A stretch of 64,000 bases of DNA from NCBI RefSeq assembly GCF_033472595.1, contig NZ_CP137642.1:248001-312000 (forward strand). Direction: 5' to 3'. The translations under genes were made by a program, and so were the position numbers. Numbering within the stretch: position 1 is the first letter of the stretch; each line of letters starts with the position of its first letter. Source of the DNA: Methanoculleus receptaculi. GTDB lineage: Archaea > Halobacteriota > Methanomicrobia > Methanomicrobiales > Methanoculleaceae. This document shows positions 1 through 64,000 of this stretch, one piece after another. The notes under the pieces were generated by a model, which saw nothing but the letters and a program-made list of their open reading frames with translations, was not told where the DNA came from and did not search any database.

Positions 1-13
1 GGTAGGATGATTC

Positions 14-667
14 ATGGTTAAGAAATTTCGTGCCGAACTGAGATCCCTGAAGGAGGATGTCCGGGATATGGGGGATCTCGCACTTGATATGCTGCAGCGG
101 GCGGTAAAAGCGCTGGAGACCGGGGATGTGAGTGCGGTCGAGTCGTTTGACCGCGACAAGAAGAGACTCGCGGATCAGGATCACGAGATCGAGCAGGATT
201 GTCTCAGGCTCATCGCGCTGTATCAGCCGGTGGCAAAGGACCTGCGGACGATCGCAACCGCGCTTAAGATGAACACCTACCTCTACCGCATCGGGCGATA
301 CGGGAAAGATATCGCTATCCTGGTGCCCGATCTCGCCGATGTCCCGGAGTCATCAGATTGCCTCGACAGCATTCCAGTGATGGCGGATCTCGTCATCGGG
401 ATGGTCACCGATGCGCTGACTGCATTCGAACGGGAAGACCTCTCCGTGATAGACGATATCCTGCCGAGGGAGGAGGAGGTCGATGCCCTCAGGTATGACG
501 TCCTCCGCGAGTCTCTCGCCTCTATGGTGGATGACCCGCGAAGGATCACATGGTGCACGGACTGTATCATGATCGCGCGCTACCTCGAACGCTGCGGTGA
601 CCATGCCTGTAAGATCGCAGAGAAGGTGCGTTATATGGTGACCGGCGACCGGGTCGAGATCCGGTAA
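14..667 (+). CDS. phoU: PhoU-family phosphate regulator
   Basis: Cytoplasmic helical protein of the PhoU family, which acts with the Pst phosphate importer and phosphate-sensing regulators. The 217 residues fit the usual two-repeat, six-helix length. The C-terminal repeat carries the family signature around residues 188-203 (YLERCGDHACKIAEKV), and the first repeat has a weaker copy near YRIGRYGKDIA, where conserved acidic metal ligands are partly replaced. No pst genes follow; a hairpin and a long gap do, so any partners must lie upstream of the window. The start ATG has GGTAGGATGAT just upstream. The family call is secure; the exact regulatory partner is not visible. Confidence 0.9.
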   Translation: MVKKFRAELRSLKEDVRDMGDLALDMLQRAVKALETGDVSAVESFDRDKKRLADQDHEIEQDCLRLIALYQPVAKDLRTIATALKMNTYLYRIGRYGKDIAILVPDLADVPESSDCLDSIPVMADLVIGMVTDALTAFEREDLSVIDDILPREEEVDALRYDVLRESLASMVDDPRRITWCTDCIMIARYLERCGDHACKIAEKVRYMVTGDRVEIR

Positions 668-681
668 ACCCCTTTCATCGA

Positions 682-708
682 CCGCCCCCCACCACCATGA
701 GGGGGCGG
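682..708 (+). terminator. hairpin after phoU
   Basis: A perfect 8-bp inverted repeat (CCGCCCCC at 682-689, GGGGGCGG at 701-708) with an 11-nt loop lies 15 bases after the phoU stop. There is no T-run behind it, so it may stabilise or process the 3' end rather than terminate by itself. Confidence 0.4.
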
Positions 709-709
709 G

Positions 710-1119
710 CAGCAGATGGCGATAACCACACGGAAGCCATGACTGGGGCAGGAACAGGATTTTAAAAGAATGTTCGGTGAGACCGCAAAGTGGCGGCTCC
801 CTCCCGGGCACTGTACCGATGGAGAACTGCCAACCTGAGAGGCGCTGACGGAGAGTGGGACGGAGACGTTCCCCTCCCCTGACTCTCGCATCTCACGAAG
901 AGATATCCCTTGCAAAACCCTGGCCACCCCGAGATCTGGATGGTGCAAACGGCCCGCGGCGATTGTACACATCCCCGTGGTCATTCCCTCCATGGCGAGG
1001 CTCATCAGACCGCGACAGAGCCTGAAGGAACTCGTTTGGTAGCCTGCCATAATCAGAGGCGGCTTGCGAAAGTTTCACAGGCCATTATTTATACCCTCAG
1101 GCGAATCTCTCAGTCAGAG
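710..1119. other. 410-bp gap without a convincing gene
   Basis: No reading frame here has family resemblance. A TATA-like stretch (TTTTAAAA near 758-765) could start a transcript near 785-790, and the following 150 bases are rich in short self-complementary pieces such as GGGAC...GTTCC near 858-874. It could be an unrecognised small RNA or simple spacer. I see no match to tRNA, SRP RNA, RNase P RNA or a riboswitch class I know. Confidence 0.3.
1085..1093 (+). promoter_or_regulatory. TATA box of the RNB nuclease gene
   Basis: TTATTTATA is centred about 31 bases before the ATG at 1120. Initiation some 25-27 bases downstream would place the 5' end at or just before this ATG, so the mRNA is probably nearly leaderless. 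This argues against starts further upstream in the same open frame. Confidence 0.5.
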
Positions 1120-2589
1120 ATGCAGTATCAACAGCCCGTCAACCTCAAGGGCATCGCCTGGACGGCGATGCAGCAGTACGGTTTCGTCCCGGCCTTCCCC
1201 CCATCCGTCCTCCGCGAGGTCGAAAGACTCAAACCGAGGGTCTTCCCGGCGATCATCGACGACCCTCGTGACCTCCGAACGCTCCCCTGGTCATCGATCG
1301 ACAATTACGACTCCCAAGACCTGGACCAGATCGAGGTCTGTGAAGAGGGGCCTGGCGGAGAGATCCAGGTTATGATCGCGATCGCGGATGTCGACGCCTA
1401 CGTCCCGAAGGGATCGGAGACTGATCGCCATGCCGCCCGGAACGGGACGGCGGTCTACACCGGGGTTACAACCTTTCCGATGCTGCCCGACCGTCTCTCT
1501 GCCGGCCTGACATCGCTCCTTCCCGGCCAGGAACGACTGGCGGTTGTCATCGAGTATACCGTCCTCCCCGACGGGGGCATTGTGCCCGGCGACGTCTACC
1601 GGGCAATAGTTGCAAACCAGGCGAAGCTCGTCTACGAAGAGGTCGGCGACTGGCTGGAGGGGAGCGGCCCGGTGCCCGATATGATCCGGGAGAGACCAGA
1701 CCTCATGAGACAGATCCTGCTCCAGGACCGGGCCGCAACACGGATGAAGAGTTACCGGACGGAGAGAGGCGCGCTCGTCCTTGAGACCATCGAACCCGAA
1801 CCGCTCGTGAAGGGTGATCAGGTGTTTGGTCTTGTCATCCAGCGGCAGAACCGCGCCCGCTGCCTGATCGAGGAGTTTATGGTCGCGGCGAACAGGACGC
1901 TGACAGCGTTCCTGAATAGCGCGGGTCTCCCGATGATCCACAGGGTCGTCCGCAAACCGAACTACTGGGAGGAGATCGTTGCCGTGGCGGCGGAGCGCGG
2001 GGCGGCACTGCCCGAAGAGCCGGACGCGGAGGCTCTCACCCGTTTCCTCATACGGGAGAAAGCGGCCGACCCCGAGCGTTTCCCTGACCTCTCACTTACC
2101 GTTATAAAACTCATGGGGACAGGCGAGTACGTGGCGTTTCGGCCGGGGGAAGAGCCTATAGGCCACTTCGCCCTCGCTGTCGCCGACTACACCCACGGCA
2201 CCGCACCAAACCGGCGTTACGTCGACATCATCATCCAGCGGCTGGTAAAATCGGTGCTCGCCGGTGAACACGAACCGCCCTACGCACCCGAAGAACTCGA
2301 CGAACTCGCCTCCTGGCTCACGGGTCGGGACAAGGCAGCCCAGAAGGTCGAGCGGTTCGTCCGGAAGGCGGCAGCGGCGGTACTCCTCGGGGATCGGATC
2401 GGCGAGACCTTCGAGGCGTTTGTCACCGGCGCCTCGGATAAGGGGACATATGTCCGGCTGATCGATCCGCCGGCCGAAGGAAGGGTGGTCATTGGGGAAC
2501 GGGGGCTGCGGGTCGGCCAGAGGATACGTGTCCGCCTGCTGGCTGTCGACCCCTACAAGGGTTACATCGATCTCGGGTATACCCGGTGA
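1120..2589 (+). CDS. RNB-domain 3'-5' exoribonuclease (RNase II/R-like)
   Basis: Predicted processive 3'-5' exoribonuclease. The RNB catalytic domain occupies roughly residues 45-400. Its metal-binding aspartates are visible in IDNYDSQDLDQI (residues 60-71), and the conserved arginine region HFALAVADYTHGTAPNRRYVD lies near 350-370. The last 65 residues look like an S1-type OB fold (FEAFVTGASDKGTYVRL). At 489 residues it is shorter than bacterial RNase R because the N-terminal cold-shock domains are missing or reduced, as in archaeal members. The frame is open further upstream, but the ATG at 1120 is chosen because a TATA box sits just before it and the upstream translation has no family resemblance. 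It converges on the mechanosensitive channel gene with a 16-base gap. Confidence 0.87.
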   Translation: MQYQQPVNLKGIAWTAMQQYGFVPAFPPSVLREVERLKPRVFPAIIDDPRDLRTLPWSSIDNYDSQDLDQIEVCEEGPGGEIQVMIAIADVDAYVPKGSETDRHAARNGTAVYTGVTTFPMLPDRLSAGLTSLLPGQERLAVVIEYTVLPDGGIVPGDVYRAIVANQAKLVYEEVGDWLEGSGPVPDMIRERPDLMRQILLQDRAATRMKSYRTERGALVLETIEPEPLVKGDQVFGLVIQRQNRARCLIEEFMVAANRTLTAFLNSAGLPMIHRVVRKPNYWEEIVAVAAERGAALPEEPDAEALTRFLIREKAADPERFPDLSLTVIKLMGTGEYVAFRPGEEPIGHFALAVADYTHGTAPNRRYVDIIIQRLVKSVLAGEHEPPYAPEELDELASWLTGRDKAAQKVERFVRKAAAAVLLGDRIGETFEAFVTGASDKGTYVRLIDPPAEGRVVIGERGLRVGQRIRVRLLAVDPYKGYIDLGYTR

Positions 2590-2605
2590 AGAAAAAAGGT
2601 TTAGA

Positions 2606-3421
2606 TCAACTGTCCAGATGAACATCCACCTGTGGGAATGGGATCTCTATACCGGCATCCCTGAAAGCCCCGACGATCTCTCGGGTCAGATCCCACTTCA
2701 CTCCCCAGAGGTCATCCGTCTTCGTCCAAGCCCGCAGAGAGAGGTTCACCGAGGAGTCCGCCAGCTCGGTTACGACCGTCACAGGCTCAGGTGATGGGAG
2801 CACCTTCTCGTGAGACTTCATCAGGTCAGTGGCAACCCTGATCGCCTTATTCAGGTCTGTGTCGTAGGCCACACCCACAGTAACATCGGCACGCCGGGTA
2901 TCCATCCGGCTGTAATTGATCACGGGGTTACCCCAGACCTGGGAGTTCGGGATTGTGATGTAGGTGTTGTCGACCTTTAGCATCTCGGTTGTCATGATAC
3001 CTACACCCGTGACCGTCCCGGAGATCCCGTTGATCTCGGCAAACTCCCCCTTCTCGATGGGGTGGAATACCGCCACCCAGACCCCCGCGGCCAGGTTGGT
3101 GATGGTGTCCTGGAGGCCGAACCCCAGTATAAGCCCGATCACAGCCGAGAGACCGAGAACCACAGAGGAGACATCAAACCCCAGCGTCGCCATGACGACG
3201 AGTACGAGGATAACGTAGAGCAGGATCGAGAAGAAACTTAACAGGAAATCGACAACCAGTCCAGAGAGTTTGGTGGCCCGGGAGAGAGCCATTTTGAAGG
3301 CAGACCTGAGCACCCTCACCACGATCAACCCTATTACCGCAGCGATCACCGCGAGAACAACGGTCTCAAGCGTGATGCTGGTGAGCGGAACGGGAGTGTT
3401 GAGAATATCCTCTAACGCCAT
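2606..3421 (-). CDS. MscS-family mechanosensitive channel
   Basis: Small-conductance mechanosensitive channel of the cytoplasmic membrane that releases solutes during osmotic downshock. The 271 residues show a short N-terminus, hydrophobic segments near residues 17-40, 58-80 and 84-112, then the soluble MscS beta domain. The pore-lining helix and its junction are seen in LGLSAVIGLILGFGLQDTITNLAAGVWVAV, with Gly/Ala packing and the FGLQ turn typical of the family. The C-terminal alpha-beta domain ends near VDVHLDS. A TATA-like box is positioned for transcription to begin almost at the ATG. Confidence 0.92.
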   Translation of the reverse strand: MALEDILNTPVPLTSITLETVVLAVIAAVIGLIVVRVLRSAFKMALSRATKLSGLVVDFLLSFFSILLYVILVLVVMATLGFDVSSVVLGLSAVIGLILGFGLQDTITNLAAGVWVAVFHPIEKGEFAEINGISGTVTGVGIMTTEMLKVDNTYITIPNSQVWGNPVINYSRMDTRRADVTVGVAYDTDLNKAIRVATDLMKSHEKVLPSPEPVTVVTELADSSVNLSLRAWTKTDDLWGVKWDLTREIVGAFRDAGIEIPFPQVDVHLDS

Positions 3422-3443
3422 ACTCCCTGATGGCTTGGGAAAA

Positions 3444-3452
3444 CATATATAC
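3444..3452 (-). promoter_or_regulatory. TATA box of the mscS-like gene
   Basis: On the minus strand GTATATATG is centred 27 bases before the ATG at 3421, the spacing expected for a leaderless archaeal transcript. Confidence 0.55.
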
Positions 3453-3512
3453 CCGTATCATCCGGCATCAAACAGGTTCGCCCGGGAGAGAAAAATGGAT
3501 GACTCCGGTCAT

Positions 3513-5018
3513 CTACGCTACATGCAGGAACTCGTTGACCAGTTCCCGGATCGCTTCTTTGTTCCCGTAAAGCCTCTCACTCAGCCCAAGGTCATCGAAG
3601 GCTTTCAGTGCGGCGATACGGCTATCGATCATTCCCGGCGGAAAAATGCCATATTTCTCGAAGATCGCCCGTTTCGCCTCAAGCGCCACGGCAGACTCAA
3701 CGCATGAGGCGGGGAGCTGCCGGAATTCCGCAAGCCGTTCCTTAAACGCCGGGCTGAAGATGTTCCCGCTGACGTAGAGCCTCTCCGCAACCTCGAGCGC
3801 ATCGGGCATCTCGATCCCGTGCAGCGACGCCACAATCAGACCGGCGACGGTAAGGTAGAGGTCGGCCGAACCGTCAGCAACGCGGTACTCGAAAGTCTGT
3901 TTTGAGGGACGGTCGCCGGCAGGGCCTTTCTCAGCGGGGTTGGCGTCACGTGCCATGTCGTCGGCACCGATCCAGCCGAGGGGCACCCGGATCACGACCG
4001 AGCGGTTGCGGTCGCCCCAGCAGACCGTCGTCGGCGCTTCCTGGTGGGGGACGAGGCGCAGGTAAGAGAGAGGGATGGTGTTCCCGAACGCCGTCAGGGC
4101 ATCGGATACGTCAAGAATTCCGGCGATCATCTTCCTGGCAAGCGGGCTTAACCTGCCCTCCTCGACCAGAAGGTTCCGGCCATCTTTCTCGACGAGCATG
4201 TGGAAATGCATCCCGCTACCGGCCTTGCCGACGGTGATCTTCGGGGCAAAACTGATCTCGACACCGTAGCGGTCCCCCAGCATCCGTAAAACCCATTTGG
4301 CAATGATCAGCTGCTCGACCGCCTGCTCCACCGGCATCGGCATGAATTCGATCTCATGCTGCTCGTAGTAGGTGTCACCGTCGTAGAAGCATCCAACCTC
4401 CGAATGACCGTATTTTACCCTGCCCCCGGCACACGCTATCAACCGCATCGCCTCATCCCGCAGGTCAGCAAACTTGACAAAAGGCCCGGATGAGTGATAG
4501 CCTTTCTGATCGGTGGCGGGGTATAGGTCATCGCGCGGGCTGATGACATAGTACTCAAGCTCGCCCAGGGTCATGAAGGTGTAGCCTGTGCGACGGGTGA
4601 ACTCTTCGTTCGCCTTGCGAAGCACGTAGCCTGGCGAACTCTCCAGTGGTTTCCCATCAACATCGTAGAAAGAACAGAGGACCTCAAGCGTAGGCACTTC
4701 GGAAAACGGGCTCACGAACGCCGTGCGGTAGCGCGGGATCACGTAGAGGTCGCTGCTCCCCGCCTCAATAAAAGAGAAGAGGTTGCTGCCGTCGACGCGC
4801 TCACCCTCGGAGAGGATGGTATCGAGGTGGTTTCGCGAGGTTATTACGAAGTTGAGGGTCTTTAGTTTGCCATCCTCTGCGGCGTAGCGGAAGTTAACCA
4901 TCTCAACGCCGTTTGCCTCACAAAAACAGATGATATCCTCTTTTGTAAACTCAGCCGGATCTTTCTTGAGAAAACGCACCAACCTGTTTGGGTTCATCAG
5001 GATCTCAGAATCTTTCAT
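3513..5018 (-). CDS. glutamine synthetase-family enzyme
   Basis: Member of the glutamine synthetase superfamily, which joins ammonia (or an amine) to glutamate with ATP. Family motifs in order are the substrate-side ELEYYV near residue 155, GHSEVGCFYDGDTYYEQHEIEF near 200-225 (metal-binding glutamates), GSGMHFHM near 268 (nucleotide and metal site), LSYLRL followed by CWGDRNRSVVIRVP, and FEYRVADGSADLYL near 375. At 501 residues it is longer than archaeal GlnA (about 440) and diverges from the standard NxYKRLxPG form, having LSYLRLVPHQEAPTTVCWGD. It may therefore be a gamma-glutamyl-amine ligase or a second GS rather than the main assimilatory enzyme. It stands alone with its own promoter and no GlnB gene nearby. 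Confidence 0.82.
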   Translation of the reverse strand: MKDSEILMNPNRLVRFLKKDPAEFTKEDIICFCEANGVEMVNFRYAAEDGKLKTLNFVITSRNHLDTILSEGERVDGSNLFSFIEAGSSDLYVIPRYRTAFVSPFSEVPTLEVLCSFYDVDGKPLESSPGYVLRKANEEFTRRTGYTFMTLGELEYYVISPRDDLYPATDQKGYHSSGPFVKFADLRDEAMRLIACAGGRVKYGHSEVGCFYDGDTYYEQHEIEFMPMPVEQAVEQLIIAKWVLRMLGDRYGVEISFAPKITVGKAGSGMHFHMLVEKDGRNLLVEEGRLSPLARKMIAGILDVSDALTAFGNTIPLSYLRLVPHQEAPTTVCWGDRNRSVVIRVPLGWIGADDMARDANPAEKGPAGDRPSKQTFEYRVADGSADLYLTVAGLIVASLHGIEMPDALEVAERLYVSGNIFSPAFKERLAEFRQLPASCVESAVALEAKRAIFEKYGIFPPGMIDSRIAALKAFDDLGLSERLYGNKEAIRELVNEFLHVA

Positions 5019-5042
5019 TCTTTTTTATCGTTGTATTTGACC

Positions 5043-5051
5043 GTATAAAAA
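5043..5051 (-). promoter_or_regulatory. TATA box of the glutamine synthetase-like gene
   Basis: TTTTTATAC on the minus strand is centred about 29 bases before the ATG at 5018, so transcription should begin at or very near the start codon. Confidence 0.55.
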
Positions 5052-5149
5052 GAAATATCTTCGCGCCGGGAGAGGTTTATCAAGCCGGAGCGCAAGCCTG
5101 AAGATACTGGTTTGATATCCCCTTCATCCGGTCGGAAAGAGAGGGTGAG

Positions 5150-5157
5150 TTATATAC
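5150..5157 (+). promoter_or_regulatory. TATA box of the DUF61 gene
   Basis: TTATATAC predicts a 5' end near 5180. The in-frame ATG at 5161 would then be upstream of the transcript, so the ATG at 5200, preceded by GAGGAG at 5184-5189, is the better start. Confidence 0.5.
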
Positions 5158-5199
5158 CTCATGCAGAATATAGGTCTCATCCAGAGGAGCGCGATACTT

Positions 5200-5631
5200 A
5201 TGCCCGGGCGACCCTCAACCGGCGAGGACTCAACAATCCTCCGCTGGATGCGGTTTGAGATCGGTAGAATCAACGACGGCGTGGTTGCGGAACGAAAACG
5301 TCTCGCAACCCTGCTCTCAGAGGAGAGACCATCGACCATCACAAAAGGAGGAGAGTATTACGAATTCGACCGCGACGTCCTTCTCCGACTGAAGGAAACC
5401 CTCCCGGCTGAACTGCAGCGGCGGCTCAGGCTTCCTGTCCTCTTCTACTTTGACTCAACCGTTCCTGACAGCCTCTTTCTTTCGGATGAGGCTGCGGTAG
5501 AGGCCCTCCAGCACCTGGGAGAGATCAGCTCGCTCCGGAGGATGCATGAGGGCCGACTCTGGATAGCAAAACCGCTTGTCTATCTCATGATGGGTCGGTA
5601 CCCAACGGCAATACAGATCGTGATGAGGTAG
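5200..5631 (+). CDS. DUF61/UPF0216 family protein
   Basis: Conserved archaeal protein of unknown function, 143 residues, matching the UPF0216 (DUF61) family along its length. The characteristic N-terminal pattern is seen in IGRINDGVVAERKRLATLLSEERPSTITKGG, followed by a helical middle and a short hydrophobic C-terminal region (PLVYLMMGRYPTAIQIVMR). The start at 5200 is preferred because a TATA box predicts transcription from about 5180 and GAGGAG lies ten bases before this ATG. No signal peptide or metal motif is seen. It is divergent from the glutamine synthetase-like gene, which gives little functional hint. Confidence 0.8.
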   Translation: MPGRPSTGEDSTILRWMRFEIGRINDGVVAERKRLATLLSEERPSTITKGGEYYEFDRDVLLRLKETLPAELQRRLRLPVLFYFDSTVPDSLFLSDEAAVEALQHLGEISSLRRMHEGRLWIAKPLVYLMMGRYPTAIQIVMR

Positions 5632-5694
5632 CATCCAGTCTCCACAAAAAATGAAGATAAAGGATTCCCCGATGAGAGAACGCGTCCTGCCGGG

Positions 5695-6297
5695 TCAGCC
5701 AGATCGGTTGACTGACTGGCCTGGATCGCTCTTCTTCGTGACCCTCCGCCGCAGCCGTTCGAGCAACGGCCGCGTGATCTCATCCACCTGCCGATCGAAG
5801 TAGTCCACCCACTCTGCAACCAGTGCAAGGTGTCTCTTCTGTTCGGAGAGTCGCTCCTCCAGATCATCGATGGTTCTCCGGAGTTGAGCGGTCTCGCTGG
5901 CCCTCTCCTGGCGTTCACGATCGAGTTCCTCGGAGAGGCGCGCAATCCGGCGCTCCTGCAGGGCAAGCGTATCCCGCATCACCCCGAGATCTATGACCAC
6001 CTCGGCCGGGAGGGGGGCAGCGGCCGGCTCTGCCTCTTCTGCCGCCTCTTCTTCCGGCGCAGCCGGTCTCTTCCCGGACTTTAGCCTCTCTGTGATCTCA
6101 TCCGGCGAAAGACCTTTTCCAGATAGTTCCGCAAGTTCCCTGACGATCTTGACCGCTCTCTGCGGAAACAGCCTGACCGGGCCTATCATCCGGTAGGTAA
6201 AGAGACTCTCGTAGGTCTGAATGAGTCTCCGGACCTCCTGCTCCGTGAGACCGGTGAGGTGCGCGATGTCACCGATCTTGAGTTCCTTCTCGCTCAT
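5695..6297 (-). CDS. MerR-like HTH protein with coiled coil
   Basis: About 200 residues. The first 70 resemble a MerR-type winged-helix DNA-binding domain (KIGDIAHLTGLTEQEVRRLIQTYESLFTYRMIGPVRLF, then the second helix pair ending LSPDEITERLKSG). An acidic alanine/proline-rich linker follows, then a long coiled coil from about residue 105 to 165 with many Glu, Arg and Leu residues. The tail is basic. No metal-sensing cysteine motif is present. It is probably a DNA-binding regulator or chromosome-associated protein; the target is unknown. The ATG at 6297 is chosen over one four codons upstream because GGTGG lies at a sensible distance. Confidence 0.65.
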   Translation of the reverse strand: MSEKELKIGDIAHLTGLTEQEVRRLIQTYESLFTYRMIGPVRLFPQRAVKIVRELAELSGKGLSPDEITERLKSGKRPAAPEEEAAEEAEPAAAPLPAEVVIDLGVMRDTLALQERRIARLSEELDRERQERASETAQLRRTIDDLEERLSEQKRHLALVAEWVDYFDRQVDEITRPLLERLRRRVTKKSDPGQSVNRSG

Positions 6298-6425
6298 GAT
6301 TGCCACCATCCTTCCGCAACCCGCCCGCGCCTCCGGGCGGGAACCCTGCGTAAATCTTTGTCATCATCAGGTATAGGTACGTGCCTGATCACGTTTTTTA
6401 TCCAGACAATACAAGTAATTCCTGC

Positions 6426-7109
6426 ATGAAACGGAGAGAGGAGGAAAGCACCCCCCGAGATGTGACCATTATCCGCAAAAGGGTGCGCACCGCCCGCCTC
6501 CAGGTGCAGCCGGACGGAACCCTGCGCGTTGTTGCACCGCCGTCGTTTGACGTCAAAGGTTTCCTGGAGCGCAACGCTGAATGGATCGAGAGGCGGCAAG
6601 ATGAACTCGACCGACTGGCCGCCGAGGGGTGCGGGCGGGAAGATCTGCTCCTCCTCCACGGACGGTTTCACCGCCTGCTCCGCGGCGCGCGGTTCGCGAT
6701 CGACGTCCCGGGGGAGACGGTCACCTGCCCATCCATATTGAGCCTGAGGCAAAACCTGAGCCTGCTCCTGAGGGAGGAGATCGCAGAGAGGGTTGAGACC
6801 CATCCCGACCCTCTCTGCCGTAAGGTTGGCCGGATCACGGTTAAGATGCAGAGAACCCGGTGGGGGAGCTGCTCGACGCTCAACAACCTGAACTTCAACC
6901 TCCGCGTAATAGCCCTCCCGAAGTCGTTGCGCGAGTATATCGTCATCCACGAGGTCGCCCACCTGCGCGAGCAGAACCACTCGCAGGGGTTCTGGCGTCT
7001 GGTCGCAGACCGCTGCCCCGATTACCTGGAGGCGGAAGCCGAACTGCGGCGATACTGGGTCATACTCGAGCGGAACCGGGTATGGAGGAGGCTGCAGGAT
7101 ACCAGATAA
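6426..7109 (+). CDS. YgjP-like M48-type metallopeptidase (DUF45)
   Basis: Predicted cytoplasmic zinc metalloprotease of the YgjP/WLM-like family, 227 residues. The zinc motif HEVAHLREQNHSQGFW (HExxH plus a downstream His, near residues 176-192) is intact. The typical upstream RTRWGSCSTLNNLNFNLRV strand and the C-terminal CPDYLEAEAELR region are also present. There is no signal peptide or transmembrane helix. The ATG at 6426 is preferred because the 15 residues before it look unlike the family. The natural substrate is unknown; relatives are often near restriction or repair genes, but no such neighbours are here. Confidence 0.85.
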   Translation: MKRREEESTPRDVTIIRKRVRTARLQVQPDGTLRVVAPPSFDVKGFLERNAEWIERRQDELDRLAAEGCGREDLLLLHGRFHRLLRGARFAIDVPGETVTCPSILSLRQNLSLLLREEIAERVETHPDPLCRKVGRITVKMQRTRWGSCSTLNNLNFNLRVIALPKSLREYIVIHEVAHLREQNHSQGFWRLVADRCPDYLEAEAELRRYWVILERNRVWRRLQDTR

Positions 7110-7502
7110 CCGGAGTGGTTTTTACCCGCTTCTCGATCGAAGACTGCCAAACCGATAACCTTCAGGCAGCGCCCAGGTCCGATGAACCTCTGCGAGGACT
7201 GATTCCAGGGGATGTGCGCCACCGCAGACCGTTCGCCCCTATCTGGATGCGCAGGTGAACTGGTTTTTTGGCGGAGAGGGTGTTCTCCATCGGTTCCCGC
7301 TGAACCCTCTTTGATGCCTCATCCGTGACACCCCGCCCGGTTTCACACCGCCAACCACCAGCCGCTGCCCATCTTCCCGGGGGGTGGTGAGGGTGGTTCA
7401 ACAAAAGACCTTCAACACGAATGGCACGATTGCATCACCGGAAGTGTTTGCAAGAAGAACCGGTCAACCATTTCTGCAGGGTCTCGACCCATTGACCACG
7501 CT
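7110..7502. other. about 390 bp without a supported gene
   Basis: The space between the 3' ends of two convergent genes. Short frames exist on both strands but none resembles a protein family, and composition is not clearly coding. I see no strong terminator, tRNA or repeat. Confidence 0.4.
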
Positions 7503-8225
7503 TCAGCCCTCCGTCTCCGGTCTCTGATAGTGGTTCCGGTAGGTCACAAGAAGTGTGGCACAGATCAGAAGGAAGACGGCAATCGAGAGAAGGAACCCGG
7601 CTCCCGGCGGGATCAGGTTTACAACCCAATCGATGCCAAGAGCGATTGCATAACTCCCGATAACAGCGCCTATGACGATACAGGAGAGAACCTCGGTCTT
7701 TGTCATGCCGAGCATCCGCCCGACGATGGATCCGACGATACTCCCCGAACCGTCGAAGGGCAGCGCCACAAACGCTATGAGCCCGACAAAGTAGAGCCTC
7801 TCCAACCAGGGTCGTCTGTCAAGAAACGACCTCCCCGCCTCCACAAAACGGCTGATCCAGGGGCCGACGCGAGGTATGCGCATGAGCAGCGGGAAGTTCC
7901 AGGCCATGAAAAGCCCGCCGGCAAAGTCCAGAAACACTATGGTGAACGCCGCCAGCCACCAGGGGATCCCCCCGAGGATACAGAGAGGTATGACAGATTC
8001 GCGACCAAGCGGCGGGACAACATAGGCAACCATCATCGCGAAGAGAAAGAGCCACCCCCCAACCGGGAGCAAGAACCAGACGATAGAGAGAAAGAGACCG
8101 CAGAGCAGGAACGGAATCAGGACTTTCAAGACGTTCGTCCGGTCATCGGGATCATCATCGCCCCATATCTCAATCTGCCGCATGAACCGCCGCCACCTGC
8201 GGTGCTCTCTCGAGGACGGGGTCAC
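7503..8225 (-). CDS. COG2426-type small multidrug export-like membrane protein
   Basis: Integral membrane protein of about 240 residues with six or so hydrophobic segments (near 33-58, 60-80, 85-118, 145-170, 178-200, 205-228). It matches the archaeal and bacterial family annotated as putative small multidrug export protein (COG2426). Landmarks are PLGRESVIPLCILGGIPWW and the glycine-rich VALPFDGSGSIVGSIVGRMLGM. The N-terminus has a charged cytoplasmic stretch (EIWGDDDPDDR). The export role is only a family label and has little experimental support. It lies 9 bases behind ribL and may be co-transcribed with ribL and the JAMM gene. Confidence 0.75.
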   Translation of the reverse strand: MTPSSREHRRWRRFMRQIEIWGDDDPDDRTNVLKVLIPFLLCGLFLSIVWFLLPVGGWLFLFAMMVAYVVPPLGRESVIPLCILGGIPWWLAAFTIVFLDFAGGLFMAWNFPLLMRIPRVGPWISRFVEAGRSFLDRRPWLERLYFVGLIAFVALPFDGSGSIVGSIVGRMLGMTKTEVLSCIVIGAVIGSYAIALGIDWVVNLIPPGAGFLLSIAVFLLICATLLVTYRNHYQRPETEG

Positions 8226-8234
8226 CCCTCCCCA

Positions 8235-8672
8235 TCAGGATCCCCCGGGGCCACTCCTATACCGGGTGTTCAGGATACGCTCGATGATCTTTGATGAACT
8301 GGCCAGAGAGCCGAAATAACCGGCTATCCTGACGACCTCAGCATCGAGTCCACGCTCCCCCAGGTTCTGGCGGAGACGCTCCTCATCGAAGTGCTGGTTA
8401 AACCCGAGCGTGATGATATCCGGCCGGATCTCCACTATCGGCCGGAACATATCATGGAGATCGCCAAGAATCGCATGATCCACAGGCTTCAGTGCAGCAA
8501 CCATATGGAGTCTCTGGTCCTCGGGGATGACCGGTTTTGGCTTGTGCTTCACGTTCGCGTCCCGCGCCACGATCACATAGAGTTCGTCGCCGAGTTTCCG
8601 GGACTCCTCCAGGTAATAGAGGTGCCCTGGATGAAGGATATCAAACGTCCCGGTCGCGACCACACGCCTCAT
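8235..8672 (-). CDS. ribL: archaeal FAD synthetase
   Basis: Cytidylyltransferase-fold enzyme that adenylylates FMN to FAD in archaea. The 145 residues match RibL in length. The nucleotidyltransferase signature TGTFDILHPGHLYYL has the two active-site histidines at residues 14 and 17. The C-terminal signature is SSSKIIERIL (ISSTxIRxxI-like), where ATP phosphate is held. The upstream JAMM gene overlaps it by four bases (ATGA), so translation is coupled. Riboflavin genes ribB and ribK are elsewhere in this window, and this gene would complete the route to FAD. Confidence 0.88.
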   Translation of the reverse strand: MRRVVATGTFDILHPGHLYYLEESRKLGDELYVIVARDANVKHKPKPVIPEDQRLHMVAALKPVDHAILGDLHDMFRPIVEIRPDIITLGFNQHFDEERLRQNLGERGLDAEVVRIAGYFGSLASSSKIIERILNTRYRSGPGGS

Positions 8673-9040
8673 CCAATCACCTCCAGGTCTGTCACGCTCC
8701 CGTCCGCGTGGTAACAGCGCCAGTCGGCCCGCGTGTAGGGGGGGCCGATGATGATGTGGTAGCGGCCAACAGAGGGGAAGAACCTGAGATCCGCCGGTGA
8801 CGGTGAGAGGAGACCGTTCGGGTGGCTGTGGGCGCTGCCGGCCCGGTGGGTATCCAGCGGGAGCATATCGATGAAGAACGAGGCGCTCTTCTCCCCGACT
8901 ATGGTGCCGGGCACAAGGTCGAGATCGCTGATGACACCGTTACGCTCCCGCAGCACCGCAACGAACTCATTTGGATGATGTTGCCGCCCGAGTTCAAAGA
9001 GCATCTCAAGCAGACCCCTGCTGATCCCGCGTATGGCCAT
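8669..9040 (-). CDS. JAMM/MPN+ metalloprotease
   Basis: Single-domain protein of 123 residues with an intact JAMM zinc site: Glu25, the pair His71-x-His73-Pro, a serine-containing spacer and Asp84 (AHSHPNGLLSPSPADLRFF). Archaeal JAMM proteins of this size are known to remove ubiquitin-like SAMP proteins from targets or process sulfur-carrier proteins; that role is inferred for this one. It overlaps the start of ribL by four bases, which could mean only shared expression. No SAMP, MoaE or E1-like gene is adjacent. Confidence 0.82.
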   Translation of the reverse strand: MAIRGISRGLLEMLFELGRQHHPNEFVAVLRERNGVISDLDLVPGTIVGEKSASFFIDMLPLDTHRAGSAHSHPNGLLSPSPADLRFFPSVGRYHIIIGPPYTRADWRCYHADGSVTDLEVIG

Positions 9041-9107
9041 TCTTACAGACAGTTACGAATGGCAGGAAGATAAGCCCTCGCGTTGGGCATGGATACCGCG
9101 AACCATT

Positions 9108-10541
9108 TCAGAACGGCCCGTCCTGTTCAAAACTCCGGCCAAGCCTGATGGCAAGTTCCGCCTTATAAAGTTCTTTACCGAGGTACGCGGCGTGGTCGAG
9201 TCGGGAGAGGCTCCCGTTTGAGAGGAGGGTGTAGAAGACGTCCTCCCAGCACTTCCCCCGCACGGCGCAGCCGCGGTGAACCGCGACGATGAAGTCGCCC
9301 TCGACCCCGATCCGGATACACCCCAGCGGATCATAGACTATCTCATCCGGCGCAGGAGACGCCTCCATGACACTCTCGTAGTCCAGCGGCGGTTCGCGGC
9401 GGCGGCGCTTCTCTTTAAGGATGAGGAGATCAAGCCCCAGGTCTTTCGGATAAGGCCGGCCGGTCATGAGAGCCATCATCTCGGTCGCCCGGCGCATCTC
9501 CGCCACAGAACCCTGCGTCTTGTCGCTATGCTCGCTCGTAAAGATGACCGCGGCCCCCACCTCGTGCGCCATCCCGGCAAGCAGAGCGTTTGCACCAGGG
9601 GAATCTGCATCCAGCAGTTCCACGACGTTTCCCGCCCCGAAGAAGAGCGGACGGGGGGCATCGGAGAATCTGGCAAGCGATCCTGTCAGTCCCGAACCTA
9701 GAGGCAGGAGCAGGGGGTCGGCGATCAGGTGACGGACGCCGACCTCCCTCGCGGCAGCAACGTTCTCCGCGAGAGTTCGCTCACGCGGCACCACAACCGC
9801 GGCCGCTCCGGCATCCGCAACCGCCCTACCTATGAGGGGTATGTTTCCCTCATGCAGGGAGAGGATCAGGTCAGCACGGTTGAGCGCCGCCTCTATGAGA
9901 TCCGGATCCTGTGTGTCCACCGCCAGCGGGGCTTCAACCCCGGAGAGGGCCGAGAAACACCGTCTGACGTCCTCTGCCGCTGCATCGAAACCAAACCCCA
10001 GGTCGACGATATCCGCCCCGGCCTCAAAGAATCGCCGGACGTCTGCTAAAAGGTCGTCACGCATGTGTGCATCCATGATCTCTGCAAGCACCTTCATCCT
10101 CGAACTGCCGCCGATCTTCAGACCGCGGATGACGAAATCCGGCTCCGCCTCCGCCTCACGGTGCGCCACCTGCCGGTAGGCCTCTTCACGCCGTCTCTCT
10201 GCCAGGAACTCGTCGGCGGGTAGAGTCCGGGAGAGCGTGATCGTATCAAGCATCGGGAGGATCAGCGCCAGATCAGCCGCGTGTCGAGGCCCGCGGTATA
10301 CAGGGACACCGGTCTCGTCTTCAACATCGGCAAACGATGCGGTGCACATCCCGGAGACTATCACCATATCGTAGTCGCCGGAGGCAAGCAGCCTCCGGAG
10401 GTCTCGGGGAGAGAGGAACGCCGCAATCTCACCGGTGATCACCACATCCATCTCGCGGCGGCCGGCAAACTGTTCAGCCGCCGCTTTCACAATACCGGCT
10501 GTTGCCGCTCCGGTAGGGAGGAGAATGCGCATACACTTCAC
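9108..10541 (-). CDS. dihydropteroate synthase-related protein (TIGR00284 type)
   Basis: 477-residue protein of the archaeal family related to dihydropteroate synthase. The N-terminal 140 residues form an extra domain, and residues 150-400 resemble the TIM-barrel pterin-binding fold (GADIVDLGFGFDAAAEDVRRCF, LAVDTQDPDLIEAAL, ADLILSL, HLIADPLLLPLGSGL, LFFGAGNVVELLDADS). The C-terminal 100 residues carry an additional domain with two cysteines (HRGCAVRGKCW). Methanogens make methanopterin, so a pterin-related step is a reasonable guess, but the family reaction is not firmly known. A second ATG three codons in (MRILLPTG) could be the true start. It is divergent from the PHP gene. Confidence 0.75.
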   Translation of the reverse strand: MKCMRILLPTGAATAGIVKAAAEQFAGRREMDVVITGEIAAFLSPRDLRRLLASGDYDMVIVSGMCTASFADVEDETGVPVYRGPRHAADLALILPMLDTITLSRTLPADEFLAERRREEAYRQVAHREAEAEPDFVIRGLKIGGSSRMKVLAEIMDAHMRDDLLADVRRFFEAGADIVDLGFGFDAAAEDVRRCFSALSGVEAPLAVDTQDPDLIEAALNRADLILSLHEGNIPLIGRAVADAGAAAVVVPRERTLAENVAAAREVGVRHLIADPLLLPLGSGLTGSLARFSDAPRPLFFGAGNVVELLDADSPGANALLAGMAHEVGAAVIFTSEHSDKTQGSVAEMRRATEMMALMTGRPYPKDLGLDLLILKEKRRRREPPLDYESVMEASPAPDEIVYDPLGCIRIGVEGDFIVAVHRGCAVRGKCWEDVFYTLLSNGSLSRLDHAAYLGKELYKAELAIRLGRSFEQDGPF

Positions 10542-10574
10542 TTATTATTGGGGGGTGACAAATAACCTGATCTC

Positions 10575-11240
10575 ATGCTGCGGTGCGATCTGCATATCCA
10601 CACCCGGTTCTCCAGGGACGGAGAGAGCAGTGTGGAAGAAATCCTCCGGCGGGCCGAGCAGATCGGTCTTGATGCCATCGCCATCACGGATCACGACACG
10701 GTGGAAGGCGCCCTCTACGCCATGGAGTGCGACACGCCGGTGATCGTGATACCCGGCACCGAGGTCTCGACACAGCAGGGCCACCTACTCGCCCTGGGGG
10801 TCACGGAACCCATCCCCGCGGGGCGCGACTTCTTCGAGACCGTTGCCCTGGCCCGTTCGCGGGGGGCTCTGCTCATCCTCCCGCACCCATACCACCGCTG
10901 GCGCCACGGGGTCGGGAGGAGACTTGCAGCAGGTATAGAGGCGGTTGACGCGGTGGAGGTCTTCAACAGCCGCTACATAACCGGGTCAGCAAACCGGAAA
11001 GCCGCCCTCATAGCCCGGCAGTTCGGGAAACCCGGGATCGCGGGGAGCGACGCCCACAACGCCCGTTATGTCGGATTCGGGATCACCTATGTCGTGGCAG
11101 AACCGGATGCGGCCTCCATCATCTCCGCGATCCGGGAAGGGCGGACGATGGCGAGCGGCAGGATGACACCGCTCCACACCTACACCCGCCAGTCTCTCAA
11201 AGGTGCTATCCGCAAAATCCGGCGGACGGTATATCGATGA
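10575..11240 (+). CDS. PHP-domain phosphoesterase
   Basis: Predicted metal-dependent phosphoesterase of the PHP superfamily, 221 residues. The four metal-binding motifs are present: [12 protein letters not shown] near residue 5, [10 protein letters not shown] near 37, a conserved HPYH near 105, and [11 protein letters not shown] near 157. The compact length matches stand-alone archaeal PHP phosphatases acting on small phosphates or nucleic-acid ends; the substrate is unknown. Its stop overlaps the truA start (ATGA), so the two are translationally coupled. Confidence 0.85.
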
Positions 11241-12043
11241 TAAACCTGGCACTGCGGTTCTCGTACCTCGGTGACCACTTCTCCGGTTCGCAGATGCAGC
11301 CCGGTCTCCGAACGGTGGAGGGAGAGTTCATCGAGGCCTGCAGGCGCATCCAGGTCTTCGACGACTGGCGTGAAGCGAGATTCGCCACCGCAGGGAGGAC
11401 AGACCGCGGGGTGCATGCGCGGCGCCAGGTCTGTTCTTTCCTGACGGATCTCCCCGAACGCGCGATCCGGGTGCTGAACCGGGTCCTCCCGGGGGATATC
11501 TGGTGTACCGGCTGGGCAGAGCCACCTGAGGGATTTCACCCGCGCTACAGCGCCAGATCCCGGACATACCGCTACTACTTCTTCCCCGCCCCGGAGAAGA
11601 TCGCCGCCATGAACGATGCCGCGCAGGTCTTCATAGGGCGTCACGACTTCTCGTCGTTTGCCCGGTCAAGCGACCGCGACCCCGAGAGGAGAATCCTTGC
11701 GGCACGGGTCTTTCTGGATGGGCGTTTCGCAGTCTTCGAGGTTACAGCCGAGAGTTTCCTCTGGAACATGGTCCGGCGGATGGCAACGGTGCTCGAGGCG
11801 GTGGGGAACGGGGAGTCCGATGCCGCGGAGATCGAACGCCTGCTTGCAGAACCGACCGAACAGCGGGTCGCCACTGCTCCTCCATGGGGGCTTATACTCT
11901 GGGATATCGACTACGGTATGACGTTTGACCCCCTCCAGATCGGTGGGAAGAGCGAGCGCTACCTGGCCTCCCGCCTCCGTTACCACGCTGTCATGGCGTG
12001 TGCCGCCGATCGTCTCGCACCGGACGACCGGGGCGGTGTATAA
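11237..12043 (+). CDS. truA: tRNA pseudouridine(38-40) synthase
   Basis: Converts uridines 38-40 in the tRNA anticodon stem-loop to pseudouridine. The catalytic aspartate is Asp56 in [11 protein letters not shown], and other TruA landmarks include [13 protein letters not shown] and [13 protein letters not shown]. The 268 residues match the family. It starts by four-base overlap with the PHP gene. Nothing unusual is seen. Confidence 0.92.
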
Positions 12044-12135
12044 CGCTCAATAGAGGGCTCACGATTCCACCTCTTCTCCTCTACCGGGGGAGCGGGGCGT
12101 AAAAACCCTCATTACAATTGATGACAGATATAAGC

Positions 12136-12143
12136 AGGAGGAG
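12136..12143 (+). promoter_or_regulatory. strong ribosome-binding site that picks a TTG start for porB
   Basis: AGGAGGAG lies ten bases before a TTG codon at 12154. Starts further upstream (TTG 12118, ATG 12121) have no such site, and would place this motif inside the coding sequence. Confidence 0.6.
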
Positions 12144-12153
12144 TGTAACCAAT

Positions 12154-13035
12154 TTGTCAGCGATTCCAAAAGAGGAGTACATCTACAGATGCACGTCCGC
12201 CTGTGCGGGCTGCAGCTCTTCCCTCTGTCTGCGCTACGTGCTCAAAGCCGCCGGCCCTGACTCCGTCCTGGTCGTACCCGCGTGCTGCACCAGCGTCATC
12301 CAGGGGATCTATCCTGCCACGGCAATGAACGTGCCCGTCTACAACGTAGCGTTTGCCGCAGCAGCCGCCTGCGCTTCCGGGATGAGCGAGGCGTTTGCAG
12401 CCACAGGAAAGGAGACCAACGTAATCGTCTACGCAGGCGACGGCGGGACCGTCGATATCGGGATCCAGTCGCTCTCCGGGGCGTTCGAGCGGGGGACCAA
12501 CTTCCTCTACATCTGCTACGACAACGAAGCATACGGCAACACCGGAATGCAGCGATCGGGCTCGACGCCCCTGGGGGCGCGCACAACCACGACCCCTGGC
12601 GGCAAACCCACGTCCAAAAAGGACCTCGACCGGATAGTCGAAGCCCACAACCCGCCCTACATGGCGACAGCCTGCAGCGCCTACCCCCTCGACCTCTACA
12701 AGAAGGTCAGGAAAGCGCTCTCGATCAGGGGCCCGAAGTTCATCCACATCCTTGCACCATGCCCCCCGGGCTGGCGTTACCCCACGGAGAAGACGGTTGA
12801 GATGGGGAAACTCGCCGTGAAGACCGGGGTCTGGGTACTCTACGAGCGCGAGTTTGGGAAACTCACGATCAACGGTCCGTCAAAGGCTGCGATGAGAAAA
12901 CCCGAGCCGCTCGAGGACTACATCAGCGGTCAGGGCAGGTTCAAGAACCTGAGCCCCGAGACCCTCGATCTGATGCGCCAGCAGGTGGAGCAGAACATCC
13001 AGCGGCTTGCCCGCGAGGAGGAGGGAGTATGCTGA
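12154..13035 (+). CDS. porB: pyruvate:ferredoxin oxidoreductase, beta subunit
   Basis: Thiamine-diphosphate-binding subunit of the four-subunit oxidoreductase that interconverts pyruvate and acetyl-CoA with ferredoxin; in methanogens it mainly makes pyruvate. The TPP motif begins near residue 96 (GDGGTVDIGIQSL...NEAYGNTG). Cys17 and Cys20 in the N-terminal CTSACAGC, with a later cysteine, are candidate cluster ligands. A TTG start at 12154 is proposed: it gives MSAIPKEEYIY, close to the usual N-terminus, and has an AGGAGG site ten bases ahead. The ATG at 12121 lacks one. Order is porB-porA-porG-porD, with each start overlapping the previous stop. A 2-oxoacid relative such as 2-oxoisovalerate oxidoreductase cannot be excluded by eye. 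Confidence 0.87.
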   Translation: MSAIPKEEYIYRCTSACAGCSSSLCLRYVLKAAGPDSVLVVPACCTSVIQGIYPATAMNVPVYNVAFAAAAACASGMSEAFAATGKETNVIVYAGDGGTVDIGIQSLSGAFERGTNFLYICYDNEAYGNTGMQRSGSTPLGARTTTTPGGKPTSKKDLDRIVEAHNPPYMATACSAYPLDLYKKVRKALSIRGPKFIHILAPCPPGWRYPTEKTVEMGKLAVKTGVWVLYEREFGKLTINGPSKAAMRKPEPLEDYISGQGRFKNLSPETLDLMRQQVEQNIQRLAREEEGVC

Positions 13036-14141
13036 CGATTGCAACCGGCAACAGGGCGGTGGCCGAGGCGGTGAAGGCCGCAAAACCGGGCGTAATCGCC
13101 GCATACCCGATCACCCCCCAGACCGAGATCGTCGAACAGATCGCCGATTACGTCACCACCGGCAACCTCGAGAGCCGCTACATCCCCGTGGAGAGCGAGC
13201 ACTCGGCGATGGCGGCATGCATCGGGGCGAGCGTCGGAGGCGTCCGGACGTTCACAGCGACGAGCTCGCACGGTCTCCTCTACATGCACGAGATGATCCA
13301 CTGGGCCGCAGGAGGGCGTCTGCCGATCGTGATGGCAAACGTAAACCGCGCCCTGGGACCAGGATGGAACACCTGGGCGGAGCACACCGACGCATTCTCC
13401 CAGCGGGATACCGGCTGGCTGCAGGTCTACGTGGGAACCGTGCAGGAGGCTTATGACGCCACGCTGATGGCGTTCAGGATCGCCGAGGACGAGCGCGTCC
13501 TCCTCCCGGTGATGGTCAACCTGGACGGGTTCTCGCTCAGCCACATCACGCAGTCGCTCGAGACAGAGGAGATCGGCGATTTCCTGCCGCCATACCACCT
13601 CCCGCACGCCATCGATACAGAGAACCCGCGCGGTTACGGCCCCATGACAGGGCCGGACAACTATTACCGGTTCCGATGGGATATCGAGCGCTCGATGCGC
13701 GATGCTCGGGGCGTGATCGCAGAGGTCGAAAGCGAGTTTGCAGACCGGTTCGGCCGCTCATACGGCCCCACCGAGGAGTACCGGTGCGAGGATGCCGATG
13801 TCGTCGTTATTGCCCTCGGAACGTTCGGGAAAGAGGCCGAGGTGGCGGTCGACCGGCTTCGCGATGAGGGTATAAGAGCGGGATCGATGCGGCTGCGCTG
13901 GTTCAGGCCGTTCCCCGACCTCGATCTCTCCGGGCGGGAGGTCGTCGTCATCGACCGCGACTACTCTTTCGGCTTCGGCGGTGTGGTTGCCCACTCAATC
14001 CGGGCGAAGACCGGAATCGAGCCATACAGCGTGATCGCCGGCCTCGGGGGACAGGAGGTCACATACAACGATATTGCGGATTTTGTCAGAGGAAGACGCC
14101 CGGGTGAGGAGACCTGGTTCGGGGTGAACGACCATGTATGA
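13029..14141 (+). CDS. porA: pyruvate:ferredoxin oxidoreductase, alpha subunit
   Basis: Alpha chain (370 residues) carrying the pyrimidine-binding transketolase-like domain (AKPGVIAAYPITPQTEIVEQIADYV near residue 15-40 and VESEHSAMAACIGASVGG near 57). The C-terminal domain VVVIALGTFGKEAEVAVDRLRDEGIRAGSMRLRWFRPFP is the usual dehydrogenase C-terminal fold. It overlaps porB by seven bases and porG by eight, indicating tight stoichiometric expression of the complex. Confidence 0.9.
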   Translation: MLTIATGNRAVAEAVKAAKPGVIAAYPITPQTEIVEQIADYVTTGNLESRYIPVESEHSAMAACIGASVGGVRTFTATSSHGLLYMHEMIHWAAGGRLPIVMANVNRALGPGWNTWAEHTDAFSQRDTGWLQVYVGTVQEAYDATLMAFRIAEDERVLLPVMVNLDGFSLSHITQSLETEEIGDFLPPYHLPHAIDTENPRGYGPMTGPDNYYRFRWDIERSMRDARGVIAEVESEFADRFGRSYGPTEEYRCEDADVVVIALGTFGKEAEVAVDRLRDEGIRAGSMRLRWFRPFPDLDLSGREVVVIDRDYSFGFGGVVAHSIRAKTGIEPYSVIAGLGGQEVTYNDIADFVRGRRPGEETWFGVNDHV

Positions 14142-14661
14142 GGTCAGGATCCATTCACGGGGCGGACAGGGCGGTGTCACAGCCGCAAAACTCCTGGCTC
14201 TCGCGGCCTTCAGGGACGGGAAGCACGCAACAGCCTGCCCGTTCTACGGGGCGGAACGGCGCGGGGCGCCGGTGGTCTCGTTTGTCCGTATCGACGATGA
14301 ACAGATCAAGGTCTACAGCCAGATCCACGAACCGGATCTGGTCATCGTGCTCGACGCGAGTATCATGGACGTGGTGGACGTCCTGGAAGGGCTGAAGGAT
14401 GGCGGGACCGTCCTCCTGAACAGCGCCCACCCTGTCGATGGTTGCAGGGGAACCTGTTACCACGTCGACCTTACCGGGATCGCGCTCGCACAGAACCTGG
14501 TTGTTGCGGGAAGCCCGATCCTGAACACGCCGGTGCTCGGGGCGCTCGCAAAGATGGGTGTGATCACACTCCCCTCGGCGCTGCAGGCGATAAGGGAGAT
14601 GTTTGACGACGAAAGGAACGTGAAGGCTGCTGTGGCGGCATACGAGGAGCTGAAGGTATGA
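14134..14661 (+). CDS. porG: pyruvate:ferredoxin oxidoreductase, gamma subunit
   Basis: Gamma chain of 175 residues, beginning with the family's VRIHSRGGQGGVTAAKLLALAA, which binds CoA in related enzymes. It continues with CPFYGAERRGAPVVSFVRI and ends in an amphipathic helical tail. It shares ATGA with porD. Length and order fit the standard four-subunit complex. Confidence 0.9.
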   Translation: MYEVRIHSRGGQGGVTAAKLLALAAFRDGKHATACPFYGAERRGAPVVSFVRIDDEQIKVYSQIHEPDLVIVLDASIMDVVDVLEGLKDGGTVLLNSAHPVDGCRGTCYHVDLTGIALAQNLVVAGSPILNTPVLGALAKMGVITLPSALQAIREMFDDERNVKAAVAAYEELKV

Positions 14662-14903
14662 GAGAGAGACTTGCGCTCAGCAGGCCGGGCAAAGCAGCCT
14701 CGGGAAGGACAGGATCGTGGCGGACGTTCCGGCCTGTGGTGGATGAGGAGGCCTGCAACGCCTGCGGGCTATGCGCCCAGTACTGCCCCGACGGGGTCAT
14801 CGACGAGGAACTGAATATCGACCTTGAGTTCTGCAAGGGTTGTGGTATCTGCGCAAACGAGTGCCCGAAACAGGCCATCGCTATGGTGAGGGAGGAGCGC
14901 TGA
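14658..14903 (+). CDS. porD: pyruvate:ferredoxin oxidoreductase, delta (ferredoxin-like) subunit
   Basis: 81-residue 2[4Fe-4S] ferredoxin-like chain that passes electrons from the TPP site to ferredoxin. Both cluster motifs are complete: CNACGLCAQYCP and CKGCGICANECP. It is the last gene of the por operon. Its final 23 bases overlap the 3' end of the oppositely oriented zinc-ribbon gene. Confidence 0.92.
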   Translation: MRERLALSRPGKAASGRTGSWRTFRPVVDEEACNACGLCAQYCPDGVIDEELNIDLEFCKGCGICANECPKQAIAMVREER

Positions 14904-15273
14904 CCTCCCCCTCATCATCGATCGGGCATTGCGCAATATACTCCAGGTTGAACCGGTAGAAATGGGTGTAGCCGCAGTTGCGGCAACGGGTCGTGAAGTG
15001 GCCCGATCCGATCGCGAGATCGTGCGGGCCGGTGACGGCGCAATGTTTGCAGTATCCGTCGGCCTCTATGCTCCAGAGATCGTAGCGCCCGATCGGCGTA
15101 GAGATGCCGGAGATCCCGGTGTTCTCGAACCTGGGGATGAAGATCCGGGTCGCCCCGCATGCCGAACAGATCACCTGCGCCTGCGCTGAGACTGCTTTTA
15201 TGATCTGATCGGCAACCTCGCCACAACGGTAGCAGCGGGTGTGGTAGCGGGTGAAGATGAACCGCTCGCTCAT
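14881..15273 (-). CDS. zinc-ribbon protein of unknown function
   Basis: 130 residues with four CxxC pairs: CYRCGEVAD near residue 14, CSACGATR near 36, CKHCAVTG near 73 and CRNCGYTH near 95. They probably make two four-cysteine zinc sites. There is no signal peptide, transmembrane segment or DNA-binding motif beyond the ribbons. The start at 15273 (MSERFIFTRYHTRC) is chosen because upstream codons lack any similar character. I do not recognise a named family; similar lone ribbons in methanogens are annotated hypothetical. Its 3' end overlaps porD by 23 bases. Confidence 0.65.
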   Translation of the reverse strand: MSERFIFTRYHTRCYRCGEVADQIIKAVSAQAQVICSACGATRIFIPRFENTGISGISTPIGRYDLWSIEADGYCKHCAVTGPHDLAIGSGHFTTRCRNCGYTHFYRFNLEYIAQCPIDDEGEVSAPPSP

Positions 15274-15420
15274 GCATGATACTTGAGGCCTGATAGATAA
15301 AACCTCGCCATGCCCCCAGCCGCGGGTCTGCACCCCGGCTTGCGGGAACGAAGAAGAGGTCTCTTTCCCGCAAGCCGGAAGAGACTTACCTTTATCAGCC
15401 GGTGTATGCACCTTCAGGGT

Positions 15421-17580
<2,160 letters not shown>

Positions 17581-17614
17581 GGGTGGGGCGACGATCGAGC
17601 GGTAAACCCACCGG

Positions 17615-18385
17615 TCAGCAACCGTCGCCGGGTTCCAGGGGAACCACGACACGGTAACCGTTGTAGCGCTCGACTGCCACCGGAACGCCGTAGACAGCCT
17701 CGATCGTCTCCGGCGTCACCACCTCCGGCCCTCCTGCGGCATGGATTATGCCGTCTTTCAAGAGGATGTAGCGATCGGCGTAACGAAGCGCCATGTTAAG
17801 GTCGTGCATCGTCATCACCGCAGCGACGTTGTGCTCTCTCGTCACCCGCCGGATGATCCCCAGGATCTCGATCTGGTTCTTGAGATCGAGGCTGCTCGTA
17901 GGCTCGTCCAGGAGAAGGAGCCGGGGTTCCTGGACAAGCGCTCTTGCGATACTCACCTTCTGGAGTTCTCCACCGCTCATCTCGTCGATGTAGCGGAGTG
18001 TAAGGTTCTCCAGATCGAGCATCCTTAAAGCCGCCTCGACGATCCGGAGATCGCGCTCCGTCACGTCCCAGCCGATGTGCGGCCTTCTGCCGAGTAGGAC
18101 AGCATCGAATGCGGTCATCCGGCCGGCCTCACACCGCTGCGGAACGTAACCGACCTTCCGGGCGATCGACAACCTGTCCGCCTTCAGGATCTCCGAGCCC
18201 TCGACCAGGATGGAACCCACCTTCGGCCGCAGGATGGCGTTCATACACTTCAAGAGCGTCGTCTTTCCGACGCCGTTGGGACCCAGGATCGCGAGCACCT
18301 GGTGCGGCCGCAGGTCAAACGTGATATCCCTGATCACCGGGGAACTCCGGTAACTGAACGCCACGCCATCAACGTTGAGGATCAT
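17615..18385 (-). CDS. ABC transporter ATPase for metal chelate or cobamide uptake
   Basis: ATP-binding subunit (256 residues) of a FecE/BtuD-type importer. Walker A is GPNGVGKTTLLK (near residue 35), the signature MSGGELQKVSIARAL lies near 137, Walker B is LLLLDEPTSSLD, and the switch histidine is in TMHDLN. It overlaps the permease gene by four bases. The cargo could be an iron siderophore, haem or cobalamin; the sequence does not decide. Confidence 0.88.
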   Translation of the reverse strand: MILNVDGVAFSYRSSPVIRDITFDLRPHQVLAILGPNGVGKTTLLKCMNAILRPKVGSILVEGSEILKADRLSIARKVGYVPQRCEAGRMTAFDAVLLGRRPHIGWDVTERDLRIVEAALRMLDLENLTLRYIDEMSGGELQKVSIARALVQEPRLLLLDEPTSSLDLKNQIEILGIIRRVTREHNVAAVMTMHDLNMALRYADRYILLKDGIIHAAGGPEVVTPETIEAVYGVPVAVERYNGYRVVVPLEPGDGC

Positions 18386-19494
18386 CGCCTATACCCCCGC
18401 AAGAGCAGATAGATGAAGACCGGCGCGCCCAGAAACGCCGTTAACACAGCAACCGGGAGGACATAAGGGGCGATGATGACCCTTGCAACCGTGTCCGAGG
18501 CGAGGAGGAGGAGGCCGCCCATCACGCAGGAGCCCGGGATAAGGTAGCGCTGGTCGTCACCAATGAGCCTTCTCACCATGTGCGGGCAGACGAGCCCCAC
18601 AAACCCGATCACCCCGAGGAACGAGACGATCACGGCGGATAGGAGCGCCGCGACAACCATACCAATATCCCTGACCGCCTCGACATTGACACCGAGGCCT
18701 TTCGCGGTCTCGTCGCCGGCATCGATAGCGTTGTAGTTCCAGCGGTTCGCGATGAAGTAGAGAGACCCCGCCAGGGTGACGAAAGCCATGATCCCGAGTT
18801 CCTGCCATGTGGCCCGACCGACGTCGCCAAACGTCCAGAAGACGACCGCAGAGAGCTGGGTATCGTCGGCGAAGTACTGGAGGAACATAGTCCCGGCCGT
18901 GAAGAGGGAGGAGAGGGCAACCCCCGCGAGCACCATCACCTCGGGCGACGTTCCACGTATACGGGAGATCAGGATGATCACCGCGGTTGCAAGGAGGCAG
19001 AATATGAATGCCACCACCGTTGTCAGGTAAGGGTTGCTCAGTCTGACAGCGTCTGCAGCCGTGGAATGCATCTGCCCGGTGCCGAGGAGGATGACCGAGA
19101 CCGCTGCCCCGAATGCACCAGCGTTCGATATACCAAGAGTATACGGTGACCCGAGCGGGTTGCGGAGGATCGACTGCATGGCAACCCCGGCCACCGAGAG
19201 TCCGACCCCGGCAACGATCGCGGCAAGCGCCTGAGGAAGACGGATGTTCCAGACGATCCGATCGGTGCTGGAGAGATCGAGGGTGCCACCGGGGTTGAAG
19301 AGCAGGTTTATCCGGTCGATGCTGCCGTTCAGCAAGGAGAGGAAGACCTCATGGGGCGGGATGGCAACCGCACCGACCGATATCGAGACTATCAACAGGA
19401 GGGCCAGGGCGACCACACCTCCGAGTATCCAGAGTCGCTTTCGCCGGACGTAGCCCTGGTAATCGGTGGGGATCACCCCGTCTGCAAGGTGCAT
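18382..19494 (-). CDS. FecCD/BtuC-type ABC permease
   Basis: Polytopic membrane subunit of 370 residues with about ten hydrophobic helices. It matches the FecCD family: LPQALAAIVAGVGLSVAGVAMQSILRNPLGSPYTLGISNAG near residues 100-140, and the C-terminal IGFVGLVCPHMVRRLIGDDQRYLIPGS, which contacts the ATPase. It follows the binding-protein gene by 30 bases and overlaps the ATPase gene. Confidence 0.9.
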   Translation of the reverse strand: MHLADGVIPTDYQGYVRRKRLWILGGVVALALLLIVSISVGAVAIPPHEVFLSLLNGSIDRINLLFNPGGTLDLSSTDRIVWNIRLPQALAAIVAGVGLSVAGVAMQSILRNPLGSPYTLGISNAGAFGAAVSVILLGTGQMHSTAADAVRLSNPYLTTVVAFIFCLLATAVIILISRIRGTSPEVMVLAGVALSSLFTAGTMFLQYFADDTQLSAVVFWTFGDVGRATWQELGIMAFVTLAGSLYFIANRWNYNAIDAGDETAKGLGVNVEAVRDIGMVVAALLSAVIVSFLGVIGFVGLVCPHMVRRLIGDDQRYLIPGSCVMGGLLLLASDTVARVIIAPYVLPVAVLTAFLGAPVFIYLLLRGYRR

Positions 19495-19524
19495 CTATTC
19501 AACCACTCCTGCCCAAACCCGGTA

Positions 19525-20682
19525 TCAGAGGGGGATCTCCGCAAACCCCATGTTCTGATACTCCGCGTTATGCTCTTCAAACACCGGTTCCCCGACGAAG
19601 AAAGTGTAGATCTCGTCTGCTTTCTCCACCGGATCTATATCCTCAAACCGGTCGGGGTAGAGGGTCTTACCGATGAAGTAGCCGTTTGCCAGCACGGTCT
19701 CGTAGTTGGTGCTGTAGAAGTTGTATGGGAGGAGACCGTAGACCCTACCCTCTCTCACGGCGGTAAGACCCCCAAGCGCACGGTCGGTCTTCAACTCGCC
19801 GATTGCACCCCCGCCATCCATCTGGAGGGTGCCAAGGTCGATAAAGAGGTACCCAGGGTCCCAATCGACGAGCGCCTCCTTCGCGACGTCGGCGTGAACG
19901 GTGCCGAGCCCGGCCGCAACGTTCCTTGCGTTGACCCACGTAAACGGCGGGTAGGCGGGTTCGGTGGAGATGATACCGTGGCTGCCTGCGTAGGAGACAC
20001 CGCCTATGTAGACCGTCTTCTGCCCGGATGGCGGGATATCGGCTGTCCGGTTCTCAAGGTCGGCTATCGTCTCCTCTATGTAAGAGACGACCTCCCGGGC
20101 GCGATCCTCCTTCCCGAGAACCATGCCCATCACACTAAGGCCGGTATACATCTCGGCCTTCTCGGCATCATTTCGAAGCGATCCGTAGGAGAAAGCCACG
20201 ACCGGGATACCGGTCTTCTCCTGGAGTTTATCGGCCTCTGATGCGCTGATCGAATAGGCCGATCCGCTGGACCCTGTCTTGAAGATGACCTGAGGACCTA
20301 TGGCAAGGATCTTCTCGGGATCGTCCTTGCCCCGGAACTCGCCTATCAGGGGGAGATCCTTGAACTGCGATCCGTAGACCAGGGCGTATGGACGGCCTTC
20401 GACCGACTGGTCCTCTTTCTCGATATCATCGACACCAACAACGAGGTCCTGACCCTGCAGGTAGACCAGGTAACGGAGGCATCCGGAGCCCGAGCAGACG
20501 ACACTTTCCGGTGGTGACGGGATGGTGACCGTCCGACCGAGGCCGTCGGTGATCGTGATAGTCCGGGTTTCAGCGGATTTCCCGGTATCCGGCGCGGCAC
20601 CGTTACCGCTGCACCCGGCAGCGAGAACGAGGGCTGTTAACAGTACAGCCGTGAGGAAGAGGGGAGAACCGATCTTAGACAT
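19525..20682 (-). CDS. substrate-binding lipoprotein of a metal-chelate ABC importer
   Basis: 385-residue extracellular receptor, first gene of the three-gene importer. The N-terminus is a lipoprotein-like signal (LTALVLAAGCSG, with the lipid-bearing Cys near residue 24), followed by a low-complexity linker and a periplasmic-binding fold of the BtuF/FepB type. Typical segments are TITITDGLGRTVTIPSPPESVVCSG and VVGVDDIEK. An unusual CSGSGCLRY cysteine pair sits near the start of the first lobe. Cargo cannot be told by eye. The AT-rich 200 bases upstream carry a TATA box for this gene. Confidence 0.86.
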   Translation of the reverse strand: MSKIGSPLFLTAVLLTALVLAAGCSGNGAAPDTGKSAETRTITITDGLGRTVTIPSPPESVVCSGSGCLRYLVYLQGQDLVVGVDDIEKEDQSVEGRPYALVYGSQFKDLPLIGEFRGKDDPEKILAIGPQVIFKTGSSGSAYSISASEADKLQEKTGIPVVAFSYGSLRNDAEKAEMYTGLSVMGMVLGKEDRAREVVSYIEETIADLENRTADIPPSGQKTVYIGGVSYAGSHGIISTEPAYPPFTWVNARNVAAGLGTVHADVAKEALVDWDPGYLFIDLGTLQMDGGGAIGELKTDRALGGLTAVREGRVYGLLPYNFYSTNYETVLANGYFIGKTLYPDRFEDIDPVEKADEIYTFFVGEPVFEEHNAEYQNMGFAEIPL

Positions 20683-20707
20683 ACATGTATTCAGTATAGT
20701 AACACAA

Positions 20708-20716
20708 TTTATTATA
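20708..20716 (-). promoter_or_regulatory. TATA box of the ABC importer operon
   Basis: Minus-strand TATAATAAA centred about 30 bases before the ATG at 20682, inside an AT-rich region (20690-20760) that contrasts with the GC-rich surroundings. It implies a leaderless or nearly leaderless operon mRNA. Confidence 0.45.
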
Positions 20717-20919
20717 GTTATCTAATTTGGATCTATTATATATTATCAATTTTCAATAAGTGCTACAGTATGGTCCCGTCGTCCGGAGTTCTGTGCTCCC
20801 GCCAGCGGAAAATGACCCCCCGGGGGATGGGTAACTATTATGAGTAACCGAACCAACCCCTGCAAACAGTAGAACCCGGTCATGCCCCCGGCACGACCGG
20901 CGTGTTTTGAGGGATACAG

Positions 20920-22977
20920 ATGCCGGAGAGGATGTTAACCGAGTTTGAGGGTTACCAGTTGCTTGAATCATGGGGGGTACCCGTGCCGCCCCACACCCTG
21001 GTCAGCAGCGCCATGGAGGCACGGGAAGCCGCTGGGCGGATAGGCTACCCGGTTGTAATGAAGGTCATATCCCCGCAGATCGTCCATAAGAGCGATGTAG
21101 GAGGAGTTATCACCGGTATCGAGACGCCTGGGGCTGCCGAAGAGGCGTTCCGGACGATCATGAGAAACAGCGCCGCAAATGCTCCTGAGGCTACGATCAC
21201 CGGCATCATTGTGGAGAGACAGATGCCAGGCGGGGTGGAGGTGCTGATCGGCGGGAAGACTGACCCGACGTTCGGGAAGGTCATCACGTTTGGCCTCGGC
21301 GGGAAACTGGTGGAACTGCTGAAAGATGTCTCCATCCGGGTGCTTCCTGTCGGCGAAGACGAGATCCGCAGCATGATCCGCGAGATCAGGGGCTACAGCC
21401 TCATCCACGGTTACCGCGGCGAACCCCCAAAAGACGAGGACGCGCTTGTCAACCTCATCGCTGCAATGGCCCGGAAGTTCGTCGAGATACCCGAGATCCG
21501 GGAGTTTGACCTCAACCCCGTCATACTCTATGAGAGAGGAGCAAGCGTTGTGGACGCGCGGATCATCGTCGGGGAGGCGACCGGAGAGGAAGCCCCCCGC
21601 CGCCCTGGCACCGCTCTCGAGACACCATCAGATATCTTCTACCCGGATTCCATAGCCGTGATCGGGGCTTCCGCAAGCCCTAACAAGGTAGGCTACTCCG
21701 TCCTTCGAAACCTGCTCTCGTTTCCGGGGAAACTCTACCCCGTAAACCCATCCAGAACAGAGATATTCGGGCGAAAGGCCTACCCCTCCGTGAAAGAGAT
21801 CCCGGGGCCGGTGGACTGGGCGGTCATCGCCGTTCCCGCCCGCATCATCCCGGAGGTTATGGAAGAATGTGGTGAGAAGGGCGTCCGGCTCGCGATCATC
21901 GTCGCCGCGGGGTTTCGCGAGATCGGTGATGAGGGTGCCGCTCTCGAAGAGAGGGTGACAGCCATTGCACGGAGGCACGGTATCAGGATCGTCGGCCCGA
22001 ACTGTCTCGGTGTCATGATGCCACACATGGGGATCAACGCCACTTTCGACCCCGTCTCGCCTCGACCCGGAGACGTGGCCTTCATCTCCCAGAGCGGCGC
22101 GATCATCACCACCGTCGTCGACTGGAGCCTGCCATCGGATTTCGGGTTCTCGACCGTCATCAGCGTCGGTAACCAGGCGGATCTTGGGTTCGAACACTAC
22201 CTCCGGTTTGCCGAGCAGGATAGGATGACACGCTCAATCACCCTCTACATTGAGGAGATCCTGGATGGACCAGGATTCATGGAGATCGTTCGCGAGATCA
22301 CCCCGAGAAAACCGGTGGTGGCGGTGAAGTCCGGGTCATCCAGAAAGGGGCAGGCCACTGCGTCGTCCCACACGGGGTCGCTTGCAGGGAGTTATGAGGT
22401 CTACATCGCGGCGTTTCGCCAGGCGGGCGTGATCCCCGCCAGAAGCCTGCGGGAAGCCTTCAACCTGGCCGAACTACTGGCATCCGAGGGCTACCCGCGG
22501 GGGAACCGTGCCATCGCTGTCACCAGTGCCGGGGGGTTCGCCGTTCTCGCCTCCGATTACGCGGAGGCCTACGGGGTGGATATGGTCGAGATCCCGGAGG
22601 AAGTGCTCCAGGAACTGAACGCCTTCCTGCCGCCGTACTGGAACCACACAAACCCCATGGATATCCTTGGAGACGCCGACGCCACACGGTTTGCCGCTCT
22701 CTTCGATGTGCTGATACGTCATCAGGAGTTCTGGGACATAGCGTTCGTGATCGCCGTCCCGACCACGACTGTCGATCCGACACATGTCGCAAACGAGATC
22801 GTCAGGTTTTCCCGAAACACCAGCAAGATGGTGGTTGGCTGCATGCTCGGCGGCGACAGCATCAAGAGCGGACTGCGCATCCTCAGGGGTGCCCGCATTC
22901 CGAACTTCGAAGAACTTGAGGACGCGTTCAAGGCGGTCGGGAACATACTCGATGGCAGGATGGTCAGAGAGAGGTGA
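20920..22977 (+). CDS. ADP-forming acetate/acyl-CoA synthetase, fused beta-alpha subunits
   Basis: 685-residue enzyme that makes ATP from an acyl-CoA, ADP and phosphate, or runs in reverse to activate acids. Residues 1-225 are the ATP-grasp (beta) part, including GYPVVMKVISPQIVHKSDVGGV. From about 240 the CoA-binding Rossmann part begins (SIAVIGASASPNKVGYSVLRNL). The ligase parts follow, with the conserved SHTGSLAG near residue 488 whose histidine is phosphorylated in relatives. The beta-alpha order, rather than alpha-beta, is a known arrangement in methanogens. It has its own promoter region and a T-run at the end. Confidence 0.88.
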   Translation: MPERMLTEFEGYQLLESWGVPVPPHTLVSSAMEAREAAGRIGYPVVMKVISPQIVHKSDVGGVITGIETPGAAEEAFRTIMRNSAANAPEATITGIIVERQMPGGVEVLIGGKTDPTFGKVITFGLGGKLVELLKDVSIRVLPVGEDEIRSMIREIRGYSLIHGYRGEPPKDEDALVNLIAAMARKFVEIPEIREFDLNPVILYERGASVVDARIIVGEATGEEAPRRPGTALETPSDIFYPDSIAVIGASASPNKVGYSVLRNLLSFPGKLYPVNPSRTEIFGRKAYPSVKEIPGPVDWAVIAVPARIIPEVMEECGEKGVRLAIIVAAGFREIGDEGAALEERVTAIARRHGIRIVGPNCLGVMMPHMGINATFDPVSPRPGDVAFISQSGAIITTVVDWSLPSDFGFSTVISVGNQADLGFEHYLRFAEQDRMTRSITLYIEEILDGPGFMEIVREITPRKPVVAVKSGSSRKGQATASSHTGSLAGSYEVYIAAFRQAGVIPARSLREAFNLAELLASEGYPRGNRAIAVTSAGGFAVLASDYAEAYGVDMVEIPEEVLQELNAFLPPYWNHTNPMDILGDADATRFAALFDVLIRHQEFWDIAFVIAVPTTTVDPTHVANEIVRFSRNTSKMVVGCMLGGDSIKSGLRILRGARIPNFEELEDAFKAVGNILDGRMVRER

Positions 22978-22998
22978 TGGGCTGCTGCCCACCATCAT

Positions 22999-23027
22999 CC
23001 CGGTTCCGCTTTTTTTTTTAGACCGGG
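22999..23027 (+). terminator. T-run within an inverted repeat after the acyl-CoA synthetase gene
   Basis: Ten consecutive T at 23010-23019 follow the stop by 32 bases and are bracketed by CCCGGT (22999-23004) and ACCGGG (23022-23027). Archaeal RNA polymerase terminates at U-rich tracts, so this is a good terminator candidate. Confidence 0.6.
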
Positions 23028-23050
23028 GTTTTTGGATCTGCAGGCAAGGG

Positions 23051-23482
23051 TCAACCGTCGTTTAGATTCCAGAGCCTGGTCAGGTGATCGTGTGCGGCCT
23101 CCACAACACCCCTTGAGTTTGCAAACGTGACCATCCGCATAACCCGGTCATACGGGAGCCACAAATAGTCGATATGCTCGTCCGAGAGCCTCACCTCCTT
23201 CTCCGGTGTCTCGATAAGGTAGTAGACGACCTCCTTGTAGACCGTCCGCCCACGGCGCTGGAAGAAGTAGTGTACCTCCTGGCGGAACCCCGGTATGAAC
23301 CTGGCCTGGGTGATCCCGGTCTCCTCCTCCAGTTCGCGGAGCACCGTCTCCTCCTCGGTCTCACCGCCTATGCCGTGACCCTTCACCAGGTCCCAGTGAC
23401 CCGCGCCGTAGCGCAGTATGAGATACTGGGGTTCTGTATCCCGGCGGACGACGACCGCACCGCATGAGCGCTCTTTTACCAT
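23051..23482 (-). CDS. Nudix hydrolase (Ap4A-type)
   Basis: 143-residue Nudix protein. The box G-x5-E-x7-REUxEExGU is complete, from GHGIGGE to RELEEETGI (near residues 36-57). The N-terminus (KERSCGAVVVRR) and the tyrosine/tryptophan-rich segment HIDYLWLPYDRVMRMV resemble diadenosine tetraphosphatases, so it may clear dinucleoside polyphosphates; substrate is inferred. Six bases separate it from the upstream uracil-DNA glycosylase stop, suggesting one transcript for two sanitation functions. Confidence 0.87.
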   Translation of the reverse strand: MVKERSCGAVVVRRDTEPQYLILRYGAGHWDLVKGHGIGGETEEETVLRELEEETGITQARFIPGFRQEVHYFFQRRGRTVYKEVVYYLIETPEKEVRLSDEHIDYLWLPYDRVMRMVTFANSRGVVEAAHDHLTRLWNLNDG

Positions 23483-23488
23483 TATTAT

Positions 23489-24106
23489 TCAATCCTTCGT
23501 CATGGAAACATCTGCCGCTGCAAGTTCGCGTTCGATGACCCTGAAATCCTCTTCCAGCGCCTCCCGGTAACCTGGGTTGTATAGCGCGGCGGCGGGGTGG
23601 AGGGTGGGGATGAGGGAGACCGGGCGGCCGAAGAGAACGCCACGGTATACCCTTCCCCGGATCTCTGTGATCCGGTCGAACTCGACCGGCAGAAAGGAGA
23701 GGATGTACCTGCTCGAGTGCCGGCCAAGAGTCACGATCACCTTCGGCCCTACGGTTCGGATCTGTTCCTCGAGATATGGGCTGCATGCGCGGATCTCCTC
23801 TGGTCGGGGGTCACGGTTCCCCGGCGGCCGGTGCTTGACGATGTTTGCGATGAAGACGTCGTCACGCGAGAGGCCGATACCCGAAAGAAGCCCTTCGAGG
23901 AGTTTCCCCGCCCGGCCGACGAACGGCCTCCCGGTAAGGTCTTCCTGTTTTCCCGGGGCTTCGCCGATGAACATGAGATCAGCCCGGGGATTCCCTTCTC
24001 CCGGAACCGCATGATGAGTATCCTTCCAGAGGGAGCATCGCCGGCATTCGGCGATTGCGGCGGCAAGCCTCTCTATCGCTGCCGTCCCCCCAGCATCATC
24101 TACCAT
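23489..24106 (-). CDS. family 4 uracil-DNA glycosylase
   Basis: 205-residue repair enzyme that removes uracil from DNA. Motif 1 is GEAPGKQED (near residue 48), motif 2 is TLHPAAALY (near 170), and CRRC at 21-24 supplies two iron-sulfur ligands. In well-studied members the other ligands are cysteines in VKCRPPGNR and in ACSPYL. Here the first of these is His92 (VKHRPPGNRDP) while Cys108 is kept, at the same 16-residue spacing. The start at 24106 is chosen by fit to the family; the frame continues upstream without similarity. Confidence 0.88.
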   Translation of the reverse strand: MVDDAGGTAAIERLAAAIAECRRCSLWKDTHHAVPGEGNPRADLMFIGEAPGKQEDLTGRPFVGRAGKLLEGLLSGIGLSRDDVFIANIVKHRPPGNRDPRPEEIRACSPYLEEQIRTVGPKVIVTLGRHSSRYILSFLPVEFDRITEIRGRVYRGVLFGRPVSLIPTLHPAAALYNPGYREALEEDFRVIERELAAADVSMTKD

Positions 24107-24491
24107 GCCCACACTATTGAGAATAACTCGTATAACTTTCTTATGGATTGCGTTTTGGCGCCGGATTTTTTTCTTGCCCGCGACGGGGCGCAAGATCGCT
24201 CGCGTCCTGTACGTGAGCGGCGAGGATGATCTGAAAAACCCTGATTTTACGCGAGAAACCACTCAGGCAGACCAGACGTGTAGATGATTGTCACAGAAAA
24301 GGTATATCGAGGAACGTTGATGTATCCAGCGTGGATGCCGGAATTAGTATCCCGAGATGCGCGGGGTCCCCCCATCCACGGTTGACGCCCCGGATGATAG
24401 AGCCCCGCATGCCCGGAGGCAACAGGATCTACGCGCTCCGCGTATTTGAAGGTATGCTCTACCCGCCTCCGGGTAAAAAAACGGAGAGAGC
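24107..24491. other. about 385 bp gap before a decayed gene
   Basis: No gene is supported here. It holds the upstream region of the uracil-DNA glycosylase (AT-rich, near 24110-24170) and of the decayed exported-protein gene that follows. No tRNA, long repeat or clear terminator is seen. Confidence 0.4.
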
Positions 24492-24494
24492 GTG

Positions 24495-25650
24495 ATGAAC
24501 ACAAAAAAATCGGAAGGCAGGCATTCCCCTGCTCCCGGCGTTAACGCTGGTGAGCGCGGGCATTATGCCTCTCGCAAGCGCAACCGAGAACGAAGGCGCC
24601 AGAAGCGATCTCGATCGTTACTCGCCTCCTCTAGTGAACGTCGATCCGTCGATTGAGACGATAGCCATCTTCGAGACATTAAGCCCCCGGTCGGAACAGC
24701 GAATCACGGACGGCAGGACGGAAGGGGGGATCCCGTTCGGTTCGATCGTCGTCCACGCAGCCGACGGGATCACCCGGGTGTTCGACAAAAACGGGAACCA
24801 GTTGCTCTCGATCAGTGACGAAAAAATCCGGAAAACTACCCACACCTGCCGGTGTTGAAAAATCCTGTACCCGACTGCATCAACTCCCGAACGACTCATG
24901 GGTGTACCACCGTGGAGATCAGGCCTTCATCCTTGATGCTGCCGGTGAACTGATCCTGACCGTCATCGACGAAACCCTGTCCTCCGGCCGGAATGCAGCG
25001 GGGCCAGAGATGCGGACCGGCAATAGTTGGGTAGAATCGGCGGAGGATGAACCGAACTCCGAAATCACCGGGTATACGGCATACTGGACGGCCCCATCCA
25101 GCCCGCCTTCAGGTCTTGAAATCAATGAGAGGATCTATCTCTTCAACGGCATAGAGGGGACTGTCGGGTCAACGACGTATCTGCTGCAGCCGGTGCTGGC
25201 CTACAACGGATCCCCATCAATGGAAAGGGCGGGCCTGGGCGGCATACAGTCCCAACCACCGGGATAGCTATTATGGCCCCCTGTTTGGCACCGCCACCGG
25301 GGCATAATATGAGAGGACGTATCTACTGGAGCAGCAGTCTCAATCTCTGGTCTATCACCATCTACGACCATACAACGGGCCAGTACAGTTCGCTGTCGAC
25401 GCAATGCATGCAGCCCCTGATCGGGTACCGTGTCGGCTGTGTCCTTGAAGGCTGGAATATTGACGACAACACCGATGTGCCGGGCGATACGCTCTTCTAC
25501 GACACGGGATATAAGAGTTATGGGGCGCCCATGAGCATCGACCTGGAGCCATGGTATTCGACCGAGGTTCCCTACGAGATCATGCAATACTGCTGGGTGC
25601 AGATCATTCAGGATCCTTCGCGGGTGCGGCTCCATACCTACAACAGATGA
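24495..25650 (+). pseudogene. exported-protein gene broken by several frameshifts
   Basis: Three consecutive overlapping or abutting frames read as one protein. Beginning at ATG 24495, MNTKK shifts at the seven-A run into KAGIPLLPALTLVSAGIMPLASA, a signal peptide. The mature part runs to SISDEK near 24830, shifts into KSGKLPTPAGVEK and continues through GNSWVESAEDEPNSEITGYT and YLFNGIEGTVGSTTYLLQPVLAYNGS. It shifts again near 25220 (RAWAAYSPNHRDSYYGPLFG) and once more into RGRIYWSSSLNLWSITIYDHTTGQ. At least four lesions are needed. The pattern resembles a family of secreted proteins of unknown function found in methanogens. Sequencing errors could explain one or two shifts but hardly all. Confidence 0.7.
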
Positions 25651-25653
25651 ACT

Positions 25654-26000
25654 ATGAAACAAATTCCCTTTCTCCTTTTTGCACTGCCCCTCCTGGCGCT
25701 CGGGGCCGGGTGCATCGATTTCTGGGACACCGACACCGGAAAACGTCACCCCCGGCCGGTCATCCACTAAGAGCGGGGAAACGTCTCGATCCCCGTCAAC
25801 GTCTCCGGGATTCCGGTGAAAAGGTTTGATGTCAACGCAACAGAAGTGATCGAGATCCTCCTCACCAACCCGCGCCGGGATCCTGCTTGAGGGCGGCTGG
25901 CAGAACATTTCGATCCGGACGGGAATGGCTCGAAGTCGCGGAGGGTCTGGTGGACCTGAGCCCCTGCTGCTCCAGGGCGCGCGGTCTCTCCTGCCCCGGC
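25654..26000 (+). pseudogene. remnant of a small lipoprotein gene
   Basis: ATG 25654 opens a 38-residue peptide with a clear lipoprotein signal (MKQIPFLLFALPLLALGAGC) that stops at 25770. Protein-like sequence resumes in another frame (GNVSIPVNVSGIPVKRFDVN...EILLTNP) to a stop near 25890, and again in a third frame (LLEGGWQNISIR). This looks like one former lipoprotein gene with two or more frameshifts. It may have formed a unit with the broken exported-protein gene just upstream. The downstream limit is approximate. Confidence 0.5.
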
Positions 26001-26046
26001 CTGGGCCTACGGCCCGCCGTTCAAAATTAATACCCGGCGGGTGAAC

Positions 26047-26054
26047 AGTATATA
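26047..26054 (+). promoter_or_regulatory. TATA-like box upstream of lysS
   Basis: AGTATATAG lies about 105 bases before the lysS ATG and would give a leader of some 80 bases. Confidence 0.35.
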
Positions 26055-26155
26055 GAATTTCCCGGCAAACGTGCGGCCCGGTCTCGCCGAAACGGCGTCC
26101 AACCAGGATTTCCAGCCAGGTTCAGGGCTGCGGGACGAATGGAGCGAATTACATT

Positions 26156-27682
26156 ATGAGCGATAGAGAACACCTCTGCTTTGAGGAGACAAAGATCGAG
26201 AAGATACAGCGCCTGCGCGAACGCGGGGTAACGATCTACCCCTACACCTTCGACCGCAGAGACAGCATCGCGGGAATCAGGGAGCGATTCAGCGAAGTCG
26301 GACACGAAAAAAGCGAAGAAGAGGTCAGAACCGCCGGTCGCGTCTACGTCATACGCCAGCATGGAAAGACGATTTTTGCAGATATAGGAGACGCTGGCGG
26401 CAGGATACAGATCTACATCCGGAAGAACGACCTTGAGGAAGAAGAGTTCGACCTCTTCCGCCAGTATATCGATACAGGGGATATCATAGGCGTCGTCGGC
26501 CATCCCTTCCGGACGAAGATGGGCGAACTTACGATCTGGGTGGACCGTTTCGAACTCCTCGCCAAATCACTCTGCCCTCTGCCGGAGAAGTTCCACGGGC
26601 TCAAGAACGTCGAGGCCCGTTACCGGCAGCGGTACCTCGACCTGATCATGAACGAGGAGACCTGCAGGGTATTCCGGACACGCAGCAGGATCATATCACT
26701 CCTGCGCCAGTACCTCTTCGAGCGCGATTACCTGGAGTTTGAGACCCCCACCCTGCAGCCGATCTACGGCGGCGCCAACGCCCGACCGTTCACCACCTAC
26801 CACAACTACCTCGAGCAGAAGTTCTACCTCCGTATCGCACCGGAACTCTACCTCAAGCGCCTGGTCATCGGCGGGTTTGATAAGGTTTTTGAGATCGCCA
26901 AGAACTTCAGGAACGAGGATATCGACACCAACCACAACCCGGAGTTCACGATGGTGGAGATCTACGAGGCTTACCGTGATTACAACGATATGATGAACCT
27001 CACGGAGGAGATCATCACCTGCCTCGTTGAGCAGTTGCATGGCAGACCTGCATGCACCCTTGCAGGGCGCGACCTGGACTTCTCCAGGCCATGGCGCCGC
27101 ATCTCGATGGAAGAGGCCGTCCGCGAATACGCTGGGGTCGACGTTTACGCCCACAGCGTCGACGAACTCCGCAGTTTCGCCCGGGATCACGGAGTCGAAG
27201 GCTACGAGGCGGCCGCAACCCGTGGCGAGTTCCTTGCACTCCTCTTTGAGCATTTCGCCGAGGAAAGACTCGTCCAGCCGACTTTTGTCCACGACTTCCC
27301 CGTCGAGAACTCCCCGCTTGCAAAGAAACACAGGGAGAAGGAGGGGCTGACGGAAAGGTTTGAACTCTTCATCGCCGGAATGGAGATGGCAAACGGCTTC
27401 TCGGAGTTGAACGACCCCATCGACCAGAAAGCAAGGCTCGAACAGCAGGATGCGAAGCGCCGGAAGGGCGACCTTGAGGCGCAGATGATCGATTACGACT
27501 TTATCAATGCCCTGGGTTACGGGATGCCCCCGACAGGAGGCGTGGGCATCGGGATCGACCGCCTGGTGATGCTCCTCACCGGCAAGGACTCGATCAAGGA
27601 GGTGCTCCTCTTCCCGCAGATGAAGACCACGGCACCGGGGCAGAACGGTCCGGAACCACAGGAGGACGGCGGAGAGGAGTGA
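26156..27682 (+). CDS. lysS: lysyl-tRNA synthetase, class II
   Basis: Charges tRNA-Lys. The 508 residues have the class II layout: an N-terminal OB-fold anticodon-binding domain (TAGRVYVIRQHGKTIFADIGDAGGRIQIYI), motif 1 near residue 185 (YLEFETPTLQP), motif 2 (FRNEDIDTNHNPEFTMVEIY) and motif 3 (GIGIDRLVMLLTG) near the end. Many euryarchaeal methanogens use the unrelated class I enzyme, so a class II enzyme here is notable, though Methanosarcina carry both. It is followed closely by ywbE. Confidence 0.93.
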   Translation: MSDREHLCFEETKIEKIQRLRERGVTIYPYTFDRRDSIAGIRERFSEVGHEKSEEEVRTAGRVYVIRQHGKTIFADIGDAGGRIQIYIRKNDLEEEEFDLFRQYIDTGDIIGVVGHPFRTKMGELTIWVDRFELLAKSLCPLPEKFHGLKNVEARYRQRYLDLIMNEETCRVFRTRSRIISLLRQYLFERDYLEFETPTLQPIYGGANARPFTTYHNYLEQKFYLRIAPELYLKRLVIGGFDKVFEIAKNFRNEDIDTNHNPEFTMVEIYEAYRDYNDMMNLTEEIITCLVEQLHGRPACTLAGRDLDFSRPWRRISMEEAVREYAGVDVYAHSVDELRSFARDHGVEGYEAAATRGEFLALLFEHFAEERLVQPTFVHDFPVENSPLAKKHREKEGLTERFELFIAGMEMANGFSELNDPIDQKARLEQQDAKRRKGDLEAQMIDYDFINALGYGMPPTGGVGIGIDRLVMLLTGKDSIKEVLLFPQMKTTAPGQNGPEPQEDGGEE

Positions 27683-27704
27683 CCTCTCCCGCACGTTTTC
27701 GGTC

Positions 27705-27899
27705 ATGAACGGACAGAATCGCGCTGCCGTCCGCCCAGGGATGACGGTGGAGATCGTGTTAAAACGCGACCAGCGCTCCGGGAGGCGCACCCGGGGCGTT
27801 GTCGCCGAGATCCTGACAAACTCTTCTTTCCACCCCCACGGGATCAAGGTCCGGCTCCGGGACGGGCAGGTTGGCCGGGTTCAGGAGATCGTTGGCTGA
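27705..27899 (+). CDS. ywbE: YwbE family small protein
   Basis: 64-residue basic protein matching the YwbE (DUF2196) family along its whole length: VRPGMTVEIVLKRDQRSGRRTRGVVAEILTNSS and HGIKVRLRDGQVGRVQEI. It folds as a small beta barrel and its role is not established. It begins 22 bases after lysS and is probably co-transcribed. Confidence 0.85.
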   Translation: MNGQNRAAVRPGMTVEIVLKRDQRSGRRTRGVVAEILTNSSFHPHGIKVRLRDGQVGRVQEIVG

Positions 27900-28129
27900 A
27901 ACAGACTGCCGTGGCACAGGGCCGCCGGGCTCATTCTCTTCAACTCTACCTTCACCATACCACCCCGGGCAGGAACTCTTCACTGCTATGACCAAAGAGA
28001 GCTCCCGGCACCCCAAACGGCCGACGACCACGCTCCGGAGCGGGTGTGAGAACAAAAAAGTTTTTTTACGGGGACCGCTGATTGGAAACCCCCGCAGTTT
28101 GTGGTATTATTCTCTGACGACAGGTAACT

Positions 28130-29776
28130 TTACATCGGTGGCATGCCGCCCATGCCGCCCATCTCTTCCATGCCCGGGCCGCCCTGGGGTGCGGCGGACC
28201 TGGCTGCAGCGATGACATCATCGATCCGGAGGATCATGATAGCAGCCTCGGCGGCGCTCGCGACGGCCTGGGTCTTTACCCGGAGAGGCTCGATGACCCC
28301 GGCCTCGAGCATGTTCCCTGCAACAGCATTGTAGACGTCAAGACCCATGTATTTTCCAGTCGCGCCACCCTGCTCATGGGAAGCACGGAGAGAGACGAGC
28401 ATATCGATCGGATCGAGACCCGCATTCTCGGCAAGGGTTCTCGGGATGATCTCGAGCGCGCTTGCAAACGCCTCGATGGCGAGCTGAGCACGTCCACCAA
28501 CGCTGGCGGCGTAGTCGCGGAGCCTGAGCGAGAGCTCGATCTCGGGTGCACCGCCACCGGCAACAAATTTCTTGTCCTCGATAGCAACGCTTACAACCCT
28601 GAGCGCATCCTCGATGGCGCGGTCGAGCTCATCGACGACGTGCTCGGTGCCGCCACGGATGATGATCGAGACGGCCTTCGGGTTATCACACTCAGTGACA
28701 AAGATCATCTCCTCCCCGGAGACCTTCTTCTCCTCAACGGTGCCGGCCTTGCCGAGTTCCCCGGGGGCTATGGCATCGATGGAGCTGACGATCGACGCAC
28801 CGGTGGCGCGTGCGAGTTTCTCCATGTCGCTCTTCTTGACGCGGCGCACCGCGAGGACACCAGCCTTTGCCAGATAGTGCTGGGCGATATCGTCGATGCC
28901 CTTCTGGCAGAAGAGGACGTTTGCACCGCTTGCGACGATCTTGTCTACGATGCCCTTGATCATCCGCTCCTCCTCATCGAGGAACATCTGGAGCTGGTCG
29001 GGGCTCGTGATGCTGATCTCAGCGTCAACCTCGGTCTTCTTGAACTCGACAGGGGCGTTCAGGAGCAGGATCTTCGCATCCTTTACGACACGAGGCATGG
29101 CGGGGTGCACACGCTCCTTGTCGATGATCATGCCCTCGACTATCTCGGAGTCCTCGATGGAGCCGCCGACTCTCTTCTCCACCTTCACAAAATCGGTGTC
29201 GACGCTGCCGTCAGCATCAGCGACCATCGTGATCGCTTTGACAACGAGCTCGGTCAGCTTCCCTTTCGCGGCCTCAGCGCCCTTGCCGGTCATGGCGGTA
29301 TCGGCAATCTTTCGGAGCATCTCTAGGTCGTCGGGCTTGACGTCGACGGCGATCCCCTGCAGGATCTCATCTGCCTTGTCAGCGGCCATGCGATAGCCAT
29401 GTGCAATGACCGTGGGGTGCACGTCCTGCTCCAGGAGACCCTCGGCATACTTCAGGAGGTCGCCCGCAATCACCACCGCCGTCGTGGTACCATCGCCGAC
29501 CTCGTCGTCCTGGGTCTTGGCGATCTCGACCATCATCTTCGCGGCGGGGTGCTCGATATCCATCTCTTTCAGGATGGTCACACCGTCGTTTGTAATGACG
29601 ACGTCGCCGATGGTGTCAACAAGCATCTTGTCCATGCCCTTCGGCCCGAGTGTCGTCCTTACAGCGTTTGCCACAGCCTTTGCGGCTGCAATGTTGGCTG
29701 CCTGTGCGTCACGACCACGGGTACGCTGGCTGCCTTCTTTCAGAATCAGGATTGGTTGTCCTCCAAGACTTGACAT
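28130..29776 (-). CDS. thermosome subunit (group II chaperonin)
   Basis: ATP-dependent cytosolic chaperonin subunit, 548 residues, assembling into double rings with a built-in lid. Signatures are [14 protein letters not shown] near residue 40, [15 protein letters not shown] near 88 (ATP site), and [19 protein letters not shown] near 400. It ends in a Gly-Met-rich tail ([13 protein letters not shown]), typical of archaeal thermosomes. The start at 29776 is chosen by the family N-terminus ([20 protein letters not shown]) and a GGTGAT site four bases ahead. It has its own TATA box overlapping the end of the upstream gene. Confidence 0.95.
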
Positions 29777-29819
29777 GGGTATCACCGTTGTTAAGCGATA
29801 CAAAGGTAGGTTTGTAGTT

Positions 29820-29828
29820 CTATATAAA
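29820..29828 (-). promoter_or_regulatory. TATA box of the thermosome gene
   Basis: Minus-strand TTTATATAG, preceded by AGG (BRE-like), sits 44-52 bases before the ATG and gives a leader of about 20 bases holding the GGTGAT ribosome site. It lies beside the stop codon of the upstream regulator gene. Confidence 0.6.
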
Positions 29829-29833
29829 CCTAT

Positions 29834-30748
29834 TCACTTATTTATCATGTCTATGAGTTCCGAACCGTCTTCGAGTGAGTGGAGGTGATCCTCTCCGATA
29901 AGAAGCATTCTACCGATTTTTTTCTGCTTTTTGTAATCCGTCGCGATACAAACAGCAAACGTCTCTGTGAGTTGGGAGATGTTGCCGATGAAGGGAGCGC
30001 GCTTCATGACCTTCTGGGACGTGCCGTATGCCGTCAGGATAGTATGCCTGTTAAAGAGCGCCAGCGCCTGAAACGGTGCCTGCCGCATCGCGTAAATCTC
30101 CATCCCGATACGCTCGAGATCGGAGAGTATATCCCCTGAGACAGGTTCTGGAGGTTTCACGGGCTCTGGCGAGGGGTGGCCAATGAGATCGATCGTCTCC
30201 ACGAGCGGGGCATTGAAGACCTCTTCGAGCCTGATAGCGATCTCAAGGGTGGTGCCCATCCCGCTCTCGTACTTGCTTATCGTCCTGCGGGATACACCGA
30301 GGTGCGATGCAAGGTCGCCAAGCGACATCCCGGAACGCTCCCGCATCTCCCGGAGCAGATCACCCTTGATCTTCACGTAGAGACCGCCGGGAGAGGCGTA
30401 GACCATCGGCGAGTTTCCTTCCACGAAGTAATCATACAGGGTCTCTGGGGTGATGGCAAAGAGTCCATAACGGATGTAGACAACGCCGCGCTCCAGTTCG
30501 GTGTCACGCGCCCGCTCCCCGATAATAAGGGGGGTGGCCTCCAGGTGCCTGGCGATCAGGTTGAGATCCCAGGCTATATCGGCGGTTATGCTATCGATGT
30601 GGGAGACCACCTTGATTGTGACGAGGGGGTCGCCTTTTTTCGCGATAAGGTCAAAACTCCGCGGGCGGATGTTGCACCGCTCCGAGACGTCGAAGCCAGC
30701 AAGGAGCATGATGCTGATGACCATCTGAGAAAGGCGATCCTGTGACAT
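29834..30748 (-). CDS. COG1395-type archaeal HTH regulator
   Basis: 304-residue archaeal protein with an N-terminal domain related to restriction-endonuclease-like folds ([40 protein letters not shown]). A Cro/C1-type HTH is central near residues 128-170 ([32 protein letters not shown]), followed by a C-terminal domain of unknown role. It matches the putative regulators annotated COG1395, found next to core genes in many archaea. It is divergent from tiaS and its promoter may overlap that of tiaS. Targets are unknown. Confidence 0.82.
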
Positions 30749-30775
30749 AGCCGGTAAGAATCGATATAGTCGAAG

Positions 30776-30786
30776 AATAATATAAA
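30776..30786 (-). promoter_or_regulatory. TATA box of the COG1395 regulator
   Basis: Minus-strand TTTATATTATT centred about 33 bases before the ATG at 30748; initiation would fall a few bases before the start codon. The 48-base divergent gap must also hold the tiaS promoter, for which GATATAG near 30765 is the best candidate. Confidence 0.45.
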
Positions 30787-30796
30787 CTATAGGGTT

Positions 30797-32068
30797 ATGT
30801 GGATCGGGATCGACGACACGGATTCTCCTGCAGGGATGTGCACCACATACATCGGAGCGGTGCTGGTGCAGCAACTGGAGCACGCCGGTATCCGTGTCGT
30901 CGATACAAGGCTGGTCCGGCTGAACCCAAACGTCATCCACAAGACACGGGGTAATGCTGCGGTATGTATCGAGGCCGTGGGCGATCTCGAGGCGGCATTC
31001 GAACTCGTCGCCGCATGTGTAGAAGAATTCGCAGAGTTCGATGACCCCCAGACCAATCCCGGTGTGGCGGTCTCCCCCACCCGACCACCACCTGATTTTT
31101 ACTACACGGCGCTCAGGGACTTCTGCACGGTGGATGGGGCTGTTCGTGTTCTGGAATCAGCAGGGGCGCTCTATAAAGGCTACAAGAACCGTCGCGGACT
31201 TATAGGTGCGACAGCGGCTATTGCAAGCGAGTTTCCCGATAAAACTTATGAACTGCTCGCATACCGGAAGCGGGAGGTCTGCGGCACTCCACGGCGTGTG
31301 GATGCGGGAAGTCTCTTTCGCGCCGATGAGGAGACATACCCCCACACCTGGGACACGGTTGACCGGGAGAACGGTGTGGTGGTCTGCGTGCCCCACACTC
31401 CCGACCCGGTTCTCTTCGGTATCCGGGGGGAGAGCCCTGCCTGGGTCAGGATGGCACGTTCGTTCGTCCGATCCGAGGAAACTGCATGTGAACAGATTTA
31501 CGTCACCAACCAGGGAACGGATGCTCACCTGATCGCCGGATCGATCGGAACCCTGCGCGAGGGGCGGTCATACCTGGTAGGCGGGCGGGTTACCGGGAGC
31601 CCTAAAACCGGACTGGGTGGCCATGTCTCGATCATCCTTGAGGACGACGGTGCTGAGGTCCGCTGTATGGCCTACGAACCGACGAAGGGGTTTCGCGAAG
31701 TTGTAAGGGCGCTCCTCCCGGGCGACATCGTGATGGCGGCCGGGAGTTACAAGGGCGGGAGCCTGAACCTTGAAAAGATCGGAGTCGTACGCCCTGCCAA
31801 CGCCGCCCGGGTTCGCCCCCCCCGCTGCCGGGTATGCGGGAAAAGGATGACTTCTGCAGGGAGAGGGAAGGGTTACAAGTGCAGGACCTGCGTGGAGCGT
31901 AGCCACAACCCCGAGGTAGAGCAGATCGAGCGGCATATCAGACCCGGCTGGTATGAAGTTCCTCCATCCGCCCGCAGGCACCTGGCACGCCCTCTGGCGC
32001 GCGGTGTCCCCCTCTGGGAAGAGAGCCTGTTTCAATCCATTCGTGAATGCGGCACCCCACCATTGTAG
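30797..32068 (+). CDS. tiaS: tRNA(Ile2) 2-agmatinylcytidine synthetase
   Basis: ATP-dependent enzyme that attaches agmatine to C34 of tRNA-Ile2 so it reads AUA; found only in archaea. The 423 residues begin with the family's MWIGIDDTDSPAGMCTTYIG. Further landmarks are KTRGNAA and YKNRRGLIGATAAIA. An OB-fold lies near residue 265-335 (TGSPKTGLGGHVSIILEDDGAEVRCMAYEP). The C-terminal zinc ribbon is CRVCGKRMTSAGRGKGYKCRTC. The start ATG is only 48 bases from the divergent regulator, so the transcript is probably leaderless. Confidence 0.93.
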   Translation: MWIGIDDTDSPAGMCTTYIGAVLVQQLEHAGIRVVDTRLVRLNPNVIHKTRGNAAVCIEAVGDLEAAFELVAACVEEFAEFDDPQTNPGVAVSPTRPPPDFYYTALRDFCTVDGAVRVLESAGALYKGYKNRRGLIGATAAIASEFPDKTYELLAYRKREVCGTPRRVDAGSLFRADEETYPHTWDTVDRENGVVVCVPHTPDPVLFGIRGESPAWVRMARSFVRSEETACEQIYVTNQGTDAHLIAGSIGTLREGRSYLVGGRVTGSPKTGLGGHVSIILEDDGAEVRCMAYEPTKGFREVVRALLPGDIVMAAGSYKGGSLNLEKIGVVRPANAARVRPPRCRVCGKRMTSAGRGKGYKCRTCVERSHNPEVEQIERHIRPGWYEVPPSARRHLARPLARGVPLWEESLFQSIRECGTPPL

Positions 32069-32097
32069 GTAAAGCATATGGACTTTACAAAAAAAGA

Positions 32098-32106
32098 TTT
32101 ATAATG
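32098..32106 (+). promoter_or_regulatory. TATA box in the gap upstream of dys
   Basis: TTTATAATG follows a run of seven A and predicts a 5' end near 32128, about 435 bases before the dys start codon. Confidence 0.45.
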
Positions 32107-32562
32107 TTTGTGGGTTAACCTATCTCTCGGTGATCCCGTGCCGACCGTCTGCGGCAAAGATGATGCATGCCCTGACCTGTCCGCCCACAAAGGCTGCCGC
32201 CCTGGCAAACGGGTTTCAGAAGCAGGCGGTGCAGGTTCGCGGCCGCATATGCACGGAACGAAGACGGATGGCAACTCTGCGGGGGGCTTTTCCGTTTCCG
32301 GCCCGAAAGTCCGCTCTCTAACGAGATTGTCCGGTTATCCCGGGCATCCGACACGGTGGGACGAGTGGGATCATCCCGTGTCGAATATAACCAGTCATCC
32401 CCTGTCTGGCAGTAGGGGCCCAACTCCGGGTAACCCCTAACAATCGTTTTTGCAGGACACACATTCACGCAGCAGCCGCTCTTCCACGCGAAATGGCGAT
32501 CCATTATTTGTGCATGAGCACCAACATACCTCAACCACTACAGGAACTGGTGTAACACGAAC
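32107..32562 (+). other. long non-coding stretch before dys; possible structured RNA or leader
   Basis: No convincing protein is encoded on either strand. Several stem candidates occur: CGACACGG (32349-32356) with CCGTGTCG (32376-32383) around a 19-base loop, and GGGG near 32415 with CCCC near 32434. A TATA box at its upstream end could start an RNA here. I could not match it to RNase P RNA, SRP RNA or a known riboswitch, so it is recorded as unexplained. Confidence 0.35.
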
Positions 32563-33498
32563 ATGACCTCAAGGTATGGGAGTGCTGTAGAGCAAGCAAA
32601 GGTGCGCCCCGGGATGACGGTCAGCGAACTCGTCGACGAACTCGGGAAAGCCGGGGCCTACAACGGTGGGTCGCTCTGGCAGGCTGTCAACATCTACGAG
32701 CAGATGCTCCGCGACGATAAGGCGTTGAAGTTTTTTGGGCTCTCGGGCGCCATGGTGCCCGGCGGGATGGGCGGAATCGTTGCCGACCTCATCAAGCGCC
32801 GTCACATCGATCTGCTTGTCTCGACAGGGGCAAACCTGACACACGACGTCATCGAGGCTATCGGCTGCCACCATTATCACGGGAGCGCACATATATCCGA
32901 TGCCGACCTCTGTGAGGAAGGGGTCAATCGGATCTACGACATCTTCCTCCCGAACGAGGCGTTCATCCGGTTTGAGGAGTTCATGCAGGACGTTTACTCC
33001 TCTCTCCCGGAGGGGGCGACCATCTCGATCGCCGATCTCCTCAACCTCATCGGGAGCAGGTTAAAGACCGGGATCCTGGCTGAAGCGGCAGAGGCTGGGG
33101 TGCCCGTCTACTGCCCTGCCATCCAGGACTCTATGATCGGGCTGCAGTACTGGCTCTTCTCACAGACGCACAACGTCACCGTCAGCGCGTTTGCCGATAT
33201 GTCGGGGATGCTTGACCGCTGCTTTGAAGCACAGCGGGCCGGGGCGATCCTTGTTGGCGGCGGTGTGCCGAAGAACTACATCCTGCAGAGCAAACTGATG
33301 ACCGAGACCGGGTTTGATTATGCGGTGCAGCTCACCGGCGACCGCCCCGACCTCGGCGGCCTCTCGGGGGCGACGCTCGAAGAGGCACGGTCGTGGGGCA
33401 AACTCACCTGCGAGGCCACCGCCGTGACCGTCTACGGCGACGCCACCATCACCCTGCCGCTGCTTGTAGCCGCCACCCTGGAGAGGCTGGAGAGATGA
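32563..33498 (+). CDS. dys: deoxyhypusine synthase
   Basis: Transfers the butylamine part of spermidine to a lysine of aIF5A, the first step to hypusine or deoxyhypusine. The 311 residues match the archaeal enzyme. NAD-binding elements include FFGLSGAMVPGGMGGIV near residue 50 and STGANLTHDVIEAIG near 87. The catalytic lysine is in SWGKL near residue 288. It overlaps pyrF by four bases (ATGA). Confidence 0.92.
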   Translation: MTSRYGSAVEQAKVRPGMTVSELVDELGKAGAYNGGSLWQAVNIYEQMLRDDKALKFFGLSGAMVPGGMGGIVADLIKRRHIDLLVSTGANLTHDVIEAIGCHHYHGSAHISDADLCEEGVNRIYDIFLPNEAFIRFEEFMQDVYSSLPEGATISIADLLNLIGSRLKTGILAEAAEAGVPVYCPAIQDSMIGLQYWLFSQTHNVTVSAFADMSGMLDRCFEAQRAGAILVGGGVPKNYILQSKLMTETGFDYAVQLTGDRPDLGGLSGATLEEARSWGKLTCEATAVTVYGDATITLPLLVAATLERLER

Positions 33499-34130
33499 CC
33501 GAACTCATACTTGCTCTTGACGTTCCTGACCGGAAAGAGGCGCTAAATATCGCTGAGTCCTGTGCGCCATTCATCGACGCGATCAAGGTCGGATACCCTC
33601 TCGTTCTCTCGAGCGGTCTCTCGATCGCAGAAGACCTCGCCTCCCCTGGCCTTCCCCTCATCGCCGACTTCAAGGTCGCGGATATCCCGAACACCAACCG
33701 CCTCATATGCGAGGTGGTCTTCTCAGCCGGGTTCGATGCCGTGATCGCACACGGCTTCGTGGGGGCCGATGCCGCGAGGGCCTGCATCGAGGTGGCGCAC
33801 AGCCACAGCGGGAAAGCATACATCGTCGCCGAGATGAGTCATCCGGGGGCGACCGAGTTCTTCCACGATGGTGTGGCCGAACGCATAGCGGCGCTTGCAG
33901 TCAGATGTGGGGCAGACGGCATTATCGCCCCCGCCACGAGACCAGAAAGAGTTGCCAGGCTCAGGGAGATCGTGGGTGACAAAGCGATCTACTCACCGGG
34001 CATCGGGGCGCAGGGCGGCGACCTCGATGCGGTAGCCAGGCTGGTCGATGGGGTCATCGTGGGCCGAAGTATCTACGCGGCAGACGACCCTGCGGCCGCT
34101 GCCGAGCGCCTATCCCGCATCTGCCGATGA
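33495..34130 (+). CDS. pyrF: orotidine 5'-phosphate decarboxylase
   Basis: Last step of UMP synthesis. The 211 residues form a TIM barrel with the catalytic DxKxxD motif ADFKVADIPNTNR near residue 56 and the phosphate-binding end (SPGIGAQGG, VDGVIVGRSIY). Start at 33495 overlaps the dys stop; codons upstream in this frame are within dys and not related. Confidence 0.93.
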   Translation: MTELILALDVPDRKEALNIAESCAPFIDAIKVGYPLVLSSGLSIAEDLASPGLPLIADFKVADIPNTNRLICEVVFSAGFDAVIAHGFVGADAARACIEVAHSHSGKAYIVAEMSHPGATEFFHDGVAERIAALAVRCGADGIIAPATRPERVARLREIVGDKAIYSPGIGAQGGDLDAVARLVDGVIVGRSIYAADDPAAAAERLSRICR

Positions 34131-34245
34131 TGAGTTCTCCGATCTGATCCCCGCCAGGAGATGACGAGCCCTATGAGTGATCTGAGGTGGATATGGGTAG
34201 TCCCGCATCTGAAGAATTATATGTCCTCCCGCAGATAGTGCTAGC

Positions 34246-34608
34246 ATGAACTGGAGTCCTGAACAACTTGAACTGGCGGAAAATTACCAGAGCCTCGATG
34301 AAATCCCCCCTGAAGAGCGACGGTACAAGTGTCACACCTGCCACCTCGTTGTGGACGAGAACCCCTGCCCAAACTGCGGCGAGACTTCGCTTGAGATCAT
34401 GTGTCCGCTCGACCATTGCGACTGTCACCACTCCATCATCGAGAGTATCGAGTACTGCCCACTCTGCGGTCATGCCGTCTGCCCGGAGTGTGGGAGCCAC
34501 GATGTCATGCAGATCAGCAGGGTAACCGGCTACCTCCAGGACGTGGCGGGCTGGAACGCGGGCAAACAACAGGAACTGAAGGACCGGGTCCGCTACTCCG
34601 TTGTATGA
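34246..34608 (+). CDS. stand-alone zinc and glycyl-radical domain of anaerobic ribonucleotide reductase
   Basis: 120 residues resembling only the C-terminal tail of class III ribonucleotide reductase (NrdD). Cys71/Cys74 and Cys79/Cys82 form the zinc site (CPLC, CPEC). They are followed by SRVTGYL, whose Gly95 aligns with the radical glycine in RVCGYLG of E. coli NrdD, and then WNAGKQQELKDRVRY, aligning with FNAGKQEEVKRRVKH. A further four cysteines occur in the first half (CHTCHLVV, CPNC). The ten-stranded catalytic barrel is absent. It could act in trans like a spare radical domain, or be a repurposed zinc protein. It overlaps cbiZ by four bases. Confidence 0.72.
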   Translation: MNWSPEQLELAENYQSLDEIPPEERRYKCHTCHLVVDENPCPNCGETSLEIMCPLDHCDCHHSIIESIEYCPLCGHAVCPECGSHDVMQISRVTGYLQDVAGWNAGKQQELKDRVRYSVV

Positions 34609-35489
34609 GATATTTTGTCAGGGACGGAACTCTTTTTATTCGTGGCCGGTTCAGGGCGGCGAGCACGGGGGTCGGCGGTGGTATCGCCGACGTCACAACC
34701 GTTCTCAACCACACTGTGCCGCACGATTTCCAAGAAGATCCCGTGCGCCGTCTCGAACTCATCACCGCCAGGCACGGGATATTCCGGGACTATTTTGGCC
34801 TCCTGACCGCCGTTGATATGCATCACCTCTGCGTGCTCCAGTATGACTCTGTCACGGTCTTTATCACCGCCGGCGTGAGCAATCCAACACCATCGCCAAG
34901 CACCCCCCACACCATCAACATCATCGCCTACAGCCGTGAGGGAATGGCCGATGCAGCGCTCCTGGAGACGATCATCACCGCAACCGGCGCCAAGGCCTGG
35001 GCGCTGCACCAGCTCGGCTACGATTTCCCCGGGACCACAACCGATGCTGTGGTCGCTGCCTGCGAACGCGACGCAGAACCCATGCACACCTACGCCGGGA
35101 CGCTGACAGAGATCGGCAGACGGGTTCATGAGGCGGTCCTGTTCGGCCTGCCCGAGGCTCTCGCAAAGCAGCAGGGCAGAGTAAAGCGTGAAGGGCCATC
35201 CTTCTTCATCTACAGTCGTTATGGCGGCGACCACTGGGTCGAGTGGCAGAAAGAGAACTGCCCCTATTACCCATGCCATTTCGCCGGGCAGCGGTGCGAC
35301 TACTGTTACTGCCCCTGCTACCCCTGTGGCGATGATGACCTCGGCGAATGGGTAGAGAGTTCAAACGGCGGCAGGGTCTGGGGTTGTGCAGACTGCACGC
35401 TGCTCCATACCCCGGAGGGTGCGGATTACATGAAAAGGAATCCCGAAGCCACTCTCGCCGAACTCAAGCGGTTTCGGGAACGAATATGA
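34605..35489 (+). CDS. cbiZ: adenosylcobinamide amidohydrolase with cysteine-rich tail
   Basis: CbiZ cuts the amide of adenosylcobinamides so archaea can salvage cobamides. Residues 1-215 match the CbiZ domain (RFRAASTGVGGGIADVTTVLNHTV near the N-terminus, VFITAGVSN near 85, INIIAYS). A second domain from about residue 222 has eight or more cysteines (NCPYYPCHF, CDYCYCPCYPCGDDDLG, GCADC), matching the cysteine-rich small domain fused to some archaeal cobamide proteins; it probably binds zinc. Coupled by ATGA to the glycyl-radical-domain gene. Confidence 0.85.
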   Translation: MRYFVRDGTLFIRGRFRAASTGVGGGIADVTTVLNHTVPHDFQEDPVRRLELITARHGIFRDYFGLLTAVDMHHLCVLQYDSVTVFITAGVSNPTPSPSTPHTINIIAYSREGMADAALLETIITATGAKAWALHQLGYDFPGTTTDAVVAACERDAEPMHTYAGTLTEIGRRVHEAVLFGLPEALAKQQGRVKREGPSFFIYSRYGGDHWVEWQKENCPYYPCHFAGQRCDYCYCPCYPCGDDDLGEWVESSNGGRVWGCADCTLLHTPEGADYMKRNPEATLAELKRFRERI

Positions 35490-35491
35490 TA

Positions 35492-35686
35492 TTACGCCTC
35501 GGCAATCCCGAGGGCAGCAAGCATCTCTTCGACGGGGACGCCGTGCACCTGGGCAGCCTCCCGGATCGTCTCGTTGTTTGCGATTGCACAGCCAAGGCAA
35601 CCCATGCCGAACCGGAAGAGCACCTGTGCCGATTCGGGCTTCTCCCGGAGGAGTTCCGCGATTGTACTGTCAGCAGTCAATACCAT
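35492..35686 (-). CDS. DUF1858 domain protein
   Basis: 64-residue protein made of one DUF1858 domain: VLTADSTIAELLREKPESAQVLFRFGMGCLGCAI, with the CLGC pair typical of the family, then a helical end. Such domains are linked with hybrid-cluster and other redox proteins, but the role is unknown. The start is set by a TATA box 28 bases upstream; the longer upstream frame is not protein-like. Ends two bases from the cbiZ stop on the other strand. Confidence 0.8.
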   Translation of the reverse strand: MVLTADSTIAELLREKPESAQVLFRFGMGCLGCAIANNETIREAAQVHGVPVEEMLAALGIAEA

Positions 35687-35709
35687 ACAACCCCGTTTTG
35701 TTCTTACCT

Positions 35710-35718
35710 CTATATACA
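35710..35718 (-). promoter_or_regulatory. TATA box of the DUF1858 gene
   Basis: Minus-strand TGTATATAG centred 28 bases before the ATG at 35686, consistent with leaderless transcription. Confidence 0.55.
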
Positions 35719-35922
35719 TTTGACGCGGCGATAGAGGATTGACGCAAATTACCTGCAGATACGGAAATCCAAACCTCCCGGTCGAGAAGACGGCTGAGAA
35801 GCCACAGTCAGCGCCTATTCCGCTACAGCCGGTCGCGGGGTGACCGGGTGGGATTACTTTCACGCCGCGCGCCCGAGACTTAATACCCTATAGGATCCGA
35901 ATTAGAGAATGGAGATGTATGT

Positions 35923-37149
35923 ATGAACATATCTGAGGTAACAGAGAGAATCTCCCGGAAACTTGAAGCAAAAGGCGCACAACCTGACCGCCAGAAGATC
36001 GAGTCCCGCCTCCGTCGTCTCGTCGAGGAGTTTGGTGTCAACCTGGCTGAGGCCGAGCGCAGTGTGACCGCCGATCTTGCCCGCGAGTACAAGGTCAGCG
36101 GCCTCGGGAACACATCCACAGAACTCCGCCCGATAAGCGAGATCACGCCCGGCGAGTGGGTGACGATCGAAGGGAAGGTCGTTGCCCTGACCCCGCCCCT
36201 CTCACCTTCGATCGCTCAGAGCGGGATCATCGCCGACTCGAGCGGGGCCATCCGTTTTGTGACCTGGACACGGTCGAACGTTCCCCCTATGGAGTTCGGG
36301 CACTGGTACCGGATAGAGTCTGCGGTCGTTGATGTCTACAGGGGCGCGCCGAACCTGAAGATCCACTCGGGCACCACCATCTCGCGGTTGGAGGAGGATG
36401 CTCCCCTCCTCCCATCGATAACACCAATTGCCGACCTGAAACCGGGTGTAGGCAGCGTGCGGGCCAAGGTCATCCAGGACTGGGAGGTCACCAATGACCG
36501 GATGCTCCAGACCGGGCTCCTCGGCGACGAGAGCGGCATAATCAAGTTTGTCATCTGGAAAGACGAGGATAAAGAGAATCTGGAGCCAGACACCGTCTAC
36601 AACATCTATTACGCCACAGTGGACGAGTACAACGGCAGGCTCTCCCTGGTTCTGAACACCGCGATGTACATCGCCGATGAGGGGGACATCGAGGTAGGGC
36701 GGAACGAGACCGAAAGCCGGGGAGCCCTTGTCCACGTTGCCCAGGGCTCTGGCCTGATAAAGCGCTGTCCGGTGGAGGGCTGCAACCGGACGCTCTCCCG
36801 GCAGAATTACTGCCCTGTGCACGAGATCCAGCCCAATTTCCGTTACGATCTCCGCATAAAAGCGGTTCTCGACGACGGCAACCGCGCAAGAAACGTTCTG
36901 ATGCAGCGCGAGATCGTCGAGAAACTTGCAAGTATAACCCTGGAAGAGGCCATCCAGATCGCAGAGACCAATCCGCTTGGTATGGATGAGATCTTCTACC
37001 GTATCGGGAATGCAGTGCTCGGACGCTACTACACCTGCAACGGAAGTGAGTTCGGCGGCAGGCTGCTTGTCAACTCCTGCACCCCGATCCGGTTTGATCC
37101 CGGAGAACTGGCTGCACTGCTAAACCGCGCCGGAGGTGAGCCGGCATGA
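35923..37149 (+). CDS. rpa: replication protein A (single-strand DNA binding)
   Basis: 408-residue archaeal RPA large subunit. After an N-terminal helical region, OB-folds are seen near residues 72-150 (EWVTIEGKVVALTPPLSPSIAQSGIIADSSGAIRFVTW) and 168-250 (VRAKVIQDWEVTNDRMLQTGLLGDESGIIKFVIW). A zinc-stabilised third part has CPVEGCNRTLSRQNYCPVH near 285. It binds single-stranded DNA during replication and repair. GGAGATG precedes the ATG. It overlaps its partner gene by four bases. Confidence 0.92.
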   Translation: MNISEVTERISRKLEAKGAQPDRQKIESRLRRLVEEFGVNLAEAERSVTADLAREYKVSGLGNTSTELRPISEITPGEWVTIEGKVVALTPPLSPSIAQSGIIADSSGAIRFVTWTRSNVPPMEFGHWYRIESAVVDVYRGAPNLKIHSGTTISRLEEDAPLLPSITPIADLKPGVGSVRAKVIQDWEVTNDRMLQTGLLGDESGIIKFVIWKDEDKENLEPDTVYNIYYATVDEYNGRLSLVLNTAMYIADEGDIEVGRNETESRGALVHVAQGSGLIKRCPVEGCNRTLSRQNYCPVHEIQPNFRYDLRIKAVLDDGNRARNVLMQREIVEKLASITLEEAIQIAETNPLGMDEIFYRIGNAVLGRYYTCNGSEFGGRLLVNSCTPIRFDPGELAALLNRAGGEPA

Positions 37150-37715
37150 GGTCCCAGACCACTTTCGAGCGCGAACCCGCGCGCAGGGTTTTTGCAGCCG
37201 AATTCCGTGAGACGCGCTACCAGTTCAAGGATGGCGACGACGAGAAGAGCCCTACATACGTCATCTTCCCGACCGGTATCCGAAGTAATCGGGTGTTCAT
37301 CGTCGGAACGCTCACAGAGAAGCAAAGACAGGGCGACCAGAACGTCTTTTACCGCGGGAGGGTGGTCGATCCAACAGGCACTTTCTTCATCATGGCCGGG
37401 TCTTACCAGCCAGAAGCGATGCAGCAACTCGCCCGCATAGAACCTCCTGCTTTCGTCGCCGTCGTAGGTAAACCCAACCTCTTCACGACCCAGGACGGGA
37501 ACTGCCTGGTATCTGTCCGCACAGAGTCGATCACGGTAGTTGATCGTGAGACCCGCGACCTATGGGTGCTGGATACTGCAAGATCAACTCTGGACAGGCT
37601 TGATGCGTTCGGTACCACTGATGACTCCCGGAAAGCCATGGAGGAATACGGGACACAGGTCCCGCATATCTACCGAAAGATTGTCTACGACGCCCTCACC
37701 CAGGTGCAGATGTAA
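37146..37715 (+). CDS. RPA-associated protein (COG3390)
   Basis: 189-residue protein matching the archaeal RPA-associated family encoded next to rpa in methanogens and haloarchaea. One OB-like domain spans about residues 35-125 (SNRVFIVGTLTEK, YRGRVVDPTGTFFIMAG), followed by a helical tail. It probably joins the RPA complex. Start overlaps the rpa stop by ATGA. Confidence 0.87.
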   Translation: MRSQTTFEREPARRVFAAEFRETRYQFKDGDDEKSPTYVIFPTGIRSNRVFIVGTLTEKQRQGDQNVFYRGRVVDPTGTFFIMAGSYQPEAMQQLARIEPPAFVAVVGKPNLFTTQDGNCLVSVRTESITVVDRETRDLWVLDTARSTLDRLDAFGTTDDSRKAMEEYGTQVPHIYRKIVYDALTQVQM

Positions 37716-38079
37716 AAAGTCACGCTCTACCTCCGAAAACTCTTTTTTTAACCGCAACCGACTGTAATCCTGCTTGATCCGTTCTTCCCGGCATAACGCT
37801 GGTTCTGTATCCAGGTGACGGTGAGAATCCGTTGCCGGGAGCGCAGAGGATATGACTGCTCCCCCCACTGAAGCGGGGGCCTTCCGGATCTGTTCTTCGT
37901 AAATCTTCGGATCTGGAGGGATGGCGCAGATAAGGAGAGAACGTCCCATGGAAGGCCCGTGCCGGCAGCACCAGGGAAAGATACCGGATCTGTTATTCAT
38001 ATCATGAACCCCGATCCGTGACCTGGAACAACCGGCGCGATGTATTTCCAGGAGGAGACGGCAGGAACCTGGAGAGGTA
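37716..38079. other. 364-bp gap with a possible mobile-element scar
   Basis: No gene is supported. A seven-T run near 37743 follows the RPA-partner gene and may end its transcript. The middle contains a GC-rich hairpin described separately. Confidence 0.4.
37851..37884 (-). repeat. hairpin resembling the end of an IS605/TnpB-type element
   Basis: Read on the minus strand, GGAAG is followed by CCCCCGCTTCAGTGGGGG and AGCAGTCAT. This GAAG-stem-loop-AG-AGTCA layout resembles the conserved subterminal hairpin at the 3' end of IS200/IS605 tnpB genes, which is also the end of the guide RNA scaffold. No tnpB reading frame remains, so it would be a scar. The match is by eye and could be coincidental. 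Confidence 0.35.
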
Positions 38080-38730
38080 TTATGCCTGCTGCTCGTCTCC
38101 AGGCTCCTGCCTGGCGCCCTTCCACTCCCCTTTCAATTCGGGATAGTCCGCGAGAACCTTGCTGACCGTGCTCCTGCTCACGTCGAACATCCTGCAGATC
38201 TGGCTGATGCTTGTCCCGGCCTCTCGTAGAGTGATGAGGGCCTGTACCTGACCCTCGGTGAGCGCCTTTGGTCTACCGATGGGACGTCCGCGATCCTTCT
38301 TTGCTTTTTTTGAGGCTGCCGGAACGATTTTCCGGGCGTTCTCACGGTAGTGCTCCATATACTCGATGAAGTCGGCAATGGCCGCTCTCCTCTGCTCCGG
38401 ATCATTCGGGAACCCGAAGAAATCGTTATGCACGCAGTAGACGGTACACTGCTCATTCAAGGACTTCAGAGCGGCAAGCCCTGCGTCAGGATCCTTTGCA
38501 AGTCCTGCAAGATCGTATATGATGATGTCCCGGCAGTTGTTGGCAGCACAGTACTCAAGCATCCCGCTAAAACCCTTGCGCTTCTCCGGGGGGGTTGCAT
38601 ATGCACGGTGATCGTGGAAGATTTCAACAACGCGAAATCGATATTTGCAAAAGTCATCAAACTCCGCCTTTTGTGTTGCATAATCCTCCTTATTTCTTGT
38701 ATTCAAGTATGCAACTGCATCCTTTTTCAT
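38080..38730 (-). CDS. serine-recombinase-like protein lacking catalytic residues
   Basis: 216 residues with the resolvase fold order: N-terminal strand AVAYLNTRN, helix DYATQKAEFDDFCKY, strand VVEIFHD, RKGFSGMLEYC, DIIIYDLAGLAKD, and the long helix DFIEYMEHYRENARKI. A Hin-type HTH follows: GRPKALTEGQVQALITLREAGTSISQICRMFDVSRSTVSKVL. Compared with gamma-delta resolvase YARVST and DRLGRD, the nucleophilic serine and three arginines are replaced (Asn10, Arg12, Leu74, Leu77). It should bind DNA but not cut it, so a regulatory role is likely. Local AT-richness differs from its neighbours. The ATG at 38730 is set by the TATA box. Confidence 0.75.
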   Translation of the reverse strand: MKKDAVAYLNTRNKEDYATQKAEFDDFCKYRFRVVEIFHDHRAYATPPEKRKGFSGMLEYCAANNCRDIIIYDLAGLAKDPDAGLAALKSLNEQCTVYCVHNDFFGFPNDPEQRRAAIADFIEYMEHYRENARKIVPAASKKAKKDRGRPIGRPKALTEGQVQALITLREAGTSISQICRMFDVSRSTVSKVLADYPELKGEWKGARQEPGDEQQA

Positions 38731-38752
38731 CCGTTTATGATCCCGTCCAATC

Positions 38753-38762
38753 ATATATATTA
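38753..38762 (-). promoter_or_regulatory. TATA box of the recombinase-like gene
   Basis: Minus-strand TAATATATAT centred 27 bases before the ATG at 38730, giving a leaderless transcript. Confidence 0.55.
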
Positions 38763-38772
38763 TTTTTGAAAA

Positions 38773-38814
38773 CGCACAAAGTGCGCCTTTTTGCGGTACT
38801 GGCCGAAATACCGC
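38773..38814 (-). promoter_or_regulatory. two inverted repeats upstream of the recombinase-like promoter
   Basis: CGCAC-AAA-GTGCG occupies 38773-38785 and GCGGTA-N10-TACCGC occupies 38793-38814, directly upstream of the TATA box. Their place suggests operators, perhaps for the gene's own product. Confidence 0.4.
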
Positions 38815-39017
38815 GTATATTTCTATTCTCCAGCAACGATGTACAAAAACACAGCCCAAAAATAACTATTCGGAAAAAGAGGGAAACAGGGCGCAAAAAC
38901 CCGGACAACCATGGAAAGGGGGAACGCGCACAAATACCACCCTTCCACCCGAAATCAGCAGCCCTGCAACTATCCTGCAATTGCCAGGGGCAAACGCTGG
39001 TTGGCCCGACGCGTCTC

Positions 39018-39695
39018 TTATATCAGCGGTCTGCAGGACTCCCAGAGATCCAGAACCTCTCGCCCCTCAACAAAGACGAGTCCATGCTCTCGCGCATACT
39101 CCATCGCATCCTCTTTTGCGAGGGCAAACCCTGTCTCGTCATCCAGCATCTCGCAGATCGTCACCGCAGGGGTGATACCGGCCATGAGCGCAAGCGCGAT
39201 CGAGAGTTCGGTCTGACCATGCCGCTCGTCAAGCAGCCGGTCAGCGGCACGCAGCAGCGCCACGTGACCGGGAGTCCTGAAATGGGCGGCAAAGTCGTGC
39301 CCTCCGCCGTTGAGTGACCGTTTCACCTCTTCGGCTATGGCGGTGATCGTCAGCGCGCGGTCCCTGTCCGTGACGCCGGTATAGGTATCGCGATGGTTCA
39401 CCCAGAGGGAGAAAGACGAGTGGTTTCTTGTGTCATACGGGATCTCGCCGTCCTTCTCGACGAGACCGCAACCGCACAGGATCTCGTGCGCAAACGGCAG
39501 ACCAAGCCTCTTTGCGGCCTCACCATGCACCGCCGTGCAGATAAGTCCACCGCCGTCCTTGCGCATCTGCCGTATATGGGCGGGCGTGACCGCGTCTGAA
39601 CGTATAGCAAGATCGGTCTCGCGCTCCCGATCATCAAAGTCGTATAACAGGACGAACTCACCCCGTGCAAGGGCATCTATGGCTGCATCAATCAT
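39018..39695 (-). CDS. ribB: 3,4-dihydroxy-2-butanone 4-phosphate synthase
   Basis: Makes the four-carbon unit of riboflavin from ribulose 5-phosphate. The 225 residues contain the family's acidic loop (YDFDDRERETDLAI near residue 18-31), GGGLICTAV, NHRDTYTGVTDRDRALTI and FRTPGHVALLRAA with the catalytic histidine, then HGQTELSIAL. It is the stand-alone RibB form with no GTP cyclohydrolase II fusion, as usual in archaea. The start overlaps the ribK stop by eight bases, so the two are coupled. Confidence 0.92.
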   Translation of the reverse strand: MIDAAIDALARGEFVLLYDFDDRERETDLAIRSDAVTPAHIRQMRKDGGGLICTAVHGEAAKRLGLPFAHEILCGCGLVEKDGEIPYDTRNHSSFSLWVNHRDTYTGVTDRDRALTITAIAEEVKRSLNGGGHDFAAHFRTPGHVALLRAADRLLDERHGQTELSIALALMAGITPAVTICEMLDDETGFALAKEDAMEYAREHGLVFVEGREVLDLWESCRPLI

Positions 39696-40356
39696 GTGTA
39701 ATCTCCACCTCGATCTTATCGTTATCGTTCAGGTTCAGGGCTTTGCGAAGTTCGCAACCGGCGATGATCTCGATGATATCCTCGGGATAATGCGTGCGGG
39801 AGGGGACAACTATCGCGCACTTCTGCCCCTGAATGCGGCATGGGAGCACCCTTGCTCCGCCAAAAGTCCGGTCATCTGCAGTAAACCCCGGTATCTCGAT
39901 CCACCCCGCATTCTCGACGTGCTTGCGGACCTGAATTGATGGGGGATCGAGCCTGACGTTCAGCGTTCCGGGGAATGGTTCGAACCCGAGGGACGCGCTG
40001 AACTGCTCTCTATAGTATGGCAGGCTCATGTAGTAGCGTCCTTCACCGAGGCCGCTGATCACCGTCCCGGTCAGGGTGTACTGCCGGCGTTCCTGATTGA
40101 AGATCCTGACATAATCCGCATACTCCCGTCTCAGCACCTGCTCGCCCCGGGGAGTGAGGGCAACATACTGGCCGTCGGGTCTCATCGACCGGGCGATCAA
40201 CCGCTCCCGCTCAAGAGCGATCAGTCTCCTTGAGGCTGTCTGGGGGCTGATCCCTAGTTCGTTCCCGAGCGACTGCGAAGAGAGCCAGATCGGCCCCTGG
40301 CACCCCCCAAGCAGGGCAATCGTCTTTAAAGACTGCAGGTCTTCAGGTTCAACCAT
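39688..40356 (-). CDS. ribK: CTP-dependent riboflavin kinase with N-terminal HTH (RbkR-type)
   Basis: About 222 residues. The C-terminal half is the archaeal riboflavin kinase that uses CTP to make FMN (TGTVISGLGEGRYYMSLPYY, FEPFPGTLNVRLD, GGARVLPCRIQGQKCAIVVP). The N-terminal 90 residues are a winged helix (LSSQSLGNELGISPQTASRRLIALERERLIAR). Fused proteins of this kind are known as RbkR, a kinase that also represses riboflavin genes. Starts at 40413 or 40377 are possible, but a TATA box 26 bases before the ATG at 40356 favours that one. It probably controls its own operon with ribB. Confidence 0.87.
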   Translation of the reverse strand: MVEPEDLQSLKTIALLGGCQGPIWLSSQSLGNELGISPQTASRRLIALERERLIARSMRPDGQYVALTPRGEQVLRREYADYVRIFNQERRQYTLTGTVISGLGEGRYYMSLPYYREQFSASLGFEPFPGTLNVRLDPPSIQVRKHVENAGWIEIPGFTADDRTFGGARVLPCRIQGQKCAIVVPSRTHYPEDIIEIIAGCELRKALNLNDNDKIEVEITHD

Positions 40357-40377
40357 TATACCATACTTGAGATGCAT

Positions 40378-40386
40378 ACTATTTAC
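40378..40386 (-). promoter_or_regulatory. TATA box of the ribK-ribB operon
   Basis: Minus-strand GTAAATAGT is centred 26 bases before the ATG at 40356, so the mRNA is likely leaderless and the longer upstream readings are not translated. Confidence 0.5.
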
Positions 40387-40411
40387 GGGTTGTGGAATCA
40401 CCCGCGGATCC

Positions 40412-40431
40412 ACTTCGTGAAATGTCGAAGT
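40412..40431. promoter_or_regulatory. inverted repeat between ribK and the divergent regulator, possible operator
   Basis: ACTTCG and CGAAGT form a perfect 6+6 repeat with an 8-base spacer between the two divergent TATA boxes. It is a candidate site for the HTH of the ribK product or for the divergent regulator. Confidence 0.4.
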
Positions 40432-40440
40432 CCTCTACGC

Positions 40441-40452
40441 TAATTATTTAAG
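40441..40452 (+). promoter_or_regulatory. TATA box of the regulator that heads the isoprenoid genes
   Basis: TAATTATTTAAG is centred 28 bases before the ATG at 40475, matching leaderless initiation. Confidence 0.55.
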
Positions 40453-40474
40453 TTGCCGTGGTGACATTACCTGC

Positions 40475-41185
40475 ATGAAATCCGGGGTGCGGCATCAACT
40501 TGCTGAGAAGATGGCAGGAGAGATCACGCTCTCGGACTCACCGGGACTGGCCCTCAAGAAGTGGCGGCAGAGTTTCAACATCCCGCAGGGAGTTCTCGCC
40601 GAGCGGCTTGAGGTCTCTCCCTCAGTTATCAGTGATTACGAAAGTGGACGGCGAAAGAGCCCGGGAACCGCCATCGTTGGAAAGATCGTTGATGCGATCC
40701 TATCGATCGACGAGGAGAACGGCGGCCGATACATCAACAAATTTGCAAAAATCCTGTACAACGAGTTTGACGAAGACGTCATCTACGACATCCACGACTA
40801 CGCGTCGCCGGTGCGTCTCACCGAGTTTGCAGAGGCCATCGATGCTGTCCCGCTCTGTGGCACTCTGGATCAGACCATCTATGGGTATACGGTGATCAAC
40901 AGCCTCAATGCGATCCTGCAACTCTCTTCAAGTGAGTTCAACCGCATATACGGCTGGAGCACAGAACGTGCTCTCATCTTCACCGAGGTCTCGACCGGAA
41001 AATCCCCCATGGTGGCGATCAGGGTCACGCCGTTCAAGCCGCGCTGTGTTGTGCTGCAGGGCATCGGACCCGAACTGGTGCACCCTCTGATCCCGAAACT
41101 GGCGGAACGCGACCGTATCAGTGTGCTCTGCACAAAGATGGACGTCGAGACGATCATCAGTTCACTACGAGGGAAGTTATGGTAG
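40475..41185 (+). CDS. XRE-type archaeal regulator (COG1709-like)
   Basis: 236 residues with a Cro/C1-type HTH near residues 25-60 ([39 protein letters not shown]) followed by about 160 residues of an archaeal-specific domain that could sense a ligand ([22 protein letters not shown]). It resembles COG1709 regulators. It overlaps the HMG-CoA synthase gene by seven bases, so it is first in that operon and probably controls it. The ligand is unknown. Confidence 0.85.
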
Positions 41186-42234
41186 GAATCTACTCCTACG
41201 GCGTCTACATCCCGCGATACCGGATAAAAGTCCCGGAGATCGCGCGGGTCTGGGGCGCCAGCGCGGATGATATCACGCGAGGTCTCGGAGTCTATGAAAA
41301 GTCCGTCCCCGATCTGGACGAGGATACAGCAACCATCGCCGTGGAGGCGGCGCGCGCCGCTCTCCGGCGCAGAGATGAGATCGACCCAGAAGATATCGGG
41401 GCAATCTACGTGGGAAGCGAGTCCCACCCCTACGCCGTCAAACCCACCGCCTGCACCGTCGGCGAGGCCATAGAGGCGACACCCAACATGACCGCCGCCG
41501 ACTACGAGTTCGCGTGCAAGGCCGGTACAGCCGGTATCCAGACCTGCATGGGTCTTGTGAAGAGCGGTATGATCCAGTTAGGGATTGCCATAGGCGCGGA
41601 CGTGGCGCAGGGTGCCCCCGGCGACGCGCTCGAGTACACGGCGGCGGCGGGTGGGGCCGCGTTTGTCATCGGCGGGGAGGACGTCATCGCCGATATCAAC
41701 CGGACGTGCTCGTTTACCACCGACACACCCGATTTCTGGCGGCGTGAGGGGCAGAACTACCCGCGCCATGGCGGCCGGTTCACCGGCGATCCGGGTTATT
41801 TCAAGCACGTCCAGGGCGCTGCCATGCTGATGTTTGAGATGGCTGGCACAACCCCGAAGGATTATGACTACGCCGTATTCCACCAGCCCAACGCCAAGTT
41901 CCCGCAACGGGTGGCAAAGATGCTCGGGTTCAGGGAGGAGCAGATCGAGCCCGGTCTTGTCGTCCCGAGGCTCGGCAACACCTACTCCGGGGCATCGATG
42001 ATCGGGCTTGCCGCCACACTCGACGTAGCGAAGCCCGGTGAGAGGATCTTCGTCACGTCGTTTGGCTCAGGGGCCGGAAGTGACGCATTCGATATCACGG
42101 TCACCGATCTCATTGAGTCAGAGGTGTTCGACCGCACGGCGGCGCCGAGCGTGAAGCGACTGCTTGAAAATCCGGTATACCTCGATTATGCGCTGTATGC
42201 CAAGCACAAGGGAAAGATTGTGATGCAGAGATGA
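41179..42234 (+). CDS. hydroxymethylglutaryl-CoA synthase
   Basis: Condenses acetyl-CoA with acetoacetyl-CoA to HMG-CoA, the entry to archaeal lipid synthesis. The 351 residues match the archaeal type: [15 protein letters not shown] at the start, catalytic Cys113 in [10 protein letters not shown], and the catalytic histidine in [14 protein letters not shown]. Followed by thiolase and DUF35 genes; in methanogens these three proteins form one complex that drives the unfavourable thiolase step. Confidence 0.93.
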
Positions 42235-43391
42235 GAGACGTAGCAGTAGTCGGAATCGGGTGCACAGAATTCGGGGAGCACTGGGGCGCATCGTTTCGCG
42301 ACCTCTTCGTCACTGCGGGGGTGATGGCCCTCCAGGACGCCGGGGTTGCCGGCGATGAACTTGACGCCCTCTACGTGGGGAACATGAGCGCCGGCCGATT
42401 CGTTGAACAGGAGCACATCGGAGCCCTGATCGCGGATTACGCGGGACTTGCAAGCAACCACATCCCCTCCACAAGGGTGGAGGCGGCCTGCGCTTCTGGT
42501 GGGCTTGCATTCCGGCAGGCGGTGATAGCGGTCGCAAGCGGCATGGAGGATATCGTGGTCGCAGCAGGCGTCGAGAAGATGACGGACGTCGGGACTGGAG
42601 CGAGCGTGGACATGCTTGCGAGCGCCGCTGACCGCGAGTGGGAGGGATTCGCCGGGGCGACATTCCCCGGACTATACGCGATGATTGCAAACGACTACAT
42701 GCATCGTTACCCCCTCACCCGTGAACAACTCGCACAGGTCGCGGTGAAGAATCACGAGAACGGCGCACGGAACCCGATCGCCCAGTTCAAGAACAGGATC
42801 ACAATCGATACCGTTCTTAACTCATCGCTGGTCGCCGACCCGCTGCGGCTCTTCGACTGCTCGCCGATCACCGACGGTGCAGCGGCGGTCGTGGTGGTGC
42901 CGCTTGAGCGCGCCAGGGAGTATACCGACTCACCGGTGCGCGTTCTCGCGAGCGCCCAGGCAAGCGATACCATCGCGCTCCATGACCGGCGCGACATCTC
43001 CACCCTGGACGCGACCGTTGTGGCAGGGAAACGGGCTTTCGACCAGGCCGGGCTCGAGCATAAGGATATCGACCTGCTTGAGGTCCATGACTGCTTCACG
43101 ATCGCAGAGATATGTGCGATAGAGGACCTGGGGTTCTGCAAAAAGGGTGAGGCCGGGAGACTCACCTGGGAGGGTGTGACCGCAATTGGCGGTGACCTGC
43201 CGGTGAACACAAGCGGTGGCCTGAAAGCCTGCGGCCATCCGGTCGGCGCGACCGGCATCAAGCAGGTCTGCGAGATCGTCACGCAACTCCGCGGTGAGGC
43301 CGGAAGTCGGCAGGTGGACGCTGAGATCGGTATGGCGCACAACGTGGGCGGAACAGGTGCAACAGTGGTGGTGCACATCCTGGGGGTATGA
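42231..43391 (+). CDS. acetoacetyl-CoA thiolase (archaeal complex type)
   Basis: 386-residue thiolase-fold enzyme that joins two acetyl-CoA. The nucleophile is Cys87 ([12 protein letters not shown]); the C-terminal active-site loops are VHDCFTIAE and [16 protein letters not shown]. It lacks the second cysteine found in bacterial acetyl-CoA acetyltransferases, as in the archaeal complex with HMG-CoA synthase. It overlaps the synthase gene by four bases. Confidence 0.91.
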
Positions 43392-43395
43392 AAAG

Positions 43396-43806
43396 ATGTC
43401 AGTATCACGATTCTGGAGAAAGATCCCACAACGCTACAACCTCATAGGGACGCAGTGCACGACCTGCGGCCGCTACTTCTTCCCGCCGCGAACACTATGC
43501 CCCGACTGCCGGCGAAGCGGCAGGATCGTAAACCATAAGTTCAGCGGCGAGGGGACGGTCGTCACCTACACGGTGATCCGGTCGGCAAGCGACCAGTTTG
43601 AGTACGCCACCCCCTACGTCCTCGCGATCATAAAACTCGACGAAGGGCCGCGACTCACCGCCCAGGTGGTCTGCCCCCCCGAGGAGGCACGGATAGGGAT
43701 GCGGGTGAGGGGTGTCTTCCGCCGGGTGGCAGCGGACGGGGAGAGTGGCGTCATCCACTATGGAACAAAGTTCGTGCCGGTGGAGGGAGAAGACATACTC
43801 CTCTGA
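43396..43806 (+). CDS. DUF35 OB-fold zinc protein of the thiolase-HMGCS complex
   Basis: 136-residue scaffold protein with a rubredoxin-like zinc ribbon (CTTCGRYFFPPRTLCPDC near residues 21-38) and an OB-fold (GEGTVVTYTVIRSA, YVLAIIKLDEGPRLTAQVV). In a methanogen it has been shown to bridge the thiolase and HMG-CoA synthase and pass the intermediate; this copy sits right after both. The start is set at 43396, four bases behind the thiolase stop. Confidence 0.88.
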   Translation: MSVSRFWRKIPQRYNLIGTQCTTCGRYFFPPRTLCPDCRRSGRIVNHKFSGEGTVVTYTVIRSASDQFEYATPYVLAIIKLDEGPRLTAQVVCPPEEARIGMRVRGVFRRVAADGESGVIHYGTKFVPVEGEDILL

Positions 43807-44104
43807 AGTAGGCGAACTGCCCCGCGCCTGAAAACCAGGGACATCCCGCTCCGCTACCCCTTCACCCCCGCAAGTTAATATGATACCGGGGTTATATATC
43901 CTCGCAGGAGAGAGAGGGCAGCGCCGCTTTCAGCCCCGGAGGTCACGAACCTGGAAACCGGCCGGGAGATCCGTCTCCGCCAACCTCTCGACCCCCCATA
44001 ACTTCCCCTGACCCCGGTTAAATCCGGCAGAGTAGAGACCTACAGGAGGCGAACAAGGGCAGACTCCACGGCGATCCCGACCGGGGTCTCCCTGCCCAGT
44101 CTGG
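43807..44104. other. gap with a promoter for the HD hydrolase gene
   Basis: No gene is visible in these 298 bases. GTTATATAT at 43891-43899 is a good TATA box and would make a leader of about 185 bases before the ATG at 44105, rather long for this genome. No known RNA motif is recognised in that leader. Confidence 0.4.
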
Positions 44105-45313
44105 ATGAAGATCATAAAGGATCCGGTGCACGGCTACATCGAGGCAGACACCCTGGCGCTCCAACTTATAGATACCGAACTCCTCCAGAGGCTCCGCCAC
44201 GTAAGCCAGTTAGGGTTTGCAAACCTGGTATACCCCGGCGCTAACCATACCCGGTTTGAACACTCTCTCGGGACGATGCACCTTGCCGGGCTGATGGCAG
44301 GCAGGCTCGGGCTTGATGAAGAAGAGACCCGGCTTATAACCACGGCCGCCCTGCTCCACGACACCGGTCACGGCCCATTCTCCCATGCCACCGAACCTGT
44401 GATGGAAGAGTACACAGGCCGAAGCCATCACGAGATCGATCACCTCCTCCGGGATGGAACGGTTGCAGAGATACTGGAAGGCGCGGGGCTCGACCCCGCG
44501 GAGGTCTGTGCCATTGTCGCCGGGAAACACCATCTTGCAAGCATCATCCACGGCAGCCTCGATGTCGACCGGATGGACTACCTGATGCGGGACGCCCATT
44601 ATACCGGCGTGCCCTACGGGACGGTCGACGCCCAGCGGTTGATCCGGTGCACCATCCTATCCGAAACAGGGGTGGCACTGAACGAGGGCGGGATCAACAC
44701 CGCCGAGTCGCTCCTGATCGCCCGGACGCTCATGCGCCCGGCGGTCTACTTCCATCACGTCAGCCGTATTGCGACAAGCATGTTCGTCCACGCCCTCCGG
44801 GAAGAGTTGCAGAATGTCCCGGCAACGGACGCAGGAGAACTGATGCGGATGGACGATGCCGCCTGCATGGAACGGTTGAAACATTCACCCCACGCCATCA
44901 GCCGCGACCTTGCCCGCCGGATCTACAACCGCGACCTCTACAAGCGTGCGCTTTATATAGGCGATGACCGGGTAAATGCCGTGGCCCTCCGCCAGGAAGC
45001 AGATCCAGCGCGGGAGCGCGAGATCGCCCGTGCCATCGCCGAGACCGCAGGGGTGGGGCAGGACGACGTCCTGGTGGACATCCCCCCCATCCCCAGGGCA
45101 CTCTCGATGGAGATCAGGGTAAGAAACACCCATGCGATGGTGGATATCGAGGAGGTCTCGCCAATCATCAACACCCTGAACGATACCCGGCGACATCAAT
45201 GGCGCCTCGGCGTCTATACCCCCGCAGTGCACCGCCAGGTGGTGGAGCAGGCGGCAATGGAAGTCCTCCGGGTGAAGCGAGCGACAAAACAGGATAAACT
45301 TGTAGTTACATAA
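44105..45313 (+). CDS. HD-domain phosphohydrolase (dNTPase-like)
   Basis: 402-residue soluble HD-superfamily protein. Metal ligands are visible in TRFEHSLGTMHLAG, LLHDTGHGPFSHATE (the HD pair near residues 82-83) and SLDVDRMDYLMRDAHYTG. Starts with KIIKDPVHGYIEAD, typical of the SAMHD1/dGTPase-like branch of archaea and bacteria. Likely cleaves nucleoside triphosphates or another phosphate ester; substrate not known. A 14-base gap separates it from ubiX, so it may be the first gene of that unit. Confidence 0.87.
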   Translation: MKIIKDPVHGYIEADTLALQLIDTELLQRLRHVSQLGFANLVYPGANHTRFEHSLGTMHLAGLMAGRLGLDEEETRLITTAALLHDTGHGPFSHATEPVMEEYTGRSHHEIDHLLRDGTVAEILEGAGLDPAEVCAIVAGKHHLASIIHGSLDVDRMDYLMRDAHYTGVPYGTVDAQRLIRCTILSETGVALNEGGINTAESLLIARTLMRPAVYFHHVSRIATSMFVHALREELQNVPATDAGELMRMDDAACMERLKHSPHAISRDLARRIYNRDLYKRALYIGDDRVNAVALRQEADPAREREIARAIAETAGVGQDDVLVDIPPIPRALSMEIRVRNTHAMVDIEEVSPIINTLNDTRRHQWRLGVYTPAVHRQVVEQAAMEVLRVKRATKQDKLVVT

Positions 45314-45327
45314 CGGATGTAGAGGAC

Positions 45328-45882
45328 ATGAAGAGGGAGTTTGTCGTCGGGGTGACAGGGGCAAGCGGGGTTATCTACGCCCGTCGCCTGCTCGAGGTGC
45401 TCTGTGAGCGCGCCAGGGTGCATATCGTCATCTCCGATACCGCCCGGCAGATCGCCGGGATCGAGGGTGTTGACCTCACGGGGTTTGACGCTGTTTATGC
45501 TGACAACAGCAATCTCGCGGCCGATATTGCAAGCGGGTCGTTCTGTTGCGACGGGATGGCGATCGTGCCCTGCAGCATGAAGACTCTTGCAGCGGTCAGC
45601 AACGGGTTTGCTGACAACCTGATCACACGGGCGGCGGACGTCTGTCTTAAGGAGAGGCGACCACTGCTGCTGCTGCTCCGGGAGATGCCGCTATCCCGGA
45701 TCCACCTGAAGAACATGCTTGCCGCCGACGAGACCGGGGCGACCGTGATGGTCGCAAGCCCTCCCTTCTACCACCACCCCCAGACCATCGACGACCTTGT
45801 CGATATGGTGGTGGCCCGGGTGCTCGATCACCTGGGGGTCAGGCATGACCTTGGAACCCGATGGAGCGGATACGATGCGTGA
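45328..45882 (+). CDS. ubiX: UbiX-type flavin prenyltransferase
   Basis: Makes prenylated FMN, the cofactor of UbiD-type decarboxylases. The 184 residues carry VVGVTGASGVIYARRLLEVL at the N-terminus, VPCSMKTLAAVSNGFADNLITRAADVCLKERRPLLLLLREMPLS in the middle and the MVASPPFYHHPQTIDDLVD C-terminal motif. It overlaps the following ubiD-like gene by eight bases, as expected for cofactor maker and user. Confidence 0.92.
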   Translation: MKREFVVGVTGASGVIYARRLLEVLCERARVHIVISDTARQIAGIEGVDLTGFDAVYADNSNLAADIASGSFCCDGMAIVPCSMKTLAAVSNGFADNLITRAADVCLKERRPLLLLLREMPLSRIHLKNMLAADETGATVMVASPPFYHHPQTIDDLVDMVVARVLDHLGVRHDLGTRWSGYDA

Positions 45883-47116
45883 TTTCATTGAGATGATGCG
45901 AGAGCGAGGGCGGGTCGAGGATATCGAGAACCCCTGCTCGACAGTATACGAGGCTCCCCGGGTGGCGAGCCGAACCGATAAGATCGTCTTCTTCCACAAC
46001 CTCGACGGCCACCGGGGTGTGATGAACCTCCTTGCCAGCAGGGACGCGCTTGCCGCGGCGCTCGGTGTCGAGGAGCGAAGGCTCGTTCCCCATCTTGCGG
46101 CCGCAACCTATAACGGCCGGGTGCTGGACGCGGGACGGTGCGGGGGCGGCGTTCCAGCAGACCTTTCCCGCATCCCCGTGATGAAACACTTCCCCGGGGA
46201 TGCAGGGCGCTACATAACAGCGGGCATCGTATTTTCAAGTTGCGACGGCGTTGAGAACGCCTCCATCCACCGGATGATGGTCATCGACGACCGTCATGTG
46301 GTGGCCAGGCTCGTGGAAGGGCGTCACACCCACACCATGCTGAAGACGGCGCTTGCCCACGGGGAACGACTTCCGATCGCGGTCACCATCGGCACCCATC
46401 CCCTGGTGACATTTGCCGCCTGCACACGTGTTCCTGAGGGTAAAGAACTCGCCTACGCTGCTGAGTTGATGGGCGGTGAACTCAGTGTCAGAGAGTGTGA
46501 GAACGGCGTCCGGGTTCCCGATGCCGAGATCGTGCTCGAGGGCTATATCGGCCCGGAGACGGCGCCGGAAGGACCGTTTGTCGATATCACGGGCACCTAC
46601 GACCCCGTGCGCCAGCAACCGGTGATCGAGTTCAACCGTATCTACTGTAAGGGCGACCCCATCTACCACGGCATCCTCCCGGCCGGCGATGAACACAAAC
46701 TCCTGATGGGGGCACCGTATGAACCGAAGATCTACCGCGCCGTAAGCGAGGTGACAACTGTGCGCGATGTCCTCCTCACAAAGGGCGGCGCCGGCTACCT
46801 CCACGCCGTGGTCAAGATCCGGAAGAACACACAGGGCGATGGTAAGAACGCTATCATGGCGGCTTTTGCGGCCCATACGTCCTTGAAGCACGTTGTGGTG
46901 GTGGACGAAGATATCGAGATCCACGACCCCAACGACGTCGAGTACGCGATCGCAACAAGGGTGCGTGGTGATACCGATATCATGGTCATCACAGGCGTGC
47001 GGGGCTCGTCGCTCGACCCGATGCGCCTTGCCGACGGGACAAACGTGAAGGTCGGGATCGACGCCACCATGGTCATGGGGAGAGAGGACGAGTTCAGGAG
47101 AGCGGGGTGGGTGTAA
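45875..47116 (+). CDS. UbiD-family decarboxylase, probable anhydromevalonate phosphate decarboxylase
   Basis: 413-residue prenyl-FMN decarboxylase. The UbiD core is recognised by RIPVMKHFPGDAGRYITAGIVFSS, NASIHRMMVIDDRHVVARLVEGRHTH and the acidic EIVLEGYIGPETAPEGPFVDITGTYD, whose Glu residues form the active-site network. In the archaeal mevalonate variant a UbiD homologue decarboxylates trans-anhydromevalonate 5-phosphate to isopentenyl phosphate. Here it lies between ubiX and the aconitase-X large subunit and close to HMG-CoA synthase, which supports that role over menaquinone-type decarboxylation. The start at 45875 follows family fit and overlap with ubiX. Confidence 0.86.
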   Translation: MRDFIEMMRERGRVEDIENPCSTVYEAPRVASRTDKIVFFHNLDGHRGVMNLLASRDALAAALGVEERRLVPHLAAATYNGRVLDAGRCGGGVPADLSRIPVMKHFPGDAGRYITAGIVFSSCDGVENASIHRMMVIDDRHVVARLVEGRHTHTMLKTALAHGERLPIAVTIGTHPLVTFAACTRVPEGKELAYAAELMGGELSVRECENGVRVPDAEIVLEGYIGPETAPEGPFVDITGTYDPVRQQPVIEFNRIYCKGDPIYHGILPAGDEHKLLMGAPYEPKIYRAVSEVTTVRDVLLTKGGAGYLHAVVKIRKNTQGDGKNAIMAAFAAHTSLKHVVVVDEDIEIHDPNDVEYAIATRVRGDTDIMVITGVRGSSLDPMRLADGTNVKVGIDATMVMGREDEFRRAGWV

Positions 47117-47117
47117 G

Positions 47118-48278
47118 ATGTATCTTGATAACGATGATGAACGGGTTCTCGCGGGCGAGTTTGGCGAGACGAGGCAGAAGATGATGGAGATCCTGGTCGC
47201 GCTCGGGGAGGTCTACGGCGCCGGCAAACTCATCCCGATCACAGGCGCCCAGGTGAGCGGTGCATCCTACAAGACGATCGGGAGATGGGGGCTTGCCTGG
47301 CTGCAGAGCCTCAACGCCAGGGTGGTGGTCCCGACGGTCTTAAACCCGATCGGTATGCCGCGGGAGGGGTGGCAGGATTTCGGGATCGATGAGGAGTTCG
47401 CCCGCCACCAGGCGGAGGTCGTCGAGGCCTACCGGAGGCTCGGCGTCAGGCTGGAGTGCACCTGCACCCCATACTACCTCCGGATCACCGAATACGGCGA
47501 GCACCTGGCGTGGTCGGAATCGTCGGCGGTTGTCTACGCAAACTCCGTTCTCGGCGCCAGGACAAACCGGGAGGGCGGACCGAGCGCCCTTGCAGCGGCG
47601 ATCATAGGAAAGACGCCTTACTACGGTCTCCACATCGTCGAGAACCGCCGACCGCAGGTCGTCATCGATATCGAGGGCGACACCGGGCCGCACGCCGGCC
47701 ACTGGGGCGCCATCGGTCATATCGCCGGCAAGAAAGTCGGGAACCGGATCCCGATATTTCAGGGGATCCGGCCGAACCGCGACCAGCTCAAGGCCCTGGG
47801 TGCCGCGATGGCTGCAACCGGCGCGGTCGCACTCTTCCACGTCGACGGAATCACCCCGGAAGCAAGGGTCTTTTCGTTCCCGACCGACGGCCTTGACCGG
47901 GTGACGGTGACGGAGGACGAGATCGAGGCTCTCTTTGAAGATACAGGGGTCGAGGCGGTAGCGGTGGGCTGTCCGCACTGTTCCGCCGACGAACTCAGGG
48001 AAGTTGCGGAGCTCCTGCGGGGGAAGACCACAACAAAACCATTTTACGTCTTCACCGCGGCGTGGATCGCAAAGAATAACCTGGACCTGGTGAGCGTGAT
48101 CGAGCGGAGCGGTGCCCGGGTGATCACGGACACCTGTATGGTCGTCTCGCCCAGGATGGACGAGTTCAGATCGATCATGGTGGACTCGGGGAAGGCCTTC
48201 GCCTACGTTCCCGGGATGTGCGGGGCGATCGCCCGGATAGGAACCAGGGCAGAGTGTGTCGAGGCCGCGACGTCGTAG
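47118..48278 (+). CDS. aconitase X large subunit, probable phosphomevalonate dehydratase
   Basis: 386 residues matching the catalytic AcnX domain (DUF521): GAGKLIPITGAQVSGASYKTIG, CTCTPYYL near residue 114, NSVLGARTNREGGPSALAAAIIGKTP, and iron-sulfur cysteines in GCPHCS, DTCMVV and MCGAI. In archaea with the modified mevalonate pathway this subunit works with a small DUF126 subunit to dehydrate 5-phosphomevalonate. Only one base separates it from the UbiD-like gene, so both steps are co-transcribed. The small-subunit gene is not adjacent: the next gene is on the other strand. Confidence 0.87.
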   Translation: MYLDNDDERVLAGEFGETRQKMMEILVALGEVYGAGKLIPITGAQVSGASYKTIGRWGLAWLQSLNARVVVPTVLNPIGMPREGWQDFGIDEEFARHQAEVVEAYRRLGVRLECTCTPYYLRITEYGEHLAWSESSAVVYANSVLGARTNREGGPSALAAAIIGKTPYYGLHIVENRRPQVVIDIEGDTGPHAGHWGAIGHIAGKKVGNRIPIFQGIRPNRDQLKALGAAMAATGAVALFHVDGITPEARVFSFPTDGLDRVTVTEDEIEALFEDTGVEAVAVGCPHCSADELREVAELLRGKTTTKPFYVFTAAWIAKNNLDLVSVIERSGARVITDTCMVVSPRMDEFRSIMVDSGKAFAYVPGMCGAIARIGTRAECVEAATS

Positions 48279-48315
48279 GCCCGCCCTGCAACGCTAAAAA
48301 CTCCCGATGCAGGAT

Positions 48316-50994
48316 TCAACCCGCAGCCCGAGAGGCCCGGCCGGCCCTCAGCCGGATGACCTTGTAGACCTCCCCTCCGATCAGCACCGGGAGGCCGAGG
48401 ATGGCGAGCAGTCCCCAGTCGGCGAGTGTGAGAGGCGCCGTCCCCAGGAAGATCTGCATCGGGGGGACGTAGACAACAACAGCCTGGAGTGCGAGCGTCC
48501 CGAGGATCGCCAGTATCAGGGCAGGGTTCGAGAAGAATCCGATCCGATAGAGCGGGAACCGGAACGACCGGAAGTTCAGCACGTTGTAGACCTCAAAGAT
48601 GACGAGCCCTGTAAAAGCCATCGTCCGCGCCCGGTCAAGGTCGACCTCGTAGACACCCAGGAAGGCGTGAAGAGTCAGGAGACCGAGCCACGCCCCCAGG
48701 AGGAGGATGACCAGGTAGGCGTTCCGGTTGAGTATGGGCTCCTCCGGGTCGCGCGGCCGTCGTTGCATTACATCCCGTTCAGCGGGTTCGAGTCCGAGGG
48801 CCAGAGCGGTGAATCCGTCGGTGACCAGGTTGATCCAGAGGATCTGGACCGGGATGAGTATCAGCGGGAGACCAAGGAGGAGCCCGCCGACGATCGCGAC
48901 TATCTCCCCTACATTGGAGGAGAGGAGGTAGCGGGTGAACCGGGCGATGTTGTCATACTCCCGTCTCCCTTCCTCCACGCCGGCGACGATGCTTGCGAAG
49001 TTGTCGTCCACTAGCACCATGTCGCTTGACTCTCTGGCCGCGTCCGTCCCCTTGATGCCCATGGCTATCCCTATGCTTGCCTTTTTGAGCGCAGGGGCGT
49101 CGTTGACGCCGTCCCCGGTCATGGCGATCACCTTCCGGTCGCGGGAGAGGAGATCGACCACCCGGAGTTTGTGCTCCGCCGTGACCCGGGAGAGGACGTT
49201 TGTCGTCCGGAGACGCTCCGCGAGTTCGTCGTCGGAGAGCGATTCAATGTCGGCGCCGGTCAGTGCTCCCTCGCTGGAGAGGCCGAGGACGCTGGCGATA
49301 GCAGACGCGGTCAGAGGGTTGTCCCCCGTGATCATGATGACGTCGATCCCGGCGCTCCGACAGAGGCTGATGGCCTCCGCCGCCTCCGGACGCGGAGGAT
49401 CGACTATACCTGCAAACCCAAGAAAGACCAGGTCATCCTCCACCGCCTCCGGTGTCCAGTCTGCGGCGGTGGAAAGCGGGCGGCAGGCCGCCCCGAGCAC
49501 CCTGAGTCCTTGCGAGGCGTAGCCTTCGATCGCAAGGAGAACCTCTCTCCGGAGGTCATCGGTGAGCGGGACTGCCGAACCATCCCTGAGCATCAGCGTG
49601 GAGCGTTCAAGGAGAACTTCCGGCGCCCCCTTCACGCAGGCGATGTAGCCGCCACCCTCCCTGCCGGGACAGATGACAGTCATCCGTTTCCTGGTGGAGT
49701 TGAACGAGAACTCTTTTACAGGTTCCGGGAGGTCTTCACGGGAGAGGCCGGCTTTGGCCGCCGCGACCACGAGCGCCCCCTCGGTTGGGGTTCCGAAGAT
49801 CCGCCATCCCTCCTCCCCGTGACCGAGGCTCGCATGGTTACAGATGAGGACTGTTTGCAGAAACCGCCGGAGACCGGGGTCTGCGAGCGGGTCGATCGGG
49901 GCGCCGTCGAGGATGAACTCGCCCTCCGGGATGTATCCTGCACCGGTGACCTCGACCTCCGCTTCGGGCGTCCACACCCGGACAACGGTCATCTCGTTCC
50001 GGGTGAGTGTCCCGGTCTTGTCGGTACAGATCACAGAGACGGCGCCAAGCGTCTCCGATGCCGGCAGGTGGCGGATAAGACAGTTCCTCTGCATCATGTT
50101 CTTGACGCCTAGCGCAAGCGTCAGCGTCACGACCGCAGGAAGACCCTCCGGGATCACCGCCACCGCAAGCGAGACCCCGACAAGAAACATCTCAAGAAGT
50201 TCCCGCTGCTGAAGGAGCCCGATGACAACCGCGATCGCGGCAATGCCGAGAGCGATCAGTCCGAGGTCGCGGCCGAGCCTGTCCATCTGCCGGGCGAGGG
50301 GGGTGGTTTCGTCCTCGACCTGCTGGGAGAGGCCGGCGATCAGCCCGAACTCCGTCTGCATGCCGGTGGCGACGACGTACCCCCGGCCGTGCCCGTTGAC
50401 CACCGTTGTGCCAGCAAAGATCATGTTGCTCCGCTCGGCAAGGGGTGTCTCTGGCGGGAGTGAACCCGGCGCCTTGTCCACCGGCGCCGACTCGCCTGTC
50501 AGCGGCGCCTCGTCCACCTGGAGCGATGTCGCCTCGATAAGGTAGATATCGGCGGGAACCCGCTCACCCATCTCCACGACGGCGAGGTCTCCCGGGACTA
50601 TCCCCGGAGCATCGATCTCCCGCCGCTCCCCATCACGGATAACCACCGCACGCTGAACGAGCAACTTTTTGAGTGCCGCGATCGCCTCCCCCGCCTGCCA
50701 CTCCTGGGTGAACCCAAGGATGGCGTTTAAGAAGACGATGATCAGGATAGCCGCAGCGTCCAGCGGTTCGTCGACCGCAAACGAGACCGCGGCAGCGACT
50801 ATAAGTATGATTATGAGGATGCTTTTGAACTGCCGTAAAAACACCTGGAGCCGGGTCTCACGCGCCTCCTCACGCAGGATGTTCTTCCCGTAACGCCGCA
50901 GCCGCTCCTCTGCCTCGGCCGTGGAGAGGCCCGAACGTCCTGTCCCGAGGTTCTGCTGGACGTCATCCACGGAGAGGGCATGGTAATCAGGCAG
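48316..50994 (-). CDS. SERCA-like P-type calcium ATPase
   Basis: About 892 residues, P2A type. The actuator domain has DEAPLTGES, the phosphorylation site is ICTDKTGTLTRNE near residue 325, and the hinge TGDGVNDAPALKKASIGIAMG lies near 620. Calcium-site residues in SERCA have clear counterparts: PEGLP in helix 4, SSNVGE in helix 5 and WINLVTDG in helix 6. It most likely exports calcium (manganese is possible). The conserved N-terminus DYHALSVDDV extends upstream of the GTG at 50970; the only start that keeps it is CTG at 50994, seven bases from AGGAGG. An in-frame TGA lies three codons before that. Confidence 0.9.
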   Translation of the reverse strand: MPDYHALSVDDVQQNLGTGRSGLSTAEAEERLRRYGKNILREEARETRLQVFLRQFKSILIIILIVAAAVSFAVDEPLDAAAILIIVFLNAILGFTQEWQAGEAIAALKKLLVQRAVVIRDGERREIDAPGIVPGDLAVVEMGERVPADIYLIEATSLQVDEAPLTGESAPVDKAPGSLPPETPLAERSNMIFAGTTVVNGHGRGYVVATGMQTEFGLIAGLSQQVEDETTPLARQMDRLGRDLGLIALGIAAIAVVIGLLQQRELLEMFLVGVSLAVAVIPEGLPAVVTLTLALGVKNMMQRNCLIRHLPASETLGAVSVICTDKTGTLTRNEMTVVRVWTPEAEVEVTGAGYIPEGEFILDGAPIDPLADPGLRRFLQTVLICNHASLGHGEEGWRIFGTPTEGALVVAAAKAGLSREDLPEPVKEFSFNSTRKRMTVICPGREGGGYIACVKGAPEVLLERSTLMLRDGSAVPLTDDLRREVLLAIEGYASQGLRVLGAACRPLSTAADWTPEAVEDDLVFLGFAGIVDPPRPEAAEAISLCRSAGIDVIMITGDNPLTASAIASVLGLSSEGALTGADIESLSDDELAERLRTTNVLSRVTAEHKLRVVDLLSRDRKVIAMTGDGVNDAPALKKASIGIAMGIKGTDAARESSDMVLVDDNFASIVAGVEEGRREYDNIARFTRYLLSSNVGEIVAIVGGLLLGLPLILIPVQILWINLVTDGFTALALGLEPAERDVMQRRPRDPEEPILNRNAYLVILLLGAWLGLLTLHAFLGVYEVDLDRARTMAFTGLVIFEVYNVLNFRSFRFPLYRIGFFSNPALILAILGTLALQAVVVYVPPMQIFLGTAPLTLADWGLLAILGLPVLIGGEVYKVIRLRAGRASRAAG

Positions 50995-51001
50995 AGGTCA
51001 G

Positions 51002-51007
51002 CCTCCT
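51002..51007 (-). promoter_or_regulatory. AGGAGG site that supports a CTG start for the calcium ATPase
   Basis: Minus-strand AGGAGG ends seven bases before CTG (50992-50994). No ATG, GTG or TTG lies between this site and the conserved N-terminal residues. Confidence 0.5.
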
Positions 51008-51240
51008 GCAGGCGGTGTCTCTGCATCCTGCTACCGGCAAGAGAGGCATATATTCCCTGTTCTGCACAGGAATATAAAAAGGAGAGAGATCGCTTACATG
51101 AACGGGGAGCAGAGGGGTCTTGAAGATATGCTGCACGAGCGGGAGAGTTGCCCAAAGATTGCAGCCGGTGCTTCCAGAAGTCGAAGCGAGCCGCAGCGCA
51201 TAAACCCTTTTATGGGTGCAAACCGCATCCACTCTTCGGT

Positions 51241-52470
51241 ATGACTGCTGCATGGCGGTTAGAGAATTTGGCCAGACCCGCGATCATCGTTCTCGTTGCA
51301 GCACTCGCGGTCTTATTCGACCTCGCTTTCGGCACGGTCGCCTACACCCACTTCTTCTACCTGGTGCTCATCCTGGCCGCTTTCTGGTACCGCCGCCGTG
51401 CCGTTGCCGTCGGACTGTTGCTCGCCGCAGTCCACGTAACAACTGAGTACCTCTTTCACGGCCCGCCTGGCCCCTCGATCCTCGTAAGTGCAGCCACCTT
51501 CATCATCGCTGCCTGGCTTCTCGGTTATCTATTTGAAGTTGTGGGCAGGCGCAAAGGAGAACTCCATTTCCGCATCGACGAGCCGAAACCGGCTGCATGC
51601 GAGCGAGATACCGGCCGGTTGATCGCCCTCCTCTCAAACCGCGACCCCCGAACGCGCTACCGGGCAGCCGGGTGCCTGGGTGATAGTGGCGACCCTGCAG
51701 CGGTCGAACCGCTTGCCGCTCTCCTGACCGACCCCGATCCCGGCGTCCGCTGGAAGGCGGCGGAAGCGCTCGGCAAACTCGGCCTCCCGGCCGTTGGCGC
51801 GCTCACAGAGAGGCTGCGGCACGAGGACGCCGACGTCCGCTGGATGGCCGCGGTCGCCCTTGGGGAGATCGGCGATCCCGCGGCCGTCCCCGGACTGCTG
51901 GCCGCGCTCGACGACCCCGACACCTACGTCCGGAGCAGGGCGGCCGTTGCACTCGCGGAGGTCGGGGAGGCTGCACTGGAGGATCTCATCGCCGCAATCC
52001 ACAACGGAGACGAGCGCGTAAGGTGGGGGGCGGCGATCGCGCTCGGAAAGATCGGAGGGGAGAGGGCTGTTGAAGCCCTGATCAAGACGCTTCCCGACCC
52101 CGATGATGATGTGAGGCTGCGAGCTGCGGCGGCGCTTGCGGATATTGGTGAACCGGCTGTCCCGCGCCTCATGGACGCGCTCGGGACGGACGATGACCGT
52201 CTCCGGGAGGGGGCAACCGCCGCCCTCAGCCAGATCGGGAGACCTGCCGTCCCCGCGGTTGTTCGAGCGCTCCGCGAGGCTGGCGACTGGCGCATCCGTG
52301 CAGGAGCAGCCCGTGTTCTCGGGAGGATAGATGACCGACAAGCGGTGGAGGCCCTGATCAGCGGCCTCGACGATGCCCGGGAAGAGGTGCACAGTGCAGC
52401 CAGGGAGGCTCTTCTGGCGGCATCAGGAAGACATAACTCTCGCGAAGAAGCACCTGAACGGTATGACTGA
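51241..52470 (+). CDS. membrane-anchored HEAT-repeat protein
   Basis: 409 residues. The first 110 hold about four hydrophobic helices (ARPAIIVLVAALAVLFDLAFG, THFFYLVLILAAFWY, AVAVGLLLAAVHVTT, VSAATFIIAAWLLGYLFEVV). After a linker, residues 140-400 are about eight PBS-lyase-type HEAT repeats of roughly 30 residues, each like DPDPGVRWKAAEALGKLG. The soluble repeats should face the cytoplasm as a protein-binding scaffold. No catalytic motif is seen. It overlaps the next HEAT-repeat gene by eight bases. Confidence 0.8.
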   Translation: MTAAWRLENLARPAIIVLVAALAVLFDLAFGTVAYTHFFYLVLILAAFWYRRRAVAVGLLLAAVHVTTEYLFHGPPGPSILVSAATFIIAAWLLGYLFEVVGRRKGELHFRIDEPKPAACERDTGRLIALLSNRDPRTRYRAAGCLGDSGDPAAVEPLAALLTDPDPGVRWKAAEALGKLGLPAVGALTERLRHEDADVRWMAAVALGEIGDPAAVPGLLAALDDPDTYVRSRAAVALAEVGEAALEDLIAAIHNGDERVRWGAAIALGKIGGERAVEALIKTLPDPDDDVRLRAAAALADIGEPAVPRLMDALGTDDDRLREGATAALSQIGRPAVPAVVRALREAGDWRIRAGAARVLGRIDDRQAVEALISGLDDAREEVHSAAREALLAASGRHNSREEAPERYD

Positions 52471-52975
52471 GAGGAACCGGATCGAGGAACTGATCACCGA
52501 CCTGAAGAGCGGTACGCTCGATGTGCGCCGCGCGGCGACCGCAAAACTCGGGACGAGCGGGAAAGAGGCCGTAGAACCGCTCATCGCCGTGATGCAGACG
52601 GGCGATAACGACCTCCGGTGGTATGCCGCCAACGCACTTGTGCTGATAGGCAGCCCGGCGATCGAACCGCTGCTCACGGCGATGCGAGGCACGGATGAGA
52701 TCGATCTCCGGCGATACGCCGCCGCGGCCCTTGCAGAGATCGGCGAACCCGCGATCGAACCGCTCATCGATATCATCACAAGAGCTGAGCGCGACCTCAT
52801 GCCGTTCGCCATGATGGCCTTATGCCGGATCGGTGAACCGGCGGTCGAACCGCTGCTCCGACTGATGGAGAGCCCCGACCCGGATACACAGGAACGCGCC
52901 GCTCTCATCCTCTGGAGGATGGGTGAACCGGGGGTGGGGCCGCTTGCCGGGGCGCTGAAGGTAAATGACCGGTAA
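52463..52975 (+). CDS. soluble HEAT-repeat protein
   Basis: 170 residues made of about five PBS-lyase-type HEAT repeats with regular GEPAIEPLI turns, from about residue 17 to the end, and no membrane segment. The start at 52463 overlaps the previous stop by eight bases, so the two repeat proteins are made together and may form a pair. Function unknown. Confidence 0.8.
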   Translation: MTERNRIEELITDLKSGTLDVRRAATAKLGTSGKEAVEPLIAVMQTGDNDLRWYAANALVLIGSPAIEPLLTAMRGTDEIDLRRYAAAALAEIGEPAIEPLIDIITRAERDLMPFAMMALCRIGEPAVEPLLRLMESPDPDTQERAALILWRMGEPGVGPLAGALKVNDR

Positions 52976-53056
52976 CCGGATGATATCTGATCGGGATCGG
53001 CGGGTGCGCCGGGCGGGAACGAGTCCGCTAAATGCCTGGAGGACTCATACTTAATC

Positions 53057-56000
53057 ATGGAGGTTTCGCCCGCTATCGCCCGCTACTTCGAGGAGATCGA
53101 CGCCGGGCTCGAGGCTGCGATGCGCCTTGCCGCCGCCGCTCGCGCCCGCTGCCTCGACCCCCGAACGGAGGTCGAGATCCCGGTGGCAAGCGACCTTGCC
53201 GACCGCGTGGAGGCGCTCCTCGGCTACCGTGGTATCGCCGCCCGTATCCGGGAGCTTGAAGAGGTGATGTCCCGTGAAGAGGCCGCGCTACGGATAGGCG
53301 ACGATTTTGTGGCAAGGAAGTTTGGAGAGACGACGCGAGAGGATATCCTGGACCACGCCATCCGCGCGGCGCTGGCCCTCCTAACCGAGGGTGTGGTGGC
53401 CGCCCCGACGGAGGGGATTGCAAAGGTCGGTCTCGGGAGGAACGATGACGGGACGGATTACCTGAAGATCTACTACGCTGGCCCCATCCGGAGCGCCGGA
53501 GGGACAGCCCAGGCGCTCTCTGTGCTTGTGGGGGACTACGTTCGCCGTGCGCTCGGGATCGGCCGCTACATCCCGCGCCCCGATGAGGTGGAGCGCTACA
53601 TCGAGGAGATCCGGCAGTACAACAACATCATGAGTCTCCAGTACCTTCCGGGCGAGAAAGAACTCAGGATGATCATCGAGAACTGTCCTGTCTGCATCGA
53701 TGGAGAACCGACCGAGCAGCAGGAGGTGAGCGGTTACCGGAACCTGGAACGGGTGGAGACGAACACCGTCCGTGGGGGTATGGCGCTGGTTGTTGCGGAA
53801 GGGCTGGCGCTGAAAGCCCCGAAGGTCCTCAAAAACGTCCGGAAGATGGAGATGGAGGGCTGGGACTGGCTCGATGACCTGATCAGCGGCGCGACCACGG
53901 CAACTAGCGAGGAAGACGATGCCAGCGCCGCGATCAAACCCAGAGACAAATACATCCGCGACCTGATCGGCGGGCGACCGGTCTTTGCCTACCCTATGCG
54001 CAGGGGCGGGTTCCGGCTGCGCCTGGGTCGGGCGCGCAACACCGGGTTTGCCGCGGCCGGCCTGAACCCTGCAACGATGCATATCCTGGGAGACTTCCTG
54101 GCGGTCGGGACGCAGATGAAGATTGAACGACCGGGGAAGGCGGCTGGAATTGTGCCGGTAGACTCGATCCAGGGGCCGACGGTTAAACTCCAGAACGGTG
54201 AGGTGCGAAGGGTGGACGATGCTGCAGAGACCAGGAAAGTCCTCGGACAGGTCGAGGAGATCCTGGACGTCGGTGAGATCCTGATCAGTTTCGGGGAGTT
54301 CATGGAGAACAACCACCCGCTTATCCCGCCGGCCTACTGCGAGGAGTGGTGGATGCTCGAGGGGGGGCCGCGCCACCCGGAGAACGAACTCGAGGCGATC
54401 GAGTTCGCGATCGAGGGTGCGCCCCTCCACCCCGACTACACATACATGTGGGACGATATCACCCCTGCCGATATCGCCCGGCTTGCGGATACGGTCTCCA
54501 CAGTGGGCAGGACCGAGGACGGGGTGCTGCTGCTCCCGAACAGACCGGAGGTAAAGGCAATCCTTGAGGAACTCCTGGTGCCCCATCACCTCTCCGGGGA
54601 CAGGATCGCGATCCGGGAGCACCTGGTCTTCCTTGCATGCCTGGGGTTGACGCTGGAGCTGGAGAAGCGGCCGGAGTGGCAGGATGCCCCGATGGAGAAC
54701 TCTCTTGACCTGGTGATGCACCTCTCGGGTTTCAGGATCCGTTCGCGGGCCGGAACCAGGATTGGAGGCCGGATGGGCCGACCCGGGAAATCAAAACCGC
54801 GGGAGATGCGTCCACCGCCCCACTCGCTCTTCCCCATCGGGGACGAAGGCGGTTCACGCCGGTCGTTCCAGGCGGCCTGCACATCAAAACCACGTTCCAA
54901 CACAGACGGCGGGGTGATCGAGGTGGAGACAGGGGAACGACGCTGCCCCGCATGCGGTGCGTTCACCTACAAGAACCTCTGTGACTGCGGGACGCACACA
55001 AACCCGGTCTTCCGGTGCCCGAAGTGCGGCAAGGAGGTGGGCGAGGGGGTCTGCCCACGGTGCAGGGTGGAGACCGTATGTCTCCAGAAGGTCACGATCA
55101 ATGTCAGGGCGGAGTATGCAGCGGCGCTCGAACGGCTGGATCTTCGCGAATCCTCGATCGCGCTCTTAAAGGGTGTCAGGGGACTGATCTCCCGCGAACG
55201 ACCGGTGGAACCGATCGAGAAGGGGATCCTCCGGGCGTTGCAAAACCTTTATGTATTCAAGGACGGCACTGTCCGCTACGATATGATCGACCTCCCCCTC
55301 ACCCACTTCCGGCCGGGCGAGATCGGTGTCCCCATCGAGCGGCTCCACGAACTCGGCTACACCCGGGACATCCACGGCCAGGAACTTGCCTCGGACGATC
55401 AGGTGCTGGAACTCCGTCACCAGGACATCCTGGTCTCGGAGGACTGTGGCGAGTGGCTTGTCCGGGTGTCAAAGTTCATCGACGAACTCCTGGTGAAGTT
55501 CTACGGGCTTGAACCGTTTTACAATGCGGAGAAACCCACTGACCTGGTCGGCCACCTGTTGATAGGGCTTGCCCCGCACACGAGCGCCGGGGTTCTCGCC
55601 AGGTTGATCGGGTTCTCGAAGGCGCCGGTGGGCTACGGCCACCCGTTCTTCCACGCGGCGAAGAGGAGGAACTGTTTTGCCGGCGATACCGAGATTACCG
55701 TCTCAGACGGGCGGCGGTGGCTGACGATACCCATACGGCAGTTCGTCGTGGAGAACTTCGATATCTCAAGGCCGGGGCTTGACCATCTCGGGACATACTA
55801 CTCCGACCCGAAACAACCGTTCTATGTGAGAAGCATAGACACTCAGGGGAGGGTCAGCCTGAAACGGGTGACCTCGGTCTCGGTCCACCGCGCCCCTGCG
55901 CACATGATCCGGTTTGAGACACGGAGAGGGAAGTTTATCACGGTCACGCCAGACCACGCGATGCTCGTCTGGGACACGGATTATCTCCGGAAGGTCCGGG

Positions 56001-56920
56001 CACTGGAGGCCGCACCCGGCGACCGCGTCCCGGTGGAGGAGGGGGGGGTTGTCGTCAGCGATGAGGTTGTGGCACGCGAGACGGTGCAGGCGCTCGATGA
56101 TAGGGTATACTGTCTCACGGTAGCCGATAACCATACCCTTGCCGCAAACGGGATCTTCTGCGGGCAGTGCGACGGTGACGAGGACTGCGTGATGCTCCTC
56201 CTCGACGGGTTGATCAACTTCTCGCGCTCCTACCTCCCGGAGACCCGGGGCGGGACGATGGACGCCCCGCTCGTCCTGACGACACGGATCGACCCGGCAG
56301 AGGTCGATAAGGAGTGTCACAACGTCGATGTCTGCGACCATTACCCCCTGGAGGTCTACAACGGTTGCCTCGCATACACCCACCCAAAAGACCTTGACGA
56401 CCACGTCGACCGGGTGGAACGGCGGCTCGGCACCCCGGCACAGTTTGAGGGGTTCTCGTTCACCCACCCGACCTCGAACATCTCGGCGGGACCGCTCGAG
56501 TCCACCTACACTAAACTGGGGTCGATGCTTGAGAAACTGGAGGCGGAACTCGAACTCGCGAAGAAGATCCGGGCGGTGGATGAGGACGATGTTGCTGAAC
56601 GTGTCCTGAACACTCATTTCATCCGCGACCTCCAGGGGAACCTCAACGCTTTTTCAAAGCAGAAGGTGCGGTGCATGAAGTGCAACGCGAAGTACAGGCG
56701 GATGCCGCTTGCGGGGAAGTGCACCCGTTGCGGCGGAAACGTAATCCCCACCGTTCACGAGGGTTCGGTGAAGAAGTACCTGGAGATGTCGCGAAACATC
56801 TGTGCAAACTACCGGGTGTCTGATTACACAAAACAGCGGGTGGAGGTGCTCGCGATGCAGATCGAGTCCACCTTCGGCGAGCCCCCCGAGCGGCAGCTGG
56901 GGCTTGCGGACTTTATGTGA
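53057..56920 (+). CDS. polC: DNA polymerase D large subunit (DP2) with intein
   Basis: Catalytic subunit of the archaeal replicative polymerase D. The 1287-codon frame contains a 165-residue intein (residues 873-1037); removal leaves a normal 1122 residues. DP2 landmarks include [31 protein letters not shown] near 132-162, the zinc motifs [16 protein letters not shown] and [16 protein letters not shown] near 635-675, FHAAKRRN immediately before the intein, and [19 protein letters not shown] immediately after. The last holds catalytic aspartates. A final zinc motif is [22 protein letters not shown]. The small subunit DP1 is not in this window. Confidence 0.95.
55673..56167 (+). other. mini-intein in polC
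   Basis: In-frame splicing element of 165 residues placed between FHAAKRRN and CDGDEDC in the polymerase active-site region. Block A is [13 protein letters not shown] with Cys1; block B is [19 protein letters not shown] with the TxxH-type TPDH; block F is [21 protein letters not shown]. There is no homing endonuclease domain. The C-terminal residue is Gln instead of Asn, and the residue before it is Gly instead of His. A Gln-ending intein at this polymerase is known in Pyrococcus. The +1 residue is Cys. Confidence 0.9.
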
Positions 56921-56932
56921 GAGTGAGGCTGC

Positions 56933-57775
56933 GTGACAACGCTCCCGCCCGCGGCCGTCCTGGCTGCCCTGAGATCCGGGACGCCCATCCCGACGGAGGA
57001 GCCCCGGTTGCCCTGGATTGAGCGGCTGGGATGCGGCACCCCGGCATACCGTTTAACGGTGCCCGCGTCTGCGCCTTGCCGGACACTTCTCTTCTTCCAC
57101 GCCGGTGGATTCACCTCCTGCTCGACGGCCGACCACCTCGACCTCTGTGCGAGGCTCGCGGATGCCGCGGGCGCCGAGGTCGTCTCGGTCGACTACCGTC
57201 TCGCCCCGGAGCACCCGTTCCCTGCAGCGGTTGAGGACGCTCTCTCTGTCTACCGTTACCTGCTGGATGGGGGTTGCCTCCCGGCTCAACTGGTGCCGGT
57301 AGGGATATCGGCCGGCGGGACGCTCGTCCTCTCGATGCTCCTTGCCGGGCGGAGCCTGGGGCTGCCGATGCCGGCAGCGGCGGTCCTCCTCTCCCCAGCG
57401 GTGGATCTGCTATTCCAGGGCGAGTCGATGATATTCAATCAGGAGACCGACTGGCTCACGCCTGACCGCCTTGAGGCGATGCGTGATGACTACCTTGCCG
57501 GGCACGACCCCTCCGACCCGCTGGCATCCCCGCTGTATGCGGACGTTGGGGGGCTGCCGCCGCTCTTTGTGCAGGCGGGGGGAGGTGAGGTGCTGATCGA
57601 CGGGATCAGAGCCTTTGTGGAGACCGCACGGCTCGAGGGGGTTCCCGTAACCTTCGACTGTGTCGAAGGGGTGTTTCATTTCTGGCAGGTGTTTGCCGGC
57701 GTTCTCCCGGAGGCCGCGGAAGCGATCGAACGGGCAGGGGTGTTCGTCCAGAGGTGCGTGCCTGAGGGGGAGTGA
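56933..57775 (+). CDS. alpha/beta-hydrolase esterase (hormone-sensitive-lipase type)
   Basis: 280-residue cytoplasmic carboxylesterase-like protein. The oxyanion-hole motif is FFHAGGF (HGGG-like, with the second Gly replaced by Ala), the nucleophile elbow is GISAGG (near residue 124; GDSAGG in most relatives), the acid is near SPLYADVGGLPPLF and the histidine is in GVFHFWQVF. The VDYRLAPEHPFPAAVEDAL stretch is highly typical. The start is a GTG, 12 bases after polC, so co-transcription is possible. Substrate unknown. Confidence 0.87.
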   Translation: MTTLPPAAVLAALRSGTPIPTEEPRLPWIERLGCGTPAYRLTVPASAPCRTLLFFHAGGFTSCSTADHLDLCARLADAAGAEVVSVDYRLAPEHPFPAAVEDALSVYRYLLDGGCLPAQLVPVGISAGGTLVLSMLLAGRSLGLPMPAAAVLLSPAVDLLFQGESMIFNQETDWLTPDRLEAMRDDYLAGHDPSDPLASPLYADVGGLPPLFVQAGGGEVLIDGIRAFVETARLEGVPVTFDCVEGVFHFWQVFAGVLPEAAEAIERAGVFVQRCVPEGE

Positions 57776-57830
57776 TGGGGGCGGCCGAGGCCATCAAACT
57801 CATTACTCTGCAGGTTCAAATGTTACAGGC

Positions 57831-57913
57831 GCGAGGGTAGCCAAGCGGTCAACGGCGGTCGACTCAAGATCGACTCTCAAAGGAGTTCGCGGGTTCGAAT
57901 CCCTCCCCTCGCA
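57831..57913 (+). tRNA. tRNA-Leu (anticodon CAA)
   Basis: 83-nt cloverleaf with long variable arm. The acceptor stem pairs GCGAGGG (57831-57837) with CCCTCGC (57906-57912) plus discriminator A. The anticodon stem GTCGA/TCGAC (58-62 with 70-74) is perfect and presents CAA at 57865-57867, reading UUG. The variable arm has a CTC/GAG stem. The T arm (GCGGG-TTCGAAT-CCCTC) contains one C-U mismatch. CCA is not encoded and no intron is present. It borders an insertion-sequence cluster. Confidence 0.9.
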
Positions 57914-58145
57914 TCCAGACGTGACGTCACAATCCCTTCAAAATCTTTATCAGCTCTTCCTCTGACCTTTTCTCATGGAACCTACCACATCCATTAACGA
58001 AGTTTTCCATTCGATCAGGTATGAATATCAAATTCGTGCCATAGATACCGCTCTTTTACGTGAAACCCACCTTTCGCACTAACTTGAGCCCTCGGTAGAA
58101 TTATCAAACCGCAAGATCCTTGTACTTTCCGGAAAAACCTCTGTT
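57914..58145. other. gap between tRNA-Leu and IS1634-type transposase
   Basis: Lower GC than its surroundings. ATG 57975 opens a 34-codon frame (MEPTTSINEVFHSIRYEYQI...), possibly the stub of an interrupted gene or part of the element. The left end of the IS1634-type element should lie here, but I could not fix an inverted repeat because the matching right end has been lost. Confidence 0.35.
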
Positions 58146-59759
58146 GTGCCCACTTCTGCTGACTTCATCGAAGGCTCCAATGTCTCGATCGGCCATCTCG
58201 GGATCGTTGCCGGTGCTTTCGACACCCTCGGGATCGCCGGGGTCGTTGACCGTGCCATTCCCAAAACAAGGCACCAACACCTCACCCACGGGGATATTGT
58301 CAAAGCCATGGTGCTCAACGGTCTCGGGTTTGTCGAACGGCGACTCTACCTGTATCCGGAATTCTTCTCGGACATCGCCGTCGACCGGCTCCTCGGCGAC
58401 GGCGTGACGATCGACCACCTCAACGACGACGTCCTGGGCCGGACGCTCGACGCGATCGCCGCGTACGGTCCGACCGAGCTCTTCAACGAGATCGTTGCCG
58501 AGTGCCTCCTCGCCAGCGACTACGGCACACACTGCCTCCACGTCGACACCACCGCCTTCAGCGTCAGCGGCGAGTATGACGCCGACACCGACCTCCCGCG
58601 ACATGACCATCACCTACGGCCATCCCAAAGACGGTCGGTGGGACCTCAAGCAGTTCGTCCTCGGAATGGCGACCGATCAGCATGGCATCCCGCTCTTTCT
58701 GCAGACCTTCTCCGGGAACGAATCCGATAAGAAGACGCTGCTGACGATCATCACTCAACTGACTGAGAACCTGCAGCACCCGGGCAAGGTCTATCACATC
58801 GCCGATGCCGCCTTCTACACCGCCGAGAACCTCGCGACGCTCGGCACCCATACCTTCTCTGGATCAGCCGGGTGCCGGCGACCCTGAACGAGGTCAAGGA
58901 TCTCGTCGCCGCAGACCTGCCCCTGCACCCGTGCGCGGACGACCGCTACCGGTATGCGGAGCATATGTCTGAATATGCCGGCATCCCGCAGAAATGGGTC
59001 GTCTACCACTCGGCACCGATGCAGGAGCAGCAGGAGAAGACATTCGCAAAAAGGCTGGAGAAGGACAGAAAAAAGGCAGAGACGTCGCTCCGAAAACTCA
59101 GGGCACAGGAGTTCGCCTGCGAGCCGGATGCCCGGATCGCCGCCGAGAAGTGGTTGCAGGAGCACCTGCAGTTCCGTTTTAGTTCTCTGGACATCCGAAC
59201 AACTACCCGGAAGCTGACGAAGAAGCGGGGCAGGCCGAAGGCGGATGAGCCAGTGGAGACGGTCTATACGGTCTCTGCGGAGCTTGAGTACAACCCCCTG
59301 GTTGTCGAACAACGTCGGCAGAAACTCGGCCGGTTCGTTCTGGCGACGAACGATCGGGAACTTTCACCGGACGACCTGCTCAAAAACTACAAAGAGCAGG
59401 GCACGGTGGAGCGGGGGTTCCGGTTCCTCAAGGATCCCTCGTTCCGGGTGGCGGAGATCTATCTCAAGAAACCCTCCCGGATCCAGGCACTGGCGATGAT
59501 CATGGTCCTCTGTCTCTTCATCTATGCGATGACTGAGTTCCGGCTCCGCCGGAAACTGCAGGAGAACGGGGAAACGGTGACCGGTCAGACGAAGAAGCAG
59601 ACCCGAAAACCAACCCTGAAGTGGGTGTTCTTCCGCTTCCGCGGAGTCCGGGAACTCCGGTTCCAAGCGGAGGAGGCGGTGACGGTGCTGGTTACGAACA
59701 TGAACCCGGAGTTCTGGAAGATACTCCGGTTGCTTGGAACGGAGTATGAAAATTACTAG
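58146..59759 (+). pseudogene. IS1634-type transposase broken by two frameshifts
   Basis: Three frames read as one DDE transposase of about 535 residues. The N-terminal DUF4277-like part is GIAGVVDRAIPKTRHQHLTHGDIVKAMVLNGLGF, and the first catalytic Asp is in HCLHVDTTAFSVSGEYD. A shift near 58597 leads to DMTITYGHPKDGRWDLKQF. A second near 58858 rejoins the first frame at WISRVPATLNEVKDL. The C-terminal YxxxxxVERGFRFLKDPSFR...SRIQALAMIMVLCLFIYA is diagnostic for IS1634. Both shifts are single-base changes. The stop TAG (59757-59759) touches the first base of the IS66-type element. Confidence 0.85.
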
Positions 59760-59771
59760 TAACAGGTCAGG
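59759..59771 (+). repeat. left terminal inverted repeat of the IS66-type element
   Basis: GTAACAGGTCAGG, exact complement of 61353-61365; its first G is also the last base of the upstream transposase stop codon. Confidence 0.85.
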
Positions 59772-61228
59772 TATACCTGTAAGCCGCAGTTGGTATGAAG
59801 GCCTCTCCCTCGAATGCTCTCCGGATGGCCGTGATTACCGACCCTCCATTCTTCCTCACCGTTGAGATGTACCCCCGAACCCTGCAGAAGTTAGATGCCC
59901 CCTCCACACAACTGAGACGTCCCTGAGATCTTCTGCTGAACCTTCACCATCCTGATATCGCGCTCTGCAAGGTTGTTCGTAAACGGCACCCTGAAATCGG
60001 TCATGAACCGGAGGATCTCTACACGATATCTCTGACACCGGTCAATGAGGTTCTCAGCAGGAGTTCGTCTCTTCCGACTACGTCTCCCTCCTTGAACCGG
60101 CAGAGGAGAAGAGGGGTTCTCTGCCTTCCCGCTCTCGAGGATCAGATCAAATTGTCTTTGAAACTCCTCGATCTCAACCGGTGTGAGGGAAACCGCTGAT
60201 TCCGGGGCTCCATCAACAGCGGCGTAGATCTCAAGGAGGAGATCATGCATCTCATCAGACCAACGCTGGCCGGTATTCTCCGATATCCCTTTGAGATCGC
60301 GGAGGATATGGGCATTACAGACCGCATGCTCGCATGCATACCCGAAGTATGGCGACCAGCAATCATGGACCATGATCCCCTTGAACGCAGGAAGTACACC
60401 GATCGCATCCATCGCCGCCGATCCTCTTTTCGGATGATGACCATAAAGCGTGAGGAGATCCGTACTGGCTGTATGCAGCCATTCTCGTTTGCCGTTCACC
60501 CGGAATCCGGTTTCATCAGCATGCAGAACAGGTGCTCCCTGCAGAAGGTGTTTCACCTCTTCTTCAAAACCGTCAAGGTTTACTGCACAGGCTGAAACGG
60601 ACTGCATCAGGGTTGCCTTGACCGGGGAACACCCAAAGATGTCCGTGAAGATCTCCGCTGAACGTTCATACGGAAGCAACTGGTAGATGCAGAAGTAAAC
60701 CATCAACGCCCGGATATTGTAGCCGTATTGGAGGTAAGCCGGAACCTCCTCGGGGAATGACCCTTCATGTATCCGACCACAGTGTGGGCAGACGACCGTT
60801 TCAGCGTGATGTTCGGTAACAACTACCTGGAGTGGGGGAATGTCATGAACCTGTCTCTTCTGAACAGAGGATGCCGGGACGAGAGCAAGGTATGCACCAC
60901 ATTCTTCACAGACATCTGCGCGGTGTGTCTGGATGATGTCTGGAGTCTCACACCATTCAATCGTCCGACCTTCATGTCCTTTCTGACCACCCGGACGTTT
61001 CCCGGTCTTTTTACGCTCTTTCTGAGGCCGTTTGAAGCCATCGGTGGATGGGGGACGACTGCTGTTTTGACTGTTCATGTTGAGACGTCGTTCGAGTTCA
61101 GCGATCCGGGCCTGCTGAAGTGAGCAGAGTTCTTGAAGTTGCTTGACTTCTTCTTCCAGACGCTGGATGATCGTGACGATCGCTTCAGGGTCGTTCTGTA
61201 TCAGTGCAAGAATATCGTCACGTTCCAT
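59767..61228 (-). pseudogene. IS66-family transposase, frameshifted near the C-terminus
   Basis: 445 residues are read intact from ATG 61228: an N-terminal coiled-coil zipper (IIQRLEEEVKQLQELCSLQQARIAELERRL), NSSRPPSTDG, GGQKGHEGRT, a zinc-binding part (CEECGAYLAL, CPHCGRIHEG), and the DDE core with HADETGF, HDCWSPYF and NNLAERDIRMVKVQQKISGT. Reading then ends early in SQLCGGGI at 59891. In the next frame the family C-terminus resumes (EGASNFCRVRGYISTVRKNGGSVITAIRRAFEGE) to a stop at 59767. One base change separates them. It may be inactive, or the shift could be a read error. Confidence 0.85.
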
Positions 61229-61352
61229 GATGACATAACCTGAATATCTATTTATCTCTCATTATATAAAGATCTAACGGTTGTATGGGCGTATTTTCAG
61301 AAAAGGGGGATTGTGATATGATGGGTAAGAGCAAGGCGGGGTGAAGGGGTGT

Positions 61353-61365
61353 CCTGACCTGTTAC
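61353..61365 (-). repeat. right terminal inverted repeat of the IS66-type element
   Basis: CCTGACCTGTTAC on the plus strand, the exact inverse of 59759-59771. Confidence 0.85.
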
Positions 61366-61376
61366 TTTATTTATAG
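61366..61376 (+). promoter_or_regulatory. TATA box of the Dps-like gene, abutting the IS66 end
   Basis: TTTATTTATAG begins the very next base after the IS inverted repeat. A 5' end near 61397 would leave a 17-base leader with GAGGTG at 61403-61408. Confidence 0.55.
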
Positions 61377-61413
61377 CATATGATTGATTGTTGTACGTTC
61401 AAGAGGTGTATTG

Positions 61414-61965
61414 ATGGCTAAAGTATCACAGGAAATGGTTAAGAAATCGGGTGTTAATCTGGATGAGCTCATCGATCTGCTGGTCAGGAATGCCGGAGCA
61501 GAGTTAACGACCTATTACTATTATACAATACTCCGGTTTAACCTGATCGACATCGAGGGTGAAGGAATCAAGGAGATCGCTGAAACCGCCCGGATCGAGG
61601 ACCGGAACCACTTCGAAGCCCTGGTCCCGCGGATTTACGAGCTCGGGGGAAAACTTCCTGAGAGCATGGTGGACTTCCACAATCTCTCAGCATGTCCGCC
61701 AGCAAAACTCCCCAAAAATTCACGGGACGTACGAGCCATTCTGAAAGTCCTGGTCGAGGCTGAGCGCTGCGCTGTCCGCGGATACACTCATATCTGCGAC
61801 ATCACGGCGGGAAAAGATCACCGGACCTACGATCTTGCCCTCGCAATTCTGAACGAAGAGATCGAACACGAGTCCTGGTTCTCGGAATTCCTTGGCGAAG
61901 AACCGTCAGGACACTTCCTGCGACGCGGCGAGACATCCCCGTTTGTATCAAAGTTCTTGAGATAA
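61414..61965 (+). CDS. Dps-like ferritin-superfamily protein
   Basis: 183-residue four-helix protein of the DPSL/bacterioferritin-like group, which stores iron and consumes peroxide. Metal-ligand candidates are GAELTTYYYY (Glu near residue 30), ARIEDRNHFEAL (Glu/His near 66-70), EAERCAVRGYTHICD (near 112-126) and NEEIEHESWF (near 150). Cysteines in SACPPAK and AERCAVRG resemble the pair seen in archaeal Dps-like proteins. The ATG at 61414 follows GAGGTG by five bases. The insertion sequence upstream leaves no room for a regulatory site beyond the TATA box. Confidence 0.83.
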   Translation: MAKVSQEMVKKSGVNLDELIDLLVRNAGAELTTYYYYTILRFNLIDIEGEGIKEIAETARIEDRNHFEALVPRIYELGGKLPESMVDFHNLSACPPAKLPKNSRDVRAILKVLVEAERCAVRGYTHICDITAGKDHRTYDLALAILNEEIEHESWFSEFLGEEPSGHFLRRGETSPFVSKFLR

Positions 61966-62093
61966 ACGGACAAAAAATTCTCAATTTTTTCGGGACCAAG
62001 ACCCGCATATCAGAGATGGGGGTGAGTCATACGTGAATAATCGGTTAAATCCTAATACCACTGATCCCATCCACCCGGGGGAACACTCCTGAC

Positions 62094-62906
62094 ATGATCG
62101 ATCTTTTCCTATCCCTCCCTCCGGTAGTGCAGGCACTTCTTGGCGGATGTTTCACCTGGAGCTTTACTGCGCTTGGTGCTGCAGTCGTCTTCATGACCAG
62201 GAGATTTAACCAGCGTCTCCTCGACGGAATGATGGGTTTTGCCGGCGGAGTGATGGTTGCGGCCAGTTTCTGGTCACTCCTGATACCTGCTCTCGACCTG
62301 GCGGAGGAGATGGAGTTTATCCCGTGGCTTCCCGTCGCTTCCGGGTTTGCAGCGGGATGGATATTTCTGATGCTCCTGGACCGGATAATTCCCCACCTCC
62401 ATATAGGTTTTCCAGTAGAAGAGGCAGAGGGGATGAAGTCTTCCTTACATCACACAACGCTTCTTGTGCTTGCCATCACCATGCACAACATACCGGAGGG
62501 GCTGGCAATCGGGGTGGCATTCGGGGCTGTTGCGCTGGCGATTCCACAGGCCACGATCGCTGGTGCAATGGCGTTGACCATCGGTATAGCCATCCAGAAT
62601 TTCCCGGAGGGCCTCGCCGTATCGATGCCGCTCCGGAGGGAGGGTATATCCAGGCTCCGCTGTTTCTGGTATGGCCAGCTATCGGCCGTTGTTGAGCCGG
62701 TGATGGCCGTGATCGGTGCCGCGGTCGTTATCTTGGCCCGACCTGCACTTCCTGTGGCCCTGGCCTTTGCAGCAGGTGCCATGGTCTTTGTCGTGATCGA
62801 AGAAGTCATTCCGGAATCGCTTAAGAACGGTTTTGAAGCGACAGCAACCTCGGGATTCCTTGCAGGGTTCCTGGTCATGATGATCCTGGATGTGGGCCTT
62901 GGATGA
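62094..62906 (+). CDS. ZIP-family metal transporter
   Basis: 270-residue membrane protein that takes up zinc or another divalent metal. Eight hydrophobic helices are suggested; the metal-binding helices 4 and 5 are intact with TMHNIPEGLAIGVAFGA (near residue 133) and IAIQNFPEGLAVSMPLR (near 164). The short loop after helix 3 has a histidine pair (HLHIGFP). Most like the ZupT branch. It follows the Dps-like gene by 128 bases; joint metal handling is possible but not shown. Confidence 0.9.
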   Translation: MIDLFLSLPPVVQALLGGCFTWSFTALGAAVVFMTRRFNQRLLDGMMGFAGGVMVAASFWSLLIPALDLAEEMEFIPWLPVASGFAAGWIFLMLLDRIIPHLHIGFPVEEAEGMKSSLHHTTLLVLAITMHNIPEGLAIGVAFGAVALAIPQATIAGAMALTIGIAIQNFPEGLAVSMPLRREGISRLRCFWYGQLSAVVEPVMAVIGAAVVILARPALPVALAFAAGAMVFVVIEEVIPESLKNGFEATATSGFLAGFLVMMILDVGLG

Positions 62907-62982
62907 GGGCGCAAGACCAGTTCCTCTATAATTCCCAAAGATTTCGCAAATACTATCTGTTCCGGGTTGCACAGTGTTGTTA

Positions 62983-63162
62983 ATGAATTTCCGTCTCTTA
63001 ATTCCGATAATCGTAGCCGTTTTTGCAGTGATTGCAGCGGTTCTATTCTCCTTCTGGCCGCAATCACCATCCGGGGATGAGTCGCTCACTATGGTTATCA
63101 TTGCGACCTCAGATCTCCAGAGCCTGGTGGAGCCGTTCAAACCCAAACTCCTCATACATTAG
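62983..63162 (+). pseudogene. 5' stub of a metallophosphoesterase gene cut by an insertion sequence
   Basis: The ATG at 62983 opens an N-terminal membrane anchor (MNFRLLIPIIVAVFAVIAAV) and then TMVIIATSDLQSLVEPF, which resembles the first metal-binding strand of 5'-nucleotidase-like metallophosphoesterases (TSDLQS). The reading ends at 63162, just where an IS4-type element begins on the other strand. The rest of the enzyme is absent from the window. The match rests on a short motif. Confidence 0.55.
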
Positions 63163-64000
63163 GGAATATATTCAGTTCAAGCCTCTCTGCGATCTTCCGT
63201 ACCTGCTTTGGCACCTCGGTGATCGCTCTCTCCTCCCCGCTCCTCACTGCATACACCTTTGAAAGTTTCAGGAGGAGACCATGCGGTGAGAGATGAGCGG
63301 TCATTCCCACTTTCTTGATCCTATTCAGGATCCTGCAGTAGAGGTAGAGACACAGGAACCCCACAAAGACGTGGCCAAAGACCGCCGTTGCATCGCGGAG
63401 GTATAGTTTATCCGCCTGGATTAAACTGTTGAACACAAGCATTATGTTCTTCCACCAGGCTTCTGGACTTGTAGAGGTCGTAGACCTCCCGGGGTTCTGC
63501 CGCGAGGGATGAGACGATCAGGATCCGGCCAGCGCGCTTCAGTCGCTTATTCAGCGTCTCTCGGTCGATCACCCCCTCTTCCAGCAACCGGTAGAGCGTC
63601 TTCTCCTCCTCCGCCACCAGATCGACATCCTCATAGAGGTAGAGCGTCACCCCCTCCACCTCACGTTTCCCCGCATGGATCAGCCGTTTGTGGTAGAAGA
63701 AGTGGTCGGTGAGGTGGATCCGGGTCTCATACCGGGTGCTGTTGCGGCGCTGGGGGAGGACGAACTGGAGTCCTGACTCTCGCAGCAGGTTCTCGTTTGC
63801 CTCCGAGACGAAACCCCTATCGAGAACGAGGGTCGCGCCAGGGGCATCGATCTCGGCGAGGGACCGGACAAGCGTGGCGACATCCCGGACCGAGCCTGGC
63901 AGGCCCCGGATCATCACAGGAAGTCCTGTATCGGTCGCACTGAAGAGCGCGATGTTGACCTGCGGGAGCCAGATATCATCGGCGTTGTAGCCGAACTCGG
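63152..64000 (-). pseudogene. IS4-type transposase, frameshifted and running off the window
   Basis: The frame is open at the window edge (FGYNADDIWLPQVNIALFSATDTGLPVMIRG) and contains the second Asp region LVLDRGFVSEANENLL. The YxxRxxxE signature (YKSRSLVEEHN) of IS4-superfamily enzymes comes shortly before this frame ends at 63408. The family C-terminus (FNSLIQADKLYLRDATAVFGHVFVGFLCLYLYCRIL) continues in another frame to 63152. One base shift near 63440 separates them. The N-terminus and the far end of the element lie beyond the window. Confidence 0.8.

Follow-up and report, generated by a model that had tools for sequence, protein, structure and literature searches.

A resolvase-like protein of Methanoculleus receptaculi is probably a domesticated serine recombinase that kept its DNA-binding role

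We analyzed a gene in a window of 64,000 nucleotides from Methanoculleus receptaculi (contig NZ_CP137642.1, positions 248,001 to 312,000), the window being the whole stretch of DNA under study. The gene probably encodes a domesticated DNA-binding protein derived from a serine recombinase, with a dimeric transcription factor as its most likely form. A serine recombinase would have been captured early in this methanogen order, or in the ancestor of four of its families, would then have lost its chemistry and would have stayed as a chromosomal DNA-binding protein. Its helix-turn-helix (HTH) and minor-groove arm may bind a conserved sequence, while the resolvase fold would have exchanged catalysis for a part in dimerization, in DNA synapsis or in sensing through a pocket.

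Gene and domain organization

The gene lies on the minus strand, with its start at the ATG 38728-38730 and its stop at 38080. This ATG was taken as the true start because the orthologs begin there and a TATA-like element lies upstream. The features of the coding region are listed below, with the evidence used for each in parentheses.

38080..38730, minus strand: coding sequence for 216 aa and a stop codon, its product predicted to be a catalytically dead serine-recombinase-like protein (ORF, Pfam, ortholog starts)
38416..38730, minus strand: N-terminal resolvase-fold domain, residues 1-105 (alignments, AlphaFold model, VIA-align, dN/dS)
38329..38415, minus strand: former E-helix region, residues 106-134, candidate dimerization helix (predicted helix 111-135, dN/dS)
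38116..38283, minus strand: HTH_7 DNA-binding domain, residues 150-205 (Pfam HTH_7, dN/dS, alignment)

The ORF and the Pfam matches bear out the originally described intact, resolvase-like frame and its Hin-type HTH. The 216-aa protein matched PF02796 (HTH_7, the Hin/gamma-delta-type HTH) at 1.3e-12 and PF00239 (Resolvase) at 3.6e-7, above the cut-off of the latter, and hhalign to serine recombinases gave 99.6-99.8%. A search of NCBIfam returned no family above cut-off. The HTH_7 domain includes the minor-groove arm (IGRP) and a C-terminal PELKGEWKG, and both IGRP and SRSTVSK are without variation across a 25-member ortholog alignment.

An AlphaFold model built from three sequences only (pLDDT 69, pTM 0.49) supports the predicted fold, not its details. 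Its top structural matches by VIA-align were serine recombinases (Z 11-13), with 2r0q, the regulatory complex of Sin, in first place (Z 13.1); the match to 2rsl, gamma-delta resolvase, had a Z of 11.5, at 2.5 Å over 112 residues. The model also predicts a helix at residues 111-135.

Loss of the catalytic residues

Catalytic residues were counted in 57 orthologs, with identities to the window protein from about 38% to 91%. The gamma-delta and Hin reference sequences of the residue alignments were cross-checked by a PDB sequence search and with active archaeal relatives.

In the window protein, YLNTRN stands where active enzymes have Y-x-R-V-S-T, with Arg8 changed to Asn and no Ser at the nucleophile position, and LDRLGRD aligns with LAGLAKD, which changes Asp67 to Ala, Arg68 to Gly and Arg71 to Lys79. 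Two features of active serine recombinases are missing, namely the Ser of YxRVS and the pair of Arg8 and Arg68. Position 10, equivalent to Arg8, was Asn in 48 of the 57 orthologs (Val in 3, Ser in 3, Arg in 2 and Thr in 1), and position 76, equivalent to Arg68, was never Arg (0/57). The loss of Arg8, Arg68 and the nucleophilic Ser had been predicted from the window and was recovered family-wide; the prediction had also named close homologs with intact Ser and Arg residues as a sign of recent decay, and the search for them among the 57 orthologs gave a negative answer. The YARVS-type and DLTRLGR-type motifs are retained in active relatives, both within the order and in a further family of the phylum. 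The supposed loss of Arg71, however, did not hold. It had been counted because of a misplaced register (DLAGLA, where LAGLAKD fits), and 33 orthologs carry Arg at position 79 while 22 carry Lys (55/57 together), the Lys of the window reading as a conservative change.

The ortholog family has one residue fewer in the loop between Tyr6 and Gln19 than active enzymes do, and the register of the nucleophile is, on these alignments, ambiguous by one residue: the Ser10 equivalent is Arg12 if no gap is placed and Thr11 in the profile-profile alignment. This ambiguity weighs against a dead enzyme, as do the seven orthologs, all of family f2, with Ser at the Thr11 position. Residual activity with such a shifted nucleophile (Thr11, or Ser in some orthologs) would also be in line with the retained Asp36, Arg45 and Arg/Lys71, yet it is highly improbable, given that position 11 is Ala in three orthologs (Thr in 47), that Arg68 is missing in 57/57 and Arg8 in 55/57, and that the locus is static. 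In resolvase, Arg8 and Arg68 contact the scissile phosphate and Arg71 has been proposed as a third contact (PMC4499144). Since Arg68 is gone in all orthologs and Arg8 in nearly all, cleavage of DNA by this family appears very unlikely in either register.

The remodeled active site (YLNTR / D40 / R51 / LAGLAK) is itself conserved. Tyr8 (Tyr6 of resolvase) was found in 57/57 orthologs, Asp40 (Asp36) in 56/57 and Arg51 (Arg45) in 54/57, and position 12 was Arg in 51 and Lys in 6. Tyr30, Phe32, Arg114 and Phe121 are also well conserved. The strong conservation of these four residues and of the pocket (Tyr8, Arg/Lys12, Asp40, Arg51) suggests that the N-terminal domain does something specific and is not an inert scaffold.

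Distribution, descent and selection

The gene is present as one copy in the host genome and in 32 of 35 Methanoculleus genomes. The three genomes without it are 83-88% complete, and every sampled Methanoculleus genome with a completeness of at least 90% carries it. Across the order, an ortholog with E < 1e-60 was found in 63 of 150 sampled genomes, with weak matches, via active-type resolvases, in five more; in the phylum sample outside the order, only more distant, active-type relatives were detected. Several families of the order in the 150-genome sample have no such gene, which weighs against the proposed domestication and means that the gene is not universally needed.

In the gene tree, a long branch (support 100/99) splits the dead family from its active relatives, and the orthologs cluster largely by taxonomic family, with some branches not settled. 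The gene is vertically inherited, family by family. Selection was evaluated by protein region as the median of pairwise dN/dS values, which was lowest in the HTH (0.053) and highest in the linker (0.307), with 0.106 for the catalytic domain (residues 1-105) and 0.206 for the former E-helix (residues 106-134). Medians this low in the catalytic domain (0.11) and the HTH (0.05) show that the gene is not decaying, and the dN/dS values together with the orthologs rule out recent decay. The lower constraint on the E-helix (0.21), which dimerizes gamma-delta resolvase, is a point against a dimeric transcription factor. According to synteny, dN/dS and the gene tree, the gene has been passed on vertically, has kept its locus and is held under purifying selection. 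The domestication put forward in the original prediction is thus borne out by an ancient loss of catalysis, purifying selection on both domains, vertical descent and stable synteny.

Chromosomal neighborhood

The resolvase-like gene is convergent with RPA2-RPA1 in nearly every genome having enough flank, the exception being L041, where the RPA genes lie on the opposite side and at a distance. Upstream, rbkR and ribB are found in families f1, f3 and f4 and in part of f2. In two f2 genera, a TrkA-C/Kef-type antiporter-like pair, recognized by eye, is located upstream (L073 5894-7494 and L077 5341-6963). A role in riboflavin synthesis, considered from the rbkR-ribB neighbors, is weak because these two genera carry the membrane-transporter-like pair in their place. 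Taken together, the neighborhood does not appear to reveal a target.

Four genomes, from families f5 and f6 (L121-L124), have ribB and RPA2 directly convergent, 16-506 bp apart, with no resolvase between them. This empty site may be ancestral, or the gene may have been lost cleanly. Neither a remnant nor an active resolvase was found at the same locus in families that lack the gene. In one relative without the gene, the RPA1-RPA2 pair is tandemly duplicated (L127 326-4436).

Elsewhere in the window, rbkR and an HTH regulator gene are divergent, and the promoter region between them contains a perfect 6-bp dyad, ACTTCG-N8-CGAAGT, at 40412-40431. Because its core is largely conserved across Methanoculleus, this dyad is a likely operator.

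Promoter and inverted repeats

Three elements were mapped upstream of the start codon.

38753..38763, minus strand: TATA-like element of the core promoter, lying some 25 bp before the ATG (sequence, conservation in Methanoculleus orthologs)
38773..38785, no strand assigned: inverted repeat 1, CGCAC-AAA-GTGCG; present, without support as an operator
38793..38814, no strand assigned: inverted repeat 2, GCGGTA-N10-TACCGC; present, without support as an operator

The position of the TATA-like element implies that the leader is short or absent. Both repeats exist exactly as originally described, and they had been proposed as sites through which the protein might regulate its own gene. An autorepressor bound to inverted repeats directly upstream of its own TATA box would follow the habit of classical resolvases, which repress their own promoters. 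However, when the same 121 bp were dinucleotide-shuffled, 26% of the shuffles contained an equal or larger number of dyads and 38% contained a dyad with 6-bp arms, so that the repeats stand at chance level. Repeat 1 is kept solely in one other ortholog, from the nearest species, whose protein is 91% identical, and repeat 2 was found in none of the ortholog promoters. The genome search that had been suggested for further copies found each repeat in one place only. The repeats are therefore unsupported as an operator.

A conserved TATACGATTNTACGGCA block between the TATA-like element and the ATG occurs almost nowhere but at this promoter in the majority of Methanoculleus genomes and is not kept in other genera. 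As an operator it was rejected, since the control promoters of neighboring genes, compared by per-column information, are similarly conserved within the genus; the block, conserved only as much as these controls, likewise counts against an autorepressor, which we regard as improbable. No alternative operator was established by promoter comparison within the genus or in other genera. Autoregulation of the gene is, on the promoter sequences, possible but unsupported.

Proposed function

A resolvase with the S10A substitution still binds and synapses DNA (PMC4499144), and binding without chemistry is therefore normal for the resolvase fold. The same ability of an inactive resolvase to make synapses would suit an architectural or nucleoid-associated protein, one that is no promoter-specific regulator and instead bends or bridges DNA, much as the regulatory tetramer of Sin, which is non-catalytic, does at the accessory site. 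The retention of the resolvase fold under selection, the lack of a promoter-specific site in the repeat and promoter comparisons and the Sin regulatory complex as the closest structural match are all consistent with such a protein. Nevertheless, the HTH, including its recognition helix, is very strongly conserved, which suggests sequence-specific sites, and we consider an architectural role unlikely.

A transcription factor of probable dimeric form is the preferred reading. More speculatively, and with low probability in our view, this whole methanogen clade might use the serine-recombinase fold as a dedicated transcription factor of its core genome, the former active site having become a pocket that senses phosphate or a ligand and so governs binding to DNA. 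Annotation by homology would name the gene a recombinase, very probably wrongly. If the protein is a regulator, it would offer an ortholog-rich case of a site-specific recombinase that has lost its chemistry and kept its fold and DNA-binding domain, and would be a candidate, so far unknown regulator among the core genes of widespread methanogens.

Comparison with known systems

The family shares with Tn3/gamma-delta resolvase and Hin invertase its domain order, the resolvase fold and an HTH_7 with a minor-groove arm, and it keeps Tyr6, Asp36 and Arg45 of the small serine recombinases. Unlike these enzymes, it has lost Arg8, Arg68 and the canonical Ser10 family-wide, its loop is one residue shorter, it has acquired the conserved motifs KYRF and PELKGxWKG, and its gene occupies a stable chromosomal locus with no sign of a mobile element. 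Beyond the family, the catalytic domain has its closest detected homologs among active-type archaeal serine recombinases from another family of the phylum (L092-L096, E 1e-13 to 3e-26), which keep YARVS-type and/or DLTRLGR-type motifs and differ from the family in their C-terminal parts. Sin at its regulatory site (2r0q), the best structural match, has the same fold in a DNA-bound, non-catalytic role, but Sin is a competent enzyme, whereas the family studied here is predicted not to be.

A limited search of the open-access literature brought up no earlier description of such a dead serine recombinase. The review PMC8987985, on the recruitment of mobile elements, describes Xre, RHH and antitoxin cases among exapted regulators, and no dead serine recombinase was seen among these cases. 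The family resembles such exapted transcription factors in being an HTH protein derived from a mobile element, vertically inherited and under purifying selection.
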